Origin: Thiothrix subterranea | GTDB lineage: Bacteria > Pseudomonadota > Gammaproteobacteria > Thiotrichales > Thiotrichaceae | DNA length: 64,000 bases | Direction: 5' to 3' | Assembly: GCF_030930995.1 (NCBI RefSeq) | Contig: NZ_CP133217.1 | Span: 2,098,001 to 2,162,000 of the forward strand | In this document: positions 1 to 64,000 of the stretch, in pieces | Layout of the letters: the number at the start of each line of letters is the position of its first letter | How positions within the stretch are numbered: position 1 is the stretch's first letter | Notes under the pieces: model-generated | The model's input: only the letters and a program-made list of their open reading frames with translations | Databases searched by the model: none | What the model was told of the DNA's origin: nothing | Program-made: the position numbers and the translations under genes

Positions 1-125
1 TGGAATAATAACGAAAAGGGAACTTAAAGAACATATTGGTTTTCCAAGCATAACGAATTGGGGAATAAGGCGGCGTTAGCGCGAGGTTAGGGCTGCTGCT
101 TACGATAACATGGGGTTAATGGATC

Positions 126-2585
126 ATGATAAATGCTTACCGTTGGGGGGGAAGCCGCTGGGCTATGGCTGCTTTGCTGCTGCTATTGGGTTTAAGTACG
201 GTTAAACCTGCCGCCGCGTTTTACAACAGCCATTCGGCACTGGGAACGAATACCAATGAAATCATGGATGACGATTCCAGTGCGCCGTTCATTGATTTAA
301 TGAAAATGGCGTTGCCATTTCGCGAAGCACGGCAGTTAAACAAGGGTAATATCGAATACGATCGCAACGGCTGGCCGAAAACCATTTCGCAAGGTGGGCA
401 GGCTGGCACGCGCTTTGTGAGCAAATTACCGGTGGGCACAATTCCCAGCGGACAGTACATTGTGTTGTATGAAGGCGAGGGCAAGCTGGATTACCGCAAC
501 GATGCGAGCTTGGTAGCGGGTGCGTTGGGGCGCGACATCATTAATCTCGATCCGGGTAAAGACAATGAGCTGAACGCGACCTTGTTTATTCTGGCGACGA
601 ATCCGGCGAATCCCATCCGCAATATTCGCATTCTGCCGCCGGGTGGCATTTGTGCGAATAATCCGTTTCAGCGCGTGGCGGGAGCGGGGCAATGCAAAGG
701 GAATTATTTGTCATTTGAGCAGCATTCCAGCAAGATTATTTTTAACCCCGATTATTTGACGTATATGCGCGATTTTCGTGTGATCCGTTTCATGAACATG
801 AGCGGGATTACCCGTAACCCGGTGTATGCGTGGGAAGACCGCGCCAGCATCGACCAGCAAACCTGGGGTGGGGCAGAGGGCATTCGCGGCGCACCGATGG
901 AAGTGATGGTGGAACTCGCCAACCGTTTGCACGCCGATCCGTGGTTTTCGATGCCTCATGCGGCGAGTAACGATTTTATCCGCCGCTTTGCCGAATACGT
1001 GCAAGCCAATCTTGAGCCGAGCTTGAAAGTGTACGTGGAATATTCCAACGAGGTGTGGAACGGCGTGTTTACCCAACACGCTTTTGCCAAGCAACAAGGC
1101 GTGCAAATGGGCTTAGACCCCGACCCGAATCAAGCAGCGTACAAATTTTATTCCAAGCGTTCGGTGGATGTGTTTGGCATTTGGGAGCAAGTGTTTCGTG
1201 GCAATAAGCGCGTGGTGCGGGTGATGTCCGGTTTGGTCGGCAGCACCGCGATGAGCAAAACGATTTTGTCTTATAACGGTGCTTACCGCTTTACCGACGC
1301 TTACGCAGTCGCGCCGTATGTGTATGGCGATGCCAATGCCTTGCGCAAAGCGCGTAGCGTCAGTGATATTTTCCAAGTGATGACTGACCCGAAATACCCG
1401 CATTCCTTGCCTAATGAAATCAAGTTGATTGCGAAACAGGCAGAGGTGGCCAAAAGCTTCGGGGTGGATTTGATCGCGTATGAAGGCGGGCAACATTTGG
1501 TGGACATGACCACGAAATCTGACACTCAGCACCCCAACAACCTGTTTTACGCTGCTAACCGTCACCCGCAAATGGCTGCTATTTATCAGCAACTTCTGAC
1601 AGGCTGGAAGCAGGCGGGGGGTAAATTATTCGTGCATTTCAGTTCACCGCGCATTTACCGCAAATACGGCAGTTTTGGCACTAAGGAATACATTACCCAG
1701 CCGGATGCGCAAGCACCTAAACACCGTGCTTTGCTGGAATTTACCCGTGTGAATCGTTGTTGGTGGAACGGTTGTTCTGGGGATACCTTGGTACGTCAGG
1801 CAAAACCGGCGGTGACATTGGAGGCGATGAAAACCCAATCCGAACCCTTGGATGCGACCGCGCCACAATACGAACCCATCCACGGCGAACCGCCGCCATT
1901 CCCCATGGGAAATATTCCGCCAGAAGATGCCGCGCCGCCGTCAGTGGAAACCACCTTAGTGACGATGCGCACCATGCCTAATGAACAATACGTAGCGGGT
2001 GGCGGTGCCTTGATTCGGCAAGTGCGGAATCCGGCGGATGTTTGGGCAGGGGCTTCGGCTTATCAATTGCGCAATGTGTTGAATGGCAAGATCGACGGCA
2101 CGGCAGATTTGGCCGCCATGTGGCAAGCCAGTTGGGATCAGCAAAATCTGTACTTACGTATTGGGGTAGAAGATGACCGCCCCGGCGTGAGCGATTCCAC
2201 TGTGCCTTGGGAAGATGACGCGGTTGAATTGTACTTGGATGCGGACGGTTCGATGAGCCAGCAATACGACCAACGCAACGATTTCCACTTTATTGTTAAT
2301 TTAAAAGCGGGCAATATCGTTTTGGGTAAAAATTCACCGAAAATTGACCGCGTACCGTTGCGGCATACAGTGACTCGTTCCGGCAATGGCTACGTGCTGG
2401 ATGTCACCTTGCCTTGGGCAGGTCTGGGAATTAGCCCGCGTGCAGGGCAACGCATGGGCTTGGATATTCATGTGGACGACGACGACGACGGCGGCGACCG
2501 CGACGGCAAATTGGCATGGAAAGCCAAACAAGACGACGCTTGGCAAAATCCGGCGCTGTTCGGTGGCGTGATTTTGGGCGAATAA
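126..2585 (+). CDS. Exported cellulose-binding-like protein with C-terminal CBM9-type domain
   Basis: This is an exported 819-residue protein. Residues 1-31 form a signal peptide: a short basic start, a Leu-rich core, and cleavage after PAAA. Residues about 32-500 resemble proteins annotated as cellulose-binding in proteobacteria, with a glycosidase-like barrel character (YVEYSNEVWNG near residue 305, then AYEGGQH near 455). A Pro/Glu-rich linker covers about 560-625. From about 635 to the end there is a carbohydrate-binding domain of the CBM9/DOMON-like type, with the WEDDAVELYLDADG strand pattern and a C-terminal DDDDDGGDRDG run that could bind calcium. Family knowledge suggests polysaccharide binding or remodelling; catalysis is not shown. 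The ATG at 126 has only a weak ribosome site, but the signal peptide directly behind it supports this start. The gene appears monocistronic or the head of 2611-3033. Confidence 0.7.
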   Translation: MINAYRWGGSRWAMAALLLLLGLSTVKPAAAFYNSHSALGTNTNEIMDDDSSAPFIDLMKMALPFREARQLNKGNIEYDRNGWPKTISQGGQAGTRFVSKLPVGTIPSGQYIVLYEGEGKLDYRNDASLVAGALGRDIINLDPGKDNELNATLFILATNPANPIRNIRILPPGGICANNPFQRVAGAGQCKGNYLSFEQHSSKIIFNPDYLTYMRDFRVIRFMNMSGITRNPVYAWEDRASIDQQTWGGAEGIRGAPMEVMVELANRLHADPWFSMPHAASNDFIRRFAEYVQANLEPSLKVYVEYSNEVWNGVFTQHAFAKQQGVQMGLDPDPNQAAYKFYSKRSVDVFGIWEQVFRGNKRVVRVMSGLVGSTAMSKTILSYNGAYRFTDAYAVAPYVYGDANALRKARSVSDIFQVMTDPKYPHSLPNEIKLIAKQAEVAKSFGVDLIAYEGGQHLVDMTTKSDTQHPNNLFYAANRHPQMAAIYQQLLTGWKQAGGKLFVHFSSPRIYRKYGSFGTKEYITQPDAQAPKHRALLEFTRVNRCWWNGCSGDTLVRQAKPAVTLEAMKTQSEPLDATAPQYEPIHGEPPPFPMGNIPPEDAAPPSVETTLVTMRTMPNEQYVAGGGALIRQVRNPADVWAGASAYQLRNVLNGKIDGTADLAAMWQASWDQQNLYLRIGVEDDRPGVSDSTVPWEDDAVELYLDADGSMSQQYDQRNDFHFIVNLKAGNIVLGKNSPKIDRVPLRHTVTRSGNGYVLDVTLPWAGLGISPRAGQRMGLDIHVDDDDDGGDRDGKLAWKAKQDDAWQNPALFGGVILGE

Positions 2586-2610
2586 CAGAATTAATCAATG
2601 GGGATTTCCG

Positions 2611-3033
2611 ATGATGACAACAGAATTGCTGGCGGCGTATCACGCTGCCCATTACCAAGTGCAATACCCACAGGGCGCATTTACGCTGCGCACCGACAGC
2701 CCGTCCGACGAATTAGCGCAGTTATTGCGGGAAACGGGGCATACGTGTGCGGCGTTTATCACGGCTTGCAATCCGCATAGCTGGCCGTTGAGTGAGGCGG
2801 AAAATGCCTTGGCACAACAGCAACTAGCAGCAGAGTTAGCAGAACACGGTTATATGACCATTCCCGCGATTGGCTTAGACCCGGCGGGCGAATGGCAAGG
2901 CGAAGCGAGTTTTCTGGTGCCGGGTTTGGACTTGGAAAATGCCAAATCACTGGGTGAACAGTACGCCCAGAACGCGATTTTGTGGGCAGATTCAGCCACC
3001 GCCGTGCCGCAATTGGTGCTGTTAGCCGCCTAG
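2611..3033 (+). CDS. DUF3293 domain protein
   Basis: A 140-residue soluble protein matching the DUF3293 pattern: an N-terminal AYHAAHYQV-like segment, the core AAFITACNPHSWPLS near residues 48-62, then an alternating helix and strand region ending in LVLLAA. Family members are small cytoplasmic proteins of unknown function. The frame opens with two consecutive ATG codons (2611 and 2614), 25 bases after the stop of the exported protein, so it may be co-transcribed with it. No membrane segment, signal or catalytic motif is visible. The function cannot be stated. Confidence 0.8.
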   Translation: MMTTELLAAYHAAHYQVQYPQGAFTLRTDSPSDELAQLLRETGHTCAAFITACNPHSWPLSEAENALAQQQLAAELAEHGYMTIPAIGLDPAGEWQGEASFLVPGLDLENAKSLGEQYAQNAILWADSATAVPQLVLLAA

Positions 3034-3125
3034 CGTTGGAAGTTTGCACAAAATCAGTGCCACAAGCGGCGCTGTTTGGGTTATCGTTTGCCAATTCTAC
3101 GTTTAAGCGGCACAGGTAGCCTTTC

Positions 3126-4799
3126 ATGCAAATTCAGGTCAGCCAACTCATCGTCAAATTCCTGCAACAGTTGGGGGTGGACACGATTTTCGGGATGCCG
3201 GGGGCGCACATTTTGCCGGTGTATGACGACTTGTATGACTCCAGCATCCAGACGGTGCTAGTCAAGCATGAGCAGGGGGCAGCATTCATGGCGGGTGGCT
3301 ATGCCCGCGTGAGTGGGCGTATCGGGGCTTGCATTACTACCGCAGGCCCCGGTGCGAGTAATTTGATTACGGGCATTGCCAACGCCTACGCCGACAAATT
3401 GCCGATGATTGTGATTACCGGCGAAGCACCGACCCACATTTTTGGGCGCGGCGGTTTGCAGGAAAGTTCAGGCGAAGGCGGCAGCATTGACCAAACCGCA
3501 CTGTTTTCGGGCGTGACCCGCTACCACAAGCTGATAGAACGCACCGATTACCTTACCAATGTGCTGAACCAGGCCGCTCGCCAACTGGTTTCCGACGTGC
3601 CCGGCCCCGTGGTGTTGAGCATCCCGGTCAATGTGCAAAAGGAACTGGTCGATGTCGCGATTCTGGACAAATTACCTACGCTGAAGCCATTACCCAAGCT
3701 GCAAATTGCCCCGCCAGTGCTGGAACAATGCGCCGAAATGATTCGCCAAGCGCAACGTCCGGTGATTCTGGCGGGTTACGGTTGCCTGCAATCGGCGCAA
3801 GCACGTGCCGAATTGCGCAAGTTCAGCGACCACCTCAATATTCCGGTTGCCACCAGCTTGAAGGGCAAAGGGGCTATCGACGAACGTTCCGAACTCGCTT
3901 TGGGCAGTTTGGGGGTCACGTCCAGCGGTCACGCCATGCACTATTTCATGGAAGAAGCTGACCTGATTATTTTGCTGGGCGCGGGTTTTAACGAGCGTAC
4001 CAGTTATGTGTGGAAACAGGGCGTATTAAACCCCAGTAAAATCATTCAAGTTGACCGCAATGTGGCGCAATTGGAAAAGGTATTCAAAGCCGATTTAGCC
4101 ATTCAATCTGACCTTGGTGATTTCCTCAAATCCATGAATGCCAGTTGCGTTCCGCAGGGGCTTGAACCGAAACCACGCCCGGATATTGCTGCCTTCAAAC
4201 GCCGTATTGACCAGCAAAACATTGTGCATGACACAGTGATTTTCGGGGACAAATTCGCACTGGTGAAAACCTTGTTTGCGCGGCTGGAACAGCATTTTGA
4301 CGAAGGCATTGTGTTGGTCGATGACAATATCATTTTCGCGCAAAACCTTTATCGAGTGAAAGATGATGATTTGTTTGTGCCGAATACTGGCGTGTCGTCA
4401 TTAGGTCATGCGATTCCTGCGGCAATTGGCGCACGGTTTGTGTTGAAAAAGCCAATGTTTGCGATTCTCGGCGATGGCGGTTTTCAGATGTGCTGCATGG
4501 AAATCATGACGGCGGTGAATTACCAGATTCCGCTGACTATCATTATGTTTAATAACCAGACCTTGGGCTTAATCCGTAAAAACCAGCATCAGCAATACCA
4601 ACAGCGTTTTCTCGATTGCGATTTCCAAAACCCGGATTACGCGCTCTTGGCACAATCGTTTGGGATTAACCATTTTAAAATTGCCAGCGATGCTGATTGC
4701 CAACGTGTGTTTGAATTAGCCGATTTTCACCAAGGCATTAATTTGATTGAACTGATGGTGGATCAGGATGCTTACCCCAATTATTCTTCGCGCCGTTGA
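3126..4799 (+). CDS. ThDP-dependent enzyme, acetolactate synthase large subunit family
   Basis: A 557-residue three-domain thiamine diphosphate enzyme. The N-terminal pyrimidine-binding domain carries the catalytic Glu49 in VKHEQGAAFMAGGYAR. A central domain spans about 190-340. The C-terminal pyrophosphate-binding domain carries the GDG(449-451)...NN(476-477) metal and ThDP motif. Length and motifs fit acetolactate synthase and relatives such as oxalyl-CoA decarboxylase or benzoylformate decarboxylase. No regulatory small subunit (ilvN/ilvH) and no ilvC lies nearby, so a role in branched-chain amino acid synthesis is not supported by context. The gene is followed after 7 bases by a glycosyltransferase-like gene, suggesting a coupled pair that may make or use a special 2-keto or acyloin metabolite (inference). 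The substrate is unknown. Confidence 0.85.
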   Translation: MQIQVSQLIVKFLQQLGVDTIFGMPGAHILPVYDDLYDSSIQTVLVKHEQGAAFMAGGYARVSGRIGACITTAGPGASNLITGIANAYADKLPMIVITGEAPTHIFGRGGLQESSGEGGSIDQTALFSGVTRYHKLIERTDYLTNVLNQAARQLVSDVPGPVVLSIPVNVQKELVDVAILDKLPTLKPLPKLQIAPPVLEQCAEMIRQAQRPVILAGYGCLQSAQARAELRKFSDHLNIPVATSLKGKGAIDERSELALGSLGVTSSGHAMHYFMEEADLIILLGAGFNERTSYVWKQGVLNPSKIIQVDRNVAQLEKVFKADLAIQSDLGDFLKSMNASCVPQGLEPKPRPDIAAFKRRIDQQNIVHDTVIFGDKFALVKTLFARLEQHFDEGIVLVDDNIIFAQNLYRVKDDDLFVPNTGVSSLGHAIPAAIGARFVLKKPMFAILGDGGFQMCCMEIMTAVNYQIPLTIIMFNNQTLGLIRKNQHQQYQQRFLDCDFQNPDYALLAQSFGINHFKIASDADCQRVFELADFHQGINLIELMVDQDAYPNYSSRR

Positions 4800-4806
4800 G
4801 ATAACC

Positions 4807-6312
4807 ATGCCTGCACACCATCAATTCATTTTGAGTATTCCAGTCGCTGACCGCCCCGCGCATTTACGCAATTGTCTGGAAAGCATTCACCTGCAACTCA
4901 CCCGCTACGGCTATGACGGCGGTATGACGATTGTAGTTGCCGAAGACAGCCGCGAGCCGCAACACATCGCCGCACATCAGGCATTGGTGGCGGAATATGG
5001 CGCGAAAGGGCTGGACGTGATTCATTTCGACCTGCCGGAACAATATCAGGTGTTGCAAAGCATCCCCGCCGCGCAACGCCAGGCGTTGGGGAATTTGCTT
5101 ACCACGCAGCCCGCTGAACGTTTTTACCGCAAAGGGCAGGCCGCAAACCGCAATCTCAGCTATCTGAAAATGCTGCAACTGACGCGGAATAAAGATCGCA
5201 CCTTGTATTATCTGGTGGATAGCGACCAGTTGTTTTTGCCGGAACTGGATTATTTTCATCACATTAATCAGATTTTCCAAACCAATGACATCGCTATGTT
5301 GACCGGGAAACTGGTGGGTGATCCGCCGGTATCGCCCTCGGTGATGGTGGCGAATTTTCTGGATGATGTGAGCGCGTTTTTGCATGAGATTGCCGACTAT
5401 GATCTCAATGGCGCTTGCCAGTTTCATCGGGATACGCCCGTGCCGCACGATGCTGCTTATCACGATTTGGCGAAATTATTTGGATTTGAACAGCAGACTA
5501 GCCATTTTGATTACCCCTGTCCGTTGTCGGGGGCGCATGATCATCGGGCGTGTTTGGAAACCTTTGCGGCGCGGTTGCAGGCGTTTTTCTTTGGCGAACA
5601 TTTGACGCGCAAGACAGTGTATCAACCGAATGCTGACCCGTTGGCATTGACTTCGGCACGCACTATTTACCCCGGAAATTACATCGTCAATTTCGAGGGT
5701 TTGAAATACATTATTCCGTTTGGGCATTTGCGGCTGCGGATGTCGGGGCCGACGGCGGGGCGGTTGATTCAGGCTGAAATTGGTGAACGGTTTGCGGCGG
5801 CGAATTTGCCGATGTTGCACAAGCGTACCACGGATGCCGATGACGGTTTTCGCCCCGGTGTGGAGCAACAACACGATGCCGCAATTGATATTTCGGATGA
5901 GTTTGAACGCCAGTTTTTTGGCGATTTGATGCTGTTTTCAGTGGTGGCATGGCTTAAACAGCACGATTTGGCGCAATTAGCCAATGCCGCTGCGGTGCAA
6001 CAGGTGATGGGTGCGGTGGAGGCGGAATTGCTGGCTTTGTATGAGGCTAAACACGCGGCAGTGAATGCGCAGGTGCAAGCCTTGGAACAATGGGTGCAAC
6101 AGCCGCAGCACGGTTGGCAGGGTACGCCCGCATTGACGCAGGTATTGCAGTTTTTGGGGAATATTCGCCGCAATTTCAGTGATCAGTCACTGGCTTGGCA
6201 GCAAATCCAATCGGCTGAACATCGGGCAAAGCGTAAACAGCAGATGCTGGCGGCTCTGCTTGGTTATCAAGCAGAACGCGCCGTGTGGGATGAAGTCGTG
6301 GGGTTGCCTTGA
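4807..6312 (+). CDS. Glycosyltransferase-like protein (GT-A fold), unknown substrate
   Basis: The 501-residue product opens with ILSIPVADRPAHLRNCLESI, like the start of GT-A family enzymes, and has a DSDQ motif at residues 138-141 in a YYLVDSDQLFLP context, matching the metal-binding DXD of such enzymes. A second half (about 220-500) rich in His, Gln and Ala is not recognised. No signal peptide or membrane helix is visible. The ATG at 4807 is preferred over an in-frame ATG at 4768 because the latter lies inside the ThDP gene, and 4807 follows the upstream stop by 7 bases. Its stop at 6312 faces the stop of the GNAT-nitrilase gene at 6315. Fold assignment is moderately supported; activity is unproven. 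Confidence 0.6.
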   Translation: MPAHHQFILSIPVADRPAHLRNCLESIHLQLTRYGYDGGMTIVVAEDSREPQHIAAHQALVAEYGAKGLDVIHFDLPEQYQVLQSIPAAQRQALGNLLTTQPAERFYRKGQAANRNLSYLKMLQLTRNKDRTLYYLVDSDQLFLPELDYFHHINQIFQTNDIAMLTGKLVGDPPVSPSVMVANFLDDVSAFLHEIADYDLNGACQFHRDTPVPHDAAYHDLAKLFGFEQQTSHFDYPCPLSGAHDHRACLETFAARLQAFFFGEHLTRKTVYQPNADPLALTSARTIYPGNYIVNFEGLKYIIPFGHLRLRMSGPTAGRLIQAEIGERFAAANLPMLHKRTTDADDGFRPGVEQQHDAAIDISDEFERQFFGDLMLFSVVAWLKQHDLAQLANAAAVQQVMGAVEAELLALYEAKHAAVNAQVQALEQWVQQPQHGWQGTPALTQVLQFLGNIRRNFSDQSLAWQQIQSAEHRAKRKQQMLAALLGYQAERAVWDEVVGLP

Positions 6313-6314
6313 GG

Positions 6315-7889
6315 CTATTTGCCTTTCCAACGGACGTGGTACAAGTCATGGCGGCGGTCGCGCAGGTTTTGTACCGAGCCACTGTTGCGGGCTGTCATTA
6401 ATAAATCGGGGCGCAGGTCAGCCATGGCGACCATTTCGGTGTTGGGAGTGGTGTCGGCGGCGATACCGTCACGCGCAAACGGCAGGTCGCACGGGGTGAG
6501 AATGCAGCTTTGTGCGTATTGAATATCCATATTGGCGACGTTGGGCAGGTTGCCACAGTTGCCGGACATGACCACGTAAATCTGATTTTCGACGGCGCGT
6601 GCCTGACAGCAATAACGCACCCGCAAGTAGCCTTGGCGTTCATCGGTACAAAACGGCACAAACAAAATTTGTGCGCCCTGATCAGTGAGGTGGCGTGCCA
6701 GTTCGGGAAATTCCGAGTCGTAGCAAATCAGTACCCCGATGGGGCCGCAATCGGTTTGAATGACATCCAATTCACTGCCGCCTTCGATATTCCACCAATA
6801 CGCTTCATTGGGCGTGGGGTGAATTTTGGCTTGTTCGTGTACCGTGCCGTCACGCAGGAAAATGTAGCAAATGTTTTCCACCCGACCATTCGGCATCCGT
6901 GTGGGGTGAGAGCCGCCGATAATATTGATATTGTAACGCAACGCTAGGTCGCGCATGGCTTCGCGGAATTGCGGGGTGTATTTGGTGAGCGCTTCAATGG
7001 CTTCCACGGGGCTTAATTGCTGCGATTCCATCGACAATAATTGCAGGGTGAAGAGTTCGGGGAACACCACGAAATCGCCCTTGTAATCGGCTACCACATC
7101 AACGAAGTAGGCGACGGCTTCCATGAATTCCTCGAACGATTGCACTTTGCGTTGCTGGTATTGCACCGTGCCGACGCGCACGCTATCGGGTTGGCGTTTG
7201 CCGTAATTTTTCTGTTTGCCTTTGGTGGGCGTCTGCGAAACTTTGGGGTTGCGCCAAATCATGTGGACACCGTAACCCATTGATTGGTGGTCAGCATCCA
7301 GATAATGCGGGATTAAGCCAATGAACTCGAAATCATTGCGTAGCTGGAAGGAAAGTACCGGGTCGCGCTGTTCCTTTTTGCGCACGGCTTCGACATAGGC
7401 TTCCGCTGTACCGTAACGCTTGATGCGGCTGGCAAGCGTGGGCAAACGCCCGGCGAAAACGATGCCTTTCAGCGAGAGGTCTTGCGCTAATTGTTTGCGG
7501 GCATTGTACAGGCGTTGCCCGATGCGGTAGCCACGGTAGTTGGGGTCGACGCATACTTCCATGCCATAGAGCCATTCGCCGTGAGGGTCGTGGGTTGCGA
7601 TGTAGCCGTTGCCGGTAATTTCGCTCCAGTTATGTTGCTTGAAGGCGCGTTTTTCGCTGACGCGCAGGGTGGCGCAGTAACCGACGATTTTTTCGCCTGC
7701 GACCACCACAAATTGCCCTTCTGGGAAGTGATTTTGCTGCCCGATCAGTACCGGCTCTGGGTAGCCGTACATCCCCGTGCCTGCATAAACGCGCTCGGAT
7801 AGCGCGGCAATTTGGGGAATGTCATCCATTTTGGCTTGGCGGAGTTGGAGCTGGATAGCGGGGTCGGAAAGTGTGTTGGTGGTAGCCAT
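6315..7889 (-). CDS. Bifunctional GNAT N-acetyltransferase / carbon-nitrogen hydrolase
   Basis: A 524-residue fusion. Residues about 13-205 are a GNAT acetyltransferase domain, with the acetyl-CoA loop region VDPNYRGYRIGQRLYNARK at about 114-132. Residues about 235-515 are a nitrilase-superfamily domain with the complete Glu-Lys-Cys triad: E278 in FPELF, K355 in AKIHP, and C389 in LICYDSEFPE. This fusion is known in many bacteria (for example the YhcX type). It is probably a cytoplasmic amidase coupled to acyl transfer, but no substrate is established. It is convergent with the glycosyltransferase-like gene, with two bases between the stops. The start ATG at 7889 is the only sensible one before the GNAT domain. 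Confidence 0.9.
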   Translation of the reverse strand: MATTNTLSDPAIQLQLRQAKMDDIPQIAALSERVYAGTGMYGYPEPVLIGQQNHFPEGQFVVVAGEKIVGYCATLRVSEKRAFKQHNWSEITGNGYIATHDPHGEWLYGMEVCVDPNYRGYRIGQRLYNARKQLAQDLSLKGIVFAGRLPTLASRIKRYGTAEAYVEAVRKKEQRDPVLSFQLRNDFEFIGLIPHYLDADHQSMGYGVHMIWRNPKVSQTPTKGKQKNYGKRQPDSVRVGTVQYQQRKVQSFEEFMEAVAYFVDVVADYKGDFVVFPELFTLQLLSMESQQLSPVEAIEALTKYTPQFREAMRDLALRYNINIIGGSHPTRMPNGRVENICYIFLRDGTVHEQAKIHPTPNEAYWWNIEGGSELDVIQTDCGPIGVLICYDSEFPELARHLTDQGAQILFVPFCTDERQGYLRVRYCCQARAVENQIYVVMSGNCGNLPNVANMDIQYAQSCILTPCDLPFARDGIAADTTPNTEMVAMADLRPDLLMTARNSGSVQNLRDRRHDLYHVRWKGK

Positions 7890-8056
7890 ACGAAATAGTT
7901 TTGGTGTTGGTTGAAAGTCGCATGATATACCGAAGTGGCGTAGAGCGTCAGTATCCCGTGCTGGAATACCAAACTCCCGTCAAATACCTTCACTAATCGG
8001 TCATTGAACGGTAAAGTAACGGGCAATTAGACGCCGTTTTGAAGGTCATCATCCTT

Positions 8057-8449
8057 ATGAACATCCCTCCCGAAGACCTCGATTTCCAACCCATCCGTGC
8101 TCAAGGTTCTGGCGGGCAAAACGTCAATAAAGTCTCGACCGCGATTCACCTGCGTTTTGACATCCGTGCTTCTTCATTGCCGGATAGTTGGAAAGAAAAG
8201 TTATTGAGCTACGCTGATCAGCGCATTTCCGGCGATGGCGTGGTGATCATCAAGGCGCAAACCTACAACAGTCAGGAAAAAAACCGGGCGGACGCGCTTG
8301 AACGCTTGCAACAATTAATCGCGGATGCGACCAAAGTGCAAAAGAAGCGCAAAGCCACGCGCCCGACATTTAGCTCGCGGCTCAAGCGGCTTGACAGCAA
8401 GAAAAAGCACAGCGATATTAAATCGGGGCGTAAAAAAGTCGATTATTAG
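8057..8449 (+). CDS. arfB: Alternative ribosome-rescue factor ArfB (peptidyl-tRNA hydrolase)
   Basis: This 130-residue protein rescues ribosomes stalled on mRNAs lacking a stop codon, by hydrolysing peptidyl-tRNA. The class I release-factor signature GSGGQNVNK is present, with GGQ at residues 19-21. The C-terminal tail is strongly basic (KKKHSDIKSGRKK), as needed in this family to enter the mRNA channel. The ATG at 8057 (MNIPPED) is chosen over 8039 because it gives the usual ArfB N-terminus. The last 16 bases of the gene recur exactly after the next gene (see the repeat entry), so its 3' end bounds an inserted segment. Confidence 0.92.
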   Translation: MNIPPEDLDFQPIRAQGSGGQNVNKVSTAIHLRFDIRASSLPDSWKEKLLSYADQRISGDGVVIIKAQTYNSQEKNRADALERLQQLIADATKVQKKRKATRPTFSSRLKRLDSKKKHSDIKSGRKKVDY

Positions 8450-9059
8450 GATTATGTAAGCCGAGGTATGGGATGGAAGCACGGAAATTTGAAACAGTCG
8501 ATGACTTGTTAATGATTCCATCAGTCGATGGGCGCATTGAACTAATTAGCGGTGAAATTGTGAAACGCCCGATGGCGCGGTTTGCTCATGCACAGGTGCA
8601 ATCGGGTCTTTCTGATGAAGTTTCCCCCTTCAAGCGCCGTAAAGGTGCAGATGGCTGGTGGATCGTGACGGAAATCAGCGTGCGTTACAGCGAACATCAT
8701 TGCCCAACTCATGACCTTGCGGGATGGCGTAAGGCGCGTGTGCCTAATCCGCCGGAGGGTGTGGTGGATATTTTGCCTGACTGGGTGTGTGAAATTACTT
8801 CGCCGGGGCATGAAAGCAAGGATTTGGTGATGCACCTGATGCGCTTGCAGGTGTACCAAGTGCCTTATTATTGGGTGATTTCACCAGAGAATAAAACCCT
8901 GATTGCTTATGAGTTGGCGGGTGAGCATTACCGCGTGGTGTTTTCCAAGGAGTGTATTGCGGTTGAAGATTGCCAGCGGGTGTTTATTCCCCCGTTCGCT
9001 GAACAGGGGATTGATTTGGGGTATGTGTTTGGGGTGCTGGCGTAAAAGTCGATTATTAG
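8434..9059. repeat. 16-bp direct repeats flanking the Uma2 gene
   Basis: AAAAGTCGATTATTAG occurs at 8434-8449 (the 3' end of arfB, including its stop codon) and again at 9044-9059, directly after the Uma2 stop. The context is also shared: CGTAAAAAAGTC versus CGTAAAAGTC. The 594 bases between the copies contain only the Uma2 gene and its leader. The simplest reading is insertion of a Uma2 cassette with duplication of the arfB end, or capture by recombination between short repeats. Confidence 0.75.
8473..9045 (+). CDS. Uma2-family PD-(D/E)XK nuclease-like protein
   Basis: A 190-residue protein of the Uma2 family (formerly DUF820), a restriction-endonuclease-like fold common in cyanobacteria and filamentous sulfur bacteria. 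Visible family marks are the opening IELISGEIV, the core LPDWVCEITSPGHESKD (acidic strand, then Lys, as in PD-(D/E)XK sites) and YYWVISPENKTLIAYEL. Cellular function is not established for the family. It is not part of an operon and lies between 16-bp direct repeats, so it looks like a late arrival between arfB and the sulfotransferase gene. The start ATG at 8473 gives the expected N-terminus. Confidence 0.85.
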   Translation: MEARKFETVDDLLMIPSVDGRIELISGEIVKRPMARFAHAQVQSGLSDEVSPFKRRKGADGWWIVTEISVRYSEHHCPTHDLAGWRKARVPNPPEGVVDILPDWVCEITSPGHESKDLVMHLMRLQVYQVPYYWVISPENKTLIAYELAGEHYRVVFSKECIAVEDCQRVFIPPFAEQGIDLGYVFGVLA

Positions 9060-9781
9060 CAATGCTGTTTGGCGTAGTGCAGTAATAGGGCGCGGCTGCT
9101 TTGATAAGCCTGTTCTGCCTGTTGCAATAACGTTGCATCCAGTTCCACATCATCCACAGCTTCCTGAAAATCCGGTAATATTTTGCCTGTGTGAATAAGC
9201 GGTGAGGTATCCCCCGCACCGGCTACGCCCGTTTTGGCAAAGCTGCCGTATTCACGCGATAACGGTTCAGTCACGCCTATCCATTGCTGTAACTGGCTTA
9301 ATAAGCCGTCAGTGTCAGTGCAGACTTTTTCGGTATCAAAATAGTAATAACGTTGCGGGTGTTGCTGGGCGAAGTCGGTAAGGGTTTGCAGCCGTTCAAG
9401 GTAATAGTCGGTTGCGCCAGCGGGTTGCGCATACAAATCATCGCTGGATTTTTGCCGGAATAACTTAATGATGCTTTTAATGGTTGGCTCAGGTTGGCGC
9501 AACGCAATAAAAATGACAGCATCTTGCAACGCGGGCAGGCTTAAATTCAGGCGATAATCGTTGTGCAGCAGTTTATCAAACTGATAGTAACTGTCGGGTT
9601 TTAAGCTATCGTGTTGGCTGTAATCCGTGATTTGCTGGGCTAAATCAGCGTCGCTGAGGTAGCTTTGGTGCATTTCGTAATAGCCATTGATGCGTGGGTG
9701 TGAGCCGATAATATGCCCTAGCAAACTGCTGTAGGCTCGCATGTGGCTGAGTAAAAAGATTCGGGAGTAGGAGTGTTTCAT
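9056..9781 (-). CDS. Sulfotransferase-like protein
   Basis: A 241-residue protein resembling bacterial P-loop sulfotransferases. The N-terminal LLSHMRAYSSLLGHII occupies the position of the 5'-phosphosulfate-binding loop that binds PAPS, and FIALRQPEPTIKSIIKLF resembles the 3'-phosphate-binding segment. The acceptor is unknown. The first 201 bases of the gene and about 16 bases before it are repeated at 11733-11951, so this full copy now lies downstream of a restriction-modification pair while its presumed native promoter sits beyond the truncated copy. Expression may therefore depend on readthrough or on a promoter inside the shared repeat. Confidence 0.75.
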   Translation of the reverse strand: MKHSYSRIFLLSHMRAYSSLLGHIIGSHPRINGYYEMHQSYLSDADLAQQITDYSQHDSLKPDSYYQFDKLLHNDYRLNLSLPALQDAVIFIALRQPEPTIKSIIKLFRQKSSDDLYAQPAGATDYYLERLQTLTDFAQQHPQRYYYFDTEKVCTDTDGLLSQLQQWIGVTEPLSREYGSFAKTGVAGAGDTSPLIHTGKILPDFQEAVDDVELDATLLQQAEQAYQSSRALLLHYAKQHC

Positions 9782-9797
9782 ATTAGGATTTCCGGTC
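9581..9797. repeat. Long direct repeat, copy A (5' part of intact sulfotransferase gene)
   Basis: This copy runs from CTGATAG at 9581 to CCGGTC at 9797. It aligns with 11733-11951, with about nine mismatches by eye over the 201 coding bases and a 2-base indel just upstream of the start codon. Most mismatches are silent, so the copies have drifted since duplication. Together with copy B it brackets a 1.9-kb restriction-modification insert. Confidence 0.92.
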
Positions 9798-9807
9798 GGA
9801 TAAACTT

Positions 9808-11022
9808 TTAGCCCGTTTGGTTGAGTAATTGCTTAGACCACTGTTCATCTATGAATGAGCCAATTTCTAATGCCGGAGAGTTAATGATTTGCACGATATG
9901 ATCGTCAAATTTCATTTCAATTAAATCTTGTGCTTTACGGGTAGCAACAAGAAATGCAATCTTAGCGCCTTTTTTTCTCGCCGCTGCTGATAATTTTGAC
10001 GCTGCTTCATAAAGGGTTTCGTTCTCACGTTGTACTCTTATTGGCACGGGTTTAGCTTGATAGTTTCTTTTTAAGATTGCATCTATTCCCGCGTTGCGAT
10101 GCACAGGCAACACATCAAGACCGGAAAGTATTGCCAGAGATTTTTCATCTGCATTGATATAGGACTCTCGACCTTTAGTTAGCAAGGCGGATTCTGTTTT
10201 TACTAATGTTTCTAGTCGCGATTTAGATAGCTCGATGGCATCTAACGACGAATCTATTCCTATGAACTTTCTGCCTTTCATCTTGGCAGCGACTAGAGTA
10301 GTCCCACTTCCACAAAAGGGGTCAAGCACTAAATCACCTTCATCGGTTGATATTTCAATGATTCGATCAAGCAATAAGATGGGCTTTTGGGTTGGGTATC
10401 CAGTGCGCTCTTTGGCTTTTGGATTTAGAAAAGGGATTTCCCACACATCGGCTAATGGAACACCTTTTTTCTCATCGGCTGAAACAACACTACCATCATC
10501 TTCACGCGCATAAATGGATTTATTGTGTGCATCTCTTGATCTTTTTTGCAGAATTTGATCAATATTGGTGGTTTCTGAATAGTCAGTAAATATTTTATTG
10601 AATTTATAGCTGTCGGTTTTTGCAAAAAATAAGATATTCTGATGATTTGGCGTGAGATTGTTAGCAGAGTTTGACCATCTTTTGTATGACCAAATGATTT
10701 CGGAAAGGAAGTTATCCTGACCAAATACCTCTTCACCAACTAATCTTAGGATGTGGTTAGCCGTTTTATCACAATGAATAAATATTGTACCAGAATCTTT
10801 TAGGATTCTCTTTGCCTCAATCAGGCGATACAACATAAAGTCAGCGTATGTTTTATGGCACGCCCACAGGTCATCAAAGCTATAGTGGGAGGTTCTGTCC
10901 CTAGAACTTAAACTGTGTTTTTTATTCGTGAGAAACGGCGGGTCAAGATAAATCATGTCAATGGTTTTTTCTTGCAAACCCTTCATTATTTCTAGGCAAT
11001 CACCGTGATATAATTCTTTCAT
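9808..11022 (-). CDS. Type II DNA methyltransferase (N4/N6, beta class)
   Basis: This enzyme transfers a methyl group from S-adenosylmethionine to an exocyclic amino group of DNA and should protect the host from the adjacent endonuclease. From the start at 11022 it has 404 residues. The catalytic motif DPPF is at residues 27-30 and the SAM motif DPFCGSGTT follows near residue 235, after YPTQKP. DPPF before the SAM site is the beta-class order, with the target-recognition region between them. The C-terminal ~120 residues are an extra, unrecognised domain. In-frame ATGs at 11040 and 11055 would overlap the endonuclease gene; none has a clear ribosome site, and 11022 gives the usual MKELYHGDCLEIM start. 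Confidence 0.88.
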   Translation of the reverse strand: MKELYHGDCLEIMKGLQEKTIDMIYLDPPFLTNKKHSLSSRDRTSHYSFDDLWACHKTYADFMLYRLIEAKRILKDSGTIFIHCDKTANHILRLVGEEVFGQDNFLSEIIWSYKRWSNSANNLTPNHQNILFFAKTDSYKFNKIFTDYSETTNIDQILQKRSRDAHNKSIYAREDDGSVVSADEKKGVPLADVWEIPFLNPKAKERTGYPTQKPILLLDRIIEISTDEGDLVLDPFCGSGTTLVAAKMKGRKFIGIDSSLDAIELSKSRLETLVKTESALLTKGRESYINADEKSLAILSGLDVLPVHRNAGIDAILKRNYQAKPVPIRVQRENETLYEAASKLSAAARKKGAKIAFLVATRKAQDLIEMKFDDHIVQIINSPALEIGSFIDEQWSKQLLNQTG

Positions 11023-11029
11023 ATTGGAT

Positions 11030-11659
11030 TTAGTCTTCATTTGGAACGCGCTCATTGGCGATTTGTTCCAGTATTGCTTTTAAATCTATGCCTGTTCTTT
11101 TTTGCACATAAGCCCAAGCAGTGTCCCCATAATAATAATGACCACCCACTCCTTGATAAAGCGTTTCAAGAGTTTGCTGAATACGCATGGCTTGCTGACG
11201 ATTTGGGTAATAAAACATGACTCTAATGGGCGTATACCCCGCATCAGCAATGACCTGAATTCTGGTATGTTCTTTGGTGATATGATCACCATCAGTGGTT
11301 GCATCTTTCCATTTTATTTCAAGCGCATCATTTCCTACCAAGCAATCAATTTCAAATGTTTTGGGTTTTTGACCTCTGGTATTTGGGATGCGAAGACTTC
11401 CCGAATCGGGAAAAGCATGTTCAAAACATTTTTTGGTGGCTTGTTCGAGAAATGAACCGGCGTACTTATACAAAAATCGCCCTTTGTTCTGGTAGCTGTC
11501 GATTTGTTGACCTTCAAATTTAGAAATCCCCAACACTCGGTATATCAAATAATGTGATACGTCATCAGCTAACATTTCCTCTGTTCTTGCATCAATCGCC
11601 GCCCGCAGCCGATTTGAGTAGTCGAGAGCCAGAGCATTTATTGCTTGCTGAATTGTCAT
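11030..11659 (-). CDS. Type II restriction endonuclease, possibly ApaLI-like
   Basis: A 209-residue protein located just upstream of the methyltransferase gene on the same strand. It contains FEIDCLVGNDALEIKWKDA, which has the acidic residue, spacer and E-x-K spacing of a PD-(D/E)XK active site, followed by a conserved-looking ITKEHTRIQVIADAGY helix. From memory the overall pattern resembles the ApaLI family (GTGCAC), but specificity cannot be proven here. The ATG at 11659 (MTIQQAI) is preferred; an upstream TTG at 11722 lies next to the repeat border. No controller (C) protein gene is present. Confidence 0.75.
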   Translation of the reverse strand: MTIQQAINALALDYSNRLRAAIDARTEEMLADDVSHYLIYRVLGISKFEGQQIDSYQNKGRFLYKYAGSFLEQATKKCFEHAFPDSGSLRIPNTRGQKPKTFEIDCLVGNDALEIKWKDATTDGDHITKEHTRIQVIADAGYTPIRVMFYYPNRQQAMRIQQTLETLYQGVGGHYYYGDTAWAYVQKRTGIDLKAILEQIANERVPNED

Positions 11660-11726
11660 TGATAGTCTCGAAAAATGGATGAATGCAGCCAAGAATACAT
11701 CATCAGTCCGGTTAAAATCCAAGTTT

Positions 11727-11933
11727 TTATTTCTGATAGTGACTGTCGGGTTTTAAGCTATCGTGTTGGCTGTAATCCGCGATTTGCTGGGCTAAATCAG
11801 CGTCACTGAGGTAGCTTTGGTGCATTTCGTAATAGCCATTGATACGCGGGTGTGAGCCGATAATATGCCCTAGCAAACTGCTGTAGGCTCGCATGTGGCT
11901 GAGTAGGAAGATTCGGGAATAGGGGTGTTTCAT
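11727..11933 (-). pseudogene. Truncated duplicate of the sulfotransferase N-terminus
   Basis: The frame encodes 67 residues nearly identical to the first residues of the intact sulfotransferase (9056-9781) and then stops where the repeat ends, after SHYQK. It lacks the rest of the enzyme and cannot be active. It is the second copy created when the restriction-modification pair inserted, and it keeps the presumed native upstream region. Confidence 0.9.
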
Positions 11934-11951
11934 GGGTTAGGGTTTCCGGTC
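11733..11951. repeat. Long direct repeat, copy B (truncated sulfotransferase fragment)
   Basis: Partner of 9581-9797. It begins with CTGATAG at 11733, ten bases beyond the first possible endonuclease codon, and ends with CCGGTC at 11951. The adjoining 233 bases to the ATPase gene end (11952-12184) are AT-rich and hold no gene that I can support. Confidence 0.92.
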
Positions 11952-12184
11952 AATTTTCGGGAGATTTTCCTAATTCGATACTCCAGATGACAAAATTCTT
12001 TGTTCATTTAACTGAATGTGTTTGGCTTTAGTTAGGTTGCGGGGATTCGATATTAGATCAGTTAATCATGCTGGCATTTAATGTTTTGTAGGCTGCCCAT
12101 ATATAATGTGGCAGATATGTTGATCGAGTAGACTGGACGTGAACTATTGTCGCGTCCATCGTTGATATTATGATTGTCAGATAA

Positions 12185-13723
12185 TTAGAATATTGATAAA
12201 TGTGCTTTCAAAGCATTATGAACAAATAAATTCAGATCAAATAACACTTCATCATCTCCACGAAATGAAAAACGTATACGGTCTTTTTGAGTGTTAATAT
12301 TTCCAAGAACACCAATTCTAAATAAGTCTTTTACTACTTCTTTTAGATTATGACTTTCTAAGAGTGAAGCCGTTTCTTTATGATCTTTTGCAACTTTTTC
12401 TGCTCTGTCGCTTAATTGAGTAAATGAGCTTATTTGTTTGTATCCATAAAATATATATTTAATGCCATCTATGTCTGAAGGACGATATTTTGCTTTTAGT
12501 TCTTCAGTAATTTCTACCCATGATGCAGTGGAGTACATTTTTCTTATAGCCTCCAAACCTTGTAATATAAAGCTTTCTTCATTCGGATATTGATCTTGAA
12601 CTGAGAGCATAAGACGGACAACATCGCGTGGGCGATACCATGAGTTATGTAAAATATATACTTGAGATCTTTGACCATTTATATTGATCGGAAAGTATTG
12701 CTTCCATAAATCATTTTCAGATAAATTATCCATTCCCGCTTCAGCTCGCGCATTATTTATTCTTTTTTCTACAATGTTTAACATTGGTTGCTGTGCTGCA
12801 TCGAGTCCAGGGCGATTCCAAAGTATGGTTGAACCGAAATCAGCAGTTGGTTTATTTATTTCTTTTCCAAGTGAGTCTACTGAATTCAGTACTTCTGAAC
12901 GAATTGCCGCATAAAGACATAAGTTAAATCCTTTTTTCTTTGATATGGCGTTTATTTTCTCGATTGAAACAATTAAATCCCTAACTAAATGTGAGTCTCG
13001 TTGATATTGTTTACTTGTTTGGTAGTTAAGTTCAAGTTCATCAAAAAATATATTTAATCTTTGATGATCAGGTTCGAGGTTTTTGAAAGCATTATCTGCT
13101 CTTCTAACTAATTCATTAAAATTTACTTTTGCTCTTCCATTCTCGTCCCAGTCAAACTCTAATCCAAGCTTGGGCGAGTCACTAATTTCTATATGACCTT
13201 TTCTAATATATGGAATTAGTCGACTTAATTTTGATTCTTCTGGTTTAATAACTTCTGATGTCACTAGTGCCATGAAACTAGACAAGTTTCCATTTTTCTG
13301 AAAGGGACATGCATCTAGGTCTTGTATAGAAGATACTATTTTTCTATAAATAAACCATCGCCAAACTGTTTCGTAATCATTTCCTTCATAATCTTCACTA
13401 TTTTCTTTCGTTATTTGAATCCTTGCTGCCTTTGAAAAATCTTTGCGTAAATCTTCATCAACCTCAGACTTAAATAATATAAAAGCCGATATGGAGTTAA
13501 TGTCTTCATCAAGCTTTATAGAGATATAACGTAGTAATGCTGTTTTTCCAGTTCCTTTCAAGCCAAGTACATAGTATTTGGTTTTTTCAAAGTAAGCATT
13601 AATATTTAGTGCCGGTGGACTAACAAAAGAATCTTTGAATCTTTTAATTTCTTCGGGAGAAGAACTCAATAGCTCATTCTTTGCATCAGTTGTCCCAATA
13701 TAAATATCCTTAAGTTTAAGCAC
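12185..13723 (-). CDS. P-loop ATPase, Sll1717-like, possible defence or stress gene
   Basis: A 512-residue protein with Walker A GLKGTGKT at residues 54-61, and LNIFFDELELNY near 240 as Walker B. The start MLKLKDIYIGTTDAKNEL and the overall layout match what I recall of the 'P-loop ATPase, Sll1717 family' (FunZ-like). Such genes are scattered and often lie among defence genes; the biochemical role is unknown. The sequence is clearly richer in A and T than the housekeeping genes around it, with A/T-ending codons, which points to transfer. It stands alone on its strand between the restriction-modification remnant and two toxin-antitoxin loci. The C-terminal ~100 residues include a possible winged-helix-like region (LLESHNLKEVVKDLFRIGVL). 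Confidence 0.65.
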   Translation of the reverse strand: MLKLKDIYIGTTDAKNELLSSSPEEIKRFKDSFVSPPALNINAYFEKTKYYVLGLKGTGKTALLRYISIKLDEDINSISAFILFKSEVDEDLRKDFSKAARIQITKENSEDYEGNDYETVWRWFIYRKIVSSIQDLDACPFQKNGNLSSFMALVTSEVIKPEESKLSRLIPYIRKGHIEISDSPKLGLEFDWDENGRAKVNFNELVRRADNAFKNLEPDHQRLNIFFDELELNYQTSKQYQRDSHLVRDLIVSIEKINAISKKKGFNLCLYAAIRSEVLNSVDSLGKEINKPTADFGSTILWNRPGLDAAQQPMLNIVEKRINNARAEAGMDNLSENDLWKQYFPININGQRSQVYILHNSWYRPRDVVRLMLSVQDQYPNEESFILQGLEAIRKMYSTASWVEITEELKAKYRPSDIDGIKYIFYGYKQISSFTQLSDRAEKVAKDHKETASLLESHNLKEVVKDLFRIGVLGNINTQKDRIRFSFRGDDEVLFDLNLFVHNALKAHLSIF

Positions 13724-13923
13724 TGTTTGCTCCTATTATCCTAGTTGTTTCCGAGTGTGACATTTATTAGGTGAAAATAGCATCGAATGAATTATGTTAA
13801 AATATCTATTGTAGGTAATAACTTGTCATCATCATGGCGCATTTCCCCGTTTGCTAATCAATTGCGCAGGATTATACAGCCGACGAACGGTAGTTGCATT
13901 ATTTTTTATGCCGGATTCGATAA

Positions 13924-14133
13924 CTACGAAATATCAATTGTCCGGTGCTGGCGCACACAGTCACGCAAGTACAAGTTGATGAGGCTTTGGTAAGGTACAC
14001 CCGTGTTTTCAGCCATTTCTTTGAAATATCCTACCACATCTTCGCCCAGCCGAATGGTGACGGACTTTTTCAGTTTGGAGGCCTAGGGATTTTTGCGAGA
14101 TTTCATTTGAGATAGGTCATATTCCGCTTTCAT
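13924..14133 (-). pseudogene. BrnA-like antitoxin with in-frame amber codon
   Basis: Reading from ATG 14133, the frame gives MKAEYDLSQMKSRKNP, then TAG, then ASKLKKSVTIRLGEDVV and on through YQSLINLYLRDC to a natural stop at 13924. Apart from the amber at codon 17 (14085-14083), the product is a typical BrnA/CopG ribbon-helix-helix antitoxin of 69 residues. Relatives usually have Tyr at that position (recalled), so one base change explains it. Directly upstream in the overlapping frame, ERQHYKGSVP and a TGA overlapping the BrnA ATG look like the C-terminus of a BrnT toxin, but the rest of the toxin is missing and a stop interrupts the frame about 25 codons back. The locus is therefore a dead BrnTB pair. 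Confidence 0.75.
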
Positions 14134-14272
14134 GGCACGCTACCTTTGTAGTGTTGACGTTCACAATGGCAAAATTTCATCATGGTTACATGGTATGTAC
14201 AAGATTCGGCGTGTCAAGTGACAACAGCACACCGCAGTAAACATTATCCGATGTTTCGGGCTTTGCAATCGG

Positions 14273-14289
14273 TATTACTCTAGGTAATA
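14273..14289. promoter_or_regulatory. Palindromic operator candidate before AbrB-PIN operon
   Basis: TATTAC at 14273-14278 and GTAATA at 14284-14289 form a perfect 6-bp inverted repeat around TCTAG. A further half site, GTAATAC, is at 14303-14309, 15 bases before the antitoxin ATG. AbrB-type antitoxins commonly autoregulate by binding such palindromes; that this one does so is inferred. Confidence 0.5.
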
Positions 14290-14323
14290 ATGTGAGTCTA
14301 AAGTAATACTGGAGAGCTTTGGT

Positions 14324-14581
14324 ATGAATGCGTTTGTATCGACCGTGACGCAAAAGGGACAAGTTACGATTCCCAAAAGTGTGCGAGATAATCTGCATTT
14401 AGTCACGGGGGATAAGATTGAGTTTGTTCTGAATGATCGGGGTGAAGTGGTTATCAAGCCCGTCACCCGCAAGGTGGCAGAAGTTGCCGGGTTGTTGAGC
14501 AAGTACAAAAAATCCCACCCGATAAGTATTGAGGCAATGGATCAGGCTGTTGCCGAATACATCAGGAATGAGGCGTTATGA
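14324..14581 (+). CDS. AbrB/MazE/SpoVT-family antitoxin
   Basis: An 85-residue DNA-binding antitoxin. The N-terminal swapped-hairpin AbrB domain is evident: VTQKGQVTIPKSVRDNLHL at residues 7-25, then GDKIEFVLNDRGEVVIKP. The C-terminal ~35 residues should wrap the toxin. The stop overlaps the next gene by four bases (ATGA), so antitoxin and toxin are translationally coupled in the usual antitoxin-first order. A perfect inverted repeat 35 bases upstream is a likely autoregulatory site. Confidence 0.92.
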   Translation: MNAFVSTVTQKGQVTIPKSVRDNLHLVTGDKIEFVLNDRGEVVIKPVTRKVAEVAGLLSKYKKSHPISIEAMDQAVAEYIRNEAL

Positions 14582-14976
14582 GGGCTGTTGATACCAATGT
14601 GCTGGTGCGCTTTTTGGTGCAGGATGACGAAAAGCAGGCGCAAATCGCCACTCAGTTATTGGCGGATGCTGAAACGGACAAGCAGCCTTTATTTGTGAGC
14701 AATGTGGTCGTGTTGGAAATGATGTGGGTGCTGAAAAGTGTCTATGAAGTGCCGCGTGATGAAATCCTAGACTCTCTAAGTGAATTGCTGTCTATGGTTG
14801 CGTTGGAGTTCCAAGATTCATTGAGCGTCCGCGATTTCGTTAGCAGCGCCCAACACAATACTTATGATTTGGCAGACCTGCTGATTTGTCACGTAGCGCG
14901 GGGCAAAGGCTGCGATACCACGCTGACTTTTGACAAAAAAGCTGCCAAAGCACCGCATTTTACCAAGTTGCAATAA
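14578..14976 (+). CDS. PIN-domain toxin (VapC type)
   Basis: A 132-residue PIN ribonuclease. The acidic metal-binding residues are visible: Asp4 in RAVDTNVLVRFL, Glu near 47 in VVVLEMMWVL, Asp near 101-104 in YDLADLLI, and Asp near 121 in TFDKKA. Family members cleave tRNA or rRNA when freed from the antitoxin. All key acids are present, so the toxin appears active, unlike the decayed BrnTB pair 500 bases away. It overlaps the antitoxin gene by four bases. Confidence 0.92.
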   Translation: MRAVDTNVLVRFLVQDDEKQAQIATQLLADAETDKQPLFVSNVVVLEMMWVLKSVYEVPRDEILDSLSELLSMVALEFQDSLSVRDFVSSAQHNTYDLADLLICHVARGKGCDTTLTFDKKAAKAPHFTKLQ

Positions 14977-14989
14977 GTCGATTGACGCA

Positions 14990-15394
14990 CTACATCAACA
15001 GCAGCCAGCTCGCGAATAATACCCCCGCCACCATCACCCAGCCCGGTAGTGATGACGCAGGAGCTTTTTTCTTCGGCTTACCGGATAAGGCGGCTTCCAG
15101 CTCTTTGCAAGCATCTGCGTGAACCTTAACCTCATAAGCCCCCCCAATGATCTTGGACTCAATCAGTTCTTTACGCAATTGCTCTTTAATGCCTTCTTTT
15201 ATTCCCGCCAATTTGCCGACTTGTTTGCCCTGTGCAAGCCCTTGTGAATAGCCCAACCATGATCCTGCTGCCGCACCCAACAGCAATAAAAACGACACTG
15301 TAAGAATATCCATAATCAGCCCCGAAATTTGCCCGACGAAAGCCATAAACGGATTATCTTGCAATAATCGCCCGGATACCGTGACGACTATCAC
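14990..15394 (-). CDS. Small membrane protein, function unknown
   Basis: The open frame gives 134 residues. A hydrophobic segment (MDILTVSFLLLLGAAAGSWL, from residue 28) is followed by a Gly/Lys-rich helix (GLAQGKQVGKLAGIKEGIKE), a charged middle region, a KPKKKAP linker and a second hydrophobic end (WVMVAGVLFASWLLL). It may start at the ATG at 15346 or 15313, which would put the first membrane helix at the N-terminus. I do not recognise a family. It lies 18 bases downstream of proS on the same strand and may be co-transcribed. Confidence 0.6.
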   Translation of the reverse strand: MIVVTVSGRLLQDNPFMAFVGQISGLIMDILTVSFLLLLGAAAGSWLGYSQGLAQGKQVGKLAGIKEGIKEQLRKELIESKIIGGAYEVKVHADACKELEAALSGKPKKKAPASSLPGWVMVAGVLFASWLLLM

Positions 15395-15412
15395 ATTGCG
15401 GTTAAGTTTCGG

Positions 15413-17122
15413 TTAAAGTTGAGCAATGAACGCGAGAATATCCGCCACTGGCACTTTCACCGCATCGCCGCCACTCCGCGCTTTGTATTCCAACTCGCCC
15501 GCTTGCAAACCACGCTCAGAAATAATGACGCGGTGCGGAATGCCTAGCAATTCATGGTCGGCAAACATTGCACCGGGGCGTAACGCACGGTCATCCAGCA
15601 ACACATCCACGCCCGCTGCTTGCAATTGCGCGTAAAGTTCTTCTGCTTTCGCTGCCACATCCGGTGATTTCTGCATGTTCAGCGGCGCAATCACCAGCGT
15701 GAATGGTGCAATCGCCGCAGGCCAGCGAATCCCGAATTCGTCGTTATTCTGCTCAATCGCGGAGGCGACCACGCGAGAAACGCCGATGCCGTAGCAACCC
15801 ATCGTCATCACTTGTGCGCGTCCGCTTTCATCCAATACGGTCGCATTGAGTTTCGACGAATACGTTTTGCCCAACTGGAAGATGTGACCGACTTCAATAC
15901 CGCGCACGATAGACAGTGTGCCGCAACCGTCGGGGCTGGGGTCGCCTTCGATCACATTGCGCAAATCAGCAACTTGCGGCAGCGCGACATCGCGTTCCCA
16001 ATTGATGCCGAAGAAGTGTTTGCCGTCAACATTCGCGCCTGCGCCGAAGTCGGACATATTCGCTACGGTGCGGTCAGCTACCACTGGAATGGTCAAACCG
16101 ACCGGGCCTAATGAGCCGGGGCCTGCACCAATCAGGGCGCGAATTTCATCTTCGCGGGCAAACTGCAACGGCACGGCAACACCGGGGATTTTTTCCGCTT
16201 TGATTTCGTTGAGGGTATGATCGCCGCGTACCAGCAAGGCAATGAAAGCGTGCTCGGAATCTTCTGCCGCCGCCACGATCAAGGTCTTAACCGTTTTCTC
16301 GATTGGCAAGCCGAATTGCGCCACCAACTCTTCGATGGTTTTGGCGTTAGGCGTGTCGACTTCGCGCATCGCTTCGGTTGGCGCGGCGCGTTCGGCAATC
16401 AGGCAAACCGCTTCCGCCAGCTCGATATTCGCGGCGTAGTTGCTGCCACTGGCGAAAGCAATCGCGTCTTCACCGGAATCTGCCAAAACGTGGAATTCGT
16501 GCGAGGCATTGCCGCCAATCGAGCCGGTATCCGCTTGCACGGGGCGGAAATCCAGCCCTAAGCGTTGGAAAATGCGCGAATACGCCGCGTACATCGCGTC
16601 ATAGGTTTCTTGCAACGATTCTTGGGTGAGGTGGAAGGAATACGCATCTTTCATCAAGAATTCACGCGCACGCATCACGCCAAAACGTGGGCGCACTTCG
16701 TCACGGAACTTGGTTTGAATCTGGTAGAAATTGATCGGCAACTGTTTGTAGCTGCTCAATTCTTTACGAGCGTAATCGGTAATGATTTCTTCGTGCGTCG
16801 GGCCGTAGCAAAAGTCGCGGCTGTGACGGTCACGGATGCGCAGCAATTCCGCGCCGTATTTTTCCCAACGCCCGGATTCTTGCCACAGTTCAGCGGGTTG
16901 GATGGAAGGCATCAGCACTTCAATCGCACCGGCGTTGTTCATTTCTTCGCGCACAATGGCTTCGACTTTGCGCAACACGCGCAAGCCATACGGCATCCAC
17001 GTATACAAACCGGAGGCGAGACGGCGAATCATGCCCGCGCGTAGCATTAATTGGTGGCTGATGACTTCAGCGTCTGCGGGGGTTTCGCGCAGGGTGGTGA
17101 GGGGGAATCGGGAAACTCGCAT
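15413..17122 (-). CDS. proS: Prolyl-tRNA synthetase
   Basis: This enzyme charges tRNA-Pro with proline in the cytoplasm. The 569-residue product has the bacterial-type ProS layout: a class II catalytic core beginning [20 protein letters not shown], motif 2 around [25 protein letters not shown], the inserted editing (INS/YbaK-like) domain at about 225-400, and the C-terminal anticodon-binding domain ending in [13 protein letters not shown]. An in-frame ATG 48 bases upstream (17170) gives a non-conserved extension, so 17122 is chosen, matching the E. coli N-terminus and length (572). Confidence 0.95.
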
Positions 17123-17338
17123 GGTGTTGTCTTCTATCCGGTATGGGAAACCGCCAATTATAGATTTCATGGCGGATTTGCGAAACCCCCGCGTGCGGAT
17201 TGCCGGTTTTTCTATTGGTTTGTTGGTTGTAGAAATTTTGCATTGATAATTGTCAAAAAAAAGAAGTATTTTTGTTGGTATACATAAGTAAGTAATTATA
17301 TTCTGAATTTATAAATTATTGAATTAAAAGGAATTTTT

Positions 17339-17367
17339 TTGACATTTTTGGTCGGCTGTGTTGTTAT
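17339..17367 (+). promoter_or_regulatory. Sigma-70 type promoter of sqr, with inverted repeat
   Basis: TTGACA at 17339-17344 and TGTTAT at 17362-17367 are separated by exactly 17 bases, about 50 bases before the sqr ATG. The 90 bases upstream are very AT-rich and may act as an UP element. An imperfect 10-bp inverted repeat, GGCTGTGTTG (17354-17363) and CAACACAACC (17388-17397), straddles the -10 box and the expected start of transcription and could be an operator. Confidence 0.6.
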
Positions 17368-17402
17368 CTTCGTTCAGAAACACGAATCAACACAACCGCT
17401 AG

Positions 17403-18686
<1,284 letters not shown>

Positions 18687-18862
18687 CGTATCTAAATAAT
18701 AAAGCAGATAATTTTACCGGATTTGCGCGAAATCAATGCTGCTGCATTGCGATGCGGCGTATGTTTCTGATCACGGTAAGTAGAGTTGTTCCCTGAAAAA
18801 TAACAGGCGGCATTAGGTATGGTGCTGTCCTGTTTGTCATCACAGTGCTAGGAGGTAGCCTT

Positions 18863-20464
18863 ATGATTTCGGAAGAAGTCGTCGATCTCTCTCGGCTGCA
18901 ATTTGCAGTCACCGCCCTTTACCATTTCCTGTTTGTCCCCCTGACGTTAGGCATGACTTTCATGCTGGCGATTATGGAGTCGGTCTATGTGATGACCGGC
19001 AAGCAAATCTACAAGGATATGGTGAAATTTTGGGGCAAACTATTCGGTATTAACTTCGCGCTCGGTGTCACCACCGGTCTGACGATGGAATTTCAGTTCG
19101 GCACGAACTGGGCGTATTACTCGCATTATGTTGGCGATGTGTTCGGCGCACCGCTGGCTATTGAAGGCTTGATGGCTTTCTTCCTCGAATCGACCTTCGT
19201 CGGCTTATTCTTCTTCGGTTGGGATCGTCTGAGCAAAGTGCAGCATTTGTCTGTCACTTGGTTGATGGCGATTGGCACGAACCTTTCCGCGCTGTGGATT
19301 TTGATTGCGAATGGCTGGATGCAAAACCCGATTGGGTCAGAATTCAGCTATGAAACCATGCGCATGGAAATGGTCGATTTTGCTGCGGTATTGCTAAACC
19401 CAGTTGCGCAGGTGAAGTTTATTCACACCGTGGCGGCGGGCTATGTGACGGGCGCAATGTTCGTACTGTCGATCAGTGCCTGGTACATCCTCAAAGGGCG
19501 TGACCTTGGATTTGCCAAGCGTTCGTTTGCGGTGGCAGCGGGTTTCGGCATGGCTTCCATTCTGTCGGTGATTTTGCTGGGTGACGAAAGCGGTTACGAA
19601 GCCGGTGACGTGCAAAAAATGAAACTCGCGGCGATTGAAGCGGAATGGCATACCGAACCCGCTCCAGCAGGTTTCAATGTGATTGCTTGGCCTAATCAGG
19701 AAAAAGGGGAAAACGAATTTGCCATTAAGATTCCTTACGCGCTGGGTTTGATTGCAACGCGCTCCTTGACCGAGGAAGTTAAAGGTATCAATGACTTGGT
19801 TGAGGAAAATGTGCAGCGGATTCGCAACGGCATGACCGCTTACGGTTTATTGCTGAAACTGCGGGCAGGCACGGCGACTGAAGCCGAAAAAACGGCGTTT
19901 GCAGGAATGCGCACCGATTTAGGCTACGGTTTGTTGCTGAAGCGTTATACACCGAATGTGGTGGATGCGACGGAAGCGCAAATTCAGCAAGCCTCGAAAG
20001 ATACCGTGCCACACGTTGCGTCATTGTTCTGGACGTTCCGTATCATGGTGGCATCGGGTGTGGCGATGTTGTTTATTTTTGCGTTGGCGTTTTATTACAC
20101 CGCGAAAAAGACCGCGTATGAAAAGCGTTGGTTGATGCGTTTGGCAGTGGCGGGTTTGCCGTTGCCGTGGATTGCGATTGAATCCGGTTGGTTTGTGGCG
20201 GAAACCGGTCGTCAGCCCTGGGCGATTGGTGAAATTTTGCCAACCTTCATGGGCACATCGACGCTGACGGAATGGGATTTGATCGGCTCAATTGCGGGGT
20301 TTGTGTTCTTCTACACCGTGTTGTTGGTGGTGGAAATGTACTTGATGATCAAGTTTGCGAAACAAGGGCCTAGCAGCCTGCATACCGGACGCTATCACCA
20401 TGAGAAGCACGGTGGCGGTCACGCGGGTGCGGTTTACGCTGATAAAATGAACGATCAGGTCTAA
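18863..20464 (+). CDS. cydA: Cytochrome bd quinol oxidase subunit I
   Basis: The 533-residue catalytic subunit of the proton-nonpumping, high-affinity terminal oxidase in the inner membrane. Haem ligand positions are recognisable: His21 in [12 protein letters not shown], a His near 187 in [12 protein letters not shown], and Met near 393 in [13 protein letters not shown]. The quinol-binding loop between helices 6 and 7 (about 250-380) is long, as in the E. coli type. The ATG at 18863 follows an AGGAGG site; an in-frame ATG at 18845 would precede that site. cydB starts 10 bases downstream and cydX follows. Confidence 0.95.
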
Positions 20465-20474
20465 GGAGCAAACC

Positions 20475-21620
20475 ATGATTTTTGATTACGAAACGTTTAA
20501 GTTAATCTGGTGGGCATTGGTCGGCGTGCTGTTTATTGGCTTTGCCTTGACCGATGGCTTCGATATGGGCGTGGGTGCGTTATTGCGCATTGTCGGCAAA
20601 ACCGACGAGGAACGCCGCGTGGCGATTAATGCGATTGCGCCGCATTGGGATGGCAATCAGGTATGGTTGATTCTGGCAGCGGGGGCGATTTTTGCGGCTT
20701 GGCCGATTACCTTTGGGGCGTCATTTTCGACGTTTTATTGGGCGTTGGTATTGACTTTGTTCTCGCTGTTTTTCCGTCCGGTAGGCTTTGATTACCGTTC
20801 TAAGATTGCGGATACGCGCTGGCGGAATACGTGGGATTGGGGGTTGGTGATCGCGGGTGTTGTGCCGCCATTGGTCATCGGCGTGGCGTTTGGCAATTTG
20901 TTGCTGGGCGTGCCGTTTGCGTTTGATGAGTTTTTGCGGATTACGACGTATGGCTCATTCTTTAAGTTGTTCCACCCGTTTGCGGTGTTGGTGGGCTTGG
21001 TGAGTTTGCTGATGTTCACCATGCAGGGTGCGACGTATTTGATGCTGCGCACGGATGAGGCGGTGTACGCACGTTCACGCAAAGCGGCGCAATGGACGGC
21101 GGCTGGGGTGATTGTGACCTTCGGGCTGGCGGGCATTTGGTTGTGGGCGGGTATTGATGGCTATGTGATTACGCAAGCACCACCGCATGATTCTTTGCCA
21201 AATCCGATTGCGAAAACGGTTGTGCCGATGGCGGGCGCGTGGTTGACGAATTACAGCACGTATCCGCTGGCGATTATGGCACCGATTGCGGGGTTCCTTG
21301 GCGCGTTTGGCGTGTTGATTTTGGCGGGTGGTAAAGGTCGTCCGGTATTGAGCTTTATTCACAGCTCTTTGTGCTTGATTGGGGTGATTATGACGGCGGG
21401 CGTTTCCTTGTTCCCGTTCGTGATGCCTTCCAGTTTGAACCCTAGCCACAGTTTGACGATTTGGGATTCGGCTTCTAGCCATTTGACGCTGGCGATTATG
21501 TTTTGGGCGGCGGTGATTTTTGTGCCGATTATTTTGTTCTACACCGTGTGGTGCTACAAGCAGATGTGGGGCAAGATTACCGTTAAATTCATCCGTGAAA
21601 ATGATCACGCCGTTTATTAA
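20475..21620 (+). CDS. cydB: Cytochrome bd quinol oxidase subunit II
   Basis: The 381-residue second subunit of cytochrome bd, a multi-helix membrane protein. Typical family segments are FALTDGFDMGVG near residues 22-33, HWDGNQVWLILAAGAIFAAW near 56-75, FRPVGFDYR near 97-105, and the C-terminal NPSHSLTIWDSASS. It follows cydA by 10 bases with an AAGGAG site and precedes cydX by 21 bases, so the three form one operon. Confidence 0.96.
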   Translation: MIFDYETFKLIWWALVGVLFIGFALTDGFDMGVGALLRIVGKTDEERRVAINAIAPHWDGNQVWLILAAGAIFAAWPITFGASFSTFYWALVLTLFSLFFRPVGFDYRSKIADTRWRNTWDWGLVIAGVVPPLVIGVAFGNLLLGVPFAFDEFLRITTYGSFFKLFHPFAVLVGLVSLLMFTMQGATYLMLRTDEAVYARSRKAAQWTAAGVIVTFGLAGIWLWAGIDGYVITQAPPHDSLPNPIAKTVVPMAGAWLTNYSTYPLAIMAPIAGFLGAFGVLILAGGKGRPVLSFIHSSLCLIGVIMTAGVSLFPFVMPSSLNPSHSLTIWDSASSHLTLAIMFWAAVIFVPIILFYTVWCYKQMWGKITVKFIRENDHAVY

Positions 21621-21641
21621 TGAAATTAAGGAGATTTTACC

Positions 21642-21752
21642 ATGTGGTATTTTGCTTGGTTGCTCGGCGTATTGCTGGCGTGTTCCTTCGGTATCATTAA
21701 CGTGATGTGGCTGGAGTTTCATGGCGGGTTGGATACGGATGATGAGAAGTAA
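21642..21752 (+). CDS. cydX: Cytochrome bd small subunit CydX
   Basis: A 36-residue single-helix protein that stabilises the bd oxidase. It reads MWYFAWLLGVLLACSFGIIN, followed by VMWLEFHGGLDTDDEK; the MWYFAW(I/L)LG start, the conserved Glu in WLE and the acidic tail are typical of CydX/YbgT. A strong AAGGAG site lies 10 bases before the ATG. It closes the cydABX operon, and a factor-independent terminator follows at 21778. Confidence 0.93.
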   Translation: MWYFAWLLGVLLACSFGIINVMWLEFHGGLDTDDEK

Positions 21753-21777
21753 GGTGTAAACTGCGTCTGAGTTGAAA

Positions 21778-21803
21778 AAAGGGAGTGTTTTGGCACTCCC
21801 TTT
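21778..21803 (+). terminator. Rho-independent terminator after cydABX
   Basis: AAAGGGAGTG, a 6-base loop, and CACTCCCTTT form a perfect 10-bp stem. It lies 25 bases after the cydX stop and just before cydD. Because it overlaps the first in-frame ATG of cydD at 21772, that ATG is unlikely to be the true start. Confidence 0.8.
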
Positions 21804-21807
21804 GCTT

Positions 21808-23631
21808 ATGGGGAATCCCGCTTTGAGTAATGAAAATAAATCGAAACCACACAAACCTGATCCGGCGATTACTGCCGCGCTCAAAGGCTGGAAAACCCAT
21901 TCCGGTTTTTGGTTGAAAGCCGCTGTTGCTATCGGGCTTACTTCCGGTTTGTTGCTGATTGCGCAGGCATGGTTGCTGGCAAACGTGGTGAATGCGGTGG
22001 TATTCGCACAAGCTGCTTTGGCTGATGTCATGCCCAGTCTGTGGGGTTTGCTGGCATTGTTTTTGCTGCGGGCAGGTTTGGCGTGGGCATCCGAACAAGC
22101 CGCGTTTCATGCTGCGGTGCAGGTCAAGCTTGCCATCCGCGCCCAGCTTTACCAAAAAGTGCAGCAACTCGGCCCCGCGTGGCTGACGGGGGAACGCAGC
22201 GGTGATTTGCTCAATACCCTCAGTGATGGAGTGGAGGCGCTCGAAGCCTATTACGCCCGTTATATTCCTGCGATGTCGCTGATGGCACTCGTGCCGTTGG
22301 CGGTACTGGTGTTTGTGTTTGCCAATGATTGGCTCTCGGCGGTGGTGATGCTGGTGACAGCCCCGCTGATTCCGGCGTTCATGATCCTGATCGGCAAAGG
22401 CACGGAAAAGCGCAATCAGCAGCAATGGCAACAACTGGCGCGAATGAGTGCGCATTTCCTCGACGTGATTCAAGGCTTAACCACCCTGAAACTCTTCAAT
22501 GCCAGCCGCCGCGAAGCGCAAGTGGTGGCACAAATTTCTGACCAATACCGCCAAAGCACTATGTCGGTATTGCGAGTCGCGTTTCTGTCCTCGTTCGCGC
22601 TGGAATTTTTCGCCACGGTCAGCATTGCGATTGTCGCGGTCTTGATCGGCTTCCGTCTGTTCTGGGGCGAAATGGAATTTCTGTACGGCTTTTTTGTGCT
22701 GCTGCTTGCGCCCGAATTCTACCTGCCGCTGCGCAATATGGGGACACAGTATCATGCGCGGATGGCAGCGATTGGGGCGGCGGAGAAGATGGTGGGGATG
22801 TTGGAAGAGAAGAATGAAGAAACCCCTCCTAACCTCCCCTTATCAGGGGAGGGACAAGAAAACCGCGTACCTCTTAGCTCCTCCCCTGATAAGGGGAGGC
22901 TGGGAGGGGTTTCTTTCCGCTCCCTTTCCTTCACCTACCCCGACGCTAGAACCGCCCTAAGCAACCTTTCGCTGGACATCCACCCCAACGAAACCCTTGC
23001 CATCGTCGGCGCAAGCGGTGCTGGTAAAACCACCTTAATCAACCTGTTAATGGGTTTCCTGCAACCCCAAAGCGGGCAAATCCTCATCGGCGATACGCCG
23101 TTAACCGCCATTGCCCCGGAAACATGGCGCAAGCAACTGGCATGGCTGCCGCAAAAACCGCAACTGTTCCCCGGCACGGTTGCCGACAATATCCGCCTCG
23201 GCAATCCTTCTGCGACGCTGGCACAAGTGCAAGCCGCTGCTGAGCAAGCCTATGCCGCCGAATTCATCGTCAAATTGCCGCACGGTTACGACACGTTGAT
23301 TGGTGAGGCGGGGCAAGGGCTTTCCGGCGGGCAAGTGCAACGTATTGCATTGGCACGGGCGTTCCTCAAGGATGCGCCGCTGGTGATTCTCGACGAAGCG
23401 ACCGCCAACCTTGACCGTGCCAGCGAAACCTTGGTGCAAGCCGGGGTCGAACGTTTGGCGCAAGGGCGCACGCTGGTGATGATTGCGCACCGTTTGCGCA
23501 CAGTGCAAACCGCCGACCGGATTGTGGTGCTGGATCAGGGAACGGTGAGCGCGATCGGGACGCACGCCGAATTGCTGGTCAGTTCCCCGCTCTACCAGCA
23601 GATGCAAGCGGCTTACGGGGGTGAAGCATGA
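21808..23631 (+). CDS. cydD: Heterodimeric ABC exporter subunit CydD
   Basis: CydDC exports glutathione and cysteine to the periplasm and is needed to assemble cytochrome bd. This subunit has an N-terminal six-helix membrane domain (about 45-330) and a C-terminal nucleotide-binding domain with Walker A GASGAGKTT near 405, signature LSGGQVQRIALARAFL near 510, and Walker B LVILDEATANLD near 530. Between them, residues about 338-368 (TPPNLPLSGEGQ...PDKGRLGGV) are encoded by an inserted palindromic DNA element that keeps the frame. The ATG at 21808 is used because 21772 lies inside the terminator; a TTG at 21823 is possible. The end overlaps cydC by four bases. Confidence 0.93.
   Translation: MGNPALSNENKSKPHKPDPAITAALKGWKTHSGFWLKAAVAIGLTSGLLLIAQAWLLANVVNAVVFAQAALADVMPSLWGLLALFLLRAGLAWASEQAAFHAAVQVKLAIRAQLYQKVQQLGPAWLTGERSGDLLNTLSDGVEALEAYYARYIPAMSLMALVPLAVLVFVFANDWLSAVVMLVTAPLIPAFMILIGKGTEKRNQQQWQQLARMSAHFLDVIQGLTTLKLFNASRREAQVVAQISDQYRQSTMSVLRVAFLSSFALEFFATVSIAIVAVLIGFRLFWGEMEFLYGFFVLLLAPEFYLPLRNMGTQYHARMAAIGAAEKMVGMLEEKNEETPPNLPLSGEGQENRVPLSSSPDKGRLGGVSFRSLSFTYPDARTALSNLSLDIHPNETLAIVGASGAGKTTLINLLMGFLQPQSGQILIGDTPLTAIAPETWRKQLAWLPQKPQLFPGTVADNIRLGNPSATLAQVQAAAEQAYAAEFIVKLPHGYDTLIGEAGQGLSGGQVQRIALARAFLKDAPLVILDEATANLDRASETLVQAGVERLAQGRTLVMIAHRLRTVQTADRIVVLDQGTVSAIGTHAELLVSSPLYQQMQAAYGGEA
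22821..22912. repeat. Palindromic repeat element inserted in frame in cydD
   Basis: Two 32-base arms, 22821-22852 and 22880-22912, are near-perfect inverted copies of each other. Each arm contains the inner palindrome CCTCCCCT-TATC-AGGGGAGG. The 27 bases between are not repeated. The element encodes about 31 residues in the linker between the membrane and ATPase domains of CydD. A related element lies at 26227-26331. Confidence 0.88.
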
Positions 23632-25277
23632 ACGATTTACTGCGATTATTGCGCCTGTTCAAGCCGTATTGGGGCTGGGCAGCGTTGGGCATGGGCTTGT
23701 CATTCATCACCTTGCTGGCCAATGTGGGGCTGATGGCGGTGTCGGGCTGGTTCATTACCGCGATGGCAATGGCGGGTGTGGCGGGCGCGTCGATCAACTA
23801 TTTCACACCTGCGGCGTTGATTCGGCTGGCAGCGATTGTGCGCACGGCGGGGCGTTACGGCGAACGTTTGGTGACGCACGAAGCCACGTTCCGCATGTTG
23901 GCGGAATTGCGGGTGTGGTTTTACGAGCGCATTGAGCCGCTGGCTCCTGCGGTATTGGAGCAGTACCGCAGCGGGGATGTGTTGAGCCGCATCCGTGCCG
24001 ACATTGATACGTTGAATAATGTGTACTTGCGTCTGTTAGTGCCGGTGGTAGTGGCAGCGTTGGCGACGTTCGTGTTCGTGGTGGCGTTGCTGTTTTATCA
24101 CCCGTTACTAGCTTTGCTGGAGTTGAGCTTGCTGATGGTTGCGGGCGTGCTGATCCCGTGGTTGATGAACCGTTTGGGGCATGAAGCGGGACAGCAATCG
24201 GTGGAAACGGCTGCGCAATTGCGCTCGGCTTTGGTGAATGATTTGCAAGGCATGGGCGAATTGCTGGTGTACGGCGCGGCGGATGCTCATGCCGCGCACG
24301 TTCAGCAGTTGTCGCAAACCTTGGCTGCGCAACAACAAACCCTGAGCCGCTTGAATGGCGTTGCGCAAGGCGCGTTGGGGCTGTGCGCGAATTTGGCGAT
24401 GTGGGGCATGTTGGTGCTGGCAATTCCGCTGGTGCGTGATCATACGATAGCCCCGCCGGAATTGGCGATGTTGGCATTGTTCGCGCTGGCAAGTTTTGAA
24501 GCGGTGTTGCCCTTGCCGCTGGCGTTCCAGTCCTTGGGGGAAGCCTTGGCGGCGGCGCGGCGTATTTTCAGCCTTGCGGATCAGGCGGCGGCGGTGACAG
24601 AACCAGCGAATCCGCAGCCTGTGCCTGAGCGTTTGGATTTTGTGTTGCGGGACGTGGGATTTCGCTATCAGTTGCAGGGTGATGCTGTATTGGATGGTTT
24701 GACGTTGGATTTCTCGCAAGGTCACAAGCTCGCCATCGTCGGTGTCACGGGTGCGGGCAAAAGTACGTTGACCAGTTTGCTGCTGCGTTTCCGCGAGCCG
24801 ACCAGCGGTGGATTGCTGTTAGGTGGCCAAGCTATCGCCGAATATAGCGGCGAAGCTTTGCGCCAGCACATCGCGGTTGTGCCGCAGCAAACGCATTTGT
24901 TCAACACTACCTTGCGCGAAAACCTGTTGCTGGCAAAGCGTGATGCAACGGATGCGGAGCTGGAATTGGTGTGCCGCACTGCGCTGATCCACGACTTCAT
25001 TACGCAACAGCCGCAAGGCTATGCAACGTGGGTAGGCGAAACCGGGGTGCGTTTGTCCGGCGGGCAAGCCAAGCGCGTGGCAATTGCGCGTGCCTTGCTG
25101 AAACCTGCACGGTTGTTGATTCTCGATGAACCTACCGAAGGCTTAGACCCGGAAACCGCGACACAGGTGATGGCGAATATCTTCACGCACGTGGCGCGTA
25201 ACGGGCAAAGCCTGTTGCTGATTACGCACCGTCCGCATGGGTTAGAGGCGATGGATCAGGTGCTGCATCTGCCTTGA
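23628..25277 (+). CDS. cydC: Heterodimeric ABC exporter subunit CydC
   Basis: The 549-residue partner of CydD, with the same exporter layout: membrane domain at about 15-315, Walker A GVTGAGKST near 371, signature LSGGQAKRVAIARALL near 477, and Walker B LLILDEPTEGLDPET near 500. It starts within the last codons of cydD (ATGA overlap), so the two are made in a coupled 1:1 fashion. Location directly after cydABX supports its role in cytochrome bd maturation. Confidence 0.95.
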   Translation: MNDLLRLLRLFKPYWGWAALGMGLSFITLLANVGLMAVSGWFITAMAMAGVAGASINYFTPAALIRLAAIVRTAGRYGERLVTHEATFRMLAELRVWFYERIEPLAPAVLEQYRSGDVLSRIRADIDTLNNVYLRLLVPVVVAALATFVFVVALLFYHPLLALLELSLLMVAGVLIPWLMNRLGHEAGQQSVETAAQLRSALVNDLQGMGELLVYGAADAHAAHVQQLSQTLAAQQQTLSRLNGVAQGALGLCANLAMWGMLVLAIPLVRDHTIAPPELAMLALFALASFEAVLPLPLAFQSLGEALAAARRIFSLADQAAAVTEPANPQPVPERLDFVLRDVGFRYQLQGDAVLDGLTLDFSQGHKLAIVGVTGAGKSTLTSLLLRFREPTSGGLLLGGQAIAEYSGEALRQHIAVVPQQTHLFNTTLRENLLLAKRDATDAELELVCRTALIHDFITQQPQGYATWVGETGVRLSGGQAKRVAIARALLKPARLLILDEPTEGLDPETATQVMANIFTHVARNGQSLLLITHRPHGLEAMDQVLHLP

Positions 25278-25327
25278 GGGATGCGGTATGATGGCGGCGA
25301 TTTTTAACCAGAAAACAGGAATGCACC

Positions 25328-26188
25328 ATGACAATCACTCGTGTAGCAGGCAACGGCAGCTTGCCGATGATCAACGTTAGCAACGACCATGCTGATGCCG
25401 TGATTTCGGTTTACGCAGGGCAAGTCTTGTCCTTTACCCCCAAAGGCGCGGCGGATGTGCTGTTTGTCAGCGACAAGGCGTATTACGTTGAAGGCAAAGC
25501 GATCAAAGGCGGCGTACCGATTTGCTGGCCTTGGTTCGGCGCAGACCCCGAAGGCAAAGGTCGCCCCGCGCACGGTTTTATGCGCAACCGCATGTGGAGC
25601 GAGTGGGAAACCCGCGAAAATGCTGATGGCTCAACCACCGTGATTTTGGGCGTGGAATCGTCCCCCGAAACTTTAGCAATTTGGCCTCATGCGTTCCGTT
25701 TGGCGATGGAAATTACCGTCGGCAAAACCTTGCAACTGGCATTGGTGACACGCAACACGGGCGATGCAGCATTCACCATTACCCAAGCGATGCACACCTA
25801 TTTTGCGGTGGGTGATATTGCGCAAACCACAGTGACCGGGTTGGAAGGCACGCAATACCTCGACAAAGCCGCAGACGGCAATGGCGCAACCAAGCAGCAA
25901 GACGGTGCAATCAGCATCAACAGCGAAGTTGACCGCATTTACCTCGGCGTTGCGGCGGAACAGGCGATTGTCGATGGCGCGTTGAACCGCACGATTCGCA
26001 TTACTTCCAGCGGCAATAAAACGGCAGTGGCGTGGAATCCGTGGGCAAAAATTGCGGCGGGTATGGCGGATTTGCAGGACGATGATTACACCCGTTTCGT
26101 GTGCGTGGAAACGACGAATGCGGCAGATGATGTGGTGGAAGTGGTGGCAGGTGCGGAATTCCGGTTAGTCGCTGAATACAGCCTGTAA
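25328..26188 (+). CDS. D-hexose-6-phosphate mutarotase (YeaD type)
   Basis: A 286-residue aldose-1-epimerase-fold enzyme that interconverts the anomers of glucose-6-phosphate and related sugars. Family marks: GGVPICWPWFG near residues 60-70, AHGFMRNRMW near 80-90, the catalytic His in MHTYFAVGDI near 157, and the catalytic Glu near 278 in AGAEFRLVAEY. It follows cydC by 50 bases, possibly with its own promoter. It has no evident functional link to the oxidase genes. Confidence 0.9.
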   Translation: MTITRVAGNGSLPMINVSNDHADAVISVYAGQVLSFTPKGAADVLFVSDKAYYVEGKAIKGGVPICWPWFGADPEGKGRPAHGFMRNRMWSEWETRENADGSTTVILGVESSPETLAIWPHAFRLAMEITVGKTLQLALVTRNTGDAAFTITQAMHTYFAVGDIAQTTVTGLEGTQYLDKAADGNGATKQQDGAISINSEVDRIYLGVAAEQAIVDGALNRTIRITSSGNKTAVAWNPWAKIAAGMADLQDDDYTRFVCVETTNAADDVVEVVAGAEFRLVAEYSL

Positions 26189-26226
26189 TTCACGGGGTGA
26201 GGTTGTAACTGTTCACCTTCCTCTAA

Positions 26227-26331
26227 AAGAACCTCACCCCAACCCCTCTCCTTGACAGGAGAGGGGCTAAGAAACACGGCTATTTCTCCCCCTCGCCTGT
26301 CAAGGAGAGGGGGGCGGGGGGTGAGGTTCTT
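26227..26331. repeat. Palindromic repeat element at the 3' end of the photolyase gene
   Basis: The two outer arms (AAGAACCTCACCCC at 26227-26240 and its inverse ending at 26331) enclose two CCTCTCCTTGACAGG-type inner palindromes in opposite orientation. It is the same design as the element in cydD but with a slightly different core (TTGACAGG instead of TTATCAGG). It supplies the last codons and the TGA stop of the photolyase gene. It may also act as a terminator between the convergent mutarotase and photolyase genes. Confidence 0.85.
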
Positions 26332-27736
26332 CATCTGGGTCTGAACAATTAAACAGCATCAACGCTCGTTTGCGGCTGGCTTTCAAATCCACTATTGGCA
26401 AAGGATAATCCCGCAAACCATCGCCCAATTCACGCGGCAAATGCACCTGCTTATTATCCCGTGCGTGCAATTCTGGAACCCAGCGGCGAATGTATTCCCC
26501 TTCCGGGTCAAACTTCTGGCTTTGCAAAATCGGGTTGAAAATGCGGAAATAGGGCGCAGCATCTGCCCCACACCCCGCTGTCCATTGCCAGCCAAACACA
26601 TTGCTGGCTAAATCAGCATCAACCAAGGTATCCCGAAACCATTGTTCCCCCACTTGCCAAGGCACGAGCAAGTTTTTGGTAAGCAATGAAGCCACAATCA
26701 TGCGTACCCGATTATGCATCCAGCCGGTTTGCCACAATTCACGCATCCCCGCATCAATAATGGGAAAGCCAGTTTGCCCCTGTTGCCAACGGCTTAGCAC
26801 AGCGGCGTAGTCTTCTGCCCAAGGGAAAGCATCGAACCTTGCATCCAAGGCGCGTTCCTGCGTGTGCGGAAAGTGATATAGCAGGTGGTAAGAAAATTCA
26901 CGCCAGCCGATTTCCTGTAAAAAATGGCGCAAACCGCCATCCGCTTCGGGGTGGTTCTGCAAATAGTGTTCTGTATGATAGACCGCCTGACGCGGGCTGA
27001 TTTCCCCAAAGTGCAAATGCGGCGAGAGACGGGCAGTGCCGGTTTGCGCGGGCAGGTTACGCGCTTCCTTGTAATCCGCACCCTGTGGCAAGAATGCCAG
27101 CAATTTTTGCATTGCCGCCGCTTCGCCCACTTGCCAATGGGTCATCATCTCGGTATCCCAGCGGATTGTCGGCAATAAACCTAACGCATCCACGGGCAAA
27201 CTATCCGGCAAATTGGCGGGCGCAACCATGCGTTCCGGCATGGGTAGCGGTAGTTGTTGAATCCCGTGTTTTAGCATCGCTTTCCAAAACGGGGTGAACA
27301 CTTTGTAAGGCGTGCCGTCGGCTTTTAAGACTTCCCACGGTTCATTCAGTAGGCTGGCATTAAAGCTGTGGACTTCGCAGGTTTGCTTGAGGGTTTCTTT
27401 AATGTGTTTGTCGCGGGCAAGGCTGGCGGGGTCATACACCCGATTCCAATACACATGGGTTGCGCCGGTACTGGCTATTAATTGTTGTAAAACGGGTAAG
27501 GCAGCACCTTTGCGTAAGATTAGGCGATTGCCTAGCGTTTGCAGGTGCGTATCGAGCGCCTGCAAACTGTGGTGCAACCATACCCGACTCGCCGCACCGA
27601 GTTGGCTGATGGAACTGGGCAGCGGGTCGTCAATAAAAACCGGAATAACCTGTTCACAAGTGCGGCAAGCTTGGTAAAGCGCAGGGTTATCCGCCAGACG
27701 CAAGTCTTGCCGTAGCCAAACAATCGCGATCGTCAT
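26300..27736 (-). CDS. phr: Deoxyribodipyrimidine photolyase (class I)
   Basis: A 478-residue flavoprotein that repairs UV-induced cyclobutane dimers with blue light. The N-terminal antenna domain starts IAIVWLRQDLRLADNPAL. The FAD-binding domain includes LSPHLHFGEISPRQ, WREFSYHLLYHFP, IIDAGMRELWQTGWMHNRVR and the FGWQWTAGCGADAAPYFRIF region. The C-terminal end (DEEPHPPPPSP) is encoded by the palindromic element, so the natural tail has been replaced or extended. The ATG overlaps the stop of the upstream MerR gene by four bases, so the two are one operon and light or stress control by the regulator is likely. Confidence 0.93.
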   Translation of the reverse strand: MTIAIVWLRQDLRLADNPALYQACRTCEQVIPVFIDDPLPSSISQLGAASRVWLHHSLQALDTHLQTLGNRLILRKGAALPVLQQLIASTGATHVYWNRVYDPASLARDKHIKETLKQTCEVHSFNASLLNEPWEVLKADGTPYKVFTPFWKAMLKHGIQQLPLPMPERMVAPANLPDSLPVDALGLLPTIRWDTEMMTHWQVGEAAAMQKLLAFLPQGADYKEARNLPAQTGTARLSPHLHFGEISPRQAVYHTEHYLQNHPEADGGLRHFLQEIGWREFSYHLLYHFPHTQERALDARFDAFPWAEDYAAVLSRWQQGQTGFPIIDAGMRELWQTGWMHNRVRMIVASLLTKNLLVPWQVGEQWFRDTLVDADLASNVFGWQWTAGCGADAAPYFRIFNPILQSQKFDPEGEYIRRWVPELHARDNKQVHLPRELGDGLRDYPLPIVDLKASRKRALMLFNCSDPDEEPHPPPPSP

Positions 27737-28689
27737 ACAGCGGCAACCGGTATGAGTACATGCGCAGGTTCTTTTGCCAGTACTTTATCAAGGGTTAAAC
27801 AAATCTCGCTCAATTCTTCGGGCAACCAGTGAATATTGCGTAGCGGTGCAGTGCCGGGTTGTGACTCTGGTTTTGCTTCACCACTCAGAAAAACGGTGAT
27901 TTGGGTCATAATGCTCAAGGCTTGCAGGCTGTCGGATACGTCAGTACTGGGCAGCAGTAAGGCATCAAATTCGGCGCGTTCGATAATCAGCGGTAAATGA
28001 TCCAGCGTGGTTTCCGTGCCAAGCAAACTGACTTGATAACCGTGTTGGCTGATAATATTAGCGAGTAATAGCGTTTCCAATTGCACTGCATGAGTTTGGG
28101 TATTGACCAGCAACACCCGTTTGCCATTGGCGCGGCTGTTGTAATGCAAATAGCGTGAGCCGAGTTTCACGCACAAAAATTCATGCAGGAAAGCGTAGTC
28201 AGCGCGAGTAGACGGCAACATTGCCTGCTGTTGCCACAGTTGCTGATACAGGGGCAATATCAATTTTTTGGCGACCAATTCCAGCGAATACAGCGATACC
28301 GCTTCGTTGAAGGTGTGTTCCAAGGAACGGGTATCCAGTTTGTGGATGCAGCGTTGAAACAGTGAGCAATAGTGCCGCCAAGGGTCGTCGGTTTGTACAT
28401 CTTGTGCGGTGCGTAAGTGCATGGGCGGGGTTTCACCACTGTCGAGCACGTCACGGACGCGGCCTACGGGAATGCCTTGTTCCAGCAATACCAGCACTTG
28501 TTTGACACGATCGACGTCTTGGCGGCTGTAAAGACGATGCCCTTTCGGGGTGCGACGGGGCTTAAGTAAACCGTAGCGGCGTTCCCATGCGCGTAATGTG
28601 ACAGTGTTCACGCCTGTCTGTTCGGATACTGTGCCAATAGGGAAGAGGGCAGTAATGTCGCTAGTGTTGTGATCAGTCACAAAAGTCAT
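27733..28689 (-). CDS. MerR-family regulator with degenerate cobalamin-binding domain
   Basis: A 318-residue transcription factor. The MerR winged helix covers about 15-85 (FPIGTVSEQTGVNTVTLRAW, then RRTPKGHRLYSRQDVDR). Residues about 100-190 form the helical domain and 190-300 the Rossmann-like domain seen in light-sensing CarH/LitR proteins. The W-x9-EH motif that caps adenosylcobalamin is broken: Trp152 is followed at 162-163 by Arg-Ala. In the D-x-H-x-x-G motif only His200 remains (Gln at 198 and 203). B12-based light sensing is therefore doubtful, as in CarA/BluR-like relatives. It is the first gene of an operon with photolyase, which fits a light or oxidative response. Confidence 0.88.
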   Translation of the reverse strand: MTFVTDHNTSDITALFPIGTVSEQTGVNTVTLRAWERRYGLLKPRRTPKGHRLYSRQDVDRVKQVLVLLEQGIPVGRVRDVLDSGETPPMHLRTAQDVQTDDPWRHYCSLFQRCIHKLDTRSLEHTFNEAVSLYSLELVAKKLILPLYQQLWQQQAMLPSTRADYAFLHEFLCVKLGSRYLHYNSRANGKRVLLVNTQTHAVQLETLLLANIISQHGYQVSLLGTETTLDHLPLIIERAEFDALLLPSTDVSDSLQALSIMTQITVFLSGEAKPESQPGTAPLRNIHWLPEELSEICLTLDKVLAKEPAHVLIPVAAV

Positions 28690-28782
28690 AGGATTTGTAG
28701 CAGCCTTGTACAGTAATCATCTAACTATAGGTGAGATGTTAATGACAGAACAGTATTCCCATGAAAATTATGGTTTAGAACA

Positions 28783-28810
28783 AAAAACCGCCCTTGGAAG
28801 AGCGGTTTTT
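28783..28810 (-). terminator. Rho-independent terminator downstream of the yidB-like gene
   Basis: AAAAACCGC and GCGGTTTTT form a 9-bp stem around a 10-base loop, about 30 bases after the stop at 28840 on the minus strand, and followed by a T run in that direction. Confidence 0.8.
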
Positions 28811-28839
28811 AACAGGGTAAACGTGATGTTAGGTGCGCT

Positions 28840-29310
28840 TTAGCGACCAAACAGCTTGCTTGCCAGACCAATAGCGCCAGACACGCCACCGACCGAATCC
28901 AACAGGCTACCCATATCCAACGAACCGTTAGGGGAAGCTTTGTCCACGGCTTCTGGAACAGCCGCTTGCAGACCTTTCAGCGCTTGATCCGGGCTAAGAC
29001 CTAATTGCTGGGCAAACGCTGCAATTTTGTCTTGACCAAACATTTGAGTCAGTTGGCTACCAGAAGGCTGGGCGTTTTGACCGTTGCCTAACCATGAAGC
29101 CGCCAGTGACGCCAAACCAGAGTCACCGCCGCCTTGCATACCGGAAATCATGGAGGCTAAGCCACCCAAACCGCCTGCTTGTGCTTGATTACCGCTATTG
29201 CCCATGAGTTTCATCATGGCTGACGCAATTTCAGTGATCTCTAATTGACCATCACGGTCAGTATCCAATTGGCTTTTGAATACTTGGGTAGCAATTTGCA
29301 TTATATCCAT
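28840..29310 (-). CDS. YidB-family (DUF937) protein with EF-hand
   Basis: A 156-residue protein. The C-terminal half matches YidB/DUF937 proteins (MFGQDKIAAFAQQLGLSPDQ, then LDMGSLLDSVGG). The N-terminal segment LDTDRDGQLEITEIASAM (residues 16-33) is a canonical EF-hand loop, with Asp at positions 1, 3 and 5 and Gly at 6, suggesting calcium binding. A Gly/Gln-rich linker joins the parts. No signal peptide is visible. The family's role is unknown. The gene is 18 bases downstream of kbp on the same strand and ends before a terminator, so the two are probably co-transcribed. Confidence 0.85.
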   Translation of the reverse strand: MDIMQIATQVFKSQLDTDRDGQLEITEIASAMMKLMGNSGNQAQAGGLGGLASMISGMQGGGDSGLASLAASWLGNGQNAQPSGSQLTQMFGQDKIAAFAQQLGLSPDQALKGLQAAVPEAVDKASPNGSLDMGSLLDSVGGVSGAIGLASKLFGR

Positions 29311-29328
29311 GTGTGCCTGTACCTTTAT

Positions 29329-29772
29329 TTAAATACTTTTCGGAATGCGAATTTTTTGACCGGGGAAGATTTTGTCCGCGTCTTTAATGACTTCACGGTT
29401 AACTTCGACGATACGGGTGTATTTTGAACCATTGCCGTATGCTTTCTCAGCGATTTCCCACAGGGTATCGCCTTTTACAATCACGTAGAATTCGTCATCA
29501 CCACCGACTTGGCTGCCGTCCGCAATGGTCATGCCATCCGCTTTCACGGATTCGATGCCCATGGCATTGCCCGCCATCAATACGGCTTTTTCCAGTGCTT
29601 CAGCCGATTGCGCTTGACCTGTCAATGTAGCCACGCCATCTTTGACTTCAACTTGCAAGCCTTCAATGCCGGGGTTGTCTTCATTGATGTGTTGAGTCAG
29701 TGCAGCAGGTGCTTCCTCTTCCTTGCCGAAGATTTTCTTACCAATATTACGGGCAAAATCAAACAGTCCCAT
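29329..29772 (-). CDS. kbp: BON-LysM protein, Kbp/YgaU type
   Basis: A 147-residue protein with a BON domain at about 22-85 (INEDNPGIEGLQVEVKDG, then GVATLTGQ) and a LysM domain at about 97-145 (YVIVKGDTLWEIAEKAYG, ending FPGQKIRIP). The same layout, length and start (MGLF) are found in E. coli Kbp, a potassium-binding stress protein. There is no signal peptide, which also fits Kbp. AGGAGA precedes the ATG at 29772. It is followed by the yidB-like gene. Confidence 0.9.
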   Translation of the reverse strand: MGLFDFARNIGKKIFGKEEEAPAALTQHINEDNPGIEGLQVEVKDGVATLTGQAQSAEALEKAVLMAGNAMGIESVKADGMTIADGSQVGGDDEFYVIVKGDTLWEIAEKAYGNGSKYTRIVEVNREVIKDADKIFPGQKIRIPKSI

Positions 29773-29902
29773 CTTATTTTCTCCTATGATTTACGTATGG
29801 ATTGATCTCCAACCGTAGTATAGACGCTATTCAGCCAAAATTAACAACTGGTCTGATGGTCAGTCGGTAAATCTTGTTGGAAGGTTCATGTTTGTTCTGC
29901 TT

Positions 29903-30520
29903 TTAGGCAAGAAAAGCACCAAATTTGACAAGGCGTTGTTGCCAATAGGTTTTGCTCAGGTTGTCAATACTCACTTTGCTGCCACCGGATGCGGCATGGA
30001 TGAAATCACCGCGACCAATATAAATACCTACGTGATTGACTTTGCTGCCACTGGTGCGGAAGAAAATCAAATCACCGGGGCGCATTTGTTCAAAGCTAAG
30101 GGTGCGGCTGGCGGCGCTTTGTTCTGCCGCAGTGCGGGGTAGGGTGATGCCTTGGGCATTTTTATAGACGTATTGGGTCAGTCCACTGCAATCAAAGCCT
30201 TCGCGAGGGGTTTCACCGCCATAGGTATAGCGCACTCCCAGCGCCTGATGCGCTTGGGCTAATAAAGCGCGTCTAGCGGGGGCATCATAAGGTTCGGTTT
30301 GTTGTGAAAACGGTTGGTATTGTTGTGAAAATGCCGGTTGTGACATGGAGGGTTGATTATAACTGGTAAAATAAGGTCGAGCTTGATTTTGATAAACACC
30401 CGGAACCGTGTGATTCCAATACGGGTATTGCGCGGTTTGCGGGTATGAACCCATTGGTGCGCAACCGCCGAGTACAGTAGTGACTGCGCCCAATAGCAGT
30501 GCTGCTTTAATATTGCCCAT
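29903..30520 (-). CDS. NlpC/P60 (C40) peptidase lipoprotein
   Basis: A 205-residue envelope peptidase expected to cut peptide stems of peptidoglycan. Residues 1-20 are a lipoprotein signal with lipobox LGGC. A Tyr/Gln/Pro-rich spacer covers about 25-85. The NlpC domain (90-205) has the catalytic Cys in REGFDCSGLTQYVY, His in VNHVGIYIGRGDFIHA, and a further polar residue expected in the IHAASGGSKV stretch. It is transcribed alone, towards kbp. Confidence 0.92.
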   Translation of the reverse strand: MGNIKAALLLGAVTTVLGGCAPMGSYPQTAQYPYWNHTVPGVYQNQARPYFTSYNQPSMSQPAFSQQYQPFSQQTEPYDAPARRALLAQAHQALGVRYTYGGETPREGFDCSGLTQYVYKNAQGITLPRTAAEQSAASRTLSFEQMRPGDLIFFRTSGSKVNHVGIYIGRGDFIHAASGGSKVSIDNLSKTYWQQRLVKFGAFLA

Positions 30521-30592
30521 TATGATCTGCCCTGTTTTTTGTTATGCATTTAGAATGTTAGGGCATTCTATAAGTTCAATCCTGAACACAAA

Positions 30593-30631
30593 CAAAAAAC
30601 CCAATCACTTCAGGCGACTGGGTTTGTTTTT
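30593..30631 (-). terminator. Terminator hairpin after the DsrC-like gene
   Basis: ACCCAATC and GACTGGGT pair, with one wobble, around an 8-9-base loop. The stem is flanked by A and T runs on both sides, so it can act in both directions; on the minus strand it lies 20-55 bases after the stop at 30650. Confidence 0.75.
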
Positions 30632-30649
30632 AGACGTCGTGACCTAGTG

Positions 30650-31021
30650 TTACCAGTTGGTGCCGAAACTTTTGTCGGTTTCATTGCCTAACTTGGGCAA
30701 TTCAGCAATGTCGTGGATGGTACTCAGGGGACCATCGGGGAAAAGCTGATACAGGTATTTACGTCCGCCTTGGGGCAGAAATTCGTCTTGCAGCATATCC
30801 GCCAGCATTCGCGCATTCTGGCAATCATCGCAGTGTTCGTAAAAATCGAGTATGAAATTGATCACTGCCATGTGTTCGTTGGTCAGTGTTAGTCCGCGCT
30901 CAGCGGCATTGCTTTGAATTAACTGGTAAACATCATCGGTTTTGAGGGTAGGTAACGGCGCTCGCATGACCGCGTGGGCGCGAGGGAACATCTCATCCAA
31001 AGAAACATCGCTAAACATCAT
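30650..31021 (-). CDS. DsrC/TusE-family-like protein without C-terminal cysteine
   Basis: A 123-residue protein. The region LTLTNEHMAVINFILDFYE (44-62) and the segment GGRKYLYQLFPDGPLS near 85-101, then IAELPKLG, match the DsrC/TusE fold, which carries sulfur on a C-terminal Cys. Here the tail ends in NETDKSFGTNW with no cysteine, so the canonical persulfide chemistry is impossible; a pair C64-D-D-C67 is present instead. Cys-less DsrC relatives (RspA type) are thought to be regulatory. An AGGAGG site stands 8 bases before the ATG. It is likely involved in sulfur-linked regulation (inference), in keeping with sqr in the same window. Confidence 0.75.
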   Translation of the reverse strand: MMFSDVSLDEMFPRAHAVMRAPLPTLKTDDVYQLIQSNAAERGLTLTNEHMAVINFILDFYEHCDDCQNARMLADMLQDEFLPQGGRKYLYQLFPDGPLSTIHDIAELPKLGNETDKSFGTNW

Positions 31022-31202
31022 AACTCAATCCTCCTGAGTGTTTTTTGTGGTGATGACAAACCTAGCCATCTCTAGTGGTGTGGTTTGATACCTTGCTTAT
31101 ATCCTAAAAGTAGTATTTCCGAGTGCATAAGTCAAGTTATGTCTTCGATTGATTCGCGTGGTATGCTTGGCGGATGTTATTTCACTGCATGGTCGAGTGT
31201 TC

Positions 31203-31805
31203 ATGAGCGCCATTACCCCCACGTTGACGACATTAACCTTAGCGGCTTACGGCTGGTCGCCTGCTAATTGGGCAAGTGTTTTTTACCCAGATGATTTGCC
31301 AACAGATTGGCAAATGTCATATTACACCAATGAATTCAGTCGTTTACTGATTCCTGCGACTGAGTGGGTAGCGCCCGTAGCACAAGCCAAAGCGTGGTCA
31401 GCGGAAGTCGGGGAGGATTTCGGTTTTTATGTGGAATTAACCCCGGAATTGTTGCAAGCAGCGCATTGGGAAGCAGTACGTGCTGCCATTGAGCAGGAAT
31501 TGGCAACGCAAGTACTGGGAATTGTGGCAGATGCTGGGGTAATCCCTTGGATACCGGCAGCATGGTTGGAGCGCTTTGCTGTGCATATCTTGCCGGAAGG
31601 CGAGTGGTTTGCTGCAATGCCGCAAGGTGCAGAGGCGCAAATTGGCTTGATACATTCCAGTGAAACGCTCTCGCCAAAAGCTTTACGCGCTTTGTTCGAG
31701 CATTTGCAACAACATACCGCCCACCGTGATGTTGTGCTGTTCTTGGATGCGCCTTGGGTCGTATTGGAGCAATTACGTCTGATGCAGCAATTGTACGGGG
31801 TATAA
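31203..31805 (+). CDS. DUF72-like protein
   Basis: A 200-residue protein from the ATG at 31203. The opening YGWSPANWASVFYPDDLPTD and the following WQMSYYTNEFSRLLIPA resemble the first strand-loop unit of DUF72 (YecE-like) TIM-barrel proteins, which have W-Y-P-x-x-L-P-x-x-W patterns. It is shorter than typical DUF72 (about 240-280), so it may be a reduced or divergent form. Function unknown. An in-frame ATG at 31149 gives a less likely N-terminal extension. The stop is 8 bases from the convergent zinc-ribbon gene. Confidence 0.55.
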   Translation: MSAITPTLTTLTLAAYGWSPANWASVFYPDDLPTDWQMSYYTNEFSRLLIPATEWVAPVAQAKAWSAEVGEDFGFYVELTPELLQAAHWEAVRAAIEQELATQVLGIVADAGVIPWIPAAWLERFAVHILPEGEWFAAMPQGAEAQIGLIHSSETLSPKALRALFEHLQQHTAHRDVVLFLDAPWVVLEQLRLMQQLYGV

Positions 31806-31813
31806 ATCCGGTG

Positions 31814-33019
31814 CTAATACCTCGGCGCACGATAAGGATCAGGCCAGCGGCGGGGTGCTTGATACTGTTGATATTGGTAATAATCCCCGCTTTGCTGCAA
31901 GGCTTGCTCAAACACTCCGGCTTTTTCCATGACATACCCCAAGCCGCCCAGCACCGTCAGCCCCAATAACACGGCGAACACAATTTTCACGACGCTGTAA
32001 GGGCGTTCGCCTTGGGTTTTGCCGTTGCGTCCGTTAATGACAAAGCGGTAGGTTTCACTGTTATAACGGAAAGCAGCCGACCAAACCGGCAGCAAAACGT
32101 GTTTAAACGTGGTGGCTGAATGTTGCGTTTGCAGGCTGTGAACGCGCTGTTGATCTCCGCCAATGTCACTGATAATAGCATTGTAAATGCGGCTATCCAT
32201 AATGCCACGGGCTTGCTCAAAGCCTTCGTCCAAATCTACCTGATAAATTTCACTCTGGAAACCGCTCAGGTAGCTTTCGTTGTAAGGCACGAGGTTTGGT
32301 AAATCCCACGGTTCGAGGCGGTCAAGAATCGCCCGGGGCAGGGTATGCGTAGCGCCGACCAATACATCGTCAAAGAATAAACGCACCCGCCCACTGACCG
32401 GTGTCCAGCGAATACGGGGTACATTTTGCACTTGTTGGCGTGGTTGCCCGTTCACCATTACCGTGACCATTTGGCGTTCGTAATAAATCACGCCGCGTTC
32501 ACCCCGGTAATAGCTGTCGGTATGGCTGTCATACGTCCAGTATGGGATGTAAATGCCCAGCAATTTTTCATCGCGTTTAGCTTTGTTTTTCAGGGCAGAA
32601 GGCGCAAACCATAAGCCACCAATCCACTTATCAAACGCGCTACGCGCATCTTTTTCGGTGATTAAAAACGGCAACAACGATTTGGGTTGGAACAGCCGTG
32701 CCTGTTCCGTTCCTGTTACCACGGGCGTGCCACAAAAGGGGCAGTCGCCCGCGTGCGTGTTTGGTTTTAACTCAAACGTGGCGGCACAATTGGGGCATTT
32801 AATGACCTGAGTGTTGTCCAAGGGGCGCAATTTGCCTTGTTGAATAGCCCGCAATGCCTGCTCGAAACTGTATTCACGAATTTCTTGCTGGTTAGGGTGG
32901 ATCAGGTTTTGATGCCCGCAATAGTTACACTGGAGCGCTTCAGTCCCCGGTTGGTAGAGCAAATCAGCGCCGCATTGTTCGCACGGAAAATGCTGTTGTT
33001 TGGTGTTATTATCCGCCAT
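31814..33019 (-). CDS. Double zinc-ribbon membrane protein, last gene of TelA operon
   Basis: A 401-residue protein. Two zinc ribbons lie at the N-terminus: CEQCG...CNYCG (about 13-37) and CPNC...CPFCG (about 74-100). A large β-rich region follows (about 130-340, with YWTYDSHTDSYYRGERG). A single membrane helix (VFAVLLGLTVLGGLGYVM near 350-368) and a Gln/Tyr-rich tail close the protein. Similar proteins are often annotated as TFIIB-type zinc-ribbon or primosomal-N'-like by similarity of the ribbon only. It follows the SPFH gene by 14 bases in the same operon. Confidence 0.75.
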   Translation of the reverse strand: MADNNTKQQHFPCEQCGADLLYQPGTEALQCNYCGHQNLIHPNQQEIREYSFEQALRAIQQGKLRPLDNTQVIKCPNCAATFELKPNTHAGDCPFCGTPVVTGTEQARLFQPKSLLPFLITEKDARSAFDKWIGGLWFAPSALKNKAKRDEKLLGIYIPYWTYDSHTDSYYRGERGVIYYERQMVTVMVNGQPRQQVQNVPRIRWTPVSGRVRLFFDDVLVGATHTLPRAILDRLEPWDLPNLVPYNESYLSGFQSEIYQVDLDEGFEQARGIMDSRIYNAIISDIGGDQQRVHSLQTQHSATTFKHVLLPVWSAAFRYNSETYRFVINGRNGKTQGERPYSVVKIVFAVLLGLTVLGGLGYVMEKAGVFEQALQQSGDYYQYQQYQAPRRWPDPYRAPRY

Positions 33020-33033
33020 TTAAGCCTGCATTG

Positions 33034-34131
33034 TTATTCGCTACTGTGAGGGGGCGCTGACGGTGGAAGCGGCGGTGGCGTTGCTTGCCCAGCAAACAAA
33101 CCACGCAGTGCGGCTGTTTCCCCTGCCGCTTGCCAGTTTGCCATGCCCGCTTGCCACACCAACGTTGCTGCCGTTAGCTGCCCATTTTGCGCCATTTGTT
33201 GCAGTTGCGGCATTCCAATCGGGCCACTGGATTCCTGCCCGATCGCAACGTGCCAGCCGGTATCCGGTAACGGTGGTGGCGTTGCTGCTGCCGGTTTGTT
33301 CAGCACTTCTGCCATTTTATTAGCAACCGCAAAACCCATGCCCATATCCAGCGCACTGTTGGAACCACCATTGCCAATGCCTTGCGCGGTTTGGTATTGC
33401 AGGTATTTGTCGAGGTTGCCAATCATGCCCATGCTGGTGCGTTTGTCGAGCGCTTCTTCGACTTCGGTGGGCAGGGAGATATTTTCCACCAGAATATTGG
33501 TGAGCTTCAGACCATAAGCAGCAAATTCCGGGACAATTTTCTGGGTGACGAATTGCCCCAATTGTTCGTAGTTGGCTGCCATATCCAGCACCGGAATATT
33601 GGCGCTGGCAACGATACTGCTAAAGCGTGTCACAATCAGATTGCGCAATTGGTCGCTGATTTCATCGACGGTGAAATGCCCATCCGTCCCCATGATTTCT
33701 TGCATGAATTTGCGCGAGTCTTCAATACGCATTCCATACGTACCAAAAGCGCGAATGCGCACCCCGCCGAATTCGCTGTCACGGATCATCACCGGGTTGC
33801 GCGTTCCCCATTTCAGATTGGTGAATTGCTTGGTGTTGAAAAAGTACACTTCCGCTTTGAACGGGCTGCTGAAACCGTGATCCCAGTGTTGCAGGGTAGA
33901 CAGTAGCGGCAGATTTTGGGTTTCCAGCACGTACATGCCGGGGGTGAGTACGTCGGCTACTTGGCCTTCGTTCACGAAAATGGCGACTTGCGACTCACGC
34001 ACGGTGAGTTTCGCGCCGTATTTGATTTCGTTGCCGTGGCGCTCGAAACGGTAAACCATGGTGTCGCTGCTGCTGTCAGTCCATTCGATGACATCAACAA
34101 ATTCACCCATCAATTTGTCCCATAATCCCAT
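33034..34131 (-). CDS. SPFH-domain protein with C-terminal GYF_2 domain (YdjI-like)
   Basis: A 365-residue protein. Residues 1-260 match the SPFH/'virion core'-like family (WDKLMGEFVDVIEW start, then NEGQVADVLTPGMYVLETQN near 54-73), which forms membrane-associated oligomeric scaffolds. Residues about 290-345 form a GYF_2 domain (GPIGMPQLQQMAQNGQLTAA, then TLVWQAGMANW), followed by a Pro-rich tail. GYF_2 domains often bind proline-rich partners. The start is 3 bases after the telA stop, indicating tight coupling. It probably recruits partners to stressed membrane areas (inference from the family). Confidence 0.85.
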   Translation of the reverse strand: MGLWDKLMGEFVDVIEWTDSSSDTMVYRFERHGNEIKYGAKLTVRESQVAIFVNEGQVADVLTPGMYVLETQNLPLLSTLQHWDHGFSSPFKAEVYFFNTKQFTNLKWGTRNPVMIRDSEFGGVRIRAFGTYGMRIEDSRKFMQEIMGTDGHFTVDEISDQLRNLIVTRFSSIVASANIPVLDMAANYEQLGQFVTQKIVPEFAAYGLKLTNILVENISLPTEVEEALDKRTSMGMIGNLDKYLQYQTAQGIGNGGSNSALDMGMGFAVANKMAEVLNKPAAATPPPLPDTGWHVAIGQESSGPIGMPQLQQMAQNGQLTAATLVWQAGMANWQAAGETAALRGLFAGQATPPPLPPSAPPHSSE

Positions 34132-34134
34132 GAT

Positions 34135-35307
34135 TTATACTCCTTGGCGGGGGCTGTCTGCCTTGGCTTTGGCGGAAGTCAGCGCGTGGCGCAATTCGCT
34201 TTCCATGACCTTGATTTCTTCCTCGGCTTTGGCACGCATGGCTTTGCCTTCGTCAGCAATGCGCAGCGAGTCGTTGATGGTGTCGATCAGGCTTTGGTTG
34301 GCTTTTTTCACCGATTGGATGTCGAACACGCCGCGTTCCATTTGTTTGCGGGTTTCGGCATTGCCCATGCGCAAGGTTTCGGCATTTTTTTCCAGCAATT
34401 CATTGGTAAGATCCGACGCTTTTTTGACGACTTCGGCAGCATCGCTCATGCGGAAAATGGTCACGGCTTGCGCTAATTGGTTTTTCCACAAAGGAACGGT
34501 GTTGATCAGCGTGGAATTGATCTTATTGATCAGGGTTTTGTCGTTTTCTTGCACCAAACGGATGCTGGGCAAGCTTTGCATGGCGACTTGGCGGGTTAGG
34601 CGTAAATCGTGTACGCGGCGTTCCAGATCGTCACGCGAGCTGCGTAAATCGCGTAAGTTTTGCGCCAGAATCATGTCGGCGGTATTGGCTTCGACTTTGG
34701 CAACCAGTGCAGGAATGTCATTGGTTTCGAGGCGACGCAGCTTTTCTTCACCAGCGGCGATATAGGCTTCGAGGTTGTGGAAAAAGTCGAGGTTGGCTTC
34801 ATAGAGCTTGTCGAGCGTGACCACATCCGTCAGCAATTGGGTTTTGTACCCTTCCATCTCATCGGTAATGGTGTCGATTTGTTTGCGGACTTCTTCGTAT
34901 TGATTCAGGAATGCGACGACAGGTTTGGCTTTGCCAATGAGTTTTTCCCACCAGCTGGGTTCGTCATTGGGGTTGAGGGAGTCAATGTCGAAGCCTTTGA
35001 TGGCAACAACCATATTGGTCAGGGATTTGCCTGCGGAACCGATGTCTTTGTTTTTGACACCGTTGAGCATTTTTTCCGAAATGGCGGTCATTTGCTCTTG
35101 GGTTTTGGTGCCAAAGAACATAATGCTGCTGCGGTCGTCCATGTCGATTTCGGCGATGATATTTTCGAGTTTACTTTTATTGGTATCATCGGCTTGGGCG
35201 TAAGCGACCAGTTCGGTGGTCATTTCTGGCAGGGGAGCCAGTTCGGTACCGGGAACGATGGCAGGCGCGGTTTGGGTGATGGTGGTTGTGGTTTGAGTTT
35301 CATTCAT
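34135..35307 (-). CDS. telA: TelA-family toxic anion resistance protein
   Basis: A 390-residue, largely helical cytoplasmic protein of the TelA family (tellurite resistance, also linked to cell-envelope stress). Characteristic parts are GNAETRKQMERGVFDIQSVK near 320-339, NQSLIDTINDSLRIADEGK near 342-360, and SIMFFGTKTQEQMTAISEKM near 58-77. Long coiled-coil segments span about 130-290. It stands third in the operon, after the small membrane protein and XpaC-like gene. TelA and XpaC/YceN genes are neighbours in many bacteria. Confidence 0.92.
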   Translation of the reverse strand: MNETQTTTTITQTAPAIVPGTELAPLPEMTTELVAYAQADDTNKSKLENIIAEIDMDDRSSIMFFGTKTQEQMTAISEKMLNGVKNKDIGSAGKSLTNMVVAIKGFDIDSLNPNDEPSWWEKLIGKAKPVVAFLNQYEEVRKQIDTITDEMEGYKTQLLTDVVTLDKLYEANLDFFHNLEAYIAAGEEKLRRLETNDIPALVAKVEANTADMILAQNLRDLRSSRDDLERRVHDLRLTRQVAMQSLPSIRLVQENDKTLINKINSTLINTVPLWKNQLAQAVTIFRMSDAAEVVKKASDLTNELLEKNAETLRMGNAETRKQMERGVFDIQSVKKANQSLIDTINDSLRIADEGKAMRAKAEEEIKVMESELRHALTSAKAKADSPRQGV

Positions 35308-35337
35308 GGGGGTCTTCTCCTTGAGTTTATCGCTTAA

Positions 35338-36216
35338 TTAGAGAACGCCTTCGCGTTTGAGTTGGGTTTCGAGGACTTCGATTTGCACGTCCAGATCAAA
35401 ATGGTTGTCTTCCAATAATTTTGCCTGTTGTTCGGCGAAGGTCTGTTCTATCGAATCCAGCACGCGACTGAAATTGGTTTCCAGAGCAACTGCCTTTTCT
35501 CCCTGATGTGTGCGTGCATAGCCTTCGGTCACACGTTGTGTGCCGTCCAAATAAACTTTGAGGAATTTGCGAGCGCGTGACAGGCGGGTCGGGTCATCTT
35601 CGATACTGGTGAGCACTTCGCGGGCTTTGTTGGTGATGCGTTGCAGGCGGGCATTGAATTCGGGGTTGGGAATTTGGCGACGTGCTTGTTCGATCGCGTC
35701 GATTTTAACATTGGCGGCATCGAGTGCGTCTAAGACTTCTTCAATCGTGACCCCGATGGAAATATTGCCCGCTTTGTCTTTGCGCGGGTCTAACCCGTAA
35801 TACAAGGCAAACCCAAGGAAGGTTACTGCGCCAATCAACACCGCTGGCAGAATGCCGCTCATGGCATAATCGGAACTCCACCAGTCCAAAACACCGGTCG
35901 CCGTGCTGATAATAAGCGCGGCAACGGTTTTGAACGGAGTCGATGGTGCACGGGCAATTTTGCGCCGTTCGTATTCGCCTTCCAGTCGAAAACCTTGGCG
36001 AGCCACACTAGCGCCTACCATGAATGCAGCGAATACTCCACCAGTTACTAAGGTCGCCATCACGTCACCGCGCATGAGTGAACCAATGGCAGTGATCAGG
36101 GCGGGTAGCGGCAGTAAATAAAGCAGTATGCCTTTGATGCCATAACGGACATTGTGAATGGTAGGCTCATAACGTTTGGCAGCCGATTTGACGGTTGTGG
36201 TCATGGTGTCTCCCAT
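35338..36216 (-). CDS. XpaC-like membrane protein (5-bromo-4-chloroindolyl phosphate hydrolysis family)
   Basis: A 292-residue protein. The N-terminal ~140 residues hold four hydrophobic stretches (for example GILLYLLPLPALITAIGSLM and AVLIGAVTFLGFALYYG), after which a helical cytoplasmic part (150-292) resembles XpaC/YceN. The family name comes from a phenotype in Bacillus; no enzyme activity is established. Its first base overlaps the stop codon of the 34-residue membrane protein (TAATG), so translation is coupled. Confidence 0.82.
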   Translation of the reverse strand: MGDTMTTTVKSAAKRYEPTIHNVRYGIKGILLYLLPLPALITAIGSLMRGDVMATLVTGGVFAAFMVGASVARQGFRLEGEYERRKIARAPSTPFKTVAALIISTATGVLDWWSSDYAMSGILPAVLIGAVTFLGFALYYGLDPRKDKAGNISIGVTIEEVLDALDAANVKIDAIEQARRQIPNPEFNARLQRITNKAREVLTSIEDDPTRLSRARKFLKVYLDGTQRVTEGYARTHQGEKAVALETNFSRVLDSIEQTFAEQQAKLLEDNHFDLDVQIEVLETQLKREGVL

Positions 36217-36320
36217 TAGAACAGCGGTGGAAATAAGTTGAAAATGGATAGCACGCTAACGCCACCAACCGTGACCACTAAAAGAATAAAACCAACCGTC
36301 TTGCGTAAGGCATAAGCCAT
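36216..36320 (-). CDS. 34-residue single-helix membrane protein at the head of the telA operon
   Basis: The frame from ATG 36320 reads MAYALRKTVGFILLVVTVGG, then VSVLSIFNLFPPLF and TAA. A basic N-terminus precedes one hydrophobic helix, as in known small membrane proteins. The ribosome site AAAGGAGGACAG lies just before the ATG and is one of the best in the window. The stop overlaps the start of the XpaC-like gene by one base (TAATG). These signals argue for a real gene that automated calling would probably miss. Its function is unknown; it may be a subunit or regulator of the XpaC-TelA-SPFH assembly. Confidence 0.78.
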   Translation of the reverse strand: MAYALRKTVGFILLVVTVGGVSVLSIFNLFPPLF

Positions 36321-36467
36321 GACATCTGTCCTCCTTTTTATAATCTGTTGCTAAGTGTAGCGTGTCTGGCGAGGGATAACCTATTCTATTCCGGTATTGG
36401 GCGCACAAAAAGATTTTATTTATGAACGAAGGCTGTATAATGATTTTAATGTCTGTGTCAGAACGGC

Positions 36468-36500
36468 AAAAAAAAGCGAGCCATGAAAGACTCGCTTTTT
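36468..36500 (-). terminator. Rho-independent terminator, best in minus direction
   Basis: AAAAAGCGAG, a 10-base loop, and CTCGCTTTTT form a 10-bp stem. In the minus direction it is followed by eight T residues, in the plus direction by five, so it would end a long transcript from the M23 peptidase gene (36837-37637). Confidence 0.75.
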
Positions 36501-36520
36501 GCGAAAATAACTCAAGAACG

Positions 36521-36580
36521 CCGTAGCATATCGCTGCGGTAGTGAATGCAGGTAAACCCCCTGTTTACGAACGTGCATTC
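36521..36580. other. Two adjacent hairpins, one nested, in a non-coding interval
   Basis: CCGTAGC (36521-36527) pairs with GCTGCGG (36533-36539). Next, GAATGCA (36544-36550) pairs with TGCATTC (36574-36580), enclosing a second perfect stem, GTAAAC (36552-36557) with GTTTAC (36563-36568). The arrangement lies just upstream, in the minus direction, of the terminator at 36468. It may be a small RNA or structured 3' region. Confidence 0.55.
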
Positions 36581-36836
36581 ATTGCCCAAACCTCACCATT
36601 CAACCAGCTCCCCAATAAATGGCCGGTTGTAAGGGTGGGGGTTGAGAAAATAACTTCAGCGTGCCGTCATCCCGAATCTCTTATGCCATTGAGTGTCAGA
36701 ACGGCGGAACAAGCTTATTTTTTATTTCAGATACTTTTGACGACGAAATCGTTACCACAAACCCCAAGTTCGCGATTTCTGCTGAAGTTGGGACTATATT
36801 AATCTCGAATCCATGAATCGAACCTGAACCCTTGGC

Positions 36837-37637
36837 TTATTTTTTATTCGGTAAAAACAACGCCGGATCCACCGCTTCACCATTCAAATACACCGACCAA
36901 TGCAGGTGTGGCCCTGTGGCTCTGCCGGTGCTGCCTACTTTGCCAATCACGTCGCCTTGCTGGACGGTATCACCTACTTGCGCCTGAATTTCACTTAAGT
37001 GTGCATACATGCTAATCACGCCCGCGCCATGATCCAAGTAAACGGTATTACCGCTGAAAAAGAAATCGTCGGTGTGAATGACAGTGCCAGCAGCAGTGGC
37101 TTTGATCGGTGTGCCAGTCGCGGCGGCAATATCCATCCCGCTGTGTGGGTTGCGTGGTTGGTTATTGATGAAACGTTTTAAACCAAAGCGCCCGGTGTCA
37201 CGCCCAGGTACGGGTTTAATGAAATCCAGTTGCGCTTCGCCTGCGGTGAAGTGGGTTTTAGCCTGTTCCTGTACCGCCATTTCACGCACAATGCGTTCGC
37301 TGGATTCATCATCCGGCTCAACTTTGTTGTTGTCCTTAATCGTCAGGCGTTGGGTTTTGTATTCCTTGGCTTGTATCGGGAAGGATAGTGTTTGACCGCC
37401 TTGTAACTGCACGGTTTGGTCGCCTGCCGCATCCAAAGGAATGCCGACCAATGCAACCCAGTATGCATCCAGCGGTACAACCGTTACCCGCTTGCCTTCG
37501 TACTGTACCAGCGGCGCTTGTGCGGACAGTGGTGCAATGGGGAGGTGGGCAATGCCGCCCGGTACAGGATTTTCGCGTGGCATAGCCAATGCGTTGCAAG
37601 AATACAATGCCATGCTCAACAGTAACCATTTTTTCAT
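36837..37637 (-). CDS. M23-family peptidoglycan metallopeptidase
   Basis: A 266-residue exported peptidase. Signal peptide at 1-18 (MKKWLLLSMALYSCNALA). A β-rich N-terminal domain (25-95) precedes the LytM/M23 domain. The zinc-site motifs are intact: HSGMD (H-x-x-x-D) near 165 and HLHW (H-x-H) near 245. It should cut peptide cross-links of peptidoglycan in the periplasm. It is divergent from the aminotransferase at 37673, with only 35 bases between the starts. Confidence 0.92.
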   Translation of the reverse strand: MKKWLLLSMALYSCNALAMPRENPVPGGIAHLPIAPLSAQAPLVQYEGKRVTVVPLDAYWVALVGIPLDAAGDQTVQLQGGQTLSFPIQAKEYKTQRLTIKDNNKVEPDDESSERIVREMAVQEQAKTHFTAGEAQLDFIKPVPGRDTGRFGLKRFINNQPRNPHSGMDIAAATGTPIKATAAGTVIHTDDFFFSGNTVYLDHGAGVISMYAHLSEIQAQVGDTVQQGDVIGKVGSTGRATGPHLHWSVYLNGEAVDPALFLPNKK

Positions 37638-37672
37638 TTTTATTAACCTAATCGAACGAGTAAAACGCTACG

Positions 37673-38851
37673 ATGAAGCATAGCATAGCAGCGGAACGAA
37701 TGCGGGAAATCCAGCCCTTTCATGTCATGGCTTTGTTGGCAGAAGCCCGCCAACGCGAAGCAGCGGGTCAGGATATTATTCACATGGAAGTCGGTGAACC
37801 CGACTTTCCAACCCCTGCCCCCATTGTGGCAGCAGGCATACAGGCATTGCAATCCGGGCAGACGAAATACACGCCTGCCTGCGGTTTGCCCGCCTTGCGT
37901 GAAGCGATTGCCGCTTACTATGCCTGTCGCTTTGGGGTAACGATTGCGCCACAACGAATTATCGTCACGCCCGGTGCATCCGGCGCGTTGCAATTGGTGT
38001 TGGGAGCATTGTTGAATCCGAGGGATGAGGTATTGATGACCGATCCCGGCTACCCGTGCAATCGCCATTTCGTGCGCTTGTTTGAAGGCAAGCCGGTGGC
38101 AATTCCGGTGGGGGCAGAGACTGCTTATCAACTGAATAATGCGCATATTCAGGCACATTGGGGTGAAAATACCCGTGCGGTGATGTTGGCAAGCCCGGCG
38201 AACCCGACCGGAACTTTGCTAACTGTGCCGCAATTGGCGGATATTTACCGAGCGGTGCGGCAACGCGGCGGGGAATTGATTGTCGACGAAATTTATCAAG
38301 GGCTGACTTACGGTGTACCCGATACCACGGCGCTGGCGGTGGACGCGGACAATATTTGGGTCATCAATAGCTTTTCCAAATATTTCGGCATGACTGGCTG
38401 GCGTTTGGGCTGGGTGGTTGCCCCCGAATGGGCGGTATCAACGTTGGATCGTTTGGCACAAAACATCTTTCTGGCCGCATCGACCCCGGCGCAATACGCG
38501 GCACTGGCAGCCTTTACCCCGGAAGCGTTGGCAATCATGGAAGCGCAGCGGCAAGAATTACAGCAACGGCGGGATTTTTTATTGCCTGCACTGCGAGAGC
38601 TGGGTTTTTCGGTACTAACCGAGCCGCAAGGGGCATTTTATATCTATGCGGGTTCGGAACGTTTCGGGGATGATGCGCAACGTTTGTGTGCGAATTTGCT
38701 GGATAAAACCGGCGTGGTGTTCACGCCGGGGATTGATTTTGGTAGCCATCAGGCGACAACGCATGTGCGTTTTGCTTATACCACGCCCGTGGCACGGTTG
38801 GCGCAGGCGGTGGAGCGTCTGGAACGGGGATTACGGGGAGAGAACGGTTAA
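37673..38851 (+). CDS. PLP-dependent aminotransferase (class I/II)
   Basis: A 392-residue fold-type I aminotransferase. Motifs: EVGEPDFPTPAPIVAAG near 39-55, ASPANPTGTLL near 171-181, DEIYQGLTYG near 204-213, and the PLP-binding Lys in NSFSKYFGMTGWRLGW near 235. It resembles aspartate or aromatic aminotransferases of unassigned specificity. The start is fixed by the short divergent spacer. The last four bases overlap the convergent metallopeptidase gene. The substrate cannot be decided from sequence. Confidence 0.9.
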   Translation: MKHSIAAERMREIQPFHVMALLAEARQREAAGQDIIHMEVGEPDFPTPAPIVAAGIQALQSGQTKYTPACGLPALREAIAAYYACRFGVTIAPQRIIVTPGASGALQLVLGALLNPRDEVLMTDPGYPCNRHFVRLFEGKPVAIPVGAETAYQLNNAHIQAHWGENTRAVMLASPANPTGTLLTVPQLADIYRAVRQRGGELIVDEIYQGLTYGVPDTTALAVDADNIWVINSFSKYFGMTGWRLGWVVAPEWAVSTLDRLAQNIFLAASTPAQYAALAAFTPEALAIMEAQRQELQQRRDFLLPALRELGFSVLTEPQGAFYIYAGSERFGDDAQRLCANLLDKTGVVFTPGIDFGSHQATTHVRFAYTTPVARLAQAVERLERGLRGENG

Positions 38852-39717
38852 CTCTTGAACGAGTCACAATATTTTAAATCGCCTGATTTTAGACCGCGTT
38901 GAAACCATTCCATGCGTTGTACAGAGGAACCATGGGTGAAGGAGTCGGGGTTGATGCGTCGCCCTGACATGCGTTGCAAGCGGTCATCGCCAATAGAACC
39001 AGCCGCATTGATGGCTTCTTCAATATCGCCTTCTTCCAGAATGTTGAATTGTTTGTGGGCGTGGTGCGCCCAGACACCGGCATAACAATCCGCCTGTAGT
39101 TCGAGTGCTACTGAGAGTGCATTGCCGTCGGTTTTGCTCATGCTGTTTTGCAAACGGGTTACTTCGTCGGTTGTGCCCATCAGATTTTGCACGTGATGCC
39201 CGATTTCATGCCCCAAGACGTAAGCTTGCGCAAAATCGCCGGATGCGCCCAAGTTTTGCAGTTCGCGGAAGAAACCTAAGTCAATGTAAACTTTTTGGTC
39301 GGCAGGGCAGTAAAACGGCCCGGTGGCAGCCGTGGAGTAGCCGCATACGGAATCGGTGCTGTCGGTGAATAATACCAATTTAGGCTCAACGTAGCGCCCG
39401 CCCAATTGACGAAACACCGGATTCCACACGTCTTCAGTGGAGGCAAGCACCGTGGACGCAAACTTGCCCGCATCATCTTGTGGTACACCCGTTGCCACCG
39501 TTTGGGTGGAACTGCCGCCGCCAAAACCGCCTAAAATTGTATTGGCTCCACCGACCAGTCCGAGGACTTGAATCGGGTTAAACCCCATGTACCAGCCAAT
39601 TAAGACAGCCGCAATAGTGCCGAGTAACCCAATTTTCATCCCGCCACCGCCGCCACCGCTGCGACCACCGCGCCGGTCTTCCACGTTGCTGCTTTGTCGT
39701 CCTGTTTTCCAGCGCAT
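38848..39717 (-). CDS. Neutral zinc metallopeptidase (YpfJ / KPN_02809 type)
   Basis: A 289-residue membrane-anchored protein. The N-terminus is charged and Gly-rich (RRGGRSGGGGGGMK), followed by one membrane helix (GLLGTIAAVLIGWYMGF). The HEIGHHVQ zinc motif lies near 165, and DCYAGVWAHHAH near 208 carries further putative ligands. A conserved region follows (SFTHGSSVQRMEWFQRGLKSG). The ATG at 39717 (MRWKTGRQS) is the family start; the one at 39729 is less likely. Physiological substrate unknown. Confidence 0.92.
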   Translation of the reverse strand: MRWKTGRQSSNVEDRRGGRSGGGGGGMKIGLLGTIAAVLIGWYMGFNPIQVLGLVGGANTILGGFGGGSSTQTVATGVPQDDAGKFASTVLASTEDVWNPVFRQLGGRYVEPKLVLFTDSTDSVCGYSTAATGPFYCPADQKVYIDLGFFRELQNLGASGDFAQAYVLGHEIGHHVQNLMGTTDEVTRLQNSMSKTDGNALSVALELQADCYAGVWAHHAHKQFNILEEGDIEEAINAAGSIGDDRLQRMSGRRINPDSFTHGSSVQRMEWFQRGLKSGDLKYCDSFKS

Positions 39718-39869
39718 GTTGTGCTCCATAAAAATATTTGCGGGAATTATTTCACGTTGCGTAGAACTAAAGCCAATTAAGCGGAATCTGTCAACTTATA
39801 AATGACTAAGGCGTTAATCTACTGGAGTCTCCGGCTGTTAGCAGGGGAACGAGGGGCACTCAAAGGAAT

Positions 39870-40478
39870 ATGATGAGAATGGCGGCATTGATAACCGCGC
39901 ATAACGAGCGGTTAGAGAGCGATTCGCACGAAAACGACGGTTTGAATAATGCGGCACGTTTGGATCAGTTCCTCAAGGAGGTGAGTCGACGTGCCTTTGT
40001 GGTGGCGCGTCTGGCGACTCAAGACGAAGAAGAGGCGCTGGATATTGTGCAGGATGCTTTGTTCAAACTGGTGCAAAAGTATTCGGGGCATCCGCACGGT
40101 GAATGGGGTGCGCTATTTCATACGATTTTGCACAGCAGAATCAATGATTGGCACCGGCGGCAGACAGTACGCAATCGCTGGCGGGTGTTTTTTTCAAGCA
40201 AAGACGATGAGGAAGATATTGATGTAGCAGAACAGGCTACCCAGACCCAATTTTTAGAGCCAGAACGTCAATTACTACAGGATGAAATGAGTGTGCTGAT
40301 GCAAATAGCGATCGGGCAATTGCCGCTGCGTCAGCAACAGGCGTTGTTGTTAAGGGGTTGGGAAGGCTATGACATTGCGGAAACCGCACAAATCATGAAA
40401 TGTTCCGAAGGGAGCGTCAAAACACATTATTCAAGGGCTGTCCACAGTTTGCGAGAAAAACTGGGAGATTATCAATGA
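39870..40478 (+). CDS. ECF-type RNA polymerase sigma factor
   Basis: A 202-residue group IV sigma factor. Region 2 is at about 45-105 (ARLATQDEEEALDIVQDALF) and region 4 at about 145-200 (LPLRQQQALLLRGWEGYDIA, then ETAQIMKCSEGSVKTHYSRA). A charged linker joins them. It starts a four-gene operon: the next gene overlaps by four bases and encodes a single-helix membrane protein, which fits a sigma/anti-sigma pair. AGGAAT precedes the ATG. Confidence 0.9.
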   Translation: MMRMAALITAHNERLESDSHENDGLNNAARLDQFLKEVSRRAFVVARLATQDEEEALDIVQDALFKLVQKYSGHPHGEWGALFHTILHSRINDWHRRQTVRNRWRVFFSSKDDEEDIDVAEQATQTQFLEPERQLLQDEMSVLMQIAIGQLPLRQQQALLLRGWEGYDIAETAQIMKCSEGSVKTHYSRAVHSLREKLGDYQ

Positions 40479-40891
40479 CCAAGATGAGACACGAAATTAC
40501 TGAGCAGCTATTAGTCAGTGCCGTGAAGCAGGGGATGGATCAGGCTGTCATGGGGTTGGATTGGCAGACGCAGGCAACATTGACACGTTTACGTTTACAA
40601 GCGTTAGAACGCGAACAGAAACGCCATTGGTCGGAGGGTTTCGGCCTTTCAGCGTTTTCACGGGGATTTGCGATTGCAACGGCTGTCACATTGGCGGCAA
40701 CGCTTTGGGTATTGCCCGATACGGCGATACCCCCTGATAGTTTAGCGGCTGCTTCTAGTGATCACTTCACGGATGCCGCTGCCGAAACGGATGCGGATGT
40801 CAATGTTATGGAAGTCTTGATGGCCAGCGAGGACATGGACTTGCTGGAAAATCTGGACATGTATGAGTGGTTGGAGGCCGAATACGGCTAA
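40475..40891 (+). CDS. DUF3619-like single-helix protein, candidate anti-sigma factor
   Basis: A 138-residue protein from the ATG at 40475 (overlapping the sigma gene stop, ATGA). Residues 1-60 are cytoplasmic-like and helical, residues about 66-85 form a membrane helix (GFAIATAVTLAATLWVLP), and the C-terminal 50 residues are very acidic. It resembles the DUF3619 proteins that follow ECF sigma genes in other proteobacteria (weak recall). No zinc anti-sigma motif (H-x3-C-x2-C) is present. The anti-sigma role is inferred from position and topology. Confidence 0.65.
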   Translation: MTKMRHEITEQLLVSAVKQGMDQAVMGLDWQTQATLTRLRLQALEREQKRHWSEGFGLSAFSRGFAIATAVTLAATLWVLPDTAIPPDSLAAASSDHFTDAAAETDADVNVMEVLMASEDMDLLENLDMYEWLEAEYG

Positions 40892-40922
40892 CCGCATTAA
40901 CTAAGTCGTTAAGGAGAACACA

Positions 40923-41159
40923 ATGCAAAGGAAAGGAATCCTGTGGGTGTGCAGCACATTGGTGGTGTTGCTGATAAGTGTTGGTTCGGTTGCTGCTGCT
41001 GAAACAGCCGAAGAAATTACAACCATGCTCACTTGGTGGGATGAAGTCGGTAGTGAGTGGGAAAAAGCGGAAGCTTTCATCGAATTTGCGGGTAATGATC
41101 AAGAATACCTCTTAGCCGAGAACGCGATGGAGCAAGCAGATGACCAACAGCAGCAATAA
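40923..41159 (+). CDS. Small secreted acidic protein of the sigma operon
   Basis: A 78-residue protein with a signal peptide (residues 1-26, ending VGSVAAA) and a 50-residue acidic helical mature part ending in DDQQQQ. It starts 31 bases after the previous gene behind AAGGAG and overlaps the start of the DUF3106 gene by 20 bases. I recognise no family. It may be an envelope partner of the DUF3106 protein. Confidence 0.7.
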   Translation: MQRKGILWVCSTLVVLLISVGSVAAAETAEEITTMLTWWDEVGSEWEKAEAFIEFAGNDQEYLLAENAMEQADDQQQQ

Positions 41160-41619
41160 ACGCCGTTTTGTCGGTTTTTTCATGGCGCTCTTGACAATGA
41201 TGGCGCTACTGTTGGCAGGTGGAAACGCAATGGCGGGTTCAGTAACGTGGGAAAGTTTAAGCGATAACGAAAAGTCGGTATTGAAGGCTTTTCAAAGTGA
41301 TTGGTCTTCCTTGTCGGATAAAACCCAAGGCAATTTGAAGCGTTGGGCCGCGAAACCTGCAACAGAGCGTAGCAGAATCAAGCAACGTTTTGGTGATTGG
41401 CAGCAATTGTCGGCTGCTCAACAAAAAAAGATTGCGAAACAACTCAAGCGTTACAAAGCCATGTCACCCGCCCAGAAAGCCAAAATTAAACAATGGCACG
41501 AGTGGGTCAAAAAATTGCCAGAAAATGAGCGCAAGCAATTGCGTGAAAAGTGGCCAAGTATGACGGATGTTGAGCGTAGAGCGTACATGAAAGATTTGCA
41601 GCAACAATATGGGAAGTAG
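41140..41619 (+). CDS. DUF3106 secreted protein
   Basis: A 159-residue protein with a signal peptide (residues 1-32, cleavage after GGNAMA) and a repetitive basic, helical mature part. Short units such as LSDKTQGNLKRWAAKPATER, LSAAQQKKIAKQLKRYKAM, and WPSMTDVERRAYMKDLQQQ match DUF3106, a periplasmic family of unknown function found beside ECF sigma genes. The start overlaps the preceding gene by 20 bases. The high content of Trp-x-x-Leu/Lys repeats resembles periplasmic metal- or stress-sensing proteins, but that is only a guess. Confidence 0.85.
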   Translation: MTNSSNKRRFVGFFMALLTMMALLLAGGNAMAGSVTWESLSDNEKSVLKAFQSDWSSLSDKTQGNLKRWAAKPATERSRIKQRFGDWQQLSAAQQKKIAKQLKRYKAMSPAQKAKIKQWHEWVKKLPENERKQLREKWPSMTDVERRAYMKDLQQQYGK

Positions 41620-41944
41620 TGAGTAATATCAGAAAAATCAATTGATATTGCCATTACGTACTAAATTATTTTTTAGATATTCAGGTTTCATTAAGGATAA
41701 GTTTTAATCAATTTTATTTATTATGATGTATTTTGTTTGAAAAACAACATGTTGGATCTCTTGTTAAGTTTGCGTTAAGGTCTTCTCGTTGATACGGATT
41801 TGTGCTAATGTGCTTACATAATAATCTTTAAAGTGCGTTCGTCTTATTGGGGTTGAAACGATTTATGCTGACGTAGCGGCGTAGACGGTGTTTTGCTGAA
41901 AATATATAAGGCCACAGCGCCTTGCAAGAAAAGGAGTCTCAAGA
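41620..41944. other. 325-base leader of rpoS, no gene seen
   Basis: The interval is AT-rich for its first 150 bases and holds no open frame with a ribosome site. Long untranslated leaders that control translation are typical for rpoS, so a structured mRNA leader is possible here, but no specific element could be recognised. An AAGGAG site stands 10 bases before the rpoS ATG. Confidence 0.5.
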
Positions 41945-42958
41945 ATGTCACGACCACAGACCCATATTGATAGCAAAGAGGTGATTCCTTTTGTGTCATC
42001 AGAAGCTGGCGATGTTATAGATTTGGACGATGATCTTGAGGATGAAGGCATTATTGCCGATGACGATGAAATTTCAAGCCTGACTGAGAGTGCCAGCGTC
42101 ACGGTTGCGGCATCCATGGCTGATGTTGATGCAACTCAGATGTACCTGCGCGAGATTGAGTTTTCGCCGCTGCTAACTCCCGAAGAAGAAGTGTTTTATG
42201 GTCGCCTCGCCCGTGATGGCGATGAGTTCGGTCGTAAGAAAATGATTACCTGCAATTTGCGCTTGGTGGTGAAAATTGCCCGCCGTTACATGGGACGCGG
42301 TTTGCCATTGCCTGATTTGATTGAAGAGGGCAATCTGGGTTTGATCCACGCGGTTGAGAAATTCGATCCCGAACGTGGTTTCCGCTTCTCGACGTATGCC
42401 ACTTGGTGGATTCGCCAAAACATCGAACGTGCATTAATGAACCAAACGCGCACCATCCGCTTACCGATTCATGTGAACAAAGAGCTGAACGTTTATTTGC
42501 GCAAGGTTCGCGAAATGACCCAGAAATTGGGGTATGAGCCGTCTTTGCCAGAAGTGGCTGAAGCATTAGATAAACCCATTGAAACCTTGCGTAAGCTGCT
42601 GGATTTCAATGAACGGATTACCTCATTGGATGTGACAGTTGGTAAAGACAGTGACAGCCCGTTAGTCGATTTCGTGAGTGCAGAAACCAGTGATGAACCC
42701 GATAGTAAGCTCGAAGATGAAGACATTACGCAGTCCGTTGATAGCTGGTTAGGTCAGCTTGAATTCAAGCAAAAAGAAGTGATTGTACGCCGGTTCGGCT
42801 TGCATGGTCATGAGCGTGCTACCTTGGAACAGGTCGGCGAAGCACTCGGTTTGACGCGCGAACGTGTCCGTCAGATTCAGATGGATGCATTGAAACGTTT
42901 ACGCCGTATTCTTGAAAATAAAGGTTTATCCGGTGAAAATCTGTTAGGTTTGTGTTAA
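41945..42958 (+). CDS. rpoS: RNA polymerase sigma factor RpoS
   Basis: The stationary-phase/general stress sigma factor, 337 residues. Acidic N-terminus; region 1.2-2 from [16 protein letters not shown] (about 61-76) through the -10 recognition part [20 protein letters not shown] near 158-177; region 3 at about 178-250; region 4 with helix-turn-helix [20 protein letters not shown] near 300-319. Group 2 membership is clear from the short N-terminus and the C-terminal [14 protein letters not shown]. It is monocistronic; nothing similar to nlpD is upstream, in contrast to many gammaproteobacteria. Confidence 0.95.
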
Positions 42959-42966
42959 CACTTTCT

Positions 42967-43338
42967 CTAGTCTAAGAAAAACGCTGCCGCTACACGCCTT
43001 GCCTCCGACAACAATACATTATAAGTGCGGCAAGCAGCAGCAGTGGTCATGACTTCAAAACCTACCCCGTGTTGCACTAAGGCTTTCCAGATGTCGGGGG
43101 ATGGGAATTGCTGGTTTTTCCCCGTTCCAATCAAGATTACCTCCGCACCAATGGCAAACAACGGTTCTAAATGGGCAGGTTGTAATGCTTGGATGGATTG
43201 CGGTTGCCAATCACGGATTAAGGTTTGTGAACCGATTAAAAAACTACTGCTTAAGGGGTTCTGGTTGACAGCTACCCACGTATCGCTGTAGCCGGTAATG
43301 CGGTAATGAGCACTATTCAATTCTTCGCTGAACTTCAT
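42967..43338 (-). CDS. Mth938-like (DUF498) domain protein
   Basis: A 123-residue protein matching the Mth938-like fold: LIRDWQPQSIQALQPAHLEP near 40-59, IGAEVILIGTGKNQQFPS near 63-80, and GVGFEVMTTAAACRTYNVLL near 91-110. Members are soluble proteins of unknown role, some linked to respiratory-complex assembly in eukaryotes (NDUFAF3). It is convergent with rpoS, with 8 bases between stops, and divergent from alaC. Confidence 0.88.
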   Translation of the reverse strand: MKFSEELNSAHYRITGYSDTWVAVNQNPLSSSFLIGSQTLIRDWQPQSIQALQPAHLEPLFAIGAEVILIGTGKNQQFPSPDIWKALVQHGVGFEVMTTAAACRTYNVLLSEARRVAAAFFLD

Positions 43339-43426
43339 TTAGCTGACCTTAGCCTTTATCTGTAATTGACAGCCTGCATGGTGAATTGTAATGTGACTGG
43401 CATTAGCAATCAGGATACCCAGAACC

Positions 43427-44620
43427 GTGCAGGACGATTTTCAAAGAATAAACCGGCTTCCCACCTACGTTTTCAAAATCACCGATGCGCTTAAGCGGGA
43501 AGCACGCGCCAAAGGCGAAGATATTATCGACTTCGGGATGGGAAATCCCGATCAACCCACGCCTAAACACATTGTAGACAAACTGGTAGAAGCAGCGCAA
43601 CGTGGCGACACGCACCGCTACTCCATGTCGCGAGGTGTTCCACGGCTGCGCAAAGCCATTAGTAACTGGTACAAGCGCAAGTTTGACGTGGATATTGACC
43701 CTGAAACCGAAGCCATTGTCACCATCGGCTCAAAAGAGGGGTTGGCGCATCTGGCGCTGGCAACCTTGAGCCGTGGCGATACTGTACTCGTGCCAAACCC
43801 AGCTTACCCGATTCACCCGTATGGTAGCATCATCGCCGATGCTGATATTCGCCATGTGCCGTTGGTGGAAGGCAAGGACTTCTTTGTCGAATTGGAAGCG
43901 GCGATCAAAAACTCCTGGCCTAAGCCCAAGATGCTGATTATCAACTTCCCCGGCAACCCGACAGGGCAGTGCGTGGAACTCGATTTTTTCGAGCGCGTGA
44001 TCAAAGTTGCCAAAGAGCATGATGTTTGGGTTATCCACGACATTGCTTACGGTGAAATTTGCTTTGACGGCTACCAAGCGCCTTCGATCCTGCAAGTGCC
44101 GGGGGCGAAAGACATTGCGGTGGAATTCTATTCGCTGTCCAAAACCTACAATATGCCGGGCTGGCGCGTGGGTTTCATGTGCGGCAACCCTGTGTTGGTG
44201 AAAGCGTTGGAGCGGATTAAATCGTATTTGGATTACGGCATGTTTGCGCCGATTCAGATTGCGGCGATTGCTGCACTGGATGGGCCGCAAGATTGCGTCA
44301 AAGAAATCAGCGCGATGTATGAAAGCCGCCGCAATGTGTTGTGCGATGGTTTAAATGCAGCGGGTTGGGCAGTCGAACGTCCCAAAGCCAGCATGTTCGT
44401 GTGGGCAAAAATCCCTGAGCATTACGCCGCTATGGGTTCATTGGAATTCGCCAAAAAGTTGTTAAAAGATGCGCAAGTCGCGGTATCCCCGGGGATTGGT
44501 TTCGGTGAATACGGTGACGATCACGTGCGTTTCAGCCTGATTGAAAACGAACACCGTACCCGTCAGGCAATCCGCAATATCAAACAAATGTTTCGTAAAG
44601 ATCAAGGTTTAAAGGAGTGA
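43427..44620 (+). CDS. alaC: Alanine transaminase AlaC
   Basis: A 397-residue PLP enzyme that forms alanine from pyruvate and glutamate. It matches the AlaC subgroup from its start ([20 protein letters not shown]), [15 protein letters not shown] near 37-51, and the PLP Lys in [16 protein letters not shown] near 235. Its stop overlaps the SD region of hom, and in many gammaproteobacteria the order alaC-hom-thrC is conserved. The product glutamate/2-oxoglutarate balance links it to GltBD. Confidence 0.93.
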
Positions 44621-44622
44621 GC

Positions 44623-45933
44623 ATGGATCCCGTCAAGGTTGGTCTGCTAGGGCTGGGGACTGTTGGTGGCGGTACTGCCATCGTGTTGAAGCGTAACGCC
44701 GAAGAAATTGCGCGTCGTGCTGGGCGTGGCATTGTGATTGATTACGCTGCCAACCTCGACCTCAGTCGTGCCGAAGAATTGGGCTTGGGGAACGTGCGCT
44801 TAACGCAGGATGCGTTCGATGTTGTCAATGACCCTGACATCCAGATTGTGGTCGAGCTGATCGGTGGTTATACCGTGGCGCGTGATTTGGTGTTACAGGC
44901 GATTAACAATGGCAAGCATGTTGTTACCGCGAACAAAGCGTTGATTGCACTGCATGGCAATGAAATTTTTGCGGCGGCGCAAGCCAAAGGCGTGATGGTC
45001 GCGTTTGAAGCGGCCGTCGCTGGCGGTATTCCGGTCATTAAAGCGATACGTGAAGGGTTGTCGGCTAACCGTATTGAATGGCTGGCGGGTATTATTAACG
45101 GTACGGGCAATTTCATCCTTACCGAAATGCGTGATAAAGGTCGGGCATTTGCGGATGTGTTGGCGGAAGCGCAAGCACTCGGTTACGCTGAAGCTGACCC
45201 AACCTTTGATGTGGAGGGCATTGATGCCGGTCACAAGCTGACGATTTTGTCGTCGATTGCGTTTGGTATTCCCTTGCAATTTAAGCAAACGTACACCGAA
45301 GGCATTACCAAAATCAGTGCTGAAGATGTAACCTATGCGACTGAGCTGGGCTATCGCATCAAACATTTGGGTATTGCACGGCGTACTGCGGCGGGCATTG
45401 AGCAACGGGTTCACCCCACGCTGATTCCTGAGCGGCGCTTGATTGCCAATGTCGATGGCGTGATGAATGCGGTATTGGTTAAAGGCGATGCGGTCGGTGC
45501 GACCTTATATTACGGCGCAGGTGCGGGTGCAGAGCCAACGGCTTCCGCCGTGATTGCGGATTTGGTGGATGTTACGCGTGCGCTGACGGCTGATCCGGAA
45601 AACCGTGTGCCACATTTGGCATTCCAGCCATCGCAGCTTGCGGATACTGCCATTTTGCCGATTGATGAGGTGGAAACGGCTTTCTACTTGCGCATGTGTG
45701 CCTTGGATCGCCCCGGTGTTTTGGCGGATGTGACGCGCATTCTTGGTGATCGTCAAATCAGCATCGAAGCTTTCATTCAGAAAGAGCCGACCAGCGGTGT
45801 GGATAAAGTCGACATTATCATGCTGACTCAGCGCGTGCGCGAAGGCAATATGAACGCGGCGCTGGCGGCGATTGAAGCACTGGATACCATTTGCAGCAGC
45901 GTTACGCGCATTCGTGTCGAGACTTTGGGCTAA
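44623..45933 (+). CDS. hom: Homoserine dehydrogenase
   Basis: Converts aspartate semialdehyde to homoserine, the branch point to threonine and methionine. The product has 436 residues: NAD(P)-binding GLLGLGTVGGGTAIVL (about 6-21), catalytic domain with ANKALIALHG near 105-114 and GIINGTGNFILTEM near 153-166, and a C-terminal ACT domain (about 350-425, CALDRPGVLADVTRIL) for threonine feedback. The ATG at 44623 is preferred because AAGGAG lies 5 bases upstream; a GTG at 44617 overlaps that site. It is not fused to aspartokinase. thrC follows after 4 bases. Confidence 0.95.
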   Translation: MDPVKVGLLGLGTVGGGTAIVLKRNAEEIARRAGRGIVIDYAANLDLSRAEELGLGNVRLTQDAFDVVNDPDIQIVVELIGGYTVARDLVLQAINNGKHVVTANKALIALHGNEIFAAAQAKGVMVAFEAAVAGGIPVIKAIREGLSANRIEWLAGIINGTGNFILTEMRDKGRAFADVLAEAQALGYAEADPTFDVEGIDAGHKLTILSSIAFGIPLQFKQTYTEGITKISAEDVTYATELGYRIKHLGIARRTAAGIEQRVHPTLIPERRLIANVDGVMNAVLVKGDAVGATLYYGAGAGAEPTASAVIADLVDVTRALTADPENRVPHLAFQPSQLADTAILPIDEVETAFYLRMCALDRPGVLADVTRILGDRQISIEAFIQKEPTSGVDKVDIIMLTQRVREGNMNAALAAIEALDTICSSVTRIRVETLG

Positions 45934-45937
45934 TAAC

Positions 45938-47383
45938 ATGAAATACATTTCGACTCGCGGGCAATCGCCTGCGCAATCTTTCAGTGAAATCCTGTTGGGT
46001 GGGCTTGCGCCTGACGGCGGTTTGTATTTGCCGGAAAGCTACCCGCATTTCAGCACGGACGATTTGACGCAGATGCGCGGCATGAATTACCGCGAACTGG
46101 CGTTTGCGGTGCTGTCGCGTTTTGCGACGGATATTCCAGCGGCTGATTTGAAGGCGATTATTGACAAAACTTACACCGCTGAGGTGTATTGCAATGTACG
46201 TGACGGCGAAAATGCCGCAGACATTACGCCATTGCACACGCTCGAACCGGATTTGCACTTGCTGTGCTTGTCAAATGGTCCAACGATTGCGTTTAAAGAC
46301 ATGGCGATGCAATTGCTCGGCAATTTGTTTGAATACGTGCTGGCAAAGGCGGGGCAGGGTATCAATATTCTGGGGGCGACTTCCGGCGATACCGGTTCGT
46401 CGGCGGAATATGCCATGCGTGGTAAGCACGGCGTGAATGTGTTCATGCTGTCGCCGCATGGCAAGATGAGCCGTTTCCAGACCGCGCAAATGTTCAGTTT
46501 GCAAGACGAGAATATCTTCAATATCGCGGTGAATGGCGTGTTTGATGATTGTCAGGATATTGTGAAAGCGGTGTCTAACGATCATGTGTTCAAGGCTGCA
46601 AACAAAATCGGTGCGGTCAATTCGATCAACTGGGGGCGGGTAGCGGCACAGATTGTGTACTACTTCAAAGGCTATTTTGCGGCGACAGATTCAAACGATC
46701 AGCAAGTGAGTTTTGCCGTGCCTTCCGGTAATTTCGGGAATGTGTGCGCGGGGCATATTGCGCGAATGATGGGCTTGCCGATCAAACACTTAGTCGTGGC
46801 AACCAACGAAAACGATGTGTTGGATGAGTTTTTCCGCACCGGCGTGTACCGTCCGCGTGGTGCGGCGAATACCTATCACACCAGCAGTCCGTCGATGGAT
46901 ATTTCCAAAGCGTCGAATTTTGAGCGTTTCGTGTTCGATTTGGTTGGGCGTGATGGCGACAAAGTACGGGCATTGTGGAATGAAGTTGATAACGGCGGCG
47001 CATTTGATCTCGCTTCGACTACGCTCAGCGAGCAGTCGGTATTTGCACAAGTGCCTGCGTTCGGCTTTCAGTCGGGGGTCAGTTCGCATACACACCGGAT
47101 GCAAACCATTCGCCAGACGTTTGAAACGTATGGCGTCATGATCGACACGCACACAGCCGATGGTTTGAAAGTGGCGTTGGAACAGCGTGAAGTCGGTGTG
47201 CCCATGTTGGTGTTGGAAACAGCGTTGCCTGCGAAATTTGAAGATTCCATTCGCGAAGCCTTGGGGCGTGATCCCGTGCGTCCGGCGAGTATGAGCGATC
47301 TGGAAAGCCTGCCGCAGCGTTTTGAGGTGATGGACGCGGATGTTGATGCGATCAAGCAGTTTATTGTGGCAAATATCGCGTGA
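45938..47383 (+). CDS. thrC: Threonine synthase
   Basis: The final enzyme of threonine synthesis, turning O-phosphohomoserine into threonine. The product has 481 residues from the ATG at 45938 (MKYISTRGQSPAQSF), 4 bases after the hom stop. The PLP Lys is in NGPTIAFKDMAMQLLG near 108-123, and LGATSGDTGSSAEYAM near 139-154 is the phosphate-binding loop. An earlier in-frame ATG at 45872 lies within hom and is rejected. A hairpin repeat follows the stop. Confidence 0.95.
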   Translation: MKYISTRGQSPAQSFSEILLGGLAPDGGLYLPESYPHFSTDDLTQMRGMNYRELAFAVLSRFATDIPAADLKAIIDKTYTAEVYCNVRDGENAADITPLHTLEPDLHLLCLSNGPTIAFKDMAMQLLGNLFEYVLAKAGQGINILGATSGDTGSSAEYAMRGKHGVNVFMLSPHGKMSRFQTAQMFSLQDENIFNIAVNGVFDDCQDIVKAVSNDHVFKAANKIGAVNSINWGRVAAQIVYYFKGYFAATDSNDQQVSFAVPSGNFGNVCAGHIARMMGLPIKHLVVATNENDVLDEFFRTGVYRPRGAANTYHTSSPSMDISKASNFERFVFDLVGRDGDKVRALWNEVDNGGAFDLASTTLSEQSVFAQVPAFGFQSGVSSHTHRMQTIRQTFETYGVMIDTHTADGLKVALEQREVGVPMLVLETALPAKFEDSIREALGRDPVRPASMSDLESLPQRFEVMDADVDAIKQFIVANIA

Positions 47384-47396
47384 GACATAAATCACC

Positions 47397-47424
47397 CGTA
47401 GGGGCGTATTGCATACGCCCTCTT
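47397..47424. repeat. Hairpin repeat after thrC, possible terminator
   Basis: The sequence GGGCGTAT, TGC, ATACGCCC is a perfect 8-bp stem preceded by CACCCGTA and followed by TCTTTAT. Similar GTAGGGGCG...CGCCCT units are dispersed intergenic repeats in several filamentous bacteria (recalled). It could act as a weak terminator before the hydrolase gene. Confidence 0.65.
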
Positions 47425-47428
47425 TATC

Positions 47429-48121
47429 ATGGCAAATTTTAGTACGCATCTTGGCGTGGCAGCAGCGGGGGCAGGCTTATTGTCCGTCCTTTGCTTGCAG
47501 GTGGGCTTAGCCGAGCCGCGTGAAGCGTTGATGTTGGCGCTATTGGGAACCATCGGCGGTATCCTGCCGGATATTGATTTGCAACACGCTTACCCCAGCC
47601 GGATTATGTTTTCCTTATTCGCGATTCTCGCCGCCTTTATGGTGGTATTTTCCAGTGAAAACAATTTGTCGATTGTGGAATTGTGGGGCGTGGGGTTGAT
47701 CACTTTTGGGTTAATTCGCTTTCCGATTTGGATGGTATTCCATGAATACACTACACACCGTGGGTCGATTCATTCCTTGGTTGCGGCGGTGTTGTTTATG
47801 TTTTTGATGACAGCCTTTGCACACCATGTGATGGGGGAATCGCCATTTGTGGCGTGGTTGTTTGGCTTGTTTGTGTTTCTGGGCTTTGTGCTGCATTTGG
47901 TGCTGGATGAGTTATACAGCGTGGATTTCATGAATCACCGTATTAAACGCTCGTTCGGCACGGCATTTAAGATACTCGATTGGAAAAAGCGCGAAAAATC
48001 CACCGCACTGGTGGTTGCCACGATTATTGCGTGGGCGTTCGTACCGGATTCCCATGCATTTTGGGATACCTTGTTGAGCGCGGACACTTACCGGATTATT
48101 GGGGCGCGATTGCTGCCGTAG
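47429..48121 (+). CDS. Membrane metal-dependent hydrolase (YdjM/YbcI type)
   Basis: A 230-residue protein with about five membrane helices. It begins MANFSTHLGVAAAGAGLL, and has GTIGGILPDIDLQHAYPSRI near 40-60 and HRGSIHSLVAAVLFMF near 110-125, and LHLVLDELYS near 153-162. The H...DID...HRGxxHS...HLxLD pattern is the metal site of the YdjM/DUF457 family, membrane hydrolases of unsettled substrate. Its 3' end overlaps the convergent deacetylase gene by 26 bases. Confidence 0.85.
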   Translation: MANFSTHLGVAAAGAGLLSVLCLQVGLAEPREALMLALLGTIGGILPDIDLQHAYPSRIMFSLFAILAAFMVVFSSENNLSIVELWGVGLITFGLIRFPIWMVFHEYTTHRGSIHSLVAAVLFMFLMTAFAHHVMGESPFVAWLFGLFVFLGFVLHLVLDELYSVDFMNHRIKRSFGTAFKILDWKKREKSTALVVATIIAWAFVPDSHAFWDTLLSADTYRIIGARLLP

Positions 48122-48929
48122 GTGTGGTGGCGTAGTAATGATCCCGGAATGAGCTGAAGGGGTAATCCTGCAATAATTTATTGAGTTTCCCCGGAATGCT
48201 GCTGCGTCGGGCAAATTGGTGGACTGCCATTTTCAACGGAATCTTGACGTGTTGTCCTACTTCACGATGTTCGTGAGTATCCAGTTCGTAAGGGTGCATG
48301 TAGAAAATACTGGTGTTATGGTTCAAATCGCGTGCCAGCCAGCGTGATAGCCAGTAGGGGTAAATGCGGAAATAACCACCGCCCATCACCGGCAAATTCT
48401 TGCCGAATACGCGGCTGACACTCATCGGGTAGCAATCCAGCCCACGTTCCGCAATACGTTGCAAAATGCCGTCATCACTAAAGCCGTAACAACGGCGCAC
48501 GGTGGCTAACATAATGGATGAGTCGTAAATAATCCCCTGTTCCCGCAGCGCAGCGCAATACCAGTCGAGAATGTCGTCGCGTACCGAAAACGTGGGGGCG
48601 CGAAAACCGATGACTTTGGTGCCGCTAATGTCTTCTAATAAGCCGACTGAACGTTGCATTTCGGCGCGAAATTGCGCTTCGGTCAGGTTGTAAATCATGC
48701 GGTGAGTATGTGAATGGCTGGCGAGTTCATGACCGGCTTGCGCGATGCTGCGGATCAATTGCGGAAACTTTTCTGCCACCATGCCTTGGATGAAGAATGT
48801 GCCGGTGACGTTGTGTGCATCCAAAATATCCAGCAAGCGGCTGGTATTGCGTACCACGCGGTTGGAGACGGCGCGGTCAAAATCGTAAACGGATTGTTGC
48901 CAATCCTCGATGTCTGCGGTGAATATCAT
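48096..48929 (-). CDS. Polysaccharide deacetylase, XrtA/PEP-CTERM-associated type
   Basis: A 277-residue NodB-family deacetylase. The metal and catalytic pattern is visible: TADIEDW (Asp motif) at 4-10, HSHTHRMIYNLT (H-x-x-x-H motif) near 74-85, FRAPTFSVRDD near 109-119, and MHPYELD near 217-223. The DIEDWQQSVYDFD start and the C-terminal part following MHPYELDTHEHR (DUF3473-like) resemble deacetylases of exosortase XrtA exopolysaccharide clusters. It overlaps the glycosyltransferase gene by four bases (ATGA), as the last gene of a three-gene operon. Confidence 0.88.
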   Translation of the reverse strand: MIFTADIEDWQQSVYDFDRAVSNRVVRNTSRLLDILDAHNVTGTFFIQGMVAEKFPQLIRSIAQAGHELASHSHTHRMIYNLTEAQFRAEMQRSVGLLEDISGTKVIGFRAPTFSVRDDILDWYCAALREQGIIYDSSIMLATVRRCYGFSDDGILQRIAERGLDCYPMSVSRVFGKNLPVMGGGYFRIYPYWLSRWLARDLNHNTSIFYMHPYELDTHEHREVGQHVKIPLKMAVHQFARRSSIPGKLNKLLQDYPFSSFRDHYYATTPTAAIAPQ

Positions 48930-50077
48930 GGGCTTGCCTCTAAAGAAACACTTTCCCGTTTTTGCTGATGACAGCTTAGGTAGATGTCACCGAGAATGTC
49001 GAGGATGCGGGTTTCGGAAAAGTGCTGGCAGGCGTGTTCGCGAGCGGCTTTGCCCATTTGTTGGCGTTGTTCGGGGTGTTGGATGCACCACAACATGTGG
49101 TCGGCAAGCGCTTGCGGGGAATCAATGGAGGTTTTGAAGCCGGTTTGTTGATCAATGATGGCTTCGCGGCTGCCTTTCACATCGGTGCAAATGACGGGTT
49201 TGCCGGACGCCATCGGTTCGATTAGAGCGCGGGGAATGCCTTCGGCGAATGAGGTCAGCACCCCGACATCAATGCTTTGGTAAAACGCGGGCATGTCGTT
49301 GCGGTATGGCATGATTTCTACCAGGTCACTCAGCCCTTTTTGTTGGATGCTGGCTTGTATGTCGGCTTGTAAATGCCCTTGACCGATGAGTTTGATTTTG
49401 AAATCACGGTTTTGCTTTGCCAGTAATTCGGCGGCATCCAGCAGTAAGGCATGATTTTTGATGGGTTCAAAGCGTGCCACCATACCAAATGTGGTGGTAT
49501 TGGTGGGGGCGGTGGAATGCGGTGCAAAGGTGTTTAAGTCGATGCCATTGCCGAGAAATACCATTTGTGATTCGTCGAGTAAGCGGTGTTCACGCGCCAA
49601 TTCCATGTCTTCACGCAATTGAAACAGTGAGTATCTCACGGTTCTTTTCAGTAATTTTTCAATAAATAAATACGCTTTGCGAGCCAATGGGCTGGTATTT
49701 TCTGCAATGCTGTAACCGTGGCTTTGGTAAATCCACACCGTTTTGTGGTCAAACAAAGCGAGAAAACGCCCGACTAAGCCGGGTATGCCAAAATGCAGAT
49801 GCACGGCATGATAACCGCCTTGGCGAATGGCACGGCGTAAATTCCAGGCTGAACGCGCCAATTGCAGTGGGTTTAGGCTGCGGTGTTGATCTGCTACTAC
49901 TACAGTCATGCCTTGGGCTTGCATCAGGGCGACTTCGGGGCCGTCACTGCACAGCACGTCGACTTGTATCGCGCCCGCATGACGTTGGTTAAGTGCCTGA
50001 GCGCGATCAAACACCAGCGCATAGGCGGAACTGCTAACGGTGCAAACTTCCAAAATTTTCAGTGGGTTAGTTGTCAT
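48926..50077 (-). CDS. Group 1 glycosyltransferase
   Basis: A 383-residue GT-B enzyme of the GT4 family. The donor-binding half contains FGMVARFEPIKNHALLLDAA near 212-231, IKLIGQGHLQADIQ near 243-256, and the E-x7-E part FAEGIPRALIEPMASGKPVI near 299-318. It probably adds a sugar to a lipid-linked exopolysaccharide intermediate on the cytoplasmic face. The ATG at 50077 lies 7 bases after the FemAB gene stop; an in-frame upstream ATG (50122) is inside that gene. Confidence 0.9.
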   Translation of the reverse strand: MTTNPLKILEVCTVSSSAYALVFDRAQALNQRHAGAIQVDVLCSDGPEVALMQAQGMTVVVADQHRSLNPLQLARSAWNLRRAIRQGGYHAVHLHFGIPGLVGRFLALFDHKTVWIYQSHGYSIAENTSPLARKAYLFIEKLLKRTVRYSLFQLREDMELAREHRLLDESQMVFLGNGIDLNTFAPHSTAPTNTTTFGMVARFEPIKNHALLLDAAELLAKQNRDFKIKLIGQGHLQADIQASIQQKGLSDLVEIMPYRNDMPAFYQSIDVGVLTSFAEGIPRALIEPMASGKPVICTDVKGSREAIIDQQTGFKTSIDSPQALADHMLWCIQHPEQRQQMGKAAREHACQHFSETRILDILGDIYLSCHQQKRESVSLEASP

Positions 50078-50084
50078 GGGGTGT

Positions 50085-51083
50085 TCAGTAAAATTTGTGG
50101 AGCAGGGCGCGGGATAAGCCATCCATCACGATTTCCGGCGTATGGCGGATTAGCCAAGACGCGGCATCTTGTACCTTGGAATGTGTGGCTGACGGTTGCG
50201 GCGTGGGTATCTTGTAGTAGTAAATCTTGTGGCTGCGATTGGCGAGTTTGAGCTTGAATTGGTGCGGATTGCTGCCTGCGGAAGAACGCCCTAGGTTATA
50301 AGTGGTGCGCCCACTTGCGCCGCAATATTCAACCATCTGCCAGAGCATGGCGAGGAATACATTGTGCTTTTTGTAATCGGTATGAATGCCTGACCAAGCA
50401 CCATACACTTCGGTTTGGCTCACGAAATTGACGGATGATACCACCGGAATGCCGTTAATATAGCCCACAAAAATTGCTAGGTGTTGGGGGCATTGCTGCA
50501 TTAAGTCGGTGAAAAATGCTTTGGGGTGCGGCAAACTGCCAAGGTCGTGCAGACTCATGCGGTACAGTTGGTAAAATTCATCGAATAATCGCGAATTCAC
50601 GCCTACGACTGAGGTAAACCCCATTTTCAACGGGCGACGAATGTTTTTGCGGGTATTACTGGATAGTTGTTGCCAGATAGCATCGACTGAGAGTTGGATG
50701 TCGACATTCAGTTCAACTTTATCTGCTGTATCTGTCAAGCAGGGAATGTGTTGCGCGGTGCGTATTTCCAGCGTGTCAATGCGCGTAGTGGCAAGTTCTT
50801 GTGCCAACGCTGCAATCATCACACCATAATTGTCGGGTGTTATGTTGGGAATTATGCCGGTTTTATCGAAACCTGCGCCCAAAATCAGCGTTTGTTTGTC
50901 GAGCCAAGTCGTGCGTAAGAAAGCCGGAATAGTCCATTCCTGTTCAGCCGTTATCACTTGCACTTGCACCGGCTGCAACCGGAATTCGCGTGCCAGAATT
51001 GCGCGAAAGGCGGGATCGAGAAAAACCCCTCCATTCGTAAATGTTGGCGTAAGTGGCAGGTCTGGCGTAATCGTTATACTCAT
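50085..51083 (-). CDS. FemAB-like acetyltransferase, XrtA/PEP-CTERM-associated type
   Basis: A 332-residue protein with a GNAT fold of the FemAB kind. The segments WQQLSSNTRKNIRRPLKMGF near 141-160, SLHDLGSLPHPKAFFTDLMQ near 180-199 and GAWSGIHTDYKKHNVFLAML near 237-256 match the 'FemAB family PEP-CTERM system-associated' group. It may attach an amino acid or acyl unit to an exopolysaccharide precursor. It is the first gene of the operon with the glycosyltransferase and deacetylase; the ATG at 51083 (MSITITPDL) is chosen over 51140. The Wzc-like gene is divergent. Confidence 0.82.
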   Translation of the reverse strand: MSITITPDLPLTPTFTNGGVFLDPAFRAILAREFRLQPVQVQVITAEQEWTIPAFLRTTWLDKQTLILGAGFDKTGIIPNITPDNYGVMIAALAQELATTRIDTLEIRTAQHIPCLTDTADKVELNVDIQLSVDAIWQQLSSNTRKNIRRPLKMGFTSVVGVNSRLFDEFYQLYRMSLHDLGSLPHPKAFFTDLMQQCPQHLAIFVGYINGIPVVSSVNFVSQTEVYGAWSGIHTDYKKHNVFLAMLWQMVEYCGASGRTTYNLGRSSAGSNPHQFKLKLANRSHKIYYYKIPTPQPSATHSKVQDAASWLIRHTPEIVMDGLSRALLHKFY

Positions 51084-51308
51084 CTTCCAAACGGCTTTGT
51101 TTTTATGATTACCTATTTGTATGACGTTGGGGAAAGTCATGCCAGTCTGAGCAGATTAACGGGGCAACTTTGTTGGGTGGGCGGTCATTCGTCTGGTGCT
51201 ATGCCCGCTTATCCAGAAAATGCCCGCGAATGCAGGCTAAACTTTGCGGTATGGGCGATGCTGTCGGACAATGAATGACATACTAACAATTATCTCCAGC
51301 AGAGAACC

Positions 51309-53582
51309 ATGCTAACTGTCAACGCTAACCGTGCTTCGAGTCCGTCTCATCCTGTCAGTGCGTCAGTGCCGTACATTGCGATGCCTACTAATGGGATTGC
51401 TGCCCATACGTTGACACTGGAAGATGTCTGGCGGCGTTTGTTGCGGCAAAAATGGACGTTACTGCTCACCGCTTTAGCTGTTTTACTGCTGACGGCTTAT
51501 TTCACTTGGACAGCGACCCCCTCTTACCGTGCCGCTGCGACAATCCAGATTGAGAAAGAAGGGGTGCAAGTTGTTAATTTTGGGACAGTGACAAGTGCAT
51601 CGCCGGACATGGGCGAGCAAGATCCTTTTTTCCGTACCCAATACGAGCAGTTGAAAAGCCGTAAGTTGGCAGAGCGTGTCATTGCTGATCTGGATTTGCG
51701 CACCCGTTTGTTTGAGCGCCCTGCAAAATTTAGTCTGCTGACGTCTATTAAAGTGATTATTCAAGGCTTTATTGGGAGTTTCTTGCCTGCTAAGCAAACC
51801 GCTGCGGGTAGTAATAAGACGGCTGATTACGCCGCGCAATTTGTTGAAAAGCTTTATGTCGAGCCGATTGAAAAGACGCATTTGGTCAAAGTATTTTACG
51901 AAAGCCCTGATCCGGTATTGTCAGCAGACATTGTGAATGCGCTGATTAATGCTTTCATCAAGGAAAATATCAGCTCTCAAAGCGAAACAGACACTTACGC
52001 CAAGGAATTTCTGGAACAGGAATTGGATAAATCCAGGCAGCGCTTGACCTTGCAAGAGGGTAAACTGATTGAATACGCCAAGCAGAATGACATTCTGGAA
52101 GTGAATAACAGCCAGTCGAGTCAGGAACGTCAACTTGATGAGCTGTATTCTGCTTTAGGTGCCGCCGAACGCGCCCGTATTCAAGCCGAAAGCCAGATGA
52201 TTCAAGGTCGCAAGCACGGCAATGTGCGCGAAGTGCTGAATAATCCGGTCGTAGAGGGCATTAAGCAAAACCTGAATACCTTGGAAGCGGAATACCAAGA
52301 GAAGCTTAAATTATTCAAACCCGCGTTTCCCGATATGCAGCGTTTGCAGCAACAAATTCAGGAAGTGCGCAGCCAATTGCAACAAGAAGTTGGCGGGTTG
52401 AAACAAGCGTTGCAAGCCGAATATTCAGCAGCAAAAAGTCTGGAAGATGATCTGCGTAGCCAATTAGACGCTTATAAAAGCGAGTTGGTGGATTTGCGTG
52501 ACCGCAGCATTGAATACAACGCTTTGAAACGCGAAGTTGAAACCAGTCGGGATTTGTATGACGGTTTGTTGCAACGCATGAAGGAGGTCAATGTCGCTTC
52601 TAATGTGACCAGCAGCAATATTCGGGTGGTGGATGCAGCGGCTCCCGATGACGATGTATTCCGCCCTAAAAAAGCGTTGAACCTGATTATTGGTAGCTTA
52701 GTGGGGCTAATGTTGGGGGTGGGGGCGGCGCTATTGCGTGAAACCCTGAGTCAGAGCGTGGCTTCGATGAGCGAATTGCAGACACTGAGCGGGTTGCCAG
52801 TATTGGGAACTATTCCGCATGTGCGGCATTTATCCGAGGGCAATTTAGCGCTGGCGACGGTGCGCGACGCTGGGTCGTTGCTGGCGGAATCGTATCGGGT
52901 GATGACGGCAAACTTGCGGTTTGTACTGCCCGGTGGGGTTGCGCCGCGAGTCACCTTGATTACCAGCGTGAATCCGGCGGAAGGCAAGTCAACCTCGGCG
53001 GTGAATATTGCCATGAGTCAAGCGCAACAGGGCTTGAAGGTGTTGCTGATTGATGCGGATTTGCGCCGCCCGTCGGTACATGTCAAATTGGGTTTGCCAC
53101 ATGCCAGAGGCTTGAGCAATTACCTGAATGGTGAGGTTGATATTGCCAGCGTGACGCATCCTTCCCGCGAACTTAAGGGTTTGTACCTGATTTTGGCGGG
53201 CACGTTGATGGCAGATCCGGTGCGGATGGTGTCCAGCCCAGCGATGGCGCAATTGCTGAATCTGGCAACCAAGCATTTCGACAGTGTGATTATTGATGGT
53301 CCGCCGACAGCAGGTTTTGCGGATGCACTCTATTTGTCGTCAATGGCGGAAGCGACGGTGATTGTTGCCGATGAAGAGCGCATCAACCGCAAACGCTTGC
53401 TGACAGTCATTGAGCAATTACGGCGCGTGCGCCAAAACGTAGTCGGATTTTTAATGGTGAAATCGCAAGAAGAAGCGCTGGACTCGCGCTATTATGACCG
53501 TTACCACACGGTTCATCCCAGCAAGGCTGACGCCAAAGCGACGAAAAGTAAGCGCAAGGGTTTGAATCTTGCCCCGGTTTAG
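51309..53582 (+). CDS. Polysaccharide co-polymerase and tyrosine autokinase (Wzc/GumC type)
   Basis: A 757-residue inner-membrane protein that sets chain length and drives export of polysaccharide. The Wzz domain starts near 38 (LEDVWRRLLRQKWTLLLTAL), with membrane helices at about 50-68 and 458-478. The periplasmic region between them has long coiled coils (about 235-420). The C-terminal BY-kinase domain has Walker A NPAEGKST near 556-563, Walker A' LLIDADLRRPS near 580, and Walker B VIIDGPPTAGF near 661. The tail has a tyrosine cluster (SRYYDRYHT near 725-733) for autophosphorylation. A terminator follows the gene. Confidence 0.92.
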   Translation: MLTVNANRASSPSHPVSASVPYIAMPTNGIAAHTLTLEDVWRRLLRQKWTLLLTALAVLLLTAYFTWTATPSYRAAATIQIEKEGVQVVNFGTVTSASPDMGEQDPFFRTQYEQLKSRKLAERVIADLDLRTRLFERPAKFSLLTSIKVIIQGFIGSFLPAKQTAAGSNKTADYAAQFVEKLYVEPIEKTHLVKVFYESPDPVLSADIVNALINAFIKENISSQSETDTYAKEFLEQELDKSRQRLTLQEGKLIEYAKQNDILEVNNSQSSQERQLDELYSALGAAERARIQAESQMIQGRKHGNVREVLNNPVVEGIKQNLNTLEAEYQEKLKLFKPAFPDMQRLQQQIQEVRSQLQQEVGGLKQALQAEYSAAKSLEDDLRSQLDAYKSELVDLRDRSIEYNALKREVETSRDLYDGLLQRMKEVNVASNVTSSNIRVVDAAAPDDDVFRPKKALNLIIGSLVGLMLGVGAALLRETLSQSVASMSELQTLSGLPVLGTIPHVRHLSEGNLALATVRDAGSLLAESYRVMTANLRFVLPGGVAPRVTLITSVNPAEGKSTSAVNIAMSQAQQGLKVLLIDADLRRPSVHVKLGLPHARGLSNYLNGEVDIASVTHPSRELKGLYLILAGTLMADPVRMVSSPAMAQLLNLATKHFDSVIIDGPPTAGFADALYLSSMAEATVIVADEERINRKRLLTVIEQLRRVRQNVVGFLMVKSQEEALDSRYYDRYHTVHPSKADAKATKSKRKGLNLAPV

Positions 53583-53595
53583 CGCTGCCTCATCC

Positions 53596-53625
53596 AAAAA
53601 ACGCCCCAATAATGGGGCGCTTTTT
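53596..53625 (+). terminator. Rho-independent terminator after the Wzc-like gene
   Basis: CGCCCCA and TGGGGCG form a 7-bp stem with an ATAA loop, with A residues before and CTTTTT after it. It lies 20 bases after the stop at 53582, and the A run may let it serve gltD in the other direction. Confidence 0.85.
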
Positions 53626-53651
53626 AGTCATGTGAAACGTCGGCTTTGAAC

Positions 53652-55142
53652 TTACGGTAAGTAAGTTTTACCCATCAAAAACCGATCACATTCCCGCGCG
53701 GCTTCGCGGCCTTCATTGATCGCCCACACCACTAAGCTTTGCCCACGGCGCATATCGCCCGCAGCAAACACGCCCGGTAGATTGGTCGTGTATTTACCGT
53801 AGTCGGCTTTGACATTGCCGCGTGGGTCAGTGTCCAGCGTTAGTACATCCACCAACGTTTTTTCCGGCCCGGTAAAGCCCATTGCCAGCAACACCAATTG
53901 CGCGGGCAATACTTCTTCGGTGCCTTCGACTTCGATCAAATTCATGCGTCCGCCAACACCCTGTTCCCAGCGCACGCCAACGGTATGAATTTCCTTTACA
54001 TGACCGCTTTCATCGCCGACCAGTTTCTTGGTGGAAATGAGGTAATCACGCGGATCACGCCCAAACACCGCAGCCGCTTCTTCCTGACCGTAATCAACTT
54101 TATGCACACGCGGCCATTCCGGCCAAGGGTTATCCGCTGCACGTGAGTCCGGTGCACGTGGCATGATTTCCAGTTGCGTAACCGATTTGCAGCCATGCCG
54201 TACTGACGTACCCACGCAATCCGTGCCAGTATCACCGCCACCAATCACGATCACATCCAAGCCTTGTGCTGAAATATACTGACCATCCGCCAAGCCTGAA
54301 TCCAGCAAGCTTTTGGTATTCGCGGTCAGAAAATCCATCGCGAAATGCACACCCTTGAGGTGACGCCCTTCCACCGGCAAATCACGCGGCTGAGTAGCAC
54401 CCGCGCACAACACCACTGCATCAAAGTCACTGCGCAACTGTTCAGCAGAAATGTCTTTACCCACGTCCACACCCGTGACGAAGTTCACGCCTTCGGCAGC
54501 CATCAGGTCAACGCGGCGTTGCACGATGTCCTGTTTATCCAGCTTCATATTGGGGATGCCGTACATCAGCAAGCCGCCGATGCGATCCGCGCGTTCGTAA
54601 ACGGTGACGCTGTGACCGGCTTTGTTCAACTGATCAGCACACGCCAACCCCGCAGGACCAGAACCGACGACGGCAATGCTCTTGCCGGTGCGTTCTGTTG
54701 GCGGTTCAGCCTTAACCCAACCTTCCTCGAACGCTTTGTCGATGATCGACACTTCGTTCAATTTGATGGTCACAGGTGGTTCATTGATACCCAGTGTGCA
54801 AGAACCTTCGCACGGCGCTGGGCAAACCCGCCCGGTAAATTCCGGGAAGTTGTTGGTCATGCGCAAGCGTTCGTAGGCTTCTTTCCACAAGCCGCGAAAG
54901 ATCATGTCATTCCATTCAGGAATCAAATTGTGTACCGGGCAGCCGCTCGCGCCACCGGGCAACATTTTGCCGGTTTGACAAAACGGAATGCCGCATTCCA
55001 TGCAACGCGCCCCTTGTTCGCGGCTTTCCGCTTCACGATCGAAATGTAAATGCATTTCACGCCAGTCTTTAATCCGTTCCAACGGGGCGCGGTCGGCTGG
55101 CAGCTCGCGCTGGTATTCCATGAAACCAGTAGGTTTACCCAT
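53652..55142 (-). CDS. gltD: Glutamate synthase (NADPH) small subunit
   Basis: The 496-residue beta subunit of glutamate synthase, which passes NADPH electrons to the large subunit. N-terminal [4Fe-4S] cysteines: CMECGIPFC near 47-55 and C...[12 protein letters not shown] near 108-119. FAD-binding [15 protein letters not shown] near 154-168 and NADPH-binding [13 protein letters not shown] near 294-306 follow. It lies 18 bases after gltB on the same strand. Confidence 0.95.
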
Positions 55143-55160
55143 GATTGTTACCTTTAATCC

Positions 55161-58100
55161 TTAATTGCCACTGACACGCGAAGCGTCGCTATTGTTTGCG
55201 GTGAAAGCGGCCATCAATGCTTCTTCCCCGGAGAGACCTTGCTGCTCAAACGAGCGAATCGCTTCCAACATGCGTTGATAGTCGTTCGGCATGACGCGCA
55301 CGAAATCGGCTGAATATTTGTCCCAGTCCGCCAAAATCAGGCTACCGCGCACGCTGCCAGTATACAGCACATGCTTTTCGATCATCGCTTTGACTTCGGC
55401 TTTTTCGTCGGCAGCAGTCAGTGGGCTATAAGCGACCATTTCCGTGTTGCCGCTGACTGCGAGAATGCCGCTGGGGTCATACACGTAAGCCACGCCGCCG
55501 GACATGCCCGCGCCGAAGTTACGCCCAACCTTGCCCAATACCACCACGCGCCCGCCGGTCATGTATTCGCAGCCGTGGTCGCCCGTGCCTTCAACGACGA
55601 CACGCACACCGGAGTTACGCACACAGAAACGTTCGCCCGCGACGCCGCGTACATAGGCTTCACCGTCACTTGCGCCAAAGAATGCCACGTTGCCGATCAG
55701 AATATTGTCTTCTGCCGCAAACTGCGCATCTTTACGTGGGTAAACAATGAGCTTGCCACCCGACAACCCTTTGCCGATGTAGTCGTTGGAATCGCCTTCG
55801 AGTTCCAGCGTCATGCCTTTGGGCAGGAATGCGCCGAAACTTTGCCCAGCCGAGCCGTTAAATTTCAGGCGAATCGTGTCTTCTGGCAAGCCTGCTGCGC
55901 CATACTTGCGAGTAACTTCTGAACCGGTGATCGTGCCTGCCACGCGGTCAATGTTCTTGATGGCAAATTCGGCGGTGACAGGTGTGCCGTGATCAATCGC
56001 GGGCTGGCACGCTTTGAGGATTTCACGTTCATCCAAGGATTGCGCAATGCCATGATCTTGTTCGCGCAAACACCGGATACCGTCGCATTCTTCCAGTTCT
56101 GGGGTATGCAGCAGGGTGCTTAAATCAACCATGCTGGCTTTCCAGTGACCTTCCGCCGTGCCTTGGCGCAGTTTATCGACACGCCCGACCATTTCATCAA
56201 TGGTACGGAAGCCAAGTTTCGCCATGTATTCGCGCAATTCTTCGGCGATGAACATCAGCAAATTCACCACGTACTGCGGGTCGCCAGCATACTTTTTGCG
56301 CAGCTCTGGGTTCTGGGTGGCAATCCCAACGGGGCAAGTGTCCTGATGGCAAACGCGCATCATCACACAGCCCAGCGCTACCAGTGGCAGGGTTGCAAAG
56401 CCGTATTCTTCCGCGCCCAGCAATGCCGCAATCGCGACATCACGCCCAGTCATCAGCTTGCCGTCCGTTTCCAGACGCACCCGACTCCGCAAGTTATTGA
56501 GCAACAGTGTTTGATGTGTTTCTGCCAGCCCCAATTCCCACGGCAAACCGGCGTGTTGGACGCTGGTTTTCGGGGAAGCACCCGTGCCGCCGTCATAACC
56601 GGAAATCAGGATGACATCCGCCTTGCCTTTGGCAACACCGGCTGCAATCGTGCCAACGCCGACTTCGGATACCAACTTGACGTTGATGCGTGCGCGTTTA
56701 TTGGCGTTTTTCAGGTCGTGAATGAGCTGTGCCAAATCTTCAATCGAGTAAATATCGTGGTGCGGTGGCGGTGAAATCAACCCTACACCCGGTGTTGTAC
56801 CACGCACTCGCGCCACCCAAGGGTACACTTTCTTGCCCGGTAATTGACCACCTTCACCCGGTTTTGCGCCCTGTGCCAGCTTGATCTGGATTTCTTGCGC
56901 ATTGTTCAGGTAATGGCTGGTGACACCGAAGCGTCCTGAAGCCACTTGTTTGATCGCACTGTTGCGTGAATCGCCATTCGGATCAGGAATGAAACGTGCG
57001 GAATCTTCGCCACCTTCGCCGGAGTTGGAACGTCCGCCCAAACGGTTCATGGCAATCGCTAAGGCTTCATGTGCTTCTTGGCTGATGGAGCCGAAGGACA
57101 TTGCGCCGGATTTGAAGCGTTTCACAATGGTTTGTGCCGATTCGACTTCACTCAGCGGAATGGGTTGCGCCGCAAAATTGAACTCCAGCAAGTTACGCAG
57201 GTTGAATTTAACTTCCGCATCTTCGTGCATCAAGCGACTGTATTGCTTGTACAAACCGTAATCACCTAGCCGAACCGCCTTTTGCAGCGCGTAAATCGTG
57301 GCGGGGTTATATTGATGCTCTTCTTCCTCATTGCGCCATTGGAACACGTTACCGGCACGCAACGAACGTTGTTCCGCGTCGTGGTGATCGTAAGCGGTTT
57401 GATGGCGAATCAAGGCTTCTTTCGCGATAGTGGCTAAATCAATACCACCGATGCGCGATGCCGTCGCGGTGAAATATTTGTCGATGACCGCTTTGCTAAT
57501 TCCCAACGCTTCAAAGATTTGCGCCCCACGGTAAGATTGAATCGTGGAAATACCGATCTTGGACATGACTTTGATCACGCCTTTGGTGGCGGCTTTGATG
57601 TATTTCTGTACAGCGTAATCGTGCTGAATACCGGGCAATAAACCTTCGCGAATCAAATCACCAATTGACTCAAACGCGACGTAAGGGTTGATTGCTTGCA
57701 CCCCATAACCCAACAGTGTGCAGAAATGATGCACTTCACGCGGTTCACCGGATTCGAGAATCAGGCTCACACGGGTGCGGCAACCGTTACGAATCAAATG
57801 ATGATGCAAGCCCGCGACCGCCAAGAGTGACGGAATCGGTGCATTATCCGCATCCGCCAAGCGGTCGGAGAGCACGATTAAATTTGCGCCGTCATTAATG
57901 GCGTTATCGGCTGCTGCGAACAGGTGTTCCAATGCCGCTTCCAGTGCATTTTTGCCATCGGCAGCGCGGAACATAATCGGCAGGGTGACGCATTTGAAAC
58001 CTTCACGGTTAATGTGCGTCAGTTTCGCCAGTTCATCGTTGTCCAAAATCGGGGTTTTCAGCAGAATTTGCTGGCAACTTGCTGCGGTAGGCGCAGTAAT

Positions 58101-59756
58101 ATCGCCCTCTGACCCCAAAGTGGTGTAAGACGAAGTAACGATTTCTTCGCGAATCGAGTCAATCGGCGGGTTGGTCACTTGCGCAAACAACTGTTTGAAG
58201 TAGTTAAACAGCGGTTGTGCTTGGTTGGATAGCACCGCAATTGGCGAGTCGATACCCATAGCGCCCAGCGGGTCGATGCCGTCACGCGCCATGGGCACGA
58301 TGACTTTGCGCACATCTTCGTAGGTGTAGCCAAACATTTTCTGGCGTTGTACCAGCGTTTCGTGTTCTGGCAGGGCGCTTTGTGGGGCATCCGGTAGGTC
58401 TTGCAGTTCGACCAAATTGCTTGCCAGCCAGTCTTGATACGGCTTAGCGGTGGCGATTTGCTGCTTGATTTCTTCGTCAGCAATAATACGGCCTTGCGCG
58501 GTGTCGACCAGCAACATACGCCCCGGTTGCAGGCGTTGCTTGGAGACAATCGTGCTTTGATCAAGATCATCCAATACCCCGACTTCGGAGGCGAGGATAA
58601 TCATGTCGTCATTGGTGACGTAGTAACGCGAGGGGCGCAAACCGTTGCGGTCGAGTGTTGCGCCAACCAGTGTGCCATCGGTGAAACCCATTGCCGCAGG
58701 GCCATCCCAAGGTTCCATTAGGCAACTGTGGTATTCGTAAAAGGCTTTCTTTTCCGCGCTCATGCTTTCGTGGTTCGACCACGGTTCAGGAACCATCATC
58801 ATCATTGCATGGGGCAGGGAATAGCCTGACAAATACATGAATTCCAAGGTGTTATCAAACATCGCGGAGTCACTGCCGTGAGGATTGACGACTGGAAATA
58901 GCTTTTCAACATCGGTATTGAAAACAGTGGTTTTAATCACGCCTTGCCGTGCATTCATCCAGTTAACGTTACCGCGCATGGTGTTAATTTCACCATTGTG
59001 AATCAGGTAGCGGTTGGGGTGAGCACGTTCCCAGCTTGGGAAAGTGTTGGTGGAAAAGCGTGAATGCACCATCGCAATCGCCGTTTCCATGCGCGGATTG
59101 GTTAAATCGCGGTAGAATTGCCCAACCTGTTCGGTGGTCAACATGCCTTTGTAAACAAGGGTGCGTGACGACAGGCTAGGGAAATAAACGTGTCCTGCGA
59201 CTTCCGGGGTATCAACGCTGTTTTGTGTGCGTTTGCGAATCACGTAGAGCTTGCGTTCAAAGTCGATGCCTTCCGCAATGTCAGGAGATTTGGCAACAAA
59301 TACCATGCGAATGAAGGGCATGGCTTTGAGCGCGGTTTTGCCAATCGGGGTCGGATTGGTGGGAACATCACGCCAGCCGAGCAGGGTTTGACCTTCTTCT
59401 TCAACGATGCGGGCGAAGATAGCGGCAACCTCGGCGCGTGCGTCGGCATCTTGTGGCAGGAACACCATGCCAGTCGCATAATGACCGGGTGCGGGCAGTT
59501 TAATATTGAGTGATTTGCACTCTGCTGCCAGAAATTCATGCGGAAGCTGGAGCAGGATACCCGCGCCATCGCCGGTATTTTCCTCGCAGCCGCACGCACC
59601 ACGGTGTTCCATGTGGGTCAATACTTTTAATGCCTGTTGGACGATTTGATGTGACTTAACACCTTTCAGGTGAGCCACAAAGCCCATGCCACATGCATCG
59701 TGTTCAAAGCCAGGGTCGTAAAGACCTTGCGATGGGGGTAGTTCAGTGTATCTCAT
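55161..59756 (-). CDS. gltB: Glutamate synthase (NADPH) large subunit
   Basis: Makes glutamate from glutamine and 2-oxoglutarate. The 1531-residue product has a class II amidotransferase domain whose nucleophile is Cys22 after a short propeptide ([16 protein letters not shown]), the central domain, the FMN-binding barrel, the [3Fe-4S] cysteines in [15 protein letters not shown] near 1145-1160, and the C-terminal β-helix with Gly-rich repeats ([30 protein letters not shown]). The ATG at 59756 is chosen because it gives the propeptide seen in the family; one at 59819 does not. gltB precedes gltD in one operon, divergent from dnaG. Confidence 0.96.
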
Positions 59757-59863
59757 CGTATTCTCAGGCGATAAAAGGGTGAGTATTATGTACCAAAATG
59801 CCAGTTTAGGGCTAGACACCTTGGTGCGTTTTTGTCGACACGCCCAGAAAGCGGTATCTTATT

Positions 59864-59880
59864 TAGCGTATACTACGCTA
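59864..59880. promoter_or_regulatory. 17-bp interrupted palindrome at the dnaG promoter
   Basis: TAGCGTA, TAC, TACGCTA is a perfect 7-bp inverted repeat, 33 bases before the dnaG ATG. It contains TATACT (59869-59874), which could be a -10 box, though no good -35 box was found at the right spacing. The site does not fit the LexA consensus (CTG-N10-CAG). Confidence 0.45.
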
Positions 59881-59912
59881 CCAGCACAACGGAGCAAGAT
59901 CGCACACAGCTT

Positions 59913-61676
59913 ATGAGTAAAGCAGGTCGCATCCCAAAAGAGTTTATTGACCAACTGTTAGCTCGCGTCGACATTATCGACGTGATCGGTGGGCGTGTGC
60001 CATTAAAAAAGGCAGGGCGCGAATATACCGCGTGTTGCCCATTTCATAATGAAAAAACGCCGTCTTTCACGGTGAGTCCGACGAAACAGTTCTACCATTG
60101 TTTTGGTTGCGGGGTACACGGTTCGGCCATTACTTTTTTAATGGAATACGAACATCTTGAATATCCAGAGGCAATTGAGGCGTTAGCCCGCACCATTGGC
60201 GTGCCTGTTCCCCGTGAAGGTGCAGAAGATGCCCCAAAACGCCCGCGTAAAGACAAAAACTTGTATACCTTGCTGGAAGAGGCGGCGGTATGGTTTCAAG
60301 CACAATTGCCGCAAAACCCTGATGCGCTTGGGTATTTGCAGCGGCGGGGCTTGAGCAAAGACGTGATAAAACGCTTTGGTTTGGGGTTTGCTCCTCCAAA
60401 TAGTTTCTTAGGGCGGGAATTGGCGCGTTACGGGGACGATAAGTTGGTCGCCAGCGGCATGGCGATTCGCCACGAAACCGGGCGGGTGTATGACCGCTTT
60501 CGGGAACGCATTATGTTCCCGATTCGGGATCGGCGCGGGCGCGTGATCGGTTTTGGCGGGCGGGTGATTGGCGATGGTTCACCCAAGTACCTGAATTCCC
60601 CCGAAACCGAGGTCTTTCACAAAGGCGCTGAGCTTTACGGCTTATTTGAAGCGCGTAACGACACCCGCAAGCTGGAGCGTCTGTTAGTGGTCGAAGGCTA
60701 CATGGATGTGATTGCGCTGGCGCAATACGGCATTACCTATGCGGTGGCGACGTTGGGAACGGCAACTACGCCGGAACACATCCGCCAATTATTGCGTCTC
60801 GTGCCAGAAGTCGTGTTCTGCTTTGATGGCGACCGTGCGGGGCGGGATGCGGCATGGCGAGCCTTGGAAAACGCTTTGCCAGAATTGCGCGATGACAAGG
60901 AAATCCGCTTTTTGTTTTTGCCGCAAGGTGAAGACCCCGATACGCAAATCCGCCAAATGGGTAAAGAGGCGTTTGAAGCGGGCTTCGACACGGCACTCAC
61001 GCTCAGCGCTTATTTACTGGCAGTGCTGAAGGAGCGCTTCAATCTGAGTACCAAGGAAGGCAAGTCGCGCTTGTTAAATGACGGGGTAAAATTACTCGTT
61101 ACCATGCCGGTTATTTTGCTGCGCGAGCAAATTCTCGGAGAATTGTCTACACTCACCAATACGCCTTTAGAGCTGGTGCGCCGTCACCTGAAAAAAAGTT
61201 CAACGGGTGACGCGCCACTCGCCTATAATCAAGCGCGTTTGGGCGACCAAGATGTGCGGCGCACTCCCATCCGGCACGCGATTGCGTTGCTGTTGCACCA
61301 TCCGGTATTGGTGGAGCTGGCGGGTAGTTCCGAACAGATTCTTGGCTATGACCTGCCCGGTACCGCATTGCTGGCAGCTATCATTGAAAATATCGAGGAA
61401 AGCCCCCATATACATTTGGCGGGTTTGTTAGAGCGTTTTCGTCAGACCGAACACGAGGCTATTATTCAGCGCCTCACTAACTGGCGACCTGAGACGGATG
61501 ATGAAACCGTTATACGGCGTGAATTTGCCGACTGTCTGCAACAAATCAGACGGCAATCGCGTCAAAAACAGCTTGAAGCCTTGTTGCATCGGGGTCAAAC
61601 CCACGCATTGAGCGAGCAAGAGCGCAGTGATTTAGCTTATTTACTGCTCCAAGACTATAAAAGTCCGGGGGCGTGA
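59913..61676 (+). CDS. dnaG: DNA primase
   Basis: Synthesises RNA primers at the replication fork. The 587-residue product has the zinc-binding domain with CCPFHNEKTPSF and FYHCFGCGVHG (CHC2 type, residues 39-70), the TOPRIM catalytic domain with VVEGYMDVIAL near 264-274 and CFDGDRAGRDAAW near 306-318, and a C-terminal DnaB-binding helical domain. The ATG at 59913 (MSKAGRIPKEFID) matches family starts; upstream ATG 59832 lies in the promoter region. rpoD follows, as in the macromolecular synthesis operon of gammaproteobacteria, but rpsU is not upstream. Confidence 0.95.
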   Translation: MSKAGRIPKEFIDQLLARVDIIDVIGGRVPLKKAGREYTACCPFHNEKTPSFTVSPTKQFYHCFGCGVHGSAITFLMEYEHLEYPEAIEALARTIGVPVPREGAEDAPKRPRKDKNLYTLLEEAAVWFQAQLPQNPDALGYLQRRGLSKDVIKRFGLGFAPPNSFLGRELARYGDDKLVASGMAIRHETGRVYDRFRERIMFPIRDRRGRVIGFGGRVIGDGSPKYLNSPETEVFHKGAELYGLFEARNDTRKLERLLVVEGYMDVIALAQYGITYAVATLGTATTPEHIRQLLRLVPEVVFCFDGDRAGRDAAWRALENALPELRDDKEIRFLFLPQGEDPDTQIRQMGKEAFEAGFDTALTLSAYLLAVLKERFNLSTKEGKSRLLNDGVKLLVTMPVILLREQILGELSTLTNTPLELVRRHLKKSSTGDAPLAYNQARLGDQDVRRTPIRHAIALLLHHPVLVELAGSSEQILGYDLPGTALLAAIIENIEESPHIHLAGLLERFRQTEHEAIIQRLTNWRPETDDETVIRREFADCLQQIRRQSRQKQLEALLHRGQTHALSEQERSDLAYLLLQDYKSPGA

Positions 61677-61690
61677 GTGAGCGCATGTGG

Positions 61691-61717
61691 TTGCATTTTA
61701 GAAAAATGTGATATAGT
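61691..61717 (+). promoter_or_regulatory. Extended -10 promoter candidate before rpoD
   Basis: TATAGT at 61712-61717 is preceded by TGA, giving the extended -10 form TGnTATAGT. A TTGCAT at 61691-61696 would be a -35 box with a short 15-base spacer, which the extended -10 can tolerate. It is 32 bases before the rpoD ATG, so rpoD may be transcribed separately from dnaG. Confidence 0.5.
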
Positions 61718-61748
61718 TACCGACCTTTTTTCCAGAGAGTTTTAGGGC

Positions 61749-63629
61749 ATGAGTCAAGAAGAGCAGCAGCAGTCCAGCTTGAAAGAGTTAATTGCCAAAG
61801 GTAAGGAGCAGGGCTACCTCACCTATGCTGAGGTCAACGACCACCTTCCCGATACCATCGTTGACCCGGAGCAGATTGAAGATATTGTTGCGATGATCAA
61901 CGATATGGGTATAACGGTGTATGAACATGCCCCGGATGCCGATTCCCTGTTGCTAAACGATGAAGCGGTGCAGGCCGACGATGAAGCCGCAGAAGAAGCC
62001 GCCGCAGCGTTGGCGAATGTGGATGGCGATTTCGGGCGAACTACTGACCCGGTACGCATGTACATGCGTGAAATGGGAACGGTGGAACTGTTGACCCGTG
62101 AAGGCGAAATTCAGATTGCGATCCGCATCGAAGACGGTTTGAACGAAATCTTGCGAGCGTTGGCGCAATACCCGGCCTCGACAGAAGTGTTGCTGGAAAA
62201 AGCCAGCCTGATTGATTCTGAAGAAATCCGTTTAACCGACATCATCAACGGTTTTGTTAACCCGGATGAAGATTTGACGGCATTTCAGGTTGCTGCTGTG
62301 CCGGAAGAATTGGAAGAAGCCGCTATTGCGGCTGAAGAAGAAGCGGTCGCCGTCGTTGAAGAAGAAGATGACGAAGACGCTGCTGATCCAGTCGATACCG
62401 GCCCTGATCCTGAAGAAGCGCGGATTAAGTTTGCAGAACTTCGCGAACTGTACGAAGCGTCCAAAACAGCTTGCGCCAGCAATAACCAAGCGGCTTACAC
62501 AGCGGCTCGTGAGGCGGTGGCACTCAAGTTCATGGAATTCCGTTTAGCGCAACCGATCATCGAACAGTTGACCGTGCAGTTAAATGAAATCGTGGATCAG
62601 ATTCGCCAAAATGAACGCCACATTATGAAATTGTGCGTCCAAAAAGGCGGCATGGCGCGTCAGGATTTCATCGACAGTTTCCCACAAAATGAAACCGATT
62701 TGACTTGGTTGGATCGTTATTGTGCGGATAAACGCGGCGACCATACCCGTTTGAAGAGCTTCTTGCCAAAAATTCATGAAGCTCAGCAAGAATTATTAGT
62801 CATTCAACGTGACTGCAACCTATCCATTTCGCAAATCAAAGACATTAACCGCAGCATGTCGGTCGGTGAAGCCAAGGCGCGACGTGCGAAAAAGGAAATG
62901 GTCGAAGCCAACCTGCGTTTGGTGATTTCCATTGCGAAGAAGTATACCAACCGTGGTTTGCAATTCCTTGATTTGATTCAGGAAGGCAATATTGGTCTGA
63001 TGAAAGCGGTGGATAAATTTGAGTACCGCCGTGGTTACAAGTTCTCGACTTACGCCACTTGGTGGATACGTCAGGCGATTACCCGTTCGATTGCGGATCA
63101 GGCACGGACTATCCGTATTCCGGTACATATGATTGAAACCATCAACAAGCTCAACCGCATTTCGCGCAAGCTGTTGCAGGAAAAAGGTCGTGAAGCTACA
63201 CCGGAAGAATTGGCTGAAGCGATGGATATGCCGGAAGATAAAATCCGCAAAGTGCTGAAAATTGCCAAAGAGCCGATTTCGATGGAAACGCCGATTGGTG
63301 ACGATGAAGATTCTCACTTGGGTGACTTTATCGAAGATGGCAATATTTTGTCACCGATTGAGTCTGCGACCACTTCCAGTTTGTCGGAAGTGACTCGTGA
63401 TGTCTTGTCCAGTTTGACTTCCCGCGAAGCTAAAGTGTTGCGGATGCGTTTCGGTATCGACATGAACACCGACCATACGCTCGAAGAAGTGGGTAAGCAG
63501 TTCGACGTAACCCGTGAACGTATCCGTCAGATTGAAGCCAAAGCCTTGCGCAAGTTGCGTCATCCGAGCCGTTCGGATATGCTTCGCAGCTTCTTAGAAT
63601 ACGAGCCGGGTGTCTTACCGACAAACTGA
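61749..63629 (+). CDS. rpoD: Primary RNA polymerase sigma factor RpoD (sigma-70)
   Basis: The housekeeping sigma factor, 626 residues. Region 1.1 starts [20 protein letters not shown]; a long acidic Glu/Asp-rich non-conserved insert lies at about 195-225; region 1.2 is at [16 protein letters not shown] near 100-115; region 2 has [20 protein letters not shown] near 433-452; region 4 has [20 protein letters not shown] near 580-599. The C-terminal RSFLEYEPG is a little extended compared with E. coli. A tRNA gene follows after 14 bases. Confidence 0.96.
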
Positions 63630-63643
63630 GCGTAGCGATTTTA

Positions 63644-63719
63644 GGGCCTATGGCGCAATGGTTAGCGCAGAGGACTCATAATCCTTTGGTTCTAGGTTCG
63701 AGTCCTAGTAGGCCCACCA
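63644..63719 (+). tRNA. tRNA with anticodon CAT, probably tRNA-Ile2
   Basis: All stems pair: acceptor GGGCCTA/TAGGCCC, D stem GCGC/GCGC, anticodon stem GAGGA/TCCTT, T stem CTAGG/CCTAG with the TTCGAGT loop, and an encoded CCA. The loop CTCATAA gives anticodon CAT. The C4-G69 and C5-G68 pairs agree with the identity set for TilS, which converts C34 to lysidine so the tRNA reads AUA as Ile; elongator tRNA-Met of E. coli has U4 and A5. So Ile2 is favoured over Met. Confidence 0.85.
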
Positions 63720-64000
63720 ATTTTATCAAGGTGTTGCGTTGTTTTGCCGCCCGATGATTCCCCGCCGTTTTGGTCGGGGTCATGATAGGGTCATACCTGC
63801 GGTTTTTGTGGGGACAAGGCGCAAGGGATTAGTACCCTACTCTATGGTCAAAAAAAAGCCGCATCAGATGACACGGCTTTCTTGATCAAGTTTTGATGCG
63901 CACTAGAGTATGGCGATGAACCACGCAAAACCGTTTAGGTAACATCCGACAATGAACTGCCAAAAATCCCCACCCACGTCTAAAAAATTCTCTTCCAGCT
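63720..64000. other. Tail of window after the tRNA, no gene seen
   Basis: These 281 bases contain no convincing coding region. A hairpin, AAAGCCG (63855-63861) with CGGCTTT (63874-63880), flanked by A and T residues, could terminate the rpoD-tRNA transcript. A short tandem repeat, GGTCATGATAGGGTCAT, lies near 63778-63795. The window ends before any further gene. Confidence 0.5.

Follow-up and report, generated by a model that had tools for sequence, protein, structure and literature searches.

An ApaLI-type restriction-modification pair between two sulfotransferase 5′ ends in Thiothrix subterranea, at a border shared with other gene cargo in the genus

How restriction-modification (R-M) gene pairs without a transposase enter chromosomes together with long duplications is, to our knowledge, still an open question. 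In the available text of two papers, R-M genes inserted with a long, variable target duplication are described as a class (PMC3031569, PMC3874152). The question is raised again by a locus of Thiothrix subterranea (NZ_CP133217.1), at which an R-M pair lies between two copies of the 5′ end of a sulfotransferase gene. The locus was analysed within a stretch of 64,000 nucleotides, referred to below as the window, and all positions are those of the window (Table 1).

A search of the whole genome with 9570-9800 as the query found the sulfotransferase 5′ region in exactly two places, which are direct repeats of each other with 94% identity (E 2.9e-92); a repeat finder reported 212 nt at 93% identity. 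The repeats had been placed exactly to the base by an earlier inspection of the letters and open reading frames (the sequence-only reading), and its count by eye of about nine mismatches agreed with the exact alignment, in which 9 of 196 coding positions were substituted (over 11738-11933). As it had also described, one copy belongs to an intact gene, the match of which to Sulfotransfer_3 (PF13469) is just above the cut-off of that profile, and the other to a stub, seen as an ORF of 68 codons (11727-11933), about 67 of them sulfotransferase codons. The inserted block of approximately 1.94 kb consists of the R-M genes, which overlap each other, and the bases upstream of them. Its junction with the sulfotransferase lies 16 nt ahead of the ATG, and the stop codon of the methyltransferase gene is 26 nt upstream of the intact sulfotransferase gene. 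ORFs and profile matches agreed that only the methyltransferase and endonuclease genes lie between the repeats: no transposase- or integrase-like ORF was seen there (ORFs judged by eye), and comparison of the outermost 65-70 nt or so at the two insert ends gave no inverted match better than 6 nt.

Table 1. Positions of the features at the sulfotransferase locus in the window
Feature	Position	Strand	Basis
Intact sulfotransferase gene, 241 codons	9056..9781	-	ORF; PF13469, E 1.1e-6; matches in 14/16 genus genomes including its own
Left repeat copy: 5′ end of the intact gene and 16 bp upstream	9581..9797	-	whole-genome search
Inserted block: R-M pair and ~73 bp upstream of the endonuclease	9798..11732	-	97.5% identical in G001
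DNA methyltransferase (N6_N4_Mtase)	9808..11055	-	PF01555, 2.2e-54; PADLOC MTase_II, 1.5e-172
ApaLI-type restriction endonuclease	11030..11659	-	PF09499, 1.6e-92 (longer ORF); PADLOC REase_II, 9.5e-105
Right repeat copy: sulfotransferase 5′ stub (~67 codons) and bases upstream	11733..11951	-	whole-genome search
Second cargo beyond the stub: P-loop ATPase, Sll1717 family	12185..13723	-	NF047389, 6.2e-88; no PADLOC match
Right border stretch	13794..14220	.	partial recurrence in congeners

The endonuclease matched the ApaLI family over its full length (PF09499, 308.9 bits with a cut-off of 25, profile positions 2-188 of 189) and showed a conserved core in alignment with its relatives. The TTG start listed for it at 11722 is probably too early, and the start at 11659 was picked from the alignment with relatives. 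The cleavage site of ApaLI, which we take to be GTGCAC, was observed 2 times in the window against 13.0 expected. No avoidance of the restriction site is deduced from this scarcity, which is nonspecific, 19 of the 64 palindromic hexamers having a lower ratio. When the R-M pair of the window was compared with its 12 nearest loci, DNA homology was confined to 9823-11670, that is, to the genes and about 10 nt upstream, indicating that these genes move without constant flanks.

Distribution in the genus was assessed in 16 genomes, including that of the window (G000). The sulfotransferase was matched in 14 of them and the R-M pair in two, G000 and G001. Two adjacent sulfotransferase 5′ ends were present in both R-M carriers and in none of the 12 other carriers of the gene (several of these being drafts). 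Since adjacent 5′ ends occur only with the R-M pair, the comparison of genomes indicates that the pair went in together with a long duplication, and to this extent the insertion proposed by the sequence-only reading stands. The case named by the sequence-only reading as contrary to its proposal, two repeat copies in relatives lacking the R-M pair, was not encountered among these genomes. A second sulfotransferase gene does occur in G015, and its structure is another one: it is more than 1 Mb away from the intact gene and is split by an IS-like insert that has a 9-bp repeat and contains a pair of neighbouring, almost identical ORFs resembling transposases (IS4-like by eye). The comparison with an empty site, suggested at the outset, gave a partial answer, with single 5′ ends in the 12 R-M-less carriers and, among the genus genomes searched, no relative that lacks the insert and has both immediate flanks of the window. 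G006 matches the window at 6316-9793 and from 13819 rightward, with one 5′ end and other cargo between. In G001, the gene order is as in the window. Compared with that of the window, its right copy lacks about 26 bp at the edge facing the R-M pair, between two similar T-rich stretches, which we read as a later deletion; apart from this, the right end of the insert is at the same place in both species.

The region upstream of the sulfotransferase carries other genes in other species. In the eight closest R-M-less congeners, homology to the upstream sequence of the window stops at a distance of 3-42 nt from the ATG, and other cargo follows. ORFs around the congener sulfotransferases were called mechanically, and the cargo of G010 was ambiguous. 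Seven of the eight have other gene pairs on the same strand upstream of the sulfotransferase, including JukB, PemK, PIN and HNH proteins, and these are of six kinds, G004 and G012 being alike. They are a PemK-type toxin pair in G004 (the same by sequence in G012), an LprI-domain gene and a gene without profile match in G006, JukB (PADLOC 1.3e-117) and a DUF3944 protein in G008, a protein without match in G011 (one of two ORFs scanned), a protein without match and an HNH/GmrSD_C protein in G002, and a PIN gene with an AbrB-like ORF (by eye) in G015. Beyond the stub of G001, a DUF6998 or methyl-directed-REase-like gene was found where the window has the Sll1717-family ATPase. Matches to defence or toxin profiles were obtained for the cargo of G002, G004, G008, and G015, and for the G001 gene beyond the stub; none was obtained for the G006 proteins scanned or for the single G011 ORF scanned. 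Portions of the right border stretch (13794-14220) were found again on the right-hand side of the cargo in G001, G002, G006, G008, and G011, and also beside the second sulfotransferase gene of G015 and elsewhere in the genus. Differing defence or toxin cargo is thus present at one conserved position across related genomes, the mark of a defence hotspot. The 5′ end of the sulfotransferase gene borders a hotspot of small gene pairs, several of which are of defence or toxin type.

Comparison of the repeat copies between species revealed a mosaic. The left copies of the window and G001 showed no differences in the 73 columns beside the R-M pair and 12 in the 139 columns farther away (Fisher p 0.009, with a split point chosen after the data were seen); in the left copy of the window, this corresponds to approximately 75 bp closest to the R-M pair that are identical in G001. 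A 2-base gap just upstream of the ATG is exclusive to the two left copies. The right copies of the window and G001 have no exclusive states in common, and different cargo lies behind each. The stub of the window differs from the intact gene of G004 at 2 of 196 positions, with proS of G004 at 89%, compared with 9 of 196 from its own left copy; from the stub of G001 it differs at 16 of 186. Seven changes are private to the G001 stub, as would be expected of a decaying fragment. Different parts of the repeat copies resemble the alleles of different species. With the stub nearer to the allele of another species and the identity of the left copies confined to the part near the R-M pair, recombination has probably reworked the repeats, a conclusion that the alignments indicate, short of proof. 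One simple target duplication, as the sequence-only reading had it, is supported only in part, in view of these two features and of the lack of a relative with both flanks.

The sulfotransferase gene also seems to pass between species. Its body is 91-96% identical to that of the window in nine congeners, the proS genes of which are 82-94% identical (the names proS, glycosyltransferase and nitrilase were read from sequence without a profile search). The contrast is large in G002 (91% versus 82.5% for proS and 76.7% for the glycosyltransferase gene), G008 (94% versus 90% and 81.5%), G011 (91% versus 85% for proS), and G015 (91% versus 84% for proS), and small in G001 and G006. Identity of the glycosyltransferase gene, covered by the fetched stretch in four of the nine congeners, was 94% in G001, 92% in G010, 82% in G008, and 77% in G002. 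In G005, G007, G013, and G014, the gene body is just 66-68% identical, with proS at 80-83%, so the sulfotransferase is not simply a slowly evolving gene. Exchange between species is in this way indicated, short of proof. An arfB-like gene to the left of the sulfotransferase was found in five congeners (G001, G004, G006, G010, and G012), with identities of 94-96% throughout. In three of these (G004, G010, and G012) it is 94% identical versus 88-89% for proS, and here exchange may have taken in more than the sulfotransferase, or else identity may simply be higher in this region.

With the duplication limited to the two R-M carriers among the 16 genomes, single 5′ ends in the relatives, and differing cargo at the same border, the explanation that we prefer combines homologous recombination at one end, within the sulfotransferase, with illegitimate joining at the other end, at a gene that borders a hotspot; we hold it tentatively and rate it at somewhat less than an even chance. 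The incoming DNA would have come from a relative and carried a sulfotransferase allele with the R-M pair directly upstream. On one side, it would have recombined homologously within the sulfotransferase; the other junction, near codon 67 of the resident gene, would be an illegitimate one. The incoming 5′ end would then complete the intact gene, and the resident 5′ end would remain as the stub, together with the upstream region and cargo that it had before. We infer both this two-sided route and the uptake of free DNA as its source. The R-M junction 16 nt upstream of the ATG is consistent with it, as congener homology also ends 3-42 nt upstream, and so are the contrast in identity between species, the mosaic of the left copies, the differing cargo beyond the right copies, and the lack of a transposase or terminal inverted repeats. 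Several points count against it. The left-copy mosaic could postdate an ordinary target duplication, and the donor to be expected, a genome in which the sulfotransferase gene is otherwise single and has the R-M pair upstream, was absent among the 16 genomes. The same right end of the insert in both species argues for one event and not for repeated capture. Moreover, identity of the arfB-like gene is also above that of proS in G004, G010, and G012.

A strict long target duplication is a possible alternative, about which we are rather doubtful. Here, the R-M unit would have gone into the 5′ region of the sulfotransferase, with about 218 bp copied to both sides, and later recombination would have altered the copies. 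The single 5′ ends in R-M-less relatives, the right junction shared by both species save for the ~26-bp deletion in G001, and the flanking direct repeats at other ApaLI loci (see below) all fit this course of events. The copies, however, do not pair as if they had been identical in a common ancestor, the stub being 2/196 from the G004 gene and 16/186 from the G001 stub, and identity between the left copies is confined to the part near the R-M pair.

If the R-M pair had been borne on a circular DNA together with a 5′ fragment of the sulfotransferase, integration of this circle through a single crossover within the resident gene would yield exactly the order seen, a course of events that we regard as unlikely. 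A similar layout was observed at thiC in two Verrucomicrobia-type records, where R-M genes lie between the intact gene and a second end fragment, and an ApaLI-type pair was present on a 6-kb Psychrobacter plasmid. Yet no such molecule was found in plasmid records (searched with the whole interval as DNA) or in phage records (searched with the endonuclease protein only), and a source for the 5′ fragment on the circle would still be required. As vehicles, a plasmid and a phage were both rejected: only two plasmid records matched parts of the interval (with coverage of 35% and 7%), and the endonuclease protein was matched only in part, in three Tenacibaculum phage records. In all three of the readings given so far, the intact gene survives, because the duplicated part holds its complete 5′ end.

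Tandem duplication of the sulfotransferase, with the R-M pair later taking the place of most of one copy, is very improbable; second copies do occur, as in G015, but that one is more than 1 Mb away, and adjacent copies were found in 0 of the 12 R-M-less carriers. Insertion by an IS, a transposon or an integrase, with the long repeat as a by-product, is largely refuted: such elements do land in the gene, as in the broken second copy of G015 with its 9-bp repeat, but the window has neither a transposase- or integrase-like ORF nor terminal inverted repeats nor a short target duplication, its repeat is more than 20 times longer than that of the G015 insert, and no integrase or IS scar explaining the duplication, which the sequence-only reading had named as evidence that would speak against it, was found at the locus.

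Other ApaLI loci were used as replicates. A scan of genome contigs gave 318 candidate loci, 80 of which were retained. Direct repeats (at least 40 bp, at least 65% identity) within 1 kb were present at 6 of the 70 loci having at least 300 bp on both sides, compared with 3 out of 394 control windows obtained by shifting (Fisher p 0.0006; if two doubtful loci are scored as negative, 0.012; the control windows overlap and were drawn from the same loci, so the p-values are a guide only). The six loci were L075, L081, L089, L103, L133, and L137. L103 has a third repeat copy in its contig, the repeats of L081 are just 65% identical, L133 reaches the contig end, and L075 is presumably an integron cassette, going by its features. 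The internal, gene-like cases left are L089, which contains gaps of N, and L137, the left copy of which is decayed; in 60 genomes searched for an empty site of L137, the best match outside its own genome was 42% identical. When flanks of up to 4 kb were considered at the 65 loci having 500 bp or more of sequence on each side, any match between the left and right flanks was seen at 12, and some of these matches were weak, inverted or far out. Repeats are farther out at L120, L121, and L086, those of L086 being at both contig ends. At L120 and L121, the pair has an intact thiC end on one side and, on the other, a second fragment of about 480 bp from the thiC 3′ end, an anatomy that belongs to a separate series of units.

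As for its transcription, the intact sulfotransferase gene is probably read through from the methyltransferase gene or from a promoter inside it, since the gap of 26 nt leaves scant room for a full promoter; promoter-like matches were at chance level (7 found, 6.8 expected). In 5 of the 8 close congeners (G004, G006, G011, G012, and G015), the same gene is at most 53 nt behind a same-strand ORF or overlaps it, so the arrangement in the window is common at this locus, and a shift away from the promoter, as supposed by the sequence-only reading, would be nothing special.

Extending the preferred route of one-sided homologous recombination, the sulfotransferase 5′ end might be a portable homology arm: in this genus, cargo would travel attached to a short stretch of the anchor gene and enter new genomes by recombination there, either replacing the resident cargo or stacking in front of it. 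This we offer as a tentative proposal, with more doubt than confidence. If it were true, the long "target duplication" would be what stacking left behind rather than something made by a self-mobilising R-M unit, and if it were general, many long target duplications of R-M genes would be explained by ordinary recombination around an anchor gene.

No literature on this locus was found, judged by titles. Insertion of R-M genes with a long target duplication was reportedly described by Nobusato et al. in 2000 and by Furuta et al. in 2010. Cases of this class are not known to involve a transposase, and their repeats are as a rule host-gene sequence that is single copy in R-M-less relatives. The locus resembles this class in having a complete R-M pair within direct repeats of about 218 bp of host sequence, with one copy in R-M-less relatives, and in the lack of a transposase, an integrase, and inverted terminal repeats, which we take to be a criterion of the class. 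It differs in that the site is a hotspot with other cargo in congeners and that the repeats show traces of the alleles of other species. Hotspots of defence genes beside conserved genes are themselves a general concept, and the locus shares with them a fixed border gene and varying small gene pairs, among them several that match defence or toxin profiles; unlike them, its border gene has seemingly been exchanged between species and is duplicated in part together with one cargo.

In Helicobacter pylori, according to the text available, six type II systems have flanking direct repeats that are single copy in strains lacking these systems, and deletion between the repeats has been proposed (PMC10423294). 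Direct repeats around the R-M genes, with a single copy at similar places in R-M-less strains, are a likeness to what that text describes; the window is from a different genus, in which no product of R-M loss with matching flanks was found. Homology-facilitated illegitimate recombination, as presented in the portion available, combines homology at one end with illegitimate joining at the other and was studied in experiments with small linear DNA (PMC3240628). As far as that portion goes, it would give the order of parts in the window, where we infer it from the anatomy. The merodiploids obtained by transformation are, in the part of the paper available, larger duplications between repeats (PMC3784515).

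The case of the window belongs to the described kind of R-M insertion with a long duplication, and the hotspot with its exchanged anchor gene is the information added. Here, the event can be read together with the hotspot, through relatives with single 5′ ends, other cargo at the same border, and copies that look recombined, and recombination around the anchor gene thereby becomes testable.

The Uma2-family gene to the left of the sulfotransferase gene was found in two relatives of the genus, G004 and G006, and was absent from three others (G001, G010, and G012), in which the flanks were joined at one copy of the 16-bp repeat. In G010, the MazE/PIN pair was placed to the left of the arfB-like gene, whereas in the window it lies to the right of the hotspot of varying gene pairs; therefore, this pair too has changed place in the neighbourhood. 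The second sulfotransferase gene of relative G015 was split by an insert containing two adjacent near-identical transposase-like ORFs, with a 9-bp repeat at its ends.

Coordinates of features in the window and in fetched loci
Feature	Location	Position	Remark
Uma2-family gene	window	8473-9045	enclosed by exact 16-bp direct repeats
Exact 16-bp direct repeats	window	8434-8449 and 9044-9059	bracket the Uma2-family gene
MazE/PIN pair	window	14270-14976	right of the hotspot
Second sulfotransferase gene, insert-split	L032 (G015)	5297-8361
ApaLI pair	L075	9645-11867	bounded by ~50-bp repeats

Loci L120, L121, L208-L213, and L214-L243, from genomes related to G451 (apparently Verrucomicrobia), showed fragments of the thiC 3' end repeated behind thiC and at other sites, with several per genome in some. 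The thiC codon at which a fragment began varied between copies, and the fragments in L120 and L121 ended at the thiC stop codon or close to it. Before many fragments was a conserved sequence of ~65 bp; of 97 genomes, 20 contained a match to it at E values no higher than 0.001, some of these matches being marginal. Among 30 loci fetched with this sequence, tblastn detected thiC behind it in 20; the other 10 included loci that were truncated at a contig end, were short, or had decayed. The ApaLI restriction-modification genes lay between the thiC copies in L120 and L121, and inspection by eye alone indicated other DNA-methyltransferase-like, TIR-like, and further genes between copies. The series looks like a cassette-like set of mobile units not known to belong to a described kind, and no description of it was found among the titles in one literature search.

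In Thiolinea disciformis (G030; L039, L040, and L085), the ApaLI endonuclease gene, 83-84% identical to that of the window, was split across two contig ends, and the methyltransferase gene next to it had a long open frame. The ends of the repeats bounding the ApaLI pair in L075 seem to resemble attC core sites, which suggests that this pair may be an integron cassette.
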